37,892 nucleotides of DNA, taken from Paracoccaceae bacterium (lineage in GTDB: Bacteria; Pseudomonadota; Alphaproteobacteria; Rhodobacterales; Rhodobacteraceae). The stretch lies in assembly GCA_020425125.1 (NCBI GenBank), contig JAGQRV010000003.1, positions 67,869 to 105,760 on the forward strand, written 5' to 3'. Shown here piece by piece: positions 1 to 37,892 of the stretch. Both the position numbers and the translations under genes were made by a program. The notes beneath the pieces were generated by a model that searched no databases, was not told the DNA's origin, and was given only the letters and a program-made list of their open reading frames with translations. Position 1 is the stretch's first letter. Each line of letters opens with the position of its first letter.

Positions 1-154
1 CGCGCTCGATATCCATCGAGTCGAGCAGCTGGTCCTGCATGTCGCGTTCGGCGACCGTCCCGGTGAGCTGGATCAGCCGGTCGGCCAGGGTGGATTTCCC
101 GTGGTCGATATGGGCGACGATGGCGAAGTTGCGGATCAGCGCGAGCTCGGTCAT
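1..154 (-). CDS. lepA: Elongation factor 4 (LepA), N-terminal part
   Basis: Only the first 51 codons are in the window; the gene runs off the left edge. The reading begins [20 protein letters not shown] and continues into STLADRL, the G1 GTP-binding loop (HIDHGKST) of the LepA/EF4 translational GTPase. The [13 protein letters not shown] context separates LepA from TypA and EF-G. LepA is a ribosome-associated GTPase that back-translocates or remodels stalled ribosomes. It is divergent from the next gene, with 127 bases between the two starts. Confidence 0.93.
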
Positions 155-281
155 TGACGCGATATGCCGGGGCTTCGGACGGGCGTCAATGGGCCGGGGC
201 GGGGCGGCGGAAACGCATCGGAATGCAATCGGACTTTGATCGGACCCGGCTGCCCGCTAGGCTGGGCAGGACAGGCGGGCG

Positions 282-1682
282 ATGGTTGAGATCACGGACG
301 AGAGCAGTGCGAGGGCGTGGCTGGAGACCCAGAGCCGCGCGATCTGCATAGTGCTCTCGGCGCGTACGGTCTTGCGCGGCGCCGGAGTAATGTCTCTGCG
401 TGATGGCGCGTCGCTTGGCGAACTCGCCCTGCCGACCTTTCGCGCGATGTTGACCATTGGGATAGAGGGCGTAGCGTCAGGACAAGATACCAAGGAGGCC
501 GCTCGCTTGGCGTGCAATGCGGCCGGTCAGGCAACCGGGTTCGAGTTTGACGCCAATGTCGACTATCCCAATCATGCGGCATATTGTGCGGCCCACGCCG
601 TCTATGACGCGGTCTCCGGTGCCGCAGGTTTCGACAGCGGCGTCGGCATCTCCGCCACTTATGCCGCGCATCTTACCGCCGATGCCGCTGAACGAGCCGC
701 TCGGATTGGCTCGACTGAGGCGCCGGACAGCAATTCCGGCCTTTCCGCCAGAACGGTTTACCTCGCTTTGTCGCGCGATGCCGAGCGCATCGAAGCGGGT
801 GAGGCCGCAGGCACGATGTTCCGCCATCCGGTCTGGCGCGACGTCGGGGAGCCAACGGCGGTAGCGGACGCACGGGGCAAACTGCTCGCCTTCCTCGACG
901 CCGACCCGGAACTCTGGGGCTTCTGGCGGCGCTGGTATCAGGGCATGTTCGACGGCCGCCCGATGGACTGGGATCTGCAGCGCGCCGTGGCGCTGATCCC
1001 CGATGCCATCTGGCAGCGGGGACCGGAAGCGGTCGCGGCGGAGATCGCGCAGATCGAGGCGGAGTTCGCGCCGGAGCCGCTGGATCAGGACGCCCTGCGC
1101 GGTCATCTGGAACGGCTCGCCGCGGCGCCGGAACTCCATGCCGATGCCGCGGAGAGTGTCGCGGTCCTGATCGAGACAGCCATCGCGCGCTATTGCGACG
1201 AGGTTCCTGCCAACGGTCTGCCGGATGGTTTCGCGCCGTTCGGCGAACTGCCAAGGGTGTTCAATGCCATCGCGGCGACCCTGCGCCGGTCGTCCGCCGA
1301 GGCCGAGAAGATCGACGCGCTGCAGGCGCTGGTCAATGAGCTGCACGCAACGATTGCCCAGTTGCGGGGCGAACTGGCCGAGGCCAGGCAGCGCCTGACG
1401 GACACGCGGCTGGATGCGCTTGAGGCGGACGAAAAGCGCAAGAAAGGCGCATCGCTGCTGAACACGCTGGCCAGCGTGGCGACGATTGGCGGCTTCGGCC
1501 TGGCAAGCCTCGCCTTCTTCGGGGTCGAGGCGCAGGACCTCGGCTACGAGGGACTCAAGAAGGAGGCGGTCTGCCTCGCTCAGGAGATGGCCGCGGTGCA
1601 GCACAGCCCCCGGCCCCAGAAGCGCCGCGAAGCCGCGCCGGAACAGGCGCCGCGGCCCACGCCGCGCCCCGAAGGCAGGTAG
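282..1682 (+). CDS. Unrecognised coiled-coil protein with a C-terminal hydrophobic segment
   Basis: 466 aa. I cannot assign a function. Residues 1-180 are Ala-rich and helical, with an AACNAAGQ/AAYCAAHAVYDAV-like run but no signal peptide. Residues about 198-262 hold a block rich in Trp (LWGFWRRWYQGMFDGRPMDW, then VALIPDAIW and VAAEIAQIEAEF) that resembles a conserved block of uncharacterised alphaproteobacterial proteins. Residues about 330-388 look like a heptad coiled coil. Residues about 391-414 form one hydrophobic, possibly membrane-spanning, segment. The tail (441-466) is Pro/Arg-rich. The start at 282 has an AGGACAGG-like stretch just upstream. It appears monocistronic. The coding call rests on length, composition and the ordered domain pattern. 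Confidence 0.75.
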   Translation: MVEITDESSARAWLETQSRAICIVLSARTVLRGAGVMSLRDGASLGELALPTFRAMLTIGIEGVASGQDTKEAARLACNAAGQATGFEFDANVDYPNHAAYCAAHAVYDAVSGAAGFDSGVGISATYAAHLTADAAERAARIGSTEAPDSNSGLSARTVYLALSRDAERIEAGEAAGTMFRHPVWRDVGEPTAVADARGKLLAFLDADPELWGFWRRWYQGMFDGRPMDWDLQRAVALIPDAIWQRGPEAVAAEIAQIEAEFAPEPLDQDALRGHLERLAAAPELHADAAESVAVLIETAIARYCDEVPANGLPDGFAPFGELPRVFNAIAATLRRSSAEAEKIDALQALVNELHATIAQLRGELAEARQRLTDTRLDALEADEKRKKGASLLNTLASVATIGGFGLASLAFFGVEAQDLGYEGLKKEAVCLAQEMAAVQHSPRPQKRREAAPEQAPRPTPRPEGR

Positions 1683-2178
1683 GCCCCTGGACTTGATCCG
1701 CCGGATCGACCAAGCTACAACCTGCAAGGGAACATCGGTCGTACCGATTCCCGTCAGGCTGGTGGTGCCGGGCGGGCCGGTCTGTCTGCCTTTCTGAACA
1801 GGAATTCGCTGCGGATTCGAATGCGCCTGCCGCGGCGCGGAATGGCAGCGTCCCTCTTATTACCTGGCTCGAGGAATGGGCGATTTCCGTGAAGATCAGC
1901 CGGGTCGAATGAAAGATGCCGCTGGGTCAATGTTCCGCAAGCCCCTTGACCTGACTCCTTCTTGCCACAGGTTAACCTTGATTGTACTATGTCATTAACC
2001 TTAGTGAAATTTCGGGTTAACTTTTTGTGGAACCCGAACCGCGCCTTGCGCGTTTGGATGGTGCGCGCCGGATTACCGGGTCCGCGTCTGTTCGTGCGCC
2101 TGTAATTGCGAGTTTCGCCAGGTTGAGACGAAATCAAGGTCCGCTGCATGGGCAGGGGCCATTCACAAGGGTGACGTT
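1683..2178. other. Long intergenic region with three phased TTAAC motifs
   Basis: No convincing gene is visible in these 496 bases. The second half is clearly more AT-rich than its surroundings. It carries TTAACC at 1972-1977, TTAACC at 1995-2000 and TTAAC at 2017-2021, spaced 23 and 22 bases. It is likely to hold the promoter of the VPLPA-CTERM gene that starts at 2179. TTAACC is also the half-site core recognised by the response regulator CtrA in Alphaproteobacteria, but the full TTAA-N7-TTAA pattern is not present. Confidence 0.45.
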
Positions 2179-2604
2179 ATGTTGCGACTTCTCATTGCCG
2201 CTGGAATTGCCTTGGGGCTTGCCGGTGCCGCGAATGCATCCAGCTTCGATCTGTTTTCGGGTATTAACCTTTTTGCAATTGCGAAGGAGCGTGACGCGAT
2301 TGAGCGCGCTCAGGTCGCTTCGGCCAATCTGATGACGGCGGAGCGGGAGTTGATGGGCAAGCCGAAACCCGAGCCTCTGAAGATCACCGAATTCAAGCGC
2401 GAGGAGCCGCGCAAGGCGCCTGGCCCGGTCTTCGAGCCGGTCAAGGAAAGCCCTGTCGGCGGGATCGAGCCGCCGCGCGGCAGCGATCCGGAGCCGTCCC
2501 TGCCGCCGACCGTGACCACGGTGCCGCTGCCGGCGGGTCTGCCGCTGCTTGTGGTTGCGCTGGGCGGTCTGGTCGCGGTCGGACGCCGCCGCCGGACGGC
2601 CTGA
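2179..2604 (+). CDS. VPLPA-CTERM sorting-domain protein
   Basis: 141 aa. Residues 1-20 are a signal peptide (MLRLLIAAGIALGLAGAANA, cleavage after ANA). The mature part has a short helical stretch, then a Pro/Glu/Lys-rich linker (61-112). The C-terminus is a textbook tripartite sorting signal: VPLPA at 115-119, a hydrophobic helix 120-134, then RRRR. Proteins of this class are exported and processed by an exosortase (XrtD type) before surface anchoring or release. No exosortase gene lies in the window. The body resembles no enzyme, and the linker looks structural. The long AT-rich leader upstream suggests dedicated regulation. Confidence 0.85.
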   Translation: MLRLLIAAGIALGLAGAANASSFDLFSGINLFAIAKERDAIERAQVASANLMTAERELMGKPKPEPLKITEFKREEPRKAPGPVFEPVKESPVGGIEPPRGSDPEPSLPPTVTTVPLPAGLPLLVVALGGLVAVGRRRRTA

Positions 2605-2931
2605 ACCCTTCCCGGGCGCTGCGGCGCCGGGAATTGTCGGACTGTGGGGCCTGCCGGGTGACCGGTGGGCCCGGACGCGTGGAGACGCCCCGGCAGGGGT
2701 GCCGGGTGTCGGGCGTCCAGGGTTCGGTCGGCAGGTTGCGGATGTCGCGGCCGTGGCCCGAGGCGGCGAGGCGCGCCTGCTGGCGGCGCGGCGGGCGGGC
2801 CTTTGCGCGGGCCTGTCGCGGATCGGACGGACGATTGTCGGAAACCCGCGCGGGGCCTATTCTTCGGAAGGGTTCCGGGGACGCCGCCCGATGCAGAGCG
2901 GTGCCGGCTGCGGGGCCTGCGGGGAGGACGC
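2605..2931. other. Intergenic region without a supported gene
   Basis: 327 bases of very GC-rich sequence. Several frames are open, but only because stop codons are rare at this composition. The only structure I see is the hairpin at 2609-2633, just after the VPLPA-CTERM gene. A promoter for the acylphosphatase gene is expected here but none is convincing. Confidence 0.4.
2609..2633 (+). terminator. Hairpin after the VPLPA-CTERM gene
   Basis: TTCCCG plus GCGC pair with GCGC plus CGGGAA around a TGCG loop, with one bulged G. It starts five bases after the stop codon. There is no clear T-tract, so it could be a terminator or an mRNA 3' stabiliser. Confidence 0.45.
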
Positions 2932-3210
2932 ATGAAGGACATCGCGCGGCGGATCCGGATCGAGGGCCGGGTGCAGGGCGTCGGGTTCCGCGCCTGGGCC
3001 GAAGCCGAGGCGCAGGCGCTGGGCCTGCGCGGCTGGGTGCGCAACGAATGGGACGGCAGCGTCGCGGTGCTGGCGGCGGGACCGGAGGCGCGGGTGGACG
3101 AGCTGATCGCGGAGCTGCATCGCGGCCCGCCCGCGGCGCGGGTGCGCGACGTCCAGATCACCCCGGTCGAGACGCCGCAGGGCCTGGCGGGATTCCAGAT
3201 CGCGCGGTAG
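2932..3210 (+). CDS. acyP: Acylphosphatase
   Basis: 92 aa, the usual size. The family signature RVQGVGFRAW (about 13-22) carries the phosphate-binding loop and the catalytic Arg. It is followed by GLRGWVRNEWDGSVAVLAAG with the catalytic Asn (WVRN), matching the GWVRNxxDGxVE motif. The enzyme hydrolyses the carboxyl-phosphate bond of acyl phosphates in the cytoplasm. The start was chosen because MKDIARRIRIEGRV gives the standard N-terminus and follows a GGGGAGGA ribosome site. It stands alone between the VPLPA gene and a convergent PhnM-like gene. Confidence 0.95.
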   Translation: MKDIARRIRIEGRVQGVGFRAWAEAEAQALGLRGWVRNEWDGSVAVLAAGPEARVDELIAELHRGPPAARVRDVQITPVETPQGLAGFQIAR

Positions 3211-3378
3211 GCGGCGTGGCACCGCGCCGGAGCGCGACGTCGGGTCAGCCAAAGCACTGACGGTCGCGTGGCGCGGTGGCCGCCGCGCGTCCGGCCGCGA
3301 AGGGCTCTGTGCAGACGAATGGTCCGGGATGCGGGTGCGACCGGCGGCAGGCCATCGGCCGCAGCGACGCGCCCGGGC

Positions 3379-4539
3379 CTATTCGGCGGCGAGCCGGACC
3401 GGGCTGAGCGTGCCGAAGAAGCGGTTGGCGGCCTCGCCGGTCAGGAAGACGAGCCGGCCGGCGGCGATGGTGGCTTCGACCCGCCGTGTGCCGGCATGGA
3501 CGACGATCAGGTCGGCCCGCTTGCCCGGGGCGATGGTGCCGCGGTCGGGCAGGCCGTGGATTTCCGCCGGGGCTTCGGACACCAGGCGCCAGGCGCGCTC
3601 CAGAGGGAGCAGGCCGAGCTCGGCGAGACGGAAGGCGGCAGCGTAGGGCGCCGCGGACTGCGTGCCCGAGACCAGCGCATCGCAGAGCCCGTTCTGGACC
3701 AGCGTGGCGAGCCGGGGCCCCGGCGCGGCCGCGTCGGGCGCGACCGGATCCGCGGCCAAGGCAAGCACCGGGTCGCCCACCGCCTTTGCGGCGGCCGCCG
3801 CGCGGGCCGTGCCGGGAGCGAGGCAGAACCGGGCGCCGATCATCGAGAAATGCTCGCGCGTCTCGGCGCTGTCGTCGCCGACGGAGCCGTAGGCCACGCC
3901 CAGATCGTCGAAGGCCTCGGCCAGATCGCACAGATGCCGCGGCCGGGCGCGGGAATTGGCGAGGACCCCGTCGAGCGCGGCGGTGAGGGCCTCGGCGCTG
4001 ACGCCATGGGTCCGCGCGAGCCGGTCGAAGGCCTCCCGGTCGTTCAGGCGCATCTCCTGCGCGCGCGCGGCGCGGTCGGTGAACAGGACCAGCTCCACCC
4101 CGGCGTCGCGGACCAGATCGACCAGTCGGCCGGCTCCGGACGTCAGCAGAGCGTCGCAGGCAAGTTGCGGGCGCAGGTCGGTCAGCGCATGGCTGCGGTA
4201 GTCGGTCAGCGCGGCAAGCGCTGCGACGGCGGCCGGCGGCGCCACGCCCGGGCCTTCCCAGGACCAGGGCACCGACAGGAACCGGGTGGTGACGCCATGG
4301 CTTGCGGCCTCGCCGTCGCGGTGCGCGAGGTCGGCTGCGGTCGTCGCGGCCCGGTGGCGCGGTCCTTCGGCATGGAGATCGACGATCCCCGGCAGCAGCA
4401 GGTAGCCCGAGAGGTCCACCGCCGGCAGCGGGCCGCTGGTGAAGCGTCCGTCCGCGATCCCCACCGAACGCTGCCGGAGCCGGCCGTCGCGCAGGGCGAT
4501 CGCGCCGGTCAGTCGCAGGGGAGGCAAGAGCGCGGGCAT
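3379..4539 (-). CDS. PhnM-like amidohydrolase with altered metal motifs
   Basis: 386 aa, amidohydrolase superfamily. The closest recognisable family is PhnM, alpha-D-ribose 1-methylphosphonate 5-triphosphate diphosphatase. The N-terminal beta domain leads into LLLPGIVDLHAEG (47-59), then GVTTRFLSVPWSWEG (82-96), SVGDDSAETREHFS (219-232), SGTQSAAPYAAA, and a C-terminal GTIAPGKRADLIVV. Usual PhnM has HxD after the PG(L/I)IDLH strand and a SHDDxT motif. Here these read HAE (H56, E58) and VGDD (the His is replaced by Gly220/221), so the metal site is changed. GGAG lies 7 bases before the ATG. No other phn genes are nearby. It may be a paralog with another substrate. Confidence 0.75.
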   Translation of the reverse strand: MPALLPPLRLTGAIALRDGRLRQRSVGIADGRFTSGPLPAVDLSGYLLLPGIVDLHAEGPRHRAATTAADLAHRDGEAASHGVTTRFLSVPWSWEGPGVAPPAAVAALAALTDYRSHALTDLRPQLACDALLTSGAGRLVDLVRDAGVELVLFTDRAARAQEMRLNDREAFDRLARTHGVSAEALTAALDGVLANSRARPRHLCDLAEAFDDLGVAYGSVGDDSAETREHFSMIGARFCLAPGTARAAAAAKAVGDPVLALAADPVAPDAAAPGPRLATLVQNGLCDALVSGTQSAAPYAAAFRLAELGLLPLERAWRLVSEAPAEIHGLPDRGTIAPGKRADLIVVHAGTRRVEATIAAGRLVFLTGEAANRFFGTLSPVRLAAE

Positions 4540-4744
4540 CGGGACTCCGTTCGTGGTCCAAGTCCGATGTGGATAAGTCCGCGACATGTCCTGCATGTGA
4601 CAGGAATTCGCCGCTTTCGTGAAACCCGTGCCGATTTGTCGCTCTGGTTGCATCGTGGCGCTGGACCTGAGGCCGGCGCTCCCCTTACGGTACGGCAAGG
4701 GCAGTGAAAAAAGACGTCTCCGGATCAAGGGGGAACGGGCGGGC

Positions 4745-5389
4745 ATGGCGGGACTGACGATTACCGTGGCGCAGCAGAAAGGGGGCAGCGGCAAGACCAC
4801 GCTTGCGGCCAACCTGGCGGTCGCCCTGGCGCAGCGCGGCTACCGCGTGGCGGTGCTGGATACCGATCCGCAGGGGTCGCTGGGGCGCTGGTTCATGGAG
4901 CGGCGCGAGCGCACCGGCGGCAGTCCCGGCATCGACTTCGCCACCGCAAGCGCCTGGGGCGTGTCCTGGGAATGCGAGAAGCTGGCGGCGGACCACGATT
5001 TCGTCATCATCGACACGCCGCCCAAGATCGACAGCGATCTGCGCCCGGCGCTGCGGGAAAGCGACCTGGTGCTGGTGCCGGTGGCGTCGAGCCACGTGGA
5101 TCTGTGGGCGACCGAAAGCGTGCTGGAACTGGCGCAGCGGGTCGGGCGGCCGGTGCTTCTGGTGCTGAACCGCGCCTCGGGGCGGGCCAAGCTCACTGCC
5201 GAGGTGATGGCGCAGATCGACGGGCTCGACGCGCCGCGGGCCCGGTCGGTGCTGGGCAACCGGGTGATCTTTGCCGAAGTGCTGGGCGAGGGCACCGGCG
5301 TTACCGAGAAGGCGGGCAAGGGGCCGGCGGCGGTCGAGCTGGAGATGCTCGTGGACGAGATCGGCGTGGTACTGGCGGCGCTGAGCTGA
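4745..5389 (+). CDS. ParA/MinD-family P-loop ATPase
   Basis: 214 aa. A deviant Walker A motif (QQKGGSGKTTLAANLA) is near the N-terminus, with the signature Lys of ParA/MinD proteins. LDTDPQGSLGRW (switch I/A') and the Walker B-like VIIDTPPKID follow. The protein is short and lacks the N-terminal helix-turn-helix domain of large plasmid ParAs, as in orphan chromosomal ParA proteins that position cargo. No ParB gene or parS-like repeat is adjacent. The start at 4745 (MAGLTITVAQQKGG) is preferred because it places the P-loop at the standard distance; the upstream in-frame stretch looks non-coding. Confidence 0.9.
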   Translation: MAGLTITVAQQKGGSGKTTLAANLAVALAQRGYRVAVLDTDPQGSLGRWFMERRERTGGSPGIDFATASAWGVSWECEKLAADHDFVIIDTPPKIDSDLRPALRESDLVLVPVASSHVDLWATESVLELAQRVGRPVLLVLNRASGRAKLTAEVMAQIDGLDAPRARSVLGNRVIFAEVLGEGTGVTEKAGKGPAAVELEMLVDEIGVVLAALS

Positions 5390-5460
5390 GGCGGTCCGCC
5401 GGGCGGGGCGCAGCCAGCCCGGCGATGGCGGCACGCGGCGGCAAGCGCCGCCGCATCGAA

Positions 5461-5483
5461 GCGTGCCCGCGGGGCGGGCACGC
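5461..5483. terminator. Perfect hairpin between convergent parA-like gene and putP
   Basis: GCGTGCCCGC (5461-5470) pairs exactly with GCGGGCACGC (5474-5483) around a GGG loop. It lies between two converging genes, so it could end both transcripts. No T-tract is present. Confidence 0.5.
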
Positions 5484-5510
5484 CATGCTCTCTCCGAAGC
5501 GGCGGTCCGT

Positions 5511-6980
5511 TCAGACCTTGGCCAGCGGACGGAACTCGCCGGCGTCCTCGGTCGCCAGGCTTACCGCAACGATCGCGGCGAAGGCGGCGAGGAAGCCGGG
5601 GATGATCTCGTAGACGCCCGGTCCGCCGAGGAAGCTTGCGTTGAGCCCGAGCGCGATCCAGAGGATCACCGTGAGTGCGCCGACCACGAGACCCGCCACC
5701 GCGCCGGCCCCGGTCATCCGCGGCCAGGTCAGCGACAGGATGATCAGCGGCCCGAAGGCGGCGCCGAAGCCGGCCCAGGCGTTGGAGACGAGGCCCAGCA
5801 CCTCGGAATTCGGGTCGCTGGCGATCATCGCGGCGGCGGCGCCCACCAGGACGACGGCGACGCGGCCCACGTTCACCAGCGTCGACTGGCTTGCTTCGCG
5901 GTTCATCAGCAGGTGGTAGAAATCCTCGGTCAGCGAAGAGGACGAGACCAGCAGCTGGCTCGACACCGTGCTCATGATCGCGGCCAGCAGCGCGGCGAAC
6001 AGGAAGCCGGTGATCAGCGGGTGGAACAGCAGCTCGGCCAGGACGATGAAGATGGTCTCGGGGTCCGAGATCTCGAGCCCGTTGCGTACCGCATAGACGC
6101 GGCCGAAGAGGCCGACGCCGATCGCGCCGATCAGCGAGATCACCATCCAGGCCATGCCGATGTTGCGCGCCGTCGGCACCGCCTCGACGCTGCGCACCGC
6201 CATGAAGCGGACGATGATATGCGGCTGGCCGAAATAGCCCAGGCCCCAGGTGACCGCCGAGAGGAAGCCGACGACGGTGAGCCCGCTGGTCAGCGACAGG
6301 TATTCCGGCCCGACCTCGGCCAGCGTCTGTTCGCTTTGCGCGAAGCCGCCGCCGCCGGGACCGTAGAGCACGACCAGCGGCATGATGATCAGCGCCAGCA
6401 TCATGATGCAGCCCTGCACGAAATCGGTCAGGCTGACCGCCAGGAAGCCGCCGATCACGGTATAGACCATGACCACGCCGAGGGTGAGCCAGACCCCGGT
6501 CATGTAGCTGCCGCCGAAGGCGCTGGCGAAGAGCTTGCCGCCGCCGACCAGTCCCGAGGCGGTGTAGACGGCGAAGAACACGACGATGATGACGGCCGAG
6601 ATCATCCGGAGCGCGATCGCCTGCGTCGGGAAGCGGTTCGCCAGGAAGGCCGGGATCGTCAGGCTGTTGTCGTAGCGTTCGGTCTGCTCGCGCAGGCGCG
6701 GCGCGACGATGATCCAGTTCAGGAGCGCGCCGACGGTCAGGCCGATGCCGATCCAGGCCTCCACGAGGCCGGTGAGGTAGAGCGCCCCGGGCAGCCCCAG
6801 GAGCAGCCAGCCGCTCATGTCCGAGGCGCCCGCGGACAGCGCCGCGACGGCCGGCGGCAGGTTGCGCCCGCCGAGCACGTATTCCTCCTCGTTCGAGGTC
6901 GAAGTGCGCCAGGCGTAGAAGCCGATGGCGAGCATCGCCAGGAAGTAGATCGTCAGGCTGATCCAGATACCGAGCTGCAT
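5511..6980 (-). CDS. putP: Sodium/proline symporter
   Basis: 489 aa, about 13 predicted membrane helices, sodium:solute symporter family. The N-terminus has the PutP pattern: an EEEYVLGGRNLPP segment after the first helix, then ALSAGASDMSGWLLLGLPG, where the Ser/Asp residues form part of the Na+ and proline sites. WGLGYFGQPHIIVRFMA and LAAIMSTVSSQLLVSSSSL are family hallmarks, the latter carrying the Na2 Ser/Thr ligands. It imports L-proline with sodium across the inner membrane. The start was chosen for GGAGGGAC 6-10 bases upstream. No proline dehydrogenase gene is adjacent. Confidence 0.92.
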   Translation of the reverse strand: MQLGIWISLTIYFLAMLAIGFYAWRTSTSNEEEYVLGGRNLPPAVAALSAGASDMSGWLLLGLPGALYLTGLVEAWIGIGLTVGALLNWIIVAPRLREQTERYDNSLTIPAFLANRFPTQAIALRMISAVIIVVFFAVYTASGLVGGGKLFASAFGGSYMTGVWLTLGVVMVYTVIGGFLAVSLTDFVQGCIMMLALIIMPLVVLYGPGGGGFAQSEQTLAEVGPEYLSLTSGLTVVGFLSAVTWGLGYFGQPHIIVRFMAVRSVEAVPTARNIGMAWMVISLIGAIGVGLFGRVYAVRNGLEISDPETIFIVLAELLFHPLITGFLFAALLAAIMSTVSSQLLVSSSSLTEDFYHLLMNREASQSTLVNVGRVAVVLVGAAAAMIASDPNSEVLGLVSNAWAGFGAAFGPLIILSLTWPRMTGAGAVAGLVVGALTVILWIALGLNASFLGGPGVYEIIPGFLAAFAAIVAVSLATEDAGEFRPLAKV

Positions 6981-7131
6981 GGGACGTCCCTCCTTGTCCA
7001 CATTTGTTAACACTTTTCCACGTTTGGGCGGGAGGACGCACCCCTTTCCGTGTGTTGACGTTACGTAAGCATGTAGCGGAGCACGGCGAATGCGGGCCGA
7101 AATGTCCCTCAGATCCGGGCCGTGACCGGGG

Positions 7132-7371
7132 TCATCGCCGGAGCGACAGCACGCCGGCCCCGACGATAAGCGCCATCCCGAAGGCCGAGATCGCATCCGG
7201 AATTTCGGCGAAGAAAAGCATCCCCCTCACGACGGCGAACCCGACACAGGCGAAGTCGAAGGCGCCGGCCGTGGCGGGCGGGCCGTTCTGGTCGGCGACC
7301 GCCGCGCCGACGCTGCCGATGAGGATCGCCGCCGCGAACAGGGCCATCGACAGCCATTCGCCGCCCCCCAT
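7132..7371 (-). pseudogene. C-terminal remnant of an EamA/DMT-family transporter
   Basis: The 79-codon reading holds the last helices of a drug/metabolite transporter: GAFDFACVGFAVVRGMLFFAEIPDAISAFGMALIV followed by GAGVLSLRR (shown here in parts). This fits the end of EamA proteins, where a GE(I/V)PD loop precedes the final ALIV.G.....RR helix. Intact members are about 290 aa, with a duplicated five-helix unit. No matching upstream half is readable in any frame between 7372 and the cold-shock gene at 7551. It is therefore most likely a truncated relic. The alternative, a small real membrane protein, is less likely. Confidence 0.5.
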
Positions 7372-7550
7372 CGGAACCCGCGGCGCGAACAGGAAGCCCT
7401 GCCGTGCGGATGCGGGCGGCAGAGCGACACGGCCTGTCGCGAGCGCTCCGGCAAGGACGAAAGCGCGGCCGCAGTGCGTTCAAGACGCAGGGGGCTGCTT
7501 CGGGACCCTGGTTGCGAGAGGGGCGCCGCCCGGGACGGCGCCGGTCCGGC

Positions 7551-7757
7551 TCAGATGAGCGAGATGTTGACCGCGCTGGCGCGGCCGTCGCGGCCAGACT
7601 GGACCTCGTATTCGACCTTCTGCTTGTCGGCGAGGCCGGTCAGGCCCGACCGTTCGACCGCCGAGATATGCACGAAGACGTCCTTGCCGCCCTCATCGGG
7701 TGCGATGAAGCCATAGCCCTTGGTGGTGTTGAACCATTTCACGGTGCCGGTGGCCAT
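7551..7757 (-). CDS. cspA: CspA-family cold-shock protein
   Basis: 68 aa, one OB-fold cold-shock domain. RNP1 reads KGYGFIAP and RNP2 reads VFVHIS, with TVKWFN at the start, all the nucleic-acid-binding signatures. These proteins melt RNA secondary structure and act as RNA chaperones. The gene is alone. A long leader, typical of csp mRNAs, is implied by the candidate promoter at 7880-7909. Confidence 0.95.
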   Translation of the reverse strand: MATGTVKWFNTTKGYGFIAPDEGGKDVFVHISAVERSGLTGLADKQKVEYEVQSGRDGRASAVNISLI

Positions 7758-7879
7758 CGTGGTTCTCCTGTCTGTCCTCTGCCCGCGGGATTGCGGCAGG
7801 TCGGCGTCGTTCAGCGGATCGATAGGACTGACGGCCGGAGGCGAGACAGGGATCGAATGCGGTAACGTTCGCAGCGACT

Positions 7880-7909
7880 TGGATACACGAAATCGGCCTG
7901 GCTTGACAA
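7880..7909 (-). promoter_or_regulatory. Candidate promoter of the cold-shock gene
   Basis: Read on the minus strand, TTGTCA (7909-7904) and TATCCA (7885-7880) are separated by 18 bases. Transcription would start near 7873 and give a leader of about 115 bases, in line with other csp genes. Confidence 0.35.
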
Positions 7910-7963
7910 CGATTCTCAGACCGATTGCCGCACCCCCACATGGGGGCTTGCCGGTCTGCGCGG

Positions 7964-9181
7964 TCAGTCGCCGGGGCCGGATCGGCGCCCGCGTTTCGCA
8001 CGGCCCGCGATCATCCCGGCCAGCGGCGTCGCGGTGATCCCGTGGGCCAGGACGCTGAGCAGGATGGTGCAGACGATGGTCGCGAGGAGGATGCCCTCGT
8101 GCGGCAGGTCGGCATCGATGATGAGGATGCCGAAGACGATGCTGGCCAGTCCGCGCGGGCCGAACCAGCCGATGAAGAGCCGCCCCGGGGTGCCGACCGG
8201 GGATCCCGCGAGGCTGAGCCAGACCGGCAGCATCCGGATCAGGGTGAGACTGAGGACGGCGTAGAGGAAGGCGGCGGGCGTGATCCGGTCCAGGAAGGTG
8301 TGGACCACGCCGGCGCCGAACACGACCCAGGTCAGCAGCGCCAGCGCGTCGCCGGTCCCCTCGGCCGCGACGAGCAGCCGGTGCCTGCGACCGGCAGGCG
8401 GGCGGAAGGCGAGGCCGCCGGTGAAGCAGGCGACGAAGCCGCTGCCGCCGAGCGCCTGGGCGGCCGCGAAGGCGGTGAGCGCGAGGGCGACGACGGTGAC
8501 GTTGTTCCAGTCCTCGCCGATCCAGCCCGCGGCCTCGGCGCGGCCGAGCAGCCAGCTTGCGGCGAGCGACAGGGCGACGCCGGTCAGCAGACCGATGCCC
8601 AGCCCCTCGGCGACGATGCGGATCACGTAGAGTGCGGGCAGGCCCTCGAACTCGATGCCGATGGCGACGCCGAGCAGAAGCAGTACCACCGGCACGCAGA
8701 TGCCGTCATTCAACCCGCTTTCGATGTTGAGCGCGGCGCGGGTATCCGCGGGAACGGCCGGGTTGCTGACGACCGGCGCGCCGAGCGCGGCATCGGTCGG
8801 CGCGAGCACCGCGGCGAGCAGCGCAAGCTCAACCGGGGCGAGGCCGGGAAAGAGCAGCCAGGCGACCCCGAAGCCGAGCAGGATGGTCAGCGGCAGGCCG
8901 ATCAGCAGCAGCCGTTCGGGCAGGCCGGCGGCGCGGCGGAGCCGTCCGAGATCGGCGTTGGCGGCGTCGGTGAAGAGGACGATGGCCAGCGTCAGTTCGG
9001 CCAGAAGCCGCAGACTTTCGGCATCGATGTCGAGCCGGAGCAGCCCGGCCGCGCCGGGGCCGAGCAGGAAGCCTGCGGTGACGAACAGGATCGGCCCGCT
9101 GAGCCACGAGGTCGCGACCCGGCCCGAGATGAGCGCGTAGAGGAAGCCGAGGGCGGCGAGAAGGGCGAGGCTCTGGTACAT
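7964..9181 (-). CDS. Cation:proton antiporter, CPA1 (NhaP-like) family
   Basis: 405 aa, about 12 membrane helices. The ion-binding core is visible as LAAVLAPTDAALGAPVV and, soon after, ALNIESGLNDGICVP. These correspond to the TD and ND motifs of CPA1 antiporters, the ND pair marking electroneutral exchangers. The end carries IGWFGPRGLASIV, another family signature. It exchanges Na+ or K+ for H+ across the inner membrane. There is no C-terminal TrkA or CNMP regulatory domain. The start MYQSLALLAALG gives a first helix at once. It is divergent from the thioredoxin gene. Confidence 0.88.
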   Translation of the reverse strand: MYQSLALLAALGFLYALISGRVATSWLSGPILFVTAGFLLGPGAAGLLRLDIDAESLRLLAELTLAIVLFTDAANADLGRLRRAAGLPERLLLIGLPLTILLGFGVAWLLFPGLAPVELALLAAVLAPTDAALGAPVVSNPAVPADTRAALNIESGLNDGICVPVVLLLLGVAIGIEFEGLPALYVIRIVAEGLGIGLLTGVALSLAASWLLGRAEAAGWIGEDWNNVTVVALALTAFAAAQALGGSGFVACFTGGLAFRPPAGRRHRLLVAAEGTGDALALLTWVVFGAGVVHTFLDRITPAAFLYAVLSLTLIRMLPVWLSLAGSPVGTPGRLFIGWFGPRGLASIVFGILIIDADLPHEGILLATIVCTILLSVLAHGITATPLAGMIAGRAKRGRRSGPGD

Positions 9182-9337
9182 CGGCTCTCATGTCGGGCAG
9201 TGCCGGGGGCGAGCCGCGGCTGCCGCGAAAGCAGCATGCGGGTGCGGCCGCGTCAATGCGGCGGCGGATCGGCGGGGACTTCACATCGCGCGGAGGCCGA
9301 CCATATATGCCGAAAGATGAATGTTACGGAGGCGGCG

Positions 9338-9772
9338 ATGGCCGAGGGACTGAAGCTGACCTGTCTGGAATGCGGGCAGGTGAACCGGGTGCCGGCAGAC
9401 CGGCTGGGATCCGGGCCGATCTGCGGTGTCTGCGGCGCGACGCTGGCGGACGGGCGCGTGCGCGAGGTGGATCTGGCGATGCTGGAAAAGGCGGCGCGCA
9501 CCGATGCGCTGCCGCTGGTGGTCGATTTCTGGGCGCCCTGGTGCGGGCCGTGCCGGATGATGGCGCCGCAATACAGCGAGGCCGCGAAGGCGCTGAAGGG
9601 CGCGGCCCGGCTGGTCAAGCTCAATACCGAGGAGCATCCCGAGGCGGGAAGCCGCTATGGCATCCGCGGCATCCCGATGCTGGCGGCCTATCGCGGCGGC
9701 CGCGAGGCGGCGCGGCAGGCCGGTGCGATGCCGGCGGCGGGCATCGTCGACTGGGTCCGGCGCGCGGTCTGA
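9338..9772 (+). CDS. trxC: Thioredoxin 2
   Basis: 144 aa. An N-terminal zinc ribbon (CLECG at about 9-13, CGVCG at about 29-33) is followed by a thioredoxin fold with the active site FWAPWCGPCRMMAP and the cis-Pro loop RGIPML. The zinc ribbon identifies TrxC (thioredoxin 2) rather than TrxA. It reduces protein disulfides and is usually linked to oxidative stress. The start at 9338 follows GGAGG; the upstream in-frame ATG at 9317 has a poorer site. It converges on the glutathione S-transferase gene, 24 bases away. Confidence 0.94.
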   Translation: MAEGLKLTCLECGQVNRVPADRLGSGPICGVCGATLADGRVREVDLAMLEKAARTDALPLVVDFWAPWCGPCRMMAPQYSEAAKALKGAARLVKLNTEEHPEAGSRYGIRGIPMLAAYRGGREAARQAGAMPAAGIVDWVRRAV

Positions 9773-9796
9773 GACGGCACGCGGCCGGCGGGGCGG

Positions 9797-10486
9797 TCAG
9801 GCGGGTTCGATGGTCCGGAAACGGTCGGGCATCCGGTCGTTGAAGGGGAAGTAATCGAACCAGGGCCGCGCCTCGGCGAGGACGCGCCGGAACGACGGGC
9901 GGGCCAGCAGCCGTTCGAAATAGGCGGCGAGATGGGGGTGGTCTTCGGGGAAGGGCACCAGGATCCCGGCGTAGAACAGCGCCGGCGCGGCGGCGCAGTC
10001 GGCCATGCTGAAAGCGGCGCCGACCGCCCAGTCCCCGTGCGCCGTCTGACGCTCGATCATTCCATAGGCGGTCCTCAGGCGCGCTTCCTGCTCGCGCACC
10101 CCTTCCGGGTCGCGCCGCGGCTCGGGACGAAGACGGTCGGCCACGATCCGCTGCATCGGGTCCTGGACATGAAGGTCGAAGAAGCGGTCCCAGAGCCGCA
10201 CATCGAGCCGGGTTTCCGGATCGGCCGGCAGCAGCGGCGCCGCGCCGGGATAATGCCGGTCGAGATATTCGATGATGATCGGGGTTTCCGGCACCACCCG
10301 GTCCCGCGCCGCGTCGCGCAGCACCGGCATCTTGCCCACCGGCCAGAGGTCGAGGAACCGGCCGTGGTCGCCCGGATCGCCCAGATCGACGGTCACCGAC
10401 TCGAACGGGGTGCCGGCTTCGTAGAGCGCGATCAGCACCTTGTGGCAGAACGAGGCCAGTGGGTGGCCGTAAAGGGTGAGGGCCAT
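9797..10486 (-). CDS. Glutathione S-transferase family protein
   Basis: 229 aa. The N-terminal thioredoxin-like domain begins LTLYGHPLASFCHKVLIAL and has VGKMPVLRD (cis-Pro) and ETPIIIEYLD (the E-S/T-like glutathione-binding step, here ETP). An all-helical C-terminal domain follows, with FSMADCAAAPALFYA. The SFCHKV sequence puts a Cys/Ser pair near the usual catalytic position. The substrate cannot be told. The start is supported by GGAG 6-9 bases upstream. It is divergent from the Rieske-fusion operon. Confidence 0.9.
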   Translation of the reverse strand: MALTLYGHPLASFCHKVLIALYEAGTPFESVTVDLGDPGDHGRFLDLWPVGKMPVLRDAARDRVVPETPIIIEYLDRHYPGAAPLLPADPETRLDVRLWDRFFDLHVQDPMQRIVADRLRPEPRRDPEGVREQEARLRTAYGMIERQTAHGDWAVGAAFSMADCAAAPALFYAGILVPFPEDHPHLAAYFERLLARPSFRRVLAEARPWFDYFPFNDRMPDRFRTIEPA

Positions 10487-10721
10487 CGGGATCTCCGCGG
10501 ATCGGGGCACTGGCGCGACGATACGCCCGCGCGCGGCCGGCGTCAGCCCCCGCCGCATCAACTGATCCGGCCCGTCGCAGATCCGTGAGAAGGTTTCGGA
10601 TGACCCGGCGCGCGCCTTTGCGTAGCGTCAGGGCGACGTGATCGGCGCGGAGGCGGGACAGGATGGCGGCGCGGACCTGCGGTGCGGACGGCGGATGGCA
10701 GTGCGCCGTGGGGGCACGGCG

Positions 10722-11081
10722 ATGACCGCGGCGCTGATCCTTGCAGGCCAGGTCTATCTCTGGGCAGGTGCGGCGGTGGCGGCCCTGTTCCTGACCTGGG
10801 GCATCGGGCGGGTGGAGCCCCATGCGCGGGGCAGCTACCTGTTCCGTCCGCTCTTGGTGCCGGGATGCGTGCTGATCTGGCCGCTGGTGCTGTGGCGCTG
10901 GCGGGCGCTGGAGCAGGGGCGCGACGCGGGCTGCGCGCGCCACCGTCCGCCGCGGGTGGCGCAGGTCCGGATCGGCGTGGCGCTGGCGGTGCTGGTGCCG
11001 CTGATCCTCGGCCTCGGGCTGGTCATCCGGCAGGATGGCCCCAGGGAGCGGCCCCCGGCGCTTCTGGAGGCGGCGCAATGA
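10722..11081 (+). CDS. Small three-helix membrane protein (first gene of the Rieske-fusion operon)
   Basis: 119 aa, unrecognised. There are hydrophobic segments at about 5-28, 40-58 and 81-101, with a basic stretch (WRWRALEQGRDAGCARHRPPR) between the last two. No cofactor motif is evident. The stop overlaps the start of the ferric-reductase/Rieske gene by 4 bases (ATGA), so the two are translationally coupled. It is probably a subunit or assembly partner of the same membrane complex. The start at 10722 is preferred over 10638 because it begins directly with the first helix. Confidence 0.75.
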   Translation: MTAALILAGQVYLWAGAAVAALFLTWGIGRVEPHARGSYLFRPLLVPGCVLIWPLVLWRWRALEQGRDAGCARHRPPRVAQVRIGVALAVLVPLILGLGLVIRQDGPRERPPALLEAAQ

Positions 11082-12118
11082 GCGTGCGCTATGTGCCGGT
11101 GCAGTGGAACCGCATCAAATGGGTCTATGACGGGCTGCTGGTCGCGGGCGTGCTGGCCTATCTGGTGGCCTTCCTGCAGATCGGCGCCGGGATGGCCGAT
11201 GCGACGCGGCCCGTGGACGGGGCGATCCTGCGGATGCGCGCCTTCGGTTCCTGCGCCTTCTTCCTGCTGACGGTGATCCTCTGCATCGGCCCGCTGGCGC
11301 GGCTCGACCGGCGCTTCCTGCCGCTGCTCTACAACCGCCGCCATTTCGGCGTGGTCACGTTCGCGGTGGCGCTGACCCATGCGGCCTATGTGCTGGGCTG
11401 GTATTTCGCCTATGCGCCGACGCCGCCGGTGGCGGCGCTGCTGTCCTCCAACACGAGCTATGGCACGGCGCTGGGCTTTCCCTTCGAGGCGCTGGGCGCC
11501 TTCGCGCTGGTGGTGCTGGCGCTGCTGGCGGCGACCAGCCACGATTTCTGGCTCAGCTTCCTGACCGCGCCGGTCTGGAAGGCGCTGCACCTGATGATCT
11601 ACCCCGCCTATGCGGCGCTCGTGGCCCATGTGGCGCTGGGCTATCTGCAGGACGTCGACAACCCGGCCTTCGCGATCCTGTTCGGCGGCGGCGCGCTTGC
11701 AGTGGCGGGTCTGCATGCCGCCGCGGCGCTGGAGGGGCGGCGGGAGGCGCGAAGCGCCGGAACGTGGGTGGCGGTCTGCGCGCCGGGCGAGATCGCGGAC
11801 AAGCGGGCGCGGATCGTGCGTCTGCCCGATGGCGACCGCGCGGCAGTCTTCCGCAACGGCGCCCGGGTCTCGGCGATCTCGAATGCCTGTGCGCATCAGA
11901 ACGGCCCTCTGGGCGAGGGGCGGATCGTCTTTGGCTGCGTCACCTGTCCTTGGCACGGCTACCAGTACCGGATGGAGGACGGCTGTTCGCCGCCGCCCTT
12001 CACCGAGAAGGTGCCGACCTACAACCTGCGCCTCAGGGACGGGGTGATCGAGATCGACGCGCGGGCCAACGCGCCGGGCACGCCGGTGCCGCCGCTCGAC
12101 GTCGCGGGGATGATTTGA
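11078..12118 (+). CDS. Ferric-reductase-like membrane domain fused to a Rieske [2Fe-2S] domain
   Basis: 346 aa. Residues 15-220 hold about six helices of a ferric-reductase/FRD-type heme-b domain, with membrane histidines H101, H171 and H184 as likely heme ligands. Residues 228-330 are a Rieske-type domain: C271-A-H273 and C290-P-W-H293 are the cluster ligands, within CAHQNGPL and CVTCPWHGYQY. The C-x-H...C-x2-H layout and WHGYQY resemble soluble, low-potential Rieske ferredoxins rather than cytochrome bc1. The fusion suggests electron transfer between membrane heme and a partner. The third protein in the operon carries a Cys/His motif. It has overlaps of 4 and 1 bases with its neighbours. 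The physiological substrate is unknown. Confidence 0.85.
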   Translation: MSVRYVPVQWNRIKWVYDGLLVAGVLAYLVAFLQIGAGMADATRPVDGAILRMRAFGSCAFFLLTVILCIGPLARLDRRFLPLLYNRRHFGVVTFAVALTHAAYVLGWYFAYAPTPPVAALLSSNTSYGTALGFPFEALGAFALVVLALLAATSHDFWLSFLTAPVWKALHLMIYPAYAALVAHVALGYLQDVDNPAFAILFGGGALAVAGLHAAAALEGRREARSAGTWVAVCAPGEIADKRARIVRLPDGDRAAVFRNGARVSAISNACAHQNGPLGEGRIVFGCVTCPWHGYQYRMEDGCSPPPFTEKVPTYNLRLRDGVIEIDARANAPGTPVPPLDVAGMI

Positions 12119-12867
12119 TGGCCGCGAAGGAGCCGCCCTTCTTCATCGGCTGGGGCAAGATGCCCGCCGCCTTGCGGGATTTCACCATCGGCATCGGGCT
12201 CGGCCTCGTCGTGCTGCTGGCGCTGGCGGGGTTCATGGTGGCCGCGACCCAGAACGACCCGGGCGACGGCGCCGTCCTGGGCGGGGCGGCGGCGGTCGGG
12301 GTGCTGGAGGCCGCGCCCTATCCGGTGCTCCACGTCACCGACAGCGAGAGCTTCGCCGCCGGCACGGCGCTGCTGCTGTCGGGCGTCGGCAAGCGCGGGG
12401 TCGAAGACCGCGCCGGGTCGCTCGACGGGAAGCTGGTGGCGGTGAAGGGCGTGCGGCTGGCGCGCGGCGAGATCGAAGGGGTGCAGGTGTCGCCCGGCGC
12501 CGACGGAATGGTCGAAGCCGATGGCGCCGCGGCGAGGCCGGTGGCCGCGGATCTGGGGCGCTGGCGGATCACCGGCGAGATCTGCGACGGGAAATGCCTG
12601 AACGGCGCGATGCGGCCCGGCACCGGGCTCGCGCACAAGGCCTGTGCCAATCTCTGCCTGATCGGTGGCGCGCCGCCGGTCTTCGTTGCGACAGGCCGGG
12701 TGGACGGGGCGGAGTTCTTCCTGCTCGGCAATGCCGATGGCGGGCCGGTGACGCAGGAGGTGCTGGACCATACCGCAGTGCTGGTCGAGGCCGAGGGCCG
12801 GGTGGAGCGGCGCGGCGGCATCCACGTCTTCCTGATCGACCCTGCGAGCGTGAGGCTGGCGCGATGA
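12118..12867 (+). CDS. Membrane-anchored protein with a conserved Cys/His motif (Rieske-fusion operon)
   Basis: 249 aa. One helix (about 22-44) anchors a soluble, probably periplasmic, domain. The key region is GEICDGKCLNGAMRPG (C156, C160) followed by H173, C176 and C180 in LAHKACANLCLIGG. The pattern C-x3-C...H-x2-C-x3-C looks like a metal or Fe-S/heme-related site. I know similar GEI.D.KC...M.PG.G..H..CA..C sequences only as parts of uncharacterised proteins. It starts on the last base of the preceding stop codon (TGATG) and overlaps the next gene by 4 bases, so it is coupled to both. Confidence 0.75.
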   Translation: MAAKEPPFFIGWGKMPAALRDFTIGIGLGLVVLLALAGFMVAATQNDPGDGAVLGGAAAVGVLEAAPYPVLHVTDSESFAAGTALLLSGVGKRGVEDRAGSLDGKLVAVKGVRLARGEIEGVQVSPGADGMVEADGAAARPVAADLGRWRITGEICDGKCLNGAMRPGTGLAHKACANLCLIGGAPPVFVATGRVDGAEFFLLGNADGGPVTQEVLDHTAVLVEAEGRVERRGGIHVFLIDPASVRLAR

Positions 12868-13076
12868 TCCTGCGGCTGACCGCTGCGGTGCTGGCCCTGG
12901 CCGGGGCGGGGGCGATCCTCTGGGTCTGGACCGGCGGGATCGGCGTCCTCGGCGGGACGGCGCTCTGGGACTACCGCTATCTGGTGCTGGTGGTCGGCAC
13001 GCTGCTCGGGCTCAGTCTGCTCGACAGCCTGATGGAGCGGATCGGGACCTGGCTGAAGGGACCGAAGGCGGACTGA
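12864..13076 (+). CDS. Small two-helix membrane protein (last gene of the Rieske-fusion operon)
   Basis: 70 aa. Two hydrophobic segments (about 3-25 and 34-52) are followed by a charged tail, LMERIGTWLKGPKAD. It overlaps the preceding stop by 4 bases (ATGA), the same arrangement as earlier in this operon, which is the main reason to call it. No family is recognised. The stop is only 6 bases from the stop of the convergent aldolase gene. Confidence 0.7.
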   Translation: MILRLTAAVLALAGAGAILWVWTGGIGVLGGTALWDYRYLVLVVGTLLGLSLLDSLMERIGTWLKGPKAD

Positions 13077-13082
13077 GCGGGT

Positions 13083-13862
13083 TCAGAGGCGCGCCTTCCA
13101 GGCCGCGGCGCGAGCCTCGGCCGTGCGCCGCAGGATGGCGATGTCGATATCGACCGCGGTGAACAGCGATCCCGCCGCCACGGCCTCCTCGAGATAGCTG
13201 TCGTCGACCGCGAGGAAGCCGGCGGGCTTGCCGGCGGCGCGGATCCGGCGGATCGCCGCCGCCACCGCAGAGCGGACCTCGGCGCGGCCGGACTCCCCCG
13301 GATATCCGAGGCTTGCGGCGAGGTCGGCAGGGCCGACGAAGAGCGCGTCCACGCCGGGAACCGCGGCGATCTCCTCGATCGCGTCGACCGCGCCTTGGGT
13401 CTCGATCTGCACGATCAGGCAGATCTCGTCGCGGGCGCGCCTGGCATAGTCCTTGATCCGGCCGAACCGGGTGGCACGGCTGATCCCGGAGACGCCCCGG
13501 ATGCCGTCGGGCGCATAGGCGACCGCCGCCGCCGCCAGCCGGGCCTCGGCGGCGGTCTGGACATAGGGCACCAGGATAGTCTGAGCACCGGCATCGAGCA
13601 GCTTCTTGATCTCTGGCGGGTTCAGGCTTGACGGCCGCACCACGGGACTGACCGGATAGGGCGCCACCGCCTGCAGCAGCGGCAGGACGGTGTTCTCGTC
13701 TGTGGGCGAATGTTCGGTGTCGAACATCAGCCAGTCGAAGCCGCATCCGGCGAGCATCTCGGCCACGCCGCTGTCGCCGATCGAACACCAGAGCCCGATC
13801 TGCGGCGTCCCGGCCAGAAGGGCGGCCTTGAAGGCGTTGCGGGGAAGCTCGGTCCCGGTCAT
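13083..13862 (-). CDS. HpcH/HpaI-family aldolase (2-oxo acid aldolase)
   Basis: 259 aa, a single TIM-barrel class II aldolase of the HpaI/GarL type. Motifs seen are GLWCSIGDS, FDWLMFDTEHSP (catalytic His in TEH), QTILVPYVQTAAEA, and LIVQIETQGAVDAIEEIAAVPGVDALFVGPADL, with the metal-binding Glu and Asp (given here as family pattern pieces). Such enzymes cleave 4-hydroxy-2-oxo acids to pyruvate plus an aldehyde. The exact substrate (4-hydroxy-2-oxoheptanedioate or a sugar-acid derivative) cannot be decided. It begins 9 bases downstream of the aroQ stop and is probably co-transcribed with it. Confidence 0.9.
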   Translation of the reverse strand: MTGTELPRNAFKAALLAGTPQIGLWCSIGDSGVAEMLAGCGFDWLMFDTEHSPTDENTVLPLLQAVAPYPVSPVVRPSSLNPPEIKKLLDAGAQTILVPYVQTAAEARLAAAAVAYAPDGIRGVSGISRATRFGRIKDYARRARDEICLIVQIETQGAVDAIEEIAAVPGVDALFVGPADLAASLGYPGESGRAEVRSAVAAAIRRIRAAGKPAGFLAVDDSYLEEAVAAGSLFTAVDIDIAILRRTAEARAAAWKARL

Positions 13863-13870
13863 CGCGCGTC

Positions 13871-14311
13871 TCAGGCCGGACCGAGGAGCGAGCAGACCCG
13901 GCGCACCGCGGCCTCGTAGCCTTCGATGCCGAGCCCGGCGATCACGCCCTCGGCGCGGAGCGAGACGTAGGAATGGTGGCGGAAGCTCTCGCGCTTGTGG
14001 ACGTTCGAGATATGCACTTCGAAGACCGGCCCTTCGAAGGCGTTGAGCGCGTCGAGGATCGCCACCGAGGTATGCGTGAAGGCGCCGGGATTGATGACGA
14101 TGGCGGCGCCGTCGCCCCGCGCCTCGTGGATCCAGTCGATGATCTGGCCCTCGTGGTTCGACTGTTCGAGCCGGATCGCGTAGCCCGGCGCGGCGGCCTT
14201 GCGGCAATTCTCGGCAACGGTGTCGAGCGTGTCGTAGCCGTAGATCTCGGGCTGGCGCTGGCCGAGAAGGTTGAGGTTCGGTCCGTTCAGGACATAGATC
14301 GTGCGGGACAT
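13871..14311 (-). CDS. aroQ: Type II 3-dehydroquinate dehydratase
   Basis: 146 aa, normal for the dodecameric type II enzyme. [17 protein letters not shown] carries the N-terminal signature and catalytic Tyr. The active-site lid Arg is near [24 protein letters not shown] and [20 protein letters not shown] hold the His that acts as general acid. It converts 3-dehydroquinate to 3-dehydroshikimate in aromatic biosynthesis. The pairing with an HpaI aldolase may point to a quinate or other aromatic catabolic use instead, but that is inference. Confidence 0.95.
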
Positions 14312-14484
14312 CGGGCCTTCCTTCCTGACGCAGCGGTGCCGGCACCGCGTCGGGCGCGGGCGCAGGCGGCGGCGACCGCGGCGCGCCTCCCGCGGTCGGT
14401 GTCGGCCCGACACTAGAGTGGTGCCGCGCGCCTCGGCAACGGGTTTCGGCGCAAATCGCCGGTCCGGGCAGCGTCGCTGAAGCA

Positions 14485-14513
14485 TTGACATGCCGCGCCG
14501 CAGCATGTCTTGA
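14485..14513 (+). promoter_or_regulatory. Dyad and candidate promoter between aroQ and the AEC carrier
   Basis: GACATGC (14487-14493) and GCATGTC (14503-14509) form a 7-bp dyad with a 9-base centre. It overlaps a TTGACA box at 14485-14490, with a weak TCTTGA 17 bases on. It could be an operator for one or both divergent transcripts. Confidence 0.3.
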
Positions 14514-14560
14514 GGCGATGGTGGAGGGGCGCGGATGACGGGCCGGGACGTGACCAGACC

Positions 14561-15493
14561 ATGAGTGCGGCGCTGCTGCCGCTCTTCGCGATCATCCTGC
14601 TTGGCGCGGTCGCGGCGCGCACCGGCTATGTGCCGGCACAGACGATCGCACCGATCAGCGCCTTCGTGGTGCGCATCGCGCTGCCTGCGCTGATCTTCGG
14701 CGCGGTCACCTCGGCGCCCCTGGGCGAGGCGATCAATCCGGGCTTCCTGTCCGGATATGCAGCTGCGAGCCTGGCCGTCCTGACGGCGGGAATTGCGGCC
14801 GGCCGGCTGGTCTTCGGCCTGCCGGTGGCCCAGGCCGCGGTGCTCGGGCTGGGCATGGCAAACTCGAACAGCGGCTTCATGGGATATCCGATCGCGTTGA
14901 CCCTGATCGGCGGGGCGGCCGCGCCGATGCTCGCCCAGTGCATGATTGTCGAGAACATCCTGATCATTCCGCTGGCGATGATCCTGATCGACACCGGCGG
15001 GCGCGGCGCCGGGGCGGGGCGGGTCATGGCGATCCTCGCCGTCGCGCTGCGCAGCCCGATCATCGTCGCGGTGGTGGCCGGGCTGGTGGTGTCGGCCTCG
15101 GGGCTCGGCCTGCCGTCTGCCGTGGCGGATGCGGTGGCGATGCTGTCGCGGATCGCCGCGCCGATCGCCCTCTTCGTGGTCGGCGCGACGGTCGCCACGG
15201 CGCCGCTGGGCGGGATGGCCGGGCCGCTGGCCGCGGTCGCGGCGGGCAAGCTCGTCCTGCACCCGATTGCCGTGTTCGCTGCGCTGTCGCTGATGCCTGG
15301 CGTGGATCCGACGACCCTGGCCGGCGGCGTGGTCTTTGCGGCGGTGCCGATGCTCAGCATCTTCCCTCTGCTCGCCCAGCGGGCCGGCATGGGGGTGGTT
15401 GCGGCCTCGGCGCTGCTGGCGACGACGCTCCTGTCCTTCGCGACCCTCAGCGTCGCGGTTCTGCCGATGATTGCGCCGCTTCTCGGCAGGTGA
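14561..15493 (+). CDS. AEC-family (auxin efflux carrier-like) transporter
   Basis: 310 aa with about ten membrane helices in two five-helix halves. Helix content and motifs fit the AEC/malonate-carrier family: an N-terminal [18 protein letters not shown], the central [12 protein letters not shown] with the broken-helix Asn/Gly/Pro of this fold, and a C-terminal [17 protein letters not shown]. These proteins move organic acids across the inner membrane. It is divergent from aroQ and the aldolase, so an aromatic or hydroxy-acid substrate is possible but unproven. Confidence 0.85.
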
Positions 15494-15566
15494 CGCGCGG
15501 TCCGGGCGCTGCCGCGTTGCCCCCGGCCGGCGGCTGGTCCATCATCCATCGCTGAAAGGAGCCCTC

Positions 15567-16637
15567 ATGGCCGAGGCCGACATGCCCCACGATCATTCCG
15601 GCCACGGACACGGCACGCAGGATTGCGGCCATGACCATGGCGGGGGCGGGCACCACCACCATGCTCCCGACGTCACGCCGCGCAACGAACGGGTGATCCT
15701 CGTCGCGCTGGCACTCACCTTCGGCTTCATGCTGGTCGAGCTTGTCGGCGGGCTGATCGCCGGGTCGCTGGCGCTGGTTGCCGATGCCGGGCACATGCTG
15801 ACCGATGCGGCGGCGCTGGGGCTGGCCTGGGCCGGGTTCCACTTCGGCCGGCGCGGCGGCGATGCAAGGCGGACATTCGGCTACATGCGGCTCGAGATCC
15901 TCGCCGGCTTCGTCAACGCGCTGACGCTGATCGTCCTGGTGATCTGGATCGCAGTCGAGGCGGTGGCGCGGCTGATCACGCCCGATCCGGTCCTGGCCGG
16001 GCCGATGTTCGTGATCGCCACGCTGGGGCTCGTGGTGAATGCGGGCGTCTTCCTGATGCTCCGGCAGGGCGACCGCGACCATGTCAACATCCGCGGCGCG
16101 ATGCTGCACGTGCTGAGCGACATGCTGGGATCGGTCGCGGCGATCCTGGCGGCGGTGGTGATCGCGCTGACCGGCTGGACGCCGATCGACCCGATCCTGT
16201 CGGTGCTGCTGTCCGCGCTGATCCTGCGCAGCGCCTGGTCGCTGCTGAAATCCTCGCTCAACATCCTGATGGAGGGCACGCCGAAGGGCGTGGACGTGGG
16301 CGAGCTGAGGGTGGCGGTGCGGGACAGCGTCGAGGGCGTTCTCGACGTGCACCATGTCCATGTCTGGTCGATCACCTCGGGCCGGCCGGCCGCGACGATG
16401 GAGGTCCAGATCGCCGCCGGGACCGACCCGGGCGGCGCGGTGCGCGCGATCAAGACGAAGCTGTCGGTCGATTTCGGAATCGAGCATTCGACCGTGGAGA
16501 TCGACTGGGATCGCCTGGGCGGTGCCTGCGCGCTCGATCCCCGGTTCGGGCCGGGTGATGCGGCGGACGCGCACGACCGTGCGGACGAGCACACGGACGA
16601 TGACGGCGCGGCCGCGCCGCGCGCCGGGGCGCGGTAG
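15567..16637 (+). CDS. Cation diffusion facilitator (CDF) metal exporter
   Basis: 356 aa. A His-rich cytoplasmic N-terminus (HDHSGHGHG..., with HHHH near 27-32) precedes six membrane helices. ALVADAGHMLTDAAALGLAW supplies the helix-2 HxxxD metal site, and MLHVLSDMLGSVAAI supplies the helix-5 HxxxD. This is the ZitB/CzcD type, which exports Zn2+ (or Co2+/Cd2+) in exchange for protons. A C-terminal cytoplasmic domain (DVHHVHVWSI) follows. The tail is Asp/His-rich (DAADAHDRADEHTDDD), another likely metal-binding strip. The start is supported by AAAGGAG 7 bases upstream. Confidence 0.92.
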   Translation: MAEADMPHDHSGHGHGTQDCGHDHGGGGHHHHAPDVTPRNERVILVALALTFGFMLVELVGGLIAGSLALVADAGHMLTDAAALGLAWAGFHFGRRGGDARRTFGYMRLEILAGFVNALTLIVLVIWIAVEAVARLITPDPVLAGPMFVIATLGLVVNAGVFLMLRQGDRDHVNIRGAMLHVLSDMLGSVAAILAAVVIALTGWTPIDPILSVLLSALILRSAWSLLKSSLNILMEGTPKGVDVGELRVAVRDSVEGVLDVHHVHVWSITSGRPAATMEVQIAAGTDPGGAVRAIKTKLSVDFGIEHSTVEIDWDRLGGACALDPRFGPGDAADAHDRADEHTDDDGAAAPRAGAR

Positions 16638-16646
16638 GGGCGGATC

Positions 16647-16841
16647 TCAGGCGACGGGTTCGGGCGAATAGCCGGCATCGGCGATGGCTGCCGCCGCCGC
16701 GGCGCTGTCTCCCTCGACCCGGACCAGCTTGGTTTCGAGATCGATTTCGGGATGGGCGCCGGGCAGGCGTGCTTCGAGCGCCTTGGTGATGGTGGCGACG
16801 CAATGGTTGCAGGTCATGTCGGGGACGCGGAAAGCGGCCAT
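16647..16841 (-). CDS. copZ: Heavy-metal-associated domain copper chaperone
   Basis: 64 aa, a single HMA ferredoxin-like domain. The metal-binding motif is MTCNHC (C at about 11 and 14), and the domain ends GYSPEPVA. CopZ-type proteins deliver Cu(I) to CopA ATPases. It is divergent from copA, with 182 bases between the starts, which supports the copper assignment. In form it could also bind Zn or Hg. Confidence 0.88.
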
Positions 16842-16868
16842 CGGAGACTCCCGTACGTGTGTGTCAGT

Positions 16869-16900
16869 CCCTTTCCCGCTCCGCGCGGCGGAAAGGTCAA
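16869..16900 (-). promoter_or_regulatory. Dyad with TTGACC box upstream of copZ
   Basis: CCTTTCC (16870-16876) and GGAAAGG (16890-16896) form a perfect 7-bp dyad. On the minus strand it overlaps TTGACC (16900-16895). Copper-responsive MerR-type (CueR) sites look similar, but their half-sites are closer together (7 rather than 13 bases). It may be an operator or simply a hairpin. Confidence 0.3.
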
Positions 16901-17023
16901 GCCCCGGCAGCGGCAACGCGCGCGTCTGTGACCGCGGCGACGCCGCATTGCGGCGCAATCTTGACATCGGCGGCCCGGCTTCCCTCATGTAGACTTTCCG
17001 TCCCGCACGCGATCGGAGGGCGC

Positions 17024-19522
<2,499 letters not shown>

Positions 19523-19568
19523 GCCGCCCGGCCGGAGCCGGCGCCGCGGGACGCCATTGTCGGGCCAT

Positions 19569-19584
19569 TGTCGCGTTCGCCACA
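19569..19584 (+). promoter_or_regulatory. NifA upstream activator site for nifH
   Basis: A perfect TGT-N10-ACA match, about 80 bases upstream of the sigma-54 promoter. This is the canonical NifA binding site and a normal distance for looping contact. Confidence 0.85.
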
Positions 19585-19662
19585 AAGGGACATTTTCGCG
19601 GGCGCAGCGCAATGTTCCGCGTAAATCACTGGATTTGATCACTTAAAAATTTCGACCGAGAT

Positions 19663-19679
19663 TGGCACGCCGCCTGCTT
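19663..19679 (+). promoter_or_regulatory. Sigma-54 (-24/-12) promoter of nifHDK
   Basis: TGGCAC at 19663 and TGCT at 19675 with the invariant GG-N10-GC spacing. It is preceded by the NifA site and lies about 80 bases before the nifH start. Confidence 0.9.
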
Positions 19680-19730
19680 GTTGGGGTGCGAGACCGGCAC
19701 GTGCCGCCTCGCGACATTTCTGAACCCTGA

Positions 19731-20636
<906 letters not shown>

Positions 20637-20644
20637 CACACGCC

Positions 20645-20671
20645 CGGCCGGTCCGCCGCCCGGACCGGCCG
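20645..20671 (+). promoter_or_regulatory. Intercistronic stem-loop between nifH and nifD
   Basis: CGGCCGGTCCG (20645-20655) pairs perfectly with CGGACCGGCCG (20661-20671) around a CCGCC loop. There is no T-tract, and the operon continues. Such a structure can stabilise the upstream nifH mRNA, which is needed in excess, or attenuate transcription. Confidence 0.6.
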
Positions 20672-20700
20672 CACCCCCCCGCGAAGAGGAGCCTCGCAAG

Positions 20701-22194
20701 ATGGCAAAGGATTATGTGAACGACGCGGAAGGCCATGCAGCCCTGATCGAGGAAGTCCTCGCCGCGTATCCCGAGAAGTCCCGCAAGAGGCGGGCCAAGC
20801 ACCTGTCGGTGGCCCAGCCCGATCCCGAGAATTCGACCGAGACCGAGATCGCGTCGAAATGTGACACCGTGAAGTCGAACATCAAGTCGGTGCCCGGCGT
20901 CATGACGATCCGCGGCTGCGCCTATGCGGGCTCGAAGGGCGTGGTCTGGGGGCCGGTCAAGGACATGGTCCATATCAGCCACGGACCCGTCGGCTGCGGC
21001 CAGTATTCCTGGTCCCAGCGGCGCAACTACTACATCGGCAAGACCGGCGTGGACAGCTTCGTGACGATGCAGTTCACCACCGACTTCCAGGAAAAGGACA
21101 TTGTCTTCGGCGGCGACAAGAAGCTGGCCAAGACGATCGACGAGATCGAGACGCTGTTCCCGCTGAACAATGGCGTGACGATCCAGTCGGAATGCCCGAT
21201 CGGCCTGATCGGTGACGATATCGAGGCGGTCGCCAAGCAGAAGAACAAGGAACACGGCAAGACCATGGTGCCGGTCCGCTGCGAAGGCTTCCGCGGCGTT
21301 TCACAGTCGCTCGGCCACCACATCGCCAACGATGCGGTCCGGGACTGGGTGTTCGAGAAGGGCGAAGGCGCCGGGGCGGGCTACGAGGCCGGACCCTACG
21401 ACGTCAACGTCATCGGCGACTACAATATCGGCGGCGACGCCTGGGCCTCGCGCATCCTGCTCGAGGAGATGGGCCTGAACGTGGTCGGCAACTGGTCGGG
21501 CGATGCGACGCTCGCCGAGATCGAGCGCGCGCCGAAAGCCCGGCTGAACCTGATCCACTGCTACCGGTCGATGAACTACATCTGCCGCTACATGGAAGAG
21601 AAATACGGCATCTCCTGGCTCGAATACAACTTCTTCGGCCCCAGCCAGATCGCTGCGTCGTTGCGCAAGATCGCGGCCCAGTTCGACGAGACGATCCAGG
21701 AAAACGCCGAGAAGGTCATCGCCAAGTACCAGCCGCTGGTCGACGCCGTGAACGCGAAGTACCGGCCGCGGCTCGAAGGCAAGTCGGTCATGCTCTATGT
21801 CGGCGGTCTGCGCCCCCGTCACGTCGTCACCGCCTATGAAGACCTCGGCATGACGATCGCCGGGACCGGCTACGAGTTCGGCCATGGCGACGACTACAAG
21901 CGCACCGGCCACTACGTGAAGGAAGGCACGCTGATCTACGATGACGTCACCGGCTACGAGCTGGAGAAGTTCATCGAGCGGATCCGCCCCGATCTCGTCG
22001 GCTCGGGGATCAAGGAGAAGTACCCGGTCCAGAAGATGGGCATCCCATTCCGTCAGATGCATAGCTGGGACTATTCCGGCCCCTATCACGGCTATGACGG
22101 CTACGCGATCTTCGCGCGCGACATGGACCTGGCGATCAACAATCCGGTCTGGGGGCTGTTCGACGCGCCCTGGAAGAAGGCCGACGCGGCCTGA
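20701..22194 (+). CDS. nifD: Nitrogenase MoFe protein alpha chain
   Basis: 497 aa. P-cluster ligands C73, C99 and C165 and FeMo-co ligands C287 and H454 are all present, spaced as in Azotobacter NifD (C62, C88, C154, C275, H442). QSLGHH (about 202-207) carries the substrate-channel Gln and His. The residues fit Mo nitrogenase and not the V or Fe-only enzymes. It forms the alpha2beta2 tetramer with NifK and reduces N2 at FeMo-co. The start follows GAGGAG. Confidence 0.99.
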
Positions 22195-22202
22195 GACCGA
22201 TC

Positions 22203-22236
22203 CCGGACGGGCGCCTCTTCCGCGGCGTCCGTCCGG
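22203..22236 (+). promoter_or_regulatory. Intercistronic stem-loop between nifD and nifK
   Basis: CCGGACGGGCGCC (22203-22215) pairs with GGCGTCCGTCCGG (22224-22236) with one G-U wobble and an 8-base loop. It sits 8 bases after the nifD stop. As between nifH and nifD there is no T-tract, so an mRNA-processing or stability role is more likely than termination. Confidence 0.5.
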
Positions 22237-22296
22237 TCCCCCAACATCTCAACGGCGCGTCTCGGAATGCGGACGGCCAGGAAAAGGATGACGAAG

Positions 22297-23838
22297 ATGC
22301 CCCAGTCGGCAGACAAGGTGCTCGACCACGCCCCTCTGTTCCAGCAGCCCGAATACACGGAGATGCTGAAGAACAAGAAGATCAAGTTCGAATGCGGCCA
22401 TCCCGACGACATGGTCAAGGAGATCGGCGACTGGACCAAGTCGTGGGAATACCGCGAGAAGAACTTCGCCCGCGAGGCACTGACGGTGAACCCGGCCAAG
22501 GCCTGCCAGCCGCTCGGCGCGGTCTTCGCCGCCGCCGGCTACGAGCAGACAATGAGTTTCGTGCACGGCTCCCAGGGCTGCGTCGCCTATTACCGCTCGC
22601 ACCTCTCGCGGCATTTCAAGGAACCGGCAAGCTGCGTGTCCTCGTCGATGACGGAAGACGCGGCGGTGTTCGGCGGTCTGAACAACATGATCGACGGCCT
22701 CGCCAACACCTATTCGCTCTACCAGCCGAAAATGATCGCGGTGTCGACCACCTGCATGGCCGAGGTGATCGGGGATGACCTGAACTCCTTCATCCTCAAG
22801 GCGAAGGAGAAGGAGAGCGTGCCGCAGGACTTCGACGTCCCGCACGCCCATACCCCGGCCTTCGTGGGCAGCCATGTCGACGGCTACGACAACATGCAGA
22901 AGGGGATCCTCAGCCACTTCTGGAAGGGCGAGACCCGCGTGCCGTCCGAGGCGATCAACATCATCCCCGGCTTCGACGGCTTCGCCGTGGGCAACATTCG
23001 CGAGATGCGCCGCATTCTGGCCGAGATGGGCGTCGACACCTACACCATCCTGTCGGACGTGTCGGATGTCTATGACACGCCGTCGGACGGCGAGTTCCGG
23101 ATGTATTCGGGCGGCACGAAGCTCGACGACGTCAAGGCGGCGCTGAACGCCAAGGCGACGCTGTCGATGCAGGAATATTGCAGCAAGAAGACGCTGGAAT
23201 ACTGCGAGGAGGTGGGCCAGGAGACGGCGTCGCTGCACTACCCGATGGGGGTCGCGGGGACCGACGAATTCCTGATGAAGATCTCCGAACTGACCGGCAA
23301 GGAGATCCCCGAAAGCCTGCGTCTGGAGCGCGGCCGCCTGATCGACGCGATGGCTGACAGTCAGTCCTGGCTGCATGGCAAGACCTTCGCGATCTACGGC
23401 GACCCGGACTTCGTCTACGGCATGGCGCGGTTCGTAATGGAAATGGGCGGCGAGCCGGTTCACTGCCTGGCGACGAATGGCGGCAAGGCGTGGGAAAAGC
23501 AGATGCAGGCGCTGTTCGACAGCTCGTCCTTCGGCGCCAATTGCCACGCCTATCCGGGGAAGGATCTGTGGCACATGCGTTCGCTCCTCGCGACCGAGAA
23601 GGTGGACATGCTGATCGGCAATTCCTACGGCAAGTATCTGGAGCGGGACATCGGCACGCCGCTGATCCGGCTGATGTTCCCGATCTTCGACCGCCATCAC
23701 CATCACCGCTCGCCCACCTGGGGCTATCAGGGCGCGATGAACGTGCTGGTGAAGATCCTCGACACGATCTTCGACAAGCTCGACACCGACACGATCGTCC
23801 CGGGTGAGACCGATTACAGCTACGACCTGACCCGCTGA
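22297..23838 (+). CDS. nifK: Nitrogenase MoFe protein beta chain
   Basis: 513 aa. P-cluster cysteines C70, C95 and C153 match Azotobacter NifK numbering exactly. Position 188, a P-cluster Ser ligand in Azotobacter (TPSFVGS), is Ala here (TPAFVGS). Position 99 (GCVAYYR) is Tyr where Azotobacter has Phe. Together these are the residues associated with a tyrosine-ligated P-cluster, as reported for Gluconacetobacter diazotrophicus. The start at 22297 (MPQSADK) is preferred: it gives the common NifK N-terminus and follows AAGGA. ATGs at 22267 and 22288 are in frame. NifK forms the tetramer with NifD. Confidence 0.98.
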
Positions 23839-23860
23839 GGGCGGAACGGACGCACCTTTC

Positions 23861-23890
23861 GGCCGGCGGAGCATCCGCCGGCCGTCTTGC
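23861..23890 (+). terminator. Terminator after nifHDK
   Basis: GGCCGGCGGA (23861-23870) pairs perfectly with TCCGCCGGCC (23874-23883) around GCA, followed by GTCTTGCTTT. It lies 22 bases after the nifK stop and probably ends the nifHDK transcript. Confidence 0.7.
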
Positions 23891-23899
23891 TTTGCCCGC

Positions 23900-23937
23900 C
23901 CGGCCGTACCCTGGCGCTCCTGTCCGGGTACGGCCGG
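23900..23937 (+). terminator. Second perfect hairpin downstream of nifK
   Basis: CCGGCCGTACCC (23900-23911) pairs exactly with GGGTACGGCCGG (23926-23937), 12 bp around a 14-base loop. It is directly after the first terminator and before the unknown secreted gene. It could be a backup terminator or part of that gene's 5' region. Confidence 0.5.
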
Positions 23938-24042
23938 TAAGGCTCTTTCCCGCAAGCGTTCTTGTCCGGACGTCCCTGTGCCATGATGGGCCGGGTCAAC
24001 GCGGATTCGGCGCGGCGCAGGGGAACGGGTTTGGGACTATCG

Positions 24043-24819
24043 ATGCGGGACAGGATTTTCCTTCAGAGTCGGGCGGGGTTCCGGTGGATTGCACCGATGG
24101 CGGCGCTTGGTGTCGCGCTTTCGGGATCGCCCGACCCTGCGGCGGCGCAGAGCGGTCTGGTGCAGTCCGCGGCAAAGATCGGCGATCACCAGATGTGCGG
24201 TGCGGCGACCGGGCCGAGCCGGCTGTCGGATGCGCGTCTCGCGGCGAAGGTCGGGCTGTTCGATTTCACGCGAAACGATCTGAACACGGTGCTTCCCGGC
24301 CCCATCGTGCAGCAATGCGCAACGCATGTGAGCCAGACCCAGTGCAATCTGCCGTGGGCGCAGATCTCGACAGGCGCGATGAACCTGTCCAGTCCCTATG
24401 ACACCGCGGTCTGGGAAGCGGCGTCGATCCTGAATGGCCAGGGCAACTTCTCGAACAGCAATCTGCCATGGATGGTCGGTGGCGCGGCGGTGGTCGGCGG
24501 GCTGACCAAATGGGCGACCGACAGCACGCTGCTGGGCGGGATCGGGGCCGTCGCCGGTGCCGCGCTCGGCGCCAAGGCGAAGGAAGTCTTCGACGCCCAA
24601 CAGACCTACAAGAACTGCACGCAGCTTGCGGCCGAGTTCAAGTCGCTCGGCCAGAGCATGCACAATGCGCGGATCCTGCGGCCGCTGCGGACGGAACAGG
24701 ATTATGCCGCACTCATGGCGCGCGCCGAGAGCCTGGGGTTCCTGACGCCGAATGTCCGTGTGGCGATGGAAGCCTATGCCGATGCCACCGCCGACCGCAT
24801 CGCCGCGGCGTACCCCTAG
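24043..24819 (+). CDS. Secreted protein of unknown function between nifK and nifE
   Basis: 258 aa, unrecognised. Residues 1-35 form a signal peptide with a basic start, a hydrophobic core around 16-29 and AAA|Q cleavage. The mature protein has four cysteines (C52, C92, C101, C172), enough for disulfides. A Gly/Ala-rich hydrophobic stretch at about 144-168 (MVGGAAVVGGL... GAVAGAALGA) resembles a glycine-zipper or membrane-inserting segment. The C-terminal part is helical. Start at 24043 was chosen for the signal peptide; the ribosome site is weak (GGGA). No sigma-54 promoter is seen before it. It lies behind two terminator-like hairpins, so it may be a passenger gene in the nif island with its own promoter. 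Confidence 0.75.
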   Translation: MRDRIFLQSRAGFRWIAPMAALGVALSGSPDPAAAQSGLVQSAAKIGDHQMCGAATGPSRLSDARLAAKVGLFDFTRNDLNTVLPGPIVQQCATHVSQTQCNLPWAQISTGAMNLSSPYDTAVWEAASILNGQGNFSNSNLPWMVGGAAVVGGLTKWATDSTLLGGIGAVAGAALGAKAKEVFDAQQTYKNCTQLAAEFKSLGQSMHNARILRPLRTEQDYAALMARAESLGFLTPNVRVAMEAYADATADRIAAAYP

Positions 24820-24848
24820 GCGGATTGTCGGAACACGGACAATCCGCC
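24819..24848 (+). terminator. Perfect hairpin overlapping the stop codon and a NifA site
   Basis: GGCGGATTGTC (24819-24829) pairs with GACAATCCGCC (24838-24848), an 11-bp perfect stem with an 8-base loop. The first G is the last base of the stop codon of the secreted-protein gene. No T-tract follows. The same bases contain the TGT-N10-ACA site at 24826-24841. Confidence 0.55.
24826..24841 (+). promoter_or_regulatory. NifA upstream activator site 1 for nifE
   Basis: A perfect TGT-N10-ACA match, about 150 bases before the nifE sigma-54 promoter, with extended symmetry GGATTGT/ACAATCC. Confidence 0.8.
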
Positions 24849-24854
24849 TGCACC

Positions 24855-24870
24855 TGTCGGTGACGGAACA
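24855..24870 (+). promoter_or_regulatory. NifA upstream activator site 2 for nifE
   Basis: A second perfect TGT-N10-ACA match, 29 bases from the first and about 120 bases upstream of the promoter. A tandem pair of this kind suggests cooperative NifA binding. Confidence 0.8.
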
Positions 24871-24988
24871 CGAACCCAGGTCCGGTCCGTCGCCCCGAGA
24901 CGGAAACGACCCGCCCCGCGCCGGGTAAGGGTCTGAAAACACGCACCTCAATGCGCCCGCCTCAGCCACGCTACCGGCTGCAGAGTTT

Positions 24989-25005
24989 GGCACGCTCCAT
25001 GCTTC
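24989..25005 (+). promoter_or_regulatory. Sigma-54 (-24/-12) promoter of nifENX
   Basis: TGGCAC at 24989 and TGCTT at 25001 with GG-N10-GC spacing. The core closely matches the nifH promoter (TGGCACG, then TGCTT). Confidence 0.9.
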
Positions 25006-25062
25006 TCATCGTCCGAGGCCCGAAGCCGGGGCCGGTCCGGATGAGTGGAAGGGGATGCCCGC

Positions 25063-26679
25063 ATGGCCGATGCGCTGAAGGCGAAGATTCAGGACGTGTT
25101 CGACGAGCCCGGCTGCGGGACGAACCTGAACAAGTCCGAACAGCAGCGCAAGAAGGGCTGTGCCAAGCCGCTGAGCCCCGGCGCCGCCGCCGGCGGCTGT
25201 GCCTTCGACGGCGCCAAGATCGCGCTCCAGCCCATCGTCGACGTCGCCCACCTGGTCCATGCGCCGCTCGCCTGCGAAGGCAATGGCTGGGACAACCGCG
25301 GTGCCGCCTCGTCGGGCTCCGAGCTGTACCGCACCGGCTTCACCACCGACCTGACCGAGATCGACATCGTCATGGGCCACGGCGAGAAGAAGCTCTACCG
25401 GGCGATCCGCGAGGTAATCGAGGCGCACGATCCGCCTGCCGTCTTCGTCTATTCCACCTGCGTGACCGCGCTGATCGGCGACGATATCGACGCGGTCTGC
25501 AAGGCGGCGACGGAGCAGTTCGGCACGCCCTGCATACCGGTGAACGCGCCGGGCTTTGCGGGCTCGAAGAACCTCGGAAACAAGCTTGCCGGCGAGGCGC
25601 TGCTCGACGGCGTGATCGGCACGATCGAGCCGGAGTTCGAGACGCCCCTCGATGTCAACATCATCGGCGACTACAACCTGTCGGGCGAGCTCTGGCAGGT
25701 CAAACCGCTGTTCGACCGTCTGGGCATCCGCATCCTGGGCAGCATCACCGGCGACGCGCGCTACCGCCAGGTCGCGATGGCACACCGGGCGAAGGTCACC
25801 ATGCTGGTTTGCTCCAAGGCGCTGATCAACCTGGCCCGCAAACTCGACGACCGCTACGGCATCCCCTATTTCGAAGGGTCGTTCTACGGCATCTCGGATA
25901 CGTCCGACGCGCTGCGCACGATGTGCCGGATGCTGGTGGAGCGCGGCGCCGAGGCGGCGCTGCTCGACCGCTGCGAGGCGCTCATCGCCGAGGAAGAGGC
26001 GAAGATCCGGGCCGCTCTCGAAGTCTACCGCCCCCGCGTCGCCGGCCGGAAGGTCCTGCTCTATACCGGCGGGCACAAGTCCTGGTCGGTGGTCTCGGCC
26101 CTGCAGGAGCTCGGGATGGAGGTGATCGGCACCTCGGTCCGCAAGGCCACCGACGAGGACAAGGATCGTGTCAAGGAGATCATGCAGACCGACGCGCACA
26201 TGTTCGACAACATGGCGCCGAAGGACATGTACAGGCTGCTGAAGGAAGCCGGGGCCGACGTGCTGATGTCGGGCGGCCGGTCCCAGTTCGTGGCCCTGAA
26301 GGCTAAGATGCCGTGGGTCGACGTGAACCAGGAAAAGCACGAACCCTATGCCGGCTATGTCGGCATGCTGGATCTGGTCCGTGCCATCGACCGGGCCGTG
26401 AACAATCCGATGTGGCGCGATCTGCGCGATCCGGCGCCCTGGGAGGATGGCGAGAGAGCCGAAGGCACCGGATTCCTGCCGCCGCTGACCGGCACCTGTC
26501 CGGTGACCAATGCCTCCAACGTCAGCCTGGTGCCGCCGCCCTGGACCGGTCCGGTTTCCCAGCCTGACGATCCGATGCCGCCGGCCCCGCGCCCGCACCG
26601 GGCCTCGGATGCGGATCTGGCGCAAGGGCCGGGGCTTGGCGGCTACCTGTCCTCGGGCACGGATTTCGAGGATTGCTAG
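25063..26679 (+). CDS. nifE: FeMo-cofactor scaffold protein NifE
   Basis: 538 aa. The NifD-like fold is marked by GCGTNLNKSEQQ near the start (absent from NifD), HAPLACEGNGWDNRG, YSTCVTALIGDD, INIIGDYN-type DVNIIGDYN, and GGHKSWSVVSAL. With NifN it forms the scaffold on which the NifB-co precursor matures with Mo and homocitrate. A C-terminal extension of about 70 aa after WEDGERAEGTGF is rich in Pro and holds three Cys in total with the core end (GTCPVTNA ... FEDC). Azotobacter NifE (about 475 aa) lacks such a tail, though longer NifE proteins are known in rhizobia. The start follows AAGGGG. A GTG at 25045 is in frame. Confidence 0.97.
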   Translation: MADALKAKIQDVFDEPGCGTNLNKSEQQRKKGCAKPLSPGAAAGGCAFDGAKIALQPIVDVAHLVHAPLACEGNGWDNRGAASSGSELYRTGFTTDLTEIDIVMGHGEKKLYRAIREVIEAHDPPAVFVYSTCVTALIGDDIDAVCKAATEQFGTPCIPVNAPGFAGSKNLGNKLAGEALLDGVIGTIEPEFETPLDVNIIGDYNLSGELWQVKPLFDRLGIRILGSITGDARYRQVAMAHRAKVTMLVCSKALINLARKLDDRYGIPYFEGSFYGISDTSDALRTMCRMLVERGAEAALLDRCEALIAEEEAKIRAALEVYRPRVAGRKVLLYTGGHKSWSVVSALQELGMEVIGTSVRKATDEDKDRVKEIMQTDAHMFDNMAPKDMYRLLKEAGADVLMSGGRSQFVALKAKMPWVDVNQEKHEPYAGYVGMLDLVRAIDRAVNNPMWRDLRDPAPWEDGERAEGTGFLPPLTGTCPVTNASNVSLVPPPWTGPVSQPDDPMPPAPRPHRASDADLAQGPGLGGYLSSGTDFEDC

Positions 26680-26680
26680 G

Positions 26681-28072
26681 ATGGCCAGGATCACCCACCC
26701 GAAACGCGCGCTGTCGACCAATCCGCTGAAATCCTCCGCTCCGCTCGGCGCGGCGCTGGCCTATCTCGGCATCGACGGAGCGATTCCGCTGTTTCACGGC
26801 TCCCAGGGTTGCACCGCCTTTGCGATGGTGCATCTCGTGCGCCATTTCAAGGAGGCGGTGCCGCTCCAGACCACGGCGATGAACGAGGTCTCGACCATAC
26901 TCGGCGGCGCCGACCAGATCGAGGAAGCGATCGAGAACCTGCGCAAGAAATCCGCCCCCCGCTTCATCGGCATCGCCTCGACCGCGCTGACCGAGACCCG
27001 CGGCGAGGACGTGGCGGGCGAGCTGAGGGACATCGTCGCCCGCCGCCGGGATTTCGCCGACACCGCGATCGTCTATGCCTCGACCCCCGATTTCGCGGGT
27101 GGGATGGAGGACGGCTGGTCCAAGGCAGTCACCGCCATCGTCGAGGCGCTGGTGCCCGAGACCGACCCGGTCTTCCGCGATCCGGACCTGCGCCAGGTCA
27201 ACCTGCTTGCGGGCAGCCACCTCACTCCCGCCGAGGTCGAGGAACTGGTGCGCCTCGTGCGCGCGTTCGGGCTGAACCCGGTCGTGCTGCCGGACATTTC
27301 GGGGTCGCTCGACGGTCATGTCGCCGACGACTGGCGCGGCACCTCGCTGGGCGGGACGCGGGTGGAGGCGATCCCGGCGATGGCGAAAAGCGTCTTCACC
27401 CTCGCCATCGGCGAAGCCATGCGCCCGGCGGCGCAGAAGCTGGAAGCGCGTGCCTTCGTGCCCTACCGGGTCTTCCAGTCGGTCACCGGGCTCAAGCCCG
27501 TGGATGCCCTGGTCCGCACCCTGATGGGCCTGGCCCATGCCGCCGATGCGCCGCCCTCGGTCAAGCGCGACCGCGCCCGCCTGATCGACGCCTCGCTCGA
27601 CGCGCATTTCCATATCGGCGGTCTGAAGGTTGCGATCGGCGCCGATCCGGACCTGCTGTTCGCGCTCTCCACCACGCTCGCCGGGCTCGGTGCCGAGATC
27701 GTCACCGCGGTCTCGACCACCACCGCGAACGGGGTGCTCGAACGGGTTCCGGCGTCGGAGGTCGTGATCGGCGATCTCGGCGATGTCGAACGCGGCGCGC
27801 AGGCGGCCGGGGCGCAGATCCTGGTCACCCATGCCCATGGCCGCCATGCCGCACACCGGCTGCACCTGCCGCTGATCCGGGCAGGCTTCCCGATCTTCGA
27901 CCGGCTCGGCGCCCAGGACATATGCCGGGTCGGCTACCGCGGCACCCGCGCCTTCCTCTACGAGGTCGCGAATGCCGTGCAGGCCGTCCATCACCGCCCG
28001 GCGCCGGAGGATTTCGGCGCCGCCCCCATCGAGAAGGAGTTCGAGCATGACCCGCACACTGCGTCTTGTTGA
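26681..28072 (+). CDS. nifN: FeMo-cofactor scaffold protein NifN
   Basis: 463 aa. The NifK-like fold starts NPLKSSAPLGAALAYLGIDG, with PLFHGSQGCTAFAMVHLVRHFKE as a typical segment (only part of this is conserved in NifK), then STALTETRGEDV, and SGSLDGHVADDW. NifN pairs with NifE as the beta-type subunit of the FeMo-co scaffold. It starts one base after the nifE stop, so the two are translated together. Length and motifs are normal for NifN. Confidence 0.97.
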   Translation: MARITHPKRALSTNPLKSSAPLGAALAYLGIDGAIPLFHGSQGCTAFAMVHLVRHFKEAVPLQTTAMNEVSTILGGADQIEEAIENLRKKSAPRFIGIASTALTETRGEDVAGELRDIVARRRDFADTAIVYASTPDFAGGMEDGWSKAVTAIVEALVPETDPVFRDPDLRQVNLLAGSHLTPAEVEELVRLVRAFGLNPVVLPDISGSLDGHVADDWRGTSLGGTRVEAIPAMAKSVFTLAIGEAMRPAAQKLEARAFVPYRVFQSVTGLKPVDALVRTLMGLAHAADAPPSVKRDRARLIDASLDAHFHIGGLKVAIGADPDLLFALSTTLAGLGAEIVTAVSTTTANGVLERVPASEVVIGDLGDVERGAQAAGAQILVTHAHGRHAAHRLHLPLIRAGFPIFDRLGAQDICRVGYRGTRAFLYEVANAVQAVHHRPAPEDFGAAPIEKEFEHDPHTASC

Positions 28073-28532
28073 CGAGGCCGCGCCCGAAGGCGGCGAGCGG
28101 CCGCTGCGCATCGCCATCGCGACGAACGATCTGGAGCATCTGAACGCCCATTTCGGTTCGGCTCGGAAATTCGCGATCTACGACGTGACCACGACCAACG
28201 CCCGCTTCGTCGGCGCCGCCGGCTTCGACGACGTCACTGCGCAGGCGGGCCGGCACGACGACATCGACGACAAGATCACTCCCAAGGTCGAGGCGCTGAC
28301 CGGCTGCGCGCTGCTGTTCGTGCTCGCCATCGGCGGGCCCTCGGCGGCGAAGGTGGTCAAGGCCGGGATTCACCCGGTGAAGCGCAAGGATCCCGGGTCG
28401 ATCGCCGACATCATCGAGGAAACCCAGACGATGCTGAAAGGCTCGCCGCCGCCCTTCCTGCGCAAGATCCTGGGCCGCGGCGCGCCGAAACCTTCGTTCA
28501 TGGACGACGACACCGAGGAATACGCCCAATGA
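28047..28532 (+). CDS. nifX: FeMo-cofactor carrier NifX
   Basis: 161 aa. The dinitrogenase iron-molybdenum cofactor domain is seen as LRIAIATNDLEHLNAHFGSARKFAIYDV, with the NifX/NafY-type HFG region, and GCALLFVLAIGGPSAAKVV. NifX binds FeMo-co precursors and hands them between NifB, NifEN and NifDK. It overlaps the end of nifN by 26 bases, and a ribosome site (AAGGAG) lies inside nifN. The tail (SPPPFLRKILGRG, MDDDTEEYAQ) is an alphaproteobacterial type. Confidence 0.96.
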   Translation: MTRTLRLVDEAAPEGGERPLRIAIATNDLEHLNAHFGSARKFAIYDVTTTNARFVGAAGFDDVTAQAGRHDDIDDKITPKVEALTGCALLFVLAIGGPSAAKVVKAGIHPVKRKDPGSIADIIEETQTMLKGSPPPFLRKILGRGAPKPSFMDDDTEEYAQ

Positions 28533-29011
28533 CCACCGAGACCGCAACCGCCCCGGCCGCGCCCAGAGGCGGCGAGATGACCGACAGCCCGTTCCTGAAG
28601 CAGCTCGCGCAGGTGATCCGGGCCGAGGACAGCTATGGCACCTGGGACGACAAGTCCGATGCCCAGATCATGTCCGAGTTCATCGTGACGAAGGAAGAGC
28701 GGCGCGAGATCCCGATCATCGGCGATCCCGACCCGGACGTGATGTGGCGGGTGTCGAAATTCTACGACGCCATCGGCCTGCTGATCGAAAAGCGCACCGG
28801 CTGCATGGCGAGCCAGATGCAGAAGATGAGCCATGAGGGCTTCGGCCGCGTGGTGCTGATCGCCGGCCGGCTGGTCGTGGTCTCGAGGCATCTCCGCGAC
28901 GTCCATCGCTTCGGTTTCGAGACCTACGCCAAGCTCGGCGAAGCCGGCGAGAAGATCACCGACGAGGCGGCCGCCGTCATCGAGAGATTCCCCGAAGCCG
29001 CGAGGGCCTGA
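28529..29011 (+). CDS. NifX-associated nitrogen fixation protein (DUF269)
   Basis: 160 aa. The DUF269 family is recognised by FLKQLAQVIRAEDSYGTWDDKSDAQIM, by DPDPDVMWRVSKFYDAIGLLIE, and by the end pattern HRFGFETYAKLGEAGEKITDEAAAVIE (fragments). These proteins accompany nifX in many diazotrophs. The exact biochemistry is not settled; a role in cofactor handling is inferred from the conserved location. The start overlaps the nifX stop by 4 bases (ATGA). An internal ATG at 28577 (MTDSPFLKQ) would give the more common N-terminus and is a fair alternative. Confidence 0.95.
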   Translation: MTTETATAPAAPRGGEMTDSPFLKQLAQVIRAEDSYGTWDDKSDAQIMSEFIVTKEERREIPIIGDPDPDVMWRVSKFYDAIGLLIEKRTGCMASQMQKMSHEGFGRVVLIAGRLVVVSRHLRDVHRFGFETYAKLGEAGEKITDEAAAVIERFPEAARA

Positions 29012-29014
29012 GCG

Positions 29015-29218
29015 ATGAGCATCGACGAGCTGGAAGCGCAGGTGAAGAAACTCTCCATGCGCTCGACGACCGCGAAGATGAACCTGCACGACCTGTCCGA
29101 GGAACTGCCGACCGACTGGGAGAAGATCCCCGACGTGGCCGCAGAGACGTTTCAGGTGTTCAGGGAGCTTGCCGAGGCCCGCAAGGCGCTGAAGGCCGCC
29201 AGAAAGACCGCCGCCTGA
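29015..29218 (+). CDS. CCE_0567-type nif protein (DUF683)
   Basis: 67 aa, two-helix hairpin. SIDELEAQVKKLSMRSTTAKMNLHDLSE is followed by ELPTDWEKIPDVA and an Ala/Lys-rich helix (quoted in parts). This is the small DUF683 family that is regularly found after the DUF269 gene in nif operons. Its function is unknown. It begins 3 bases after the preceding stop. Confidence 0.93.
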   Translation: MSIDELEAQVKKLSMRSTTAKMNLHDLSEELPTDWEKIPDVAAETFQVFRELAEARKALKAARKTAA

Positions 29219-29320
29219 GCCCTGCGGGTTCGGGGGCGCGGTCCGGCCGGCAGGCCAGGCGGGGGAGGACGAACCCGGCGCAACAGCGCGCCGTTTGACC
29301 GACACACGAAGGAGATCCTC

Positions 29321-29614
29321 ATGCCGATCACGGCCTTTACCCGCGGCGGAACCGAATACGTCCCCGAATTCCTGATCGCCATCGACGCCGCGACCTGCAT
29401 CGGCTGCGGCCGCTGTTACAAGGTCTGCGGGCGCGACGTGATGACCCTCAAGGGCATCACCGACGAGGGTGCGATTGTCGACGCGGACGAGGATGACGAC
29501 GACATCGAACGGTCGATCATGGTGATGGTCGCGCCGGAGAACTGCATCGGCTGCGGCGCGTGCAACCGCGTCTGCCCGAAGAACTGCCAGACCCATGCCC
29601 CTGCCGAAGCCTGA
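29321..29614 (+). CDS. fdxB: Nif-specific ferredoxin III
   Basis: 97 aa, 2[4Fe-4S] type. The first cluster motif is C26-x2-C29-x2-C32-x3-C36 (CIGCGRCYKVC). The second is C75-x2-C78-x2-C81-x3-C85 (CIGCGACNRVC), with an extra C89. A long acidic insert (DADEDDDDIE, 54-63) between the motifs is a hallmark of FdxB rather than of the short FdxN type. It probably donates electrons in nitrogen fixation or cofactor assembly. It has a strong AAGGAG site. The last 20 bases overlap nifQ. Confidence 0.95.
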   Translation: MPITAFTRGGTEYVPEFLIAIDAATCIGCGRCYKVCGRDVMTLKGITDEGAIVDADEDDDDIERSIMVMVAPENCIGCGACNRVCPKNCQTHAPAEA

Positions 29615-30143
29615 CCCCGGGGGCGTCGGCACGGACCGCCCGGTGCTCGACCAGTCCGACTTCGCCTGCATCCTCGCCCATGCGCTGGCCGAGCGGGACC
29701 GCGGCCTCGGTACGCTGCCCGACCGCGTCGGCCTCGCCCCCGCGGATCTTGCCCGGCTCGTCGCGCGCTGGTTTCCGGGGCTCGACCTTCCCGACCTCGA
29801 TCTGCCCTTCCCCGAGCCGCCCGAGGCACAGAAGCAGCTCGCCCTTCTGCTGACCTGGCGCGGCGGCGCGGCGAGCGAGGACGCGCGCTGGCTGGCCTGC
29901 ATTCTGGCCCGCCGGTCGATGGAGGGAAACCACCTGTGGGAGGATCTGGGCCTGCCGTCCCGCACCGCGCTCGGCGCGCTGATCCGGCGCCACTTCCCGC
30001 GCCTCCACGCCGCCAACACCCGGAACATGCGCTGGAAGAAGTTCTTCTACCGCCAGATCTGCGCCGATGCCGGCTTCTCGCTGTGCCTCGCCCCGAGTTG
30101 CGGCGAATGTGCGGAATACCGCGAATGCTTCGCGCCGGACTGA
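29595..30143 (+). CDS. nifQ: Molybdenum-delivery protein NifQ
   Basis: 182 aa. The C-terminal cluster motif C164-x4-C169-x2-C172-x5-C178 (CLAPSCGECAEYREC) is the NifQ signature and binds a Mo-Fe-S cluster. RNMRWKKFFYRQIC and HFPRLHAANTRNM are also typical. NifQ delivers Mo to NifEN/NifH for FeMo-co. It starts inside the end of fdxB (20-base overlap), showing translational coupling. Confidence 0.96.
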   Translation: MPLPKPDPGGVGTDRPVLDQSDFACILAHALAERDRGLGTLPDRVGLAPADLARLVARWFPGLDLPDLDLPFPEPPEAQKQLALLLTWRGGAASEDARWLACILARRSMEGNHLWEDLGLPSRTALGALIRRHFPRLHAANTRNMRWKKFFYRQICADAGFSLCLAPSCGECAEYRECFAPD

Positions 30144-30247
30144 ACCCGCAACCGGCGCGCCACGTCCCGCACGCGTCACGGACCGCCGGTCATGAATGGA
30201 CGCCGACCGGCTTGCCGGGGGCGGGCCGCGCCCGCTACCACGGCGCC

Positions 30248-30700
30248 ATGGATCGTCCTGTTCTCAGACCCGCGGTCGAGGGAGACCGCGACGCCATCGC
30301 GGCGCTCTGGCACGCAAGCGCCAGCCTGCTGTCTGTCGGTGTGCCGGCAATGCCAAGCGCGGCAGAGTTGCGCCGGCGGCTCGACGCGGAATGCGCCCGA
30401 GGCTGGGAAGTGACGGTTGCCGGCACCGCAGGCGGGATCGCCGGTTTCCTCGCCCTGCGGCCCGAGGACGGGGTACTCGATCAGCTCTTCCTCCGGCCCG
30501 ACTGTCTGGGCCGGGGCATCGGCTCCCTGCTGCTGGCCCATGCCAAGGCGCGCATGCCGACCGGCTTCACGCTCTTCACCCGCCCGGTGAACCGACCCGC
30601 GATCCGCTTTTACGAACGCCACGGTCTCGCCTTCCTCCGCGACGAGGTGCACCCGCATTTCGGCGATCCGATCCGCGTCTATGGCTGGCGCGGCACATGA
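30248..30700 (+). CDS. GNAT-family N-acetyltransferase
   Basis: 150 aa, one GNAT domain. The acetyl-CoA loop is CLGRGIGSLLLAHAK (the Q/R-x-x-G-x-G/A motif). LDQLFLRPD precedes it, and RPAIRFYERHGLAFLRDE is the usual C-terminal motif. The substrate cannot be told. It lies 104 bases after nifQ with no visible terminator, so it may be read from the nifE promoter. It is coupled by a 4-base overlap to the next gene. A role in nitrogen fixation is only inferred from position. Confidence 0.88.
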   Translation: MDRPVLRPAVEGDRDAIAALWHASASLLSVGVPAMPSAAELRRRLDAECARGWEVTVAGTAGGIAGFLALRPEDGVLDQLFLRPDCLGRGIGSLLLAHAKARMPTGFTLFTRPVNRPAIRFYERHGLAFLRDEVHPHFGDPIRVYGWRGT

Positions 30701-31161
30701 ACGGCGCCGCCGATCCCCTCGCACTTCTCGCCGGGGCGGAGGCCGCCCGCACGCGCCCCCTCGAAAGCCGCGCCGCGGTGGAACGGGCGCTGGCTGCGGC
30801 ACCGGACGACGCGGCGGTCCGCCTCGCCGCCTATCGCTTCTATTTCTACGACCATGACCATGCCGCAGCTTTGGACCAGGCTGTCCTGCTGCTCGCCGGC
30901 GCTGCGCGGCGGTTGAACATCGCCACCGACTGGCGCGCCGTCGGCCCCGGCGACGCCGAGTTCACCGCCCATGATTTCGCGCCGGGGCTTTACCTTCAGG
31001 CGCTGGTCGCCTTGGGCTATTGCGCCGCGCGGTTGGGCGAAGCGGCGTTTGCCCGCGAGGCGCTGGCGAAGGCGTCCGAACTCGACCCCACCGACCGGTT
31101 CGGCGGCGGCTGGATCCTCGCCCATCTGGACGCCTGCGCGCGCCAGGAGGCCGGGGACTGA
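30697..31161 (+). CDS. TPR-like helical protein in the nif island
   Basis: 154 aa, unrecognised in detail. Helical repeats resembling TPR units are visible: AAVERALAAAPDDAAVRLAA at the start, and GYCAARLGEAAFAREALAKA leading to SELDPTDRFGGGWI at the end, where ASELDP is the TPR turn. FYFYDHDHAAALDQ in the middle is distinctive. It overlaps the GNAT stop by 4 bases. Similar small TPR proteins occur in nif clusters of purple bacteria, but I cannot name a function. Its stop lies within a hairpin. Confidence 0.75.
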   Translation: MNGAADPLALLAGAEAARTRPLESRAAVERALAAAPDDAAVRLAAYRFYFYDHDHAAALDQAVLLLAGAARRLNIATDWRAVGPGDAEFTAHDFAPGLYLQALVALGYCAARLGEAAFAREALAKASELDPTDRFGGGWILAHLDACARQEAGD

Positions 31162-31170
31162 GCCCCGGCC
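31149..31170. terminator. Hairpin between the nifE-operon end and the convergent aldo/keto reductase
   Basis: GGCCGGGG (31149-31156) pairs exactly with CCCCGGCC (31163-31170). The loop contains the stop codon of the TPR-like gene. It can serve as a bidirectional terminator for the two convergent genes. Confidence 0.5.
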
Positions 31171-31182
31171 GGGCGGCTCCGG

Positions 31183-32250
31183 TCAGCTTCCGTCCTTCAG
31201 ATGCGCGCCATACGCGACCAGGTCGGCCGGCGACGGGCGGTCGGCGGCCGTGCGCATCTGGTGCCAGAGCGGGTAGGGCAGCGGCCGGCGGCTGACCGCT
31301 TCCAGCCGGTCGAGCGCCTCCTGCGGCAGTGTCAGGTCCGCAGCCTTCAGCGTCTCTGCCAGTTGCGCCTCGGTGCGCGCGCCGACGATCAGGCTGTTGA
31401 CCCCCGGTTGGGCAAGAAGCCAGGCCAGCCCCACCTGCACCGGGCTGGCGCCGGGCAGGCCGTCCGCGACCTCGACCAGCACCTCGACGATGTCGTAGAG
31501 CCGTTCCAGATCCGTCACCGGCGGTTCGTTCCACTCCGCGGCATGGCGGGTGCCTTCGGGCTGCGGCTTGCCGCGGCGGTACTTGCCGGTCAGCAGCCCG
31601 CCCGCGATCGGCGACCAGATCACCGCCTCGATGCCCTGGTCGACGGCGACGGGCAGAAGCTCGTGTTCGGCCTCGCGCGCCTCCAGGGTGTAGTGGATCT
31701 GCTGGGCCACGGGGCGGATCCGCGACTCGCGCTCGGCTGCAGCCAGCATCTTCATGATGTGCCAGGCCGAGAAGTTCGACACGCCCAGATAGCGGATCTT
31801 GCCTGCGCCGACGAGGTCGTCGAAGGCGCGCAGCGTTTCGTCCAGGGGCGTCTGCCCGTCCCAGGAATGGCACCAGTAGAGGTCGAGGTAGTCCGTGCCC
31901 AGACGGCGCAGGCTCGCCTCGCAGGCCTCGATGATATGGTGGCGCGACAGGCCGCGGTCGTTCGGCCCCTTGTCGCCCGTGGGAAAGCGCACCTTGCTGG
32001 CCAGCAGCAGCCGGTTGCGCCGCCCCTTGATCGCCTCGCCCAGCCGCTCCTCGCAGATCCCGGCCGAATAGATATCCGCCGTGTCGAGCATGTTGACGCC
32101 CGCCTCGAGCGCCATGTCGATCAGTCGCGCCCCCATCGCTGCATCCTGGTCGCCGACCTTGGCGAACGCGCCACCGCCACCGATCGTCATGGTGCCGAGG
32201 ACCAGGTTGGAAACCTTCAGGCCGCTGCGGCCGAGTGTCCGGTAGTGCAT
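31183..32250 (-). CDS. Aldo/keto reductase
   Basis: 355 aa. An (alpha/beta)8 NADPH-dependent reductase. The tetrad is visible as D and Y in LDTADIYSAG, K in LLASKVRF, and H in LYWCHSWDG. GVSNFSAWH and the C-terminal NADP-binding segment GVNSLIVGARTEAQL follow. The substrate is not evident. It is transcribed against the nif genes and splits the island between the TPR-like gene and iscA(nif). The start follows AAGGGGG. It has no clear tie to nitrogen fixation. Confidence 0.92.
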   Translation of the reverse strand: MHYRTLGRSGLKVSNLVLGTMTIGGGGAFAKVGDQDAAMGARLIDMALEAGVNMLDTADIYSAGICEERLGEAIKGRRNRLLLASKVRFPTGDKGPNDRGLSRHHIIEACEASLRRLGTDYLDLYWCHSWDGQTPLDETLRAFDDLVGAGKIRYLGVSNFSAWHIMKMLAAAERESRIRPVAQQIHYTLEAREAEHELLPVAVDQGIEAVIWSPIAGGLLTGKYRRGKPQPEGTRHAAEWNEPPVTDLERLYDIVEVLVEVADGLPGASPVQVGLAWLLAQPGVNSLIVGARTEAQLAETLKAADLTLPQEALDRLEAVSRRPLPYPLWHQMRTAADRPSPADLVAYGAHLKDGS

Positions 32251-32451
32251 GTCGATCCCCCTTCGCTGCACGTCGCTGACGCAATCGACAGACCCCATGG
32301 CCACCCGGCCCGCCACCTGCCAGCTTGTCGCAGAGGAGAGTAGCCTGCGGCGTTCCGTGGCGCCAGTTGGCCCATACAGGGAGGGCCGGTCCGGTCGAGC
32401 AGATGCCGCGGCGCTGACCCGACCTGATTGCGCCACGTGCCGAGTCCGACA

Positions 32452-32467
32452 TGTCGCAAATGCGTCA
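32452..32467 (+). promoter_or_regulatory. Degenerate NifA-like site
   Basis: TGT-N10-TCA, one base off the TGT-N10-ACA consensus, about 63 bases before the sigma-54 promoter. No perfect site is present between 32250 and 32530. Confidence 0.35.
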
Positions 32468-32529
32468 ATGTCGCCGTGGTCCTGCCGGTTCTATCCGACA
32501 AATCGTTATCTGACAGGGTGTTAGGAAGT

Positions 32530-32546
32530 TGGCATATGGCGTGCTT
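32530..32546 (+). promoter_or_regulatory. Sigma-54 promoter of iscA(nif)-nifUSV
   Basis: TGGCAT at 32530 and TGCTT at 32542 with the GG-N10-GC spacing. It lies 44 bases before the iscA(nif) ATG and has the same TGCTT core as the nifH and nifE promoters. Confidence 0.8.
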
Positions 32547-32589
32547 GGCTGTGTCCCGAGAGTTCCCGATCTTTCAGGAGACACCCGAA

Positions 32590-32910
32590 ATGCTCGAAGT
32601 CACCGAATCCGCCCGCAAGGCGATCAAGTCCGCCATCGACGGCGCCGAACAGCCGGTCGCGGGTCTCAGGATCATGGTCCAGGGCGGCGGCTGCGCCGGT
32701 CTGCAATACGGCATGGCGCTGGAGCTGAGCCGCCAGGCCGATGACACCGTGATCGAGGCCGGCGAGGTGACGGTACTGATCGACCCCGAAAGCCAGTCCT
32801 ACCTCTCCGGCACCGTGATCGACTTCGTGACCGGTCTCGAAGGCTCCGGCTTCGTCTTCAACAACCCGAACGCCAGCAGCTCCTGCGGCTGCGGCAAGTC
32901 GTTCTGCTGA
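32590..32910 (+). CDS. iscA: HesB/IscA-type iron-sulfur assembly protein (nif-associated)
   Basis: 106 aa, an A-type Fe-S carrier. The three conserved Cys are the one in [11 protein letters not shown] and the two in the C-terminal SSCGCGKSF. The domain starts [15 protein letters not shown]. It carries Fe or Fe-S clusters alongside NifU. It sits directly upstream of nifU, the normal place for iscA(nif), also called orf6 or nifIscA. The start at 32590 follows AGGAG. An upstream in-frame ATG at 32536 lies inside the promoter, so it is rejected. Confidence 0.94.
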
Positions 32911-32924
32911 GGGAGGCCGGGCGC

Positions 32925-33968
32925 ATGTGGGAATATACCGACGCGGTCAAGGATCACTTCTTCAACCCGCGCAATGCCGGCGCGATGGCGGACGCGAATG
33001 CGGTGGGCGAGGTCGGCTCGCTGTCCTGCGGCGATGCGCTGAAGCTGATGCTGAAAGTCAATCCCGACAGCGAAGTGATCGAGGATGCCCGGTTCCAGAC
33101 CTTCGGCTGCGGCTCGGCGATCGCTTCGTCCTCGGCGCTGACCGAGCTGATCATCGGCAAGACGATCGACGAGGCCCGCAAGCTCACCAACCAGGATATC
33201 GCCGAATTCCTCGGCGGCCTGCCGCCCGAGAAGATGCATTGCTCGGTCATGGGGCAGGAAGCGCTGACCGCTGCCGTCGCCGCCTGGAAGGGCGAGGCGC
33301 TGGAGGATGACGACCACGAGGAAGGCGCGCTGATCTGCAAGTGCTTCGCGGTCGATGCCGGTGTGATCGAACGCGCCATCCGCACCAACAAGCTGACTAC
33401 GCCCGAGATGGTGACCTTCTACACCAAGGCCGGCGGCGGCTGCTCCTCCTGCCGCGAGCCGCTCGAAGAGCTTCTGGCCGAGGTCAACAAGGCGATGGTC
33501 GCCGACGGCACGCTGAAGGCCGAGGAAGCCTTCGTCTTCGGCCAGGCACCGGTCGCCGCGCCGAAGAAGCCGAAAGCCAAGGGCTTCGTGATCCCCGACC
33601 TGCCGCCGGCCCCCGCTGCCGCCCCGGCGCAGCCGTCCGCCCCGGTGCAGATCGCGCCCCTTGCCGCCGCTCCGGCGAAGCCCGCCCCGGCGCCGGCTGC
33701 GGCACCCGCGCCCGCGGCGCCCGCCAGCCGCAGCCCGGTGCAGGAGATCCTCGCCATCTCCCGCGCCATCGACGAACTGCGTCCGGTCTTCCATCGCGAC
33801 GGCGGCGACGTGGAATTCGTCGACATGGAGGGCAACCTCGTCCTCGTCCACCTCACCGGCGCCTGCTCGGGCTGCCAGCTTGCGTCGCAGACGCTGGGCG
33901 GGCTGCAGCAGAAGATCGGCGAAACCCTCGGCCGCCCGGTCCGGGTGATGCCCGTGGCGAAGACCTGA
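32925..33968 (+). CDS. nifU: Iron-sulfur scaffold protein NifU
   Basis: 347 aa, three domains. Residues 1-125 are IscU-like, with C35, C62 and C106. Residues 136-180 hold the permanent [2Fe-2S] domain (C138, C140, C173, C176). Residues 270-347 are the Nfu domain with C314-x2-C317. A Pro/Ala-rich linker at about 207-268 joins the last two and is longer than in Azotobacter NifU (about 310 aa in total). NifU assembles clusters from sulfur supplied by NifS for NifH and for FeMo-co precursors. It follows iscA(nif) by 14 bases. Confidence 0.98.
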
Positions 33969-33978
33969 GGAGGCCCTG

Positions 33979-35196
33979 ATGTTCGACAGCAAACCCAGCC
34001 CCGTCTATCTCGACAACAACGCCACCACCCGGGTCTATCCCGACGTGGTCGCGGCGATGCTGCCCTTCTTCACCGAGCAGTTCGGCAACGCCTCCTCGAT
34101 CCACGCCTTCGGCGACGAGGTCGGCAAGGCGATCCGCGCCGCGCGCCGCTCGCTGCAGGCGCTGATCGGCGCCGAATTCGACCACGAGATCATCTTCACC
34201 TCGGGCGGCACCGAATCCAACAACACCGCGATCCGCTCGGCGCTCGCGGCCCAGCCCGGCCGCGACGAGATCATCACCTCGACGGTCGAACACCCCGCCA
34301 TCCTGTCGCTCTGCGACTGGCTGGAAAAGCACGAGGGCGTCACCGTCCACCGCGTCCCGGTGGACAGCGCAGGCCGGCTCGACATCGACGCCTACAAGGC
34401 CGCGCTCGGGCCGAAGACGGCGCTGGTCAGCTTCATGTGGGCCAACAACGAGACCGGAACGATCTTTCCCGTCGACGGCCTCGCCGGTCTCGCCAAGGAC
34501 GCCGGGGCGTTGTTCCACACCGACGCGGTGCAGGCGGTCGGCAAGGTCGAGATCGACCTCAAGTCGACCGATATCGACATGCTGTCGCTCAGCTCCCACA
34601 AGCTGCACGGGCCGAAGGGGCTCGGCGCGCTCTATCTCCGCAAGGGGACCCGCTTCCGGCCGCTGATCCGCGGCGGGCATCAGGAGCGCGGCCGCCGCGG
34701 CGGCACCGAGAACGCGCCGGCGATCGTCGGGCTCGGCAAGGCCGCCGACTTGGCGCGCGCCACGCTGCCCGCCGACATGGCCCGGATGGCGGCGCTGCGA
34801 GACCGGCTGGAAAAGGGCCTGGTGCAGCGGATCGGCCATTGCTTCGTCACCGGCGATCCGCATGACCGGCTGCCGAACACCTCCACCATCGCGTTCGAAT
34901 ACATCGAGGGCGAGGCGATCCTGCTGCTTCTGAACAAGGCGGGCATCGCGGCGTCCTCGGGGTCGGCCTGCACCTCCGGCAGTCTGGAGCCGTCCCACGT
35001 GCTGCGCGCGATGAACATCCCCTTCACCGCCGCGCACGGCGCGATCCGCTTCTCGCTGTCGCGCGAGACCACCGAGACCGAGGTCGACCGCGTGCTGGAA
35101 GTGATGCCGGCGATCATCGCCCAACTGCGGGAAATGTCGCCGTTCTGGACGTCCGGCGGCGCAGCGCCCGATGGCTTCAACCCTGCCTATGCCTGA
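33979..35196 (+). CDS. nifS: Cysteine desulfurase NifS
   Basis: 405 aa, class V aminotransferase fold. [15 protein letters not shown] starts the protein. The PLP Lys is K208 in [10 protein letters not shown]. The catalytic Cys is C331 in SSGSACTSG, a class I loop. It takes sulfur from L-cysteine and passes it to NifU. It starts 10 bases after the nifU stop with a GAGGAGG-type site (AGGAGG). Confidence 0.98.
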
Positions 35197-35228
35197 GCCC
35201 CGCAGCTCCTGACACGAAGGTGACCCCG

Positions 35229-36428
35229 ATGGAGACGATCCGTTCCCGCATGCGCAGTGGCGGCCCGGTGGCGATCTGCGACACGACGCTTCGCGACGGC
35301 GAACAGACCGCCGGCGTCGCCTTCTCCGTCGACGAAAGGCTCGCCATCGCGCGCAGCCTCGACGCGGCGGGGGTGGCCGAGGTCGAACTGGGCGTTCCGG
35401 CGATGGGCCGGGACGAGATCGCCGACATTCGCCGCCTGGCTGCCGCCCTCGGCCGCGCCGTACCGGTCGTCTGGTGCCGGGCGCGCTTCGCCGACCTCGA
35501 CGCCGCCCATGCGACCGGCGTGCGGCGGCTGCACTTCGCCATTCCCGTCTCCGAACGCCAGCTCGCCGGCAAGCTCAAGGCCGACCGCGACTGGGCACGG
35601 CAGAGCACGGCCGAGCTGGTCTTCTGCGCCGCCAGCCGGGGCTTCGAGGTCTCGGTCGGAGCCGAGGATGCCAGCCGCGCCGACCCGGCCTTCGTGGTCG
35701 AGATCGCCCGGATCGCGCGGGCTGCGGGCGCGGTGCGGTTCCGCCTCGCCGACACGCTTGGCATCCTCGACCCGTTCAGCACCCATGCCCTGGTGACACT
35801 GGTGCGGCAGGGGGTGGAGCTTCCGCTCGAATTCCACGCCCACAACGATTTCGGCATGGCGACCGCGAACACGCTTGCCGCCGCCGCTGCCGGGGCGACG
35901 CATCTGTCGGTCACGGTGAACGGGCTGGGCGAGCGCGCCGGCAACGCCGCGCTGGAAGAGGTCGCCGCGGTGCTCGCCGCGACCGGCGTTTCCACCGGCA
36001 TCGACCTGACGCGCCTGACGCCGCTCTCGCGCACCGTCAGCGCCGCTTCCGGCCGGCCGCTGCCGGTGTCGAAGCCGATCGTCGGCGACGGCGTCTTCAC
36101 CCATGAATGCGGCATCCATGTGGACGGCCTGCTCAAGGATCCGCTCAGCTACGGCAGCGAGGCGCTGCAGCCGGAAAGCTACGGGCGCGCCCATGTCTTC
36201 GCGGTCGGCAAGCATTCCGGCCGGGCGGGACTCGTTCATGCACTCTGCGCCGCCGGGCTGCCCAGCGACCCCGACACGGTCGACGCCCTTCTGCCGGCGC
36301 TCCGGATCTGGTCCGAGACCGCGAAACGGCCGGCCGACGCTGCCGACCTCGCCCTGATGATCGCCGCGATGGAAGGGGCGATGGCCGCCGCCCGCGGCGC
36401 CACGGGGCTTCAGCGGGGGGCGCTCTGA
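35229..36428 (+). CDS. nifV: Homocitrate synthase NifV
   Basis: 399 aa, DRE-TIM metallolyase. [18 protein letters not shown] carries the R-D and metal residues. [19 protein letters not shown] provides the HxH metal site, and [17 protein letters not shown] the other signature. [13 protein letters not shown] and GKHSGRAGL follow. It condenses acetyl-CoA with 2-oxoglutarate to make homocitrate for FeMo-co. The ATG at 35229 is preferred over the GTG at 35220. The stop overlaps the next ORF's start (TGATG). Confidence 0.97.
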
Positions 36429-36607
36429 TGATCCTCGTCCTGCTCGCCACCGCCGCCGCCGCGATCTGCGCAATGCCGCGCCGCCGCCGGATCCTTGCCA
36501 TGATCGAAGAAGCGCTGCGCACCATGCCGGCCGGCCGTCGCCACGGCGCCGCGCATCGCTTCGCCACTGTTCCCGTCCAGACCCACCGCCCCGGAGCCCG
36601 GAAATGA
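36428..36607 (+). CDS. Small membrane-anchored or basic ORF between nifV and cysE
   Basis: 59 aa, unrecognised. The N-terminus is hydrophobic ([16 protein letters not shown]), then basic (PRRRR), and the rest is rich in Arg and His. The start shares one base with the nifV stop (TGATG), and the stop overlaps the cysE start by 4 bases (ATGA). This double coupling is the main evidence that it is a gene. A GGGGGG-rich site lies about 10 bases before the ATG. It may be a tiny inner-membrane protein in the nif operon. It could also be only a spacer kept open by coupling. Confidence 0.55.
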
Positions 36608-37335
36608 CCCTGCTGCGCCTGATCGCCTCGGACTTCGCCTGCATCAGGGCGCGCGACCCGGCCGCCCGCGGCGGGCTCGAGATCGCGCTCTGCTATCCCG
36701 GCCTCCACGCCGCGATCGGCCACCGCCTTGCGCATGCGCTGTGGCGGGCGGGCGCCCGCTTCCCGGCGCGGTGCCTGTCGTACCTGACCCGCGCGGTGAC
36801 CGGCATCGACATTCATCCCGGCGCGCGGATCGGCCCCGGCTTCTTCATCGACCACGGACAGGGCGTGGTGATCGGCGAGACCGCTGTCGTCGGTGCCGGC
36901 GTCACGCTCTATCACGGCGTGACCCTGGGCGGCGTCAGCTGGTCGCCCGGCAAGCGCCACCCGACGCTCGGCGACGGCGTGATGGTGGGGGCCGGCGCCA
37001 AGATCCTCGGCCCCGTGACCCTGGGCGAAGGCGTCCGCGTCGGTGCCAACTCGGTGGTCGTTTCGGACGTTCCGGCCGAATGCACCGTGATCGGCGTGCC
37101 GGCCCGGATCGTCCAGACCGAAGCGAAGCCCTCGGCCGATCCGCTCCGGGTCGACCTGAACCACCACCTGATCCCCGACCCGGTGGGCCGGACGCTGGCA
37201 CGCCTTGCCGACCGGATCGCCTTTCTCGAAGCCCGCCTGGCGGAGACGCGCGCGACCCGCAGCGAAGCCTCGGCCGCCTCCTTCTCGGTGCCGCCGGGGC
37301 CGTGCAACGCGCCGCCCGACCGGCCGCGCCACTAG
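36604..37335 (+). CDS. cysE: Serine O-acetyltransferase (nif-linked)
   Basis: 243 aa. The left-handed beta-helix hexapeptides run through [44 protein letters not shown] and [20 protein letters not shown] (in parts). The active-site His lies in the DHGQG and YHGVTLGG regions. It makes O-acetylserine for cysteine, thus raising the supply for NifS. A nif-located CysE copy is standard in purple bacteria and Azotobacter. The C-terminus ([19 protein letters not shown]) is longer than usual and Pro-rich. Confidence 0.95.
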
Positions 37336-37419
37336 CCGTCCCGGGCCGCTGTGGTCCGACAGAAGTCCGATGAAAGTCCGATGCAATTCCGAAACCCCGA
37401 CATCCAGGAGACCCGCGCC

Positions 37420-37764
37420 ATGACCGACCTCGAAGGCAAGTCCGTCCTCGACCGCATCGCCGAGCTGAGCTCCGCCGAGGACATCTTCACCTACCTGCTG
37501 CTGCCCTATGAGGAGGCGGTGCTGAACGTGAACCGCCTGCACATCATGAAGCGGATGGGCCAGTACCTGCGCAGCCGCGATTTCGCCGGCATGGACGACG
37601 ACGCGATCTTCCTCGAAGCCCGCGCGACCCTGAAGCAGGCCTACCAGGACTTCGTCGACTCGACTCCGCTGAAGGAAAAAGTCTTCAAGGTTTTCAAGGA
37701 TGAAGCCGAGAAGCACGCGCGCCGCTTCGTGGCCGTCGACAGCCTGACCCTGGCCACCAAGTAA
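37420..37764 (+). CDS. nifW: Nitrogenase-stabilising protein NifW
   Basis: 114 aa, the usual length. SVLDRIAELSSAEDIFTYLLLPYEE at the start and VNRLHIMKRMGQYLRSRDFAG are typical (quoted in parts), ending in a Lys-rich helix. NifW helps protect or stabilise the MoFe protein, particularly under oxygen. The ATG at 37420 follows CAGGAG. It is 85 bases after cysE. Confidence 0.95.
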   Translation: MTDLEGKSVLDRIAELSSAEDIFTYLLLPYEEAVLNVNRLHIMKRMGQYLRSRDFAGMDDDAIFLEARATLKQAYQDFVDSTPLKEKVFKVFKDEAEKHARRFVAVDSLTLATK

Positions 37765-37786
37765 CCGCGCGCCAAGGAGATCCGGC

Positions 37787-37892
37787 ATGGACGAGAACCA
37801 CGACATCGACGGCCTCAACATTGTCGTCTGCATCAAGCAGGTCCCCGACTCGGCGCAGATCCGCGTCCATCCGGTGACCAACACGATCATGC
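37787..37892 (+). CDS. fixA: Electron-transfer flavoprotein-type FixA, N-terminal part
   Basis: Only the first 35 codons are in the window. NIVVCIKQVPDSAQIRVHPV is the standard FixA start, here preceded by an extra MDENHDIDGL. FixA forms, with FixB, FixC and FixX, a complex that bifurcates NADH electrons to ferredoxin or flavodoxin and quinone. A strong AAGGAG site precedes the ATG, 22 bases after nifW. The gene continues past the right edge. Confidence 0.93.
   Translation, partial: MDENHDIDGLNIVVCIKQVPDSAQIRVHPVTNTIM

Follow-up and report, generated by a model that had tools for sequence, protein, structure and literature searches.

The question raised by this locus is which electron-transfer reaction is served by four overlapping genes whose products all appear to be membrane-bound. 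The genes, designated A to D, lie within the window, i.e., the whole stretch of DNA analysed (37,892 nucleotides), together with the following features:

7964–9181, minus strand: cation/proton exchanger gene (PF00999), up to 44% identical to the exchangers of 21 related loci
10722–11081, plus strand: gene A, 119 amino acids, three predicted membrane helices; ATG start, ORF open
11078–12118, plus strand: gene B, 346 amino acids, MsrQ/STEAP-type haem membrane domain and C-terminal Rieske ferredoxin domain; ATG start
11246–11620, plus strand: Ferric_reduct domain of B, residues 57–181 (Pfam PF01794, 43.5 bits, above the curated cut-off)
11762–12022, plus strand: Rieske domain of B, residues 229–315 (PF00355, 48 bits against a cut-off of 20.3)
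12118–12867, plus strand: gene C, 249 amino acids, single N-terminal membrane helix followed by two OB-like β barrels; ATG start
12583–12657, plus strand: Cys/His site of C, residues 156–180 (C-x3-C-x12-H-x2-C-x3-C)
12864–13076, plus strand: gene D, 70 amino acids, two-helix protein; ATG start

All four ORFs are open, and consecutive genes overlap by 4 (A/B), 1 (B/C), and 4 (C/D) bases, in agreement with the arrangement given in the preliminary description of this DNA. A simple hydropathy scan detects three helices in A, four in B, one near the N-terminus of C, and two in D, which fits the earlier view that all four proteins look membrane-bound; for B, the predicted structural model contains about six helices of membrane length, compared with the four found by hydropathy. 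The reading favoured here, to which a probability of about 0.5 is assigned, is that A–D constitute an inner-membrane conduit carrying electrons from the cytosol to the periplasm, with C as the acceptor.

The A–B–C–D block is a conserved four-gene unit, far beyond chance. Relatives of B were sought by scanning one genome per species, and the best 80 of at least 573 stretches at E ≤ 1e-3 were kept; these are near relatives, so that neighbourhood counts are biased to close kin, and as far as the record titles tell all come from Alphaproteobacteria. A lack of co-occurrence in other genomes had been named beforehand as one of the results that would refute the proposed set. Among the best 80 of at least 573 loci, the block is kept, with C directly after B in 80/80 (in L050 as a 42-residue fragment at the contig end; E 0.026) and A upstream of B in 79/80, the exception (L048) having 192 bases upstream. 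A and B overlap in 60 of these 79 loci, and B and C share exactly 4 bases in 59 of the 78 loci in which the C frame could be extended; odd B–C spacing in L043, L052, and L078 is probably due to a start or frame error of the script. Across 240 evenly sampled genomes of the class, B is present in 13 and full-length C in 12, every C lying beside B; the B carrier G216 has no C match, a point against the proposed complex. Among 329 sampled genomes of the phylum, B is found in seven at E ≤ 1e-30, all belonging to the window's own class.

The two small outer genes keep their places in the unit. The sequence of D diverges fast and its position is constant: tblastn recovers D in a minority of the best 80 loci, and a small ORF encoding one or more predicted membrane helices begins where C ends in 78/78 testable loci (with two predicted helices in 72/78), compared with 61/595 other plus-strand genes in a control. 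Gene A has the consensus stretch FRPLLIPGVxLIWPLVLWRW in alignment A3 (22/79 loci plus the window, near-duplicates thinned, with L028 left out for an internal stop and L032 also left out). In 18 of the best 80 loci, e.g., L020, L036, and L038, the match to A stops 140–220 bases early; 17 of the 18 have a further small ORF, 48–60 residues long, which fills the gap and ends at the start of B. Judged from the sequence, A seems to be split in two short genes before its last helix in these relatives. Pfam and NCBIfam give no match at E ≤ 1 for A, C, or D, which is in line with the earlier remark that none of them is a catalytic subunit of a known enzyme, and the Pfam search at this threshold finds no FMN-binding domain in any of the three.

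B unites a haem-type membrane domain with a Rieske domain, both of which are detected by Pfam, and the fusion proposed earlier is thereby confirmed. The term "ferric reductase" is taken from the Pfam name of the domain (PF01794) alone; in its residues, B follows the MsrQ/STEAP pattern. In alignment A2 (35/80 loci plus the window, near-duplicates thinned), R87, H89, H101, H155, and H171 are invariant in 36 rows, as are H184 and H213 just past the domain, and R87, H101, H171, and H184 can be aligned with four MsrQ-type proteins. Passages of PMC3591440 give as the MsrQ/STEAP signature an Arg where TM3 canonically has its first haem His, the other His residues being kept, and this Arg is found in B in 36/36 rows. 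The ligands of the Rieske cluster, C271/H273 and C290/H293 (C-x-H and C-x2-H), are exactly those named previously and are kept in 36/36 rows; the domain resembles the ferredoxins of dioxygenases. The predicted model of B contains a six-helix haem fold and a C-terminal β domain, and STEAP2 is the closest solved fold among those listed in a comparison with the model.

The haem content of B is presumptive. H171, together with H89, H155, and H213, which are particular to B, could ligate a second haem on the inner side. At the position of the canonical inner haem ligand of TM3, however, B has Arg, and therefore a single haem is possible. Assignments to other haem proteins were rejected. For an MsrQ ortholog (equivalog NF003831), B scores 29.1 bits against a cut-off of 130. 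NOX proteins have two His pairs in TM3/TM5 as well as FAD/NADPH domains; R87 of B sits at the first haem-His position, the Pfam table holds no FAD or NAD domain for B, and a NOX-like four-His set (H89/H171 and H101/H184) was dropped after alignment with MsrQ-type proteins. A cytochrome bc1/b6f-like complex was also discarded, as A–D have no cytochrome b match in Pfam.

The C-x3-C...H-x2-C-x3-C motif of the third protein (C156–C160...H173–C176–C180) is present as claimed and is kept in 50/50 rows of alignment A1 (49 of the 78 extendable loci plus the window, near-duplicates thinned). L043 and L065 are absent from both A1 and A2, since each showed an internal stop in one of the two alignments at the coordinates used, and the Rhizobium rows L088 and L089 are absent from the alignments. 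The predicted model of C consists of an N-terminal membrane helix and two OB-like β barrels, and the loop of residues 161–166 within the motif has a pLDDT below 50. A PDB sequence search with C alone gives no match at E ≤ 5, a Foldseek search with the model gives a best E of 0.16, and the best PDB match to the C profile, 5wq0 (E 0.0036), is taken as chance. The structure matches listed for C are OB-like, in a comparison that covers mainly residues 50–138 and tests domain 2 weakly. Domain 1 resembles the copper and silver proteins CusF/SilF, among many other OB folds. Short relatives of domain 2 occur in five genomes (E 7e-8 to 5e-6), and C160, H173, C176, and C180 are kept, by eye, in all five. 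In three of the five, the relative is one of three genes in a row that includes SCO1/SenC, a family of copper chaperones. These rows (L101:4819–6398, L102:6052–7694, L104:4991–6526) encode three proteins whose starts resemble signal peptides, namely the short C relative, a second Cys-containing protein, and SCO1/SenC, of which the first two fall below every Pfam cut-off where scanned.

The possibly metal-related features of C and the STEAP2-like fold of B would also suit a periplasmic metal reductase in which Cu(II) or Fe(III) is reduced in a STEAP-like manner and C is the metal-binding or docking subunit. The resemblance of domain 1 to CusF/SilF (one among many OB likenesses), the SCO1/SenC genes beside three of the five short relatives, and a CopD gene that follows D in Rhizobium binae speak for it, and this alternative is considered unlikely, with a minor share of the probability. 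A thiol-disulphide or repair system, in which the four Cys residues of C would cycle as disulphides and reduce periplasmic proteins like DsbD/ScsB or MsrPQ, is consistent with the conservation of these residues in 50/50 rows, with MsrP/MsrQ genes near a Rieske-bearing enzyme gene in one genus (see below), and with the DsbD, thioredoxin-fold, and DsbA genes located 8–10 kb from B in R. binae. However, the motif of thioredoxins is C-x2-C whereas that of C is C-x3-C, the listed fold matches are OB-like, and an invariant His lies inside the motif, which makes such a system improbable. The cysteines could also be structural or disulphide-bonded.

For the conduit from cytosol to periplasm, candidate cytosolic partners are found among the neighbouring genes. 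Two soluble Rieske-bearing enzymes recur near B: a Rieske-glutamate-synthase (Rieske plus Glu_synthase domains) in 38 of the best 80 of at least 573 loci, or 39 including one partial match, and a Rieske-ThDP protein in 43, for which the models of pyruvate oxidase and of pyruvate dehydrogenase score best, though below their cut-offs. One or both are near B in 48 of the 80. When the loci among these 80 with at least 8 kb on both flanks are considered, one or both enzymes lie within about 9 kb of B in 38/54, which makes the description of the set as "self-contained" doubtful; 16/54 have neither, which counts against the link to Rieske enzymes. The gene caller used for neighbourhoods was a crude script, and a neighbour missing from its lists is weak evidence of absence. 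A cation/proton exchanger gene is near B in 21 of the best 80 loci, and it is the only one of these associates in the window, which has neither Rieske enzyme; membership of the exchanger in the system is weakly indicated. Between the exchanger and A (window 7964–10561) lie a gene that by eye looks thioredoxin-like with a zinc-finger-like start, within the ORF ending at 9772, and a glutathione S-transferase gene (9797–10561, minus strand). Another set of loci (L007, L008, L028, L040, and, in part, L082) and two Rhizobium plasmids carry varying combinations of a plain ThDP enzyme and proteins of the OpgC and TPR types. In the four-gene block itself, no Rieske reductase gene was noticed and there is no oxygenase gene.

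The association extends to genome content. In the class sample (240 genomes), full-length Rieske-glutamate-synthase occurs in seven genomes, six of which have B (Fisher 4.7e-8), and Rieske-ThDP occurs in 11, five with B and six without (Fisher 7.9e-5). In a sample of 149 genomes of the order, B and Rieske-glutamate-synthase are each present in 18 and both in 14 (Fisher 5e-13), and at genus level 5/5 enzyme-bearing genera have B, which is found in nine of 73 genera (Fisher 8e-6); all these tests ignore shared ancestry. The two genes are side by side in 12 of the 14 order genomes and far apart in two, including the window's genome, where the enzyme is encoded on a different contig from B. Conversely, 4/18 B genomes of the order lack Rieske-glutamate-synthase and 4/18 carriers of the enzyme lack B. 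In one of the latter (G268), the exchanger, Rieske-glutamate-synthase, and Rieske-ThDP are kept together; in the other three (G269, G348, G373), which belong to one genus, MsrP and MsrQ genes are located 0.8–2.5 kb from Rieske-glutamate-synthase.

Ten genomes of the order sample encode a glutamate-synthase homologue, 67–70% identical, that matches only after residue 125; in 10/10 the Rieske motif is absent and CDGSH-type motifs are N-terminal (confirmed by Pfam in two). B is present in 0/10 of these genomes, is absent from an eleventh with a truncated copy (G370), and occurs in 0/3 class-sample genomes with the CDGSH form, one of which is shared with the order sample. Order genomes without B thus hold the CDGSH form in 10 and the Rieske form in four. 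A further member of the genus with MsrP and MsrQ, G339, has the CDGSH form and an MsrQ-like gene (76 bits; cut-off, 130) about 2.3 kb off. Among close glutamate-synthase-type enzymes (L130–L133 and L142–L149 versus L135–L139), an N-terminal Rieske domain in some is exchanged for CDGSH motifs in others, both being His-ligated [2Fe-2S] modules; CDGSH–Glu_synthase proteins are already described in passages of PMC5859297. The Rieske form of the enzyme accompanies B, which suggests that the Rieske domains of the two proteins may exchange electrons, either directly or via a shared reductase.

In the window's genome, the Rieske-glutamate-synthase gene is directly before nifA and nifB, both above their NCBIfam cut-offs (contig C92; L122:4456–9794). 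The host therefore carries nitrogen-fixation genes, to which the enzyme may be tied. Another contig of this genome (C59; L123:5873–7555 and beyond) contains a second glutamate-synthase-type gene, with N-terminal membrane helices by eye, just before a match to a ThDP enzyme; the pairing resembles that of the Rieske enzymes, minus the Rieske domains. ThDP enzymes with a Rieske-like match, annotated as "thiamine pyrophosphate-binding protein," are also encoded on haloarchaeal plasmids and one mycobacterial plasmid.

These enzymes could in principle be recipients of electrons. In that case, a periplasmic donor or quinol would reduce C and then the Rieske domain of B, which would feed cytosolic Rieske enzymes and sustain, for example, glutamate synthesis without NADPH or ferredoxin. 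Glutamate synthesis requires reductant, the Glu_synthase domain is retained in Rieske-glutamate-synthase (301 bits), the Rieske form co-occurs with B and the CDGSH form does not, and the nifA/nifB neighbourhood is in keeping with such a role. However, the potential of periplasmic donors is usually too high for the reduction of a ferredoxin-type Rieske centre, which is a low-potential site, and the Rieske domain of B is like those of dioxygenase ferredoxins; the 4/18 B genomes of the order sample without Rieske-glutamate-synthase also argue against inward flow, which is judged improbable.

In the outward conduit, A–D would presumably assemble into one complex, with A and D as small helical subunits and with a topology that, by eye, would follow the positive-inside rule. 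The Rieske [2Fe-2S] domain of B, which is of ferredoxin type, would take up electrons on the cytosolic side; haem b in the MsrQ/STEAP-type helices (outer pair, H101–H184) would pass them across the membrane to the Cys4His centre of C in the periplasm, and this centre would be the final acceptor or would feed one. The cytosolic donors or partners in many species would be Rieske-bearing enzymes, above all Rieske-glutamate-synthase. The electron direction, the donor, the substrate, and the role of C are all putative; outward flow is favoured because the potential of ferredoxin-type Rieske centres is, as a rule, low. The possibilities of reverse electron flow, of a single haem, and of structural cysteines in C count against this conduit. 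A more far-reaching version, a "Rieske bus," is speculative and rather unlikely: soluble Rieske enzymes (glutamate-synthase-type FMN and pyruvate-oxidase-like ThDP) would be dedicated partners, the Rieske domain of B would be their socket, and C would be a redox or metal protein of a new class, periplasmic and built of two OB domains in tandem.

The preliminary description took the set for the best candidate in the window for an undescribed system, which is correct in part. Rieske is listed among the domains fused to ferric-reductase domains in passages of Zhang et al. (2013; PMC3591440), so that the haem–Rieske fusion has been in print since 2013; these passages contain the same domain pair as B and give no operon, partner, or function. 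Searches of an open-access literature library turned up no description of A, C, or D, or of the set of four. If the conduit is real, carbon and nitrogen enzymes of Alphaproteobacteria would be connected with redox chemistry in the periplasm along a route that these searches likewise did not show, and the four genes offer a clean set for testing.

The haem subunit of MsrPQ (YedYZ), a periplasmic methionine sulfoxide reductase, is, like B, a six-helix PF01794 protein in which the Arg-for-first-His signature and equivalents of H101/H184 occur, and it is paired with a periplasmic partner, as proposed for B and C (layout from passages of PMC5676040). Unlike MsrPQ, B has a Rieske domain, there are two extra small subunits (A and D), and the operon has no molybdopterin partner (PF00174), A, C, and D having no Pfam match at E ≤ 1. 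By analogy, the layout would be that of MsrPQ with its molybdenum subunit, MsrP, replaced by C and with the Rieske module as the electron entry. STEAP2–4 carry an N-terminal NADPH domain, according to passages of PMC3591440, whereas in B the extra domain is a Rieske domain at the C-terminus, and the subunits A, C, and D are additional; the likeness is one of predicted fold, and metal reduction is a feature of STEAP. NirD and the Rieske ferredoxins of dioxygenases exist in their own right as soluble proteins or subunits, whereas the Rieske domain of B is tethered to a haem membrane domain. ApbE-flavinylation-linked systems, described in passages of PMC8238504, are clusters of several genes for transmembrane electron transfer, one of which encodes an MsrQ-like subunit; they share these two traits with the present set, in which A, C, and D are without an FMN-binding domain (Pfam, E ≤ 1). 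The haem reductases of the superfamily are fed by NAD(P)H-flavin modules, a flavin reductase, or quinol, as given in passages of PMC3591440, PMC5676040, and PMC8238504; here, the likely periplasmic partner, C, is a protein without a Pfam or NCBIfam match, and the entry module is a Rieske ferredoxin.
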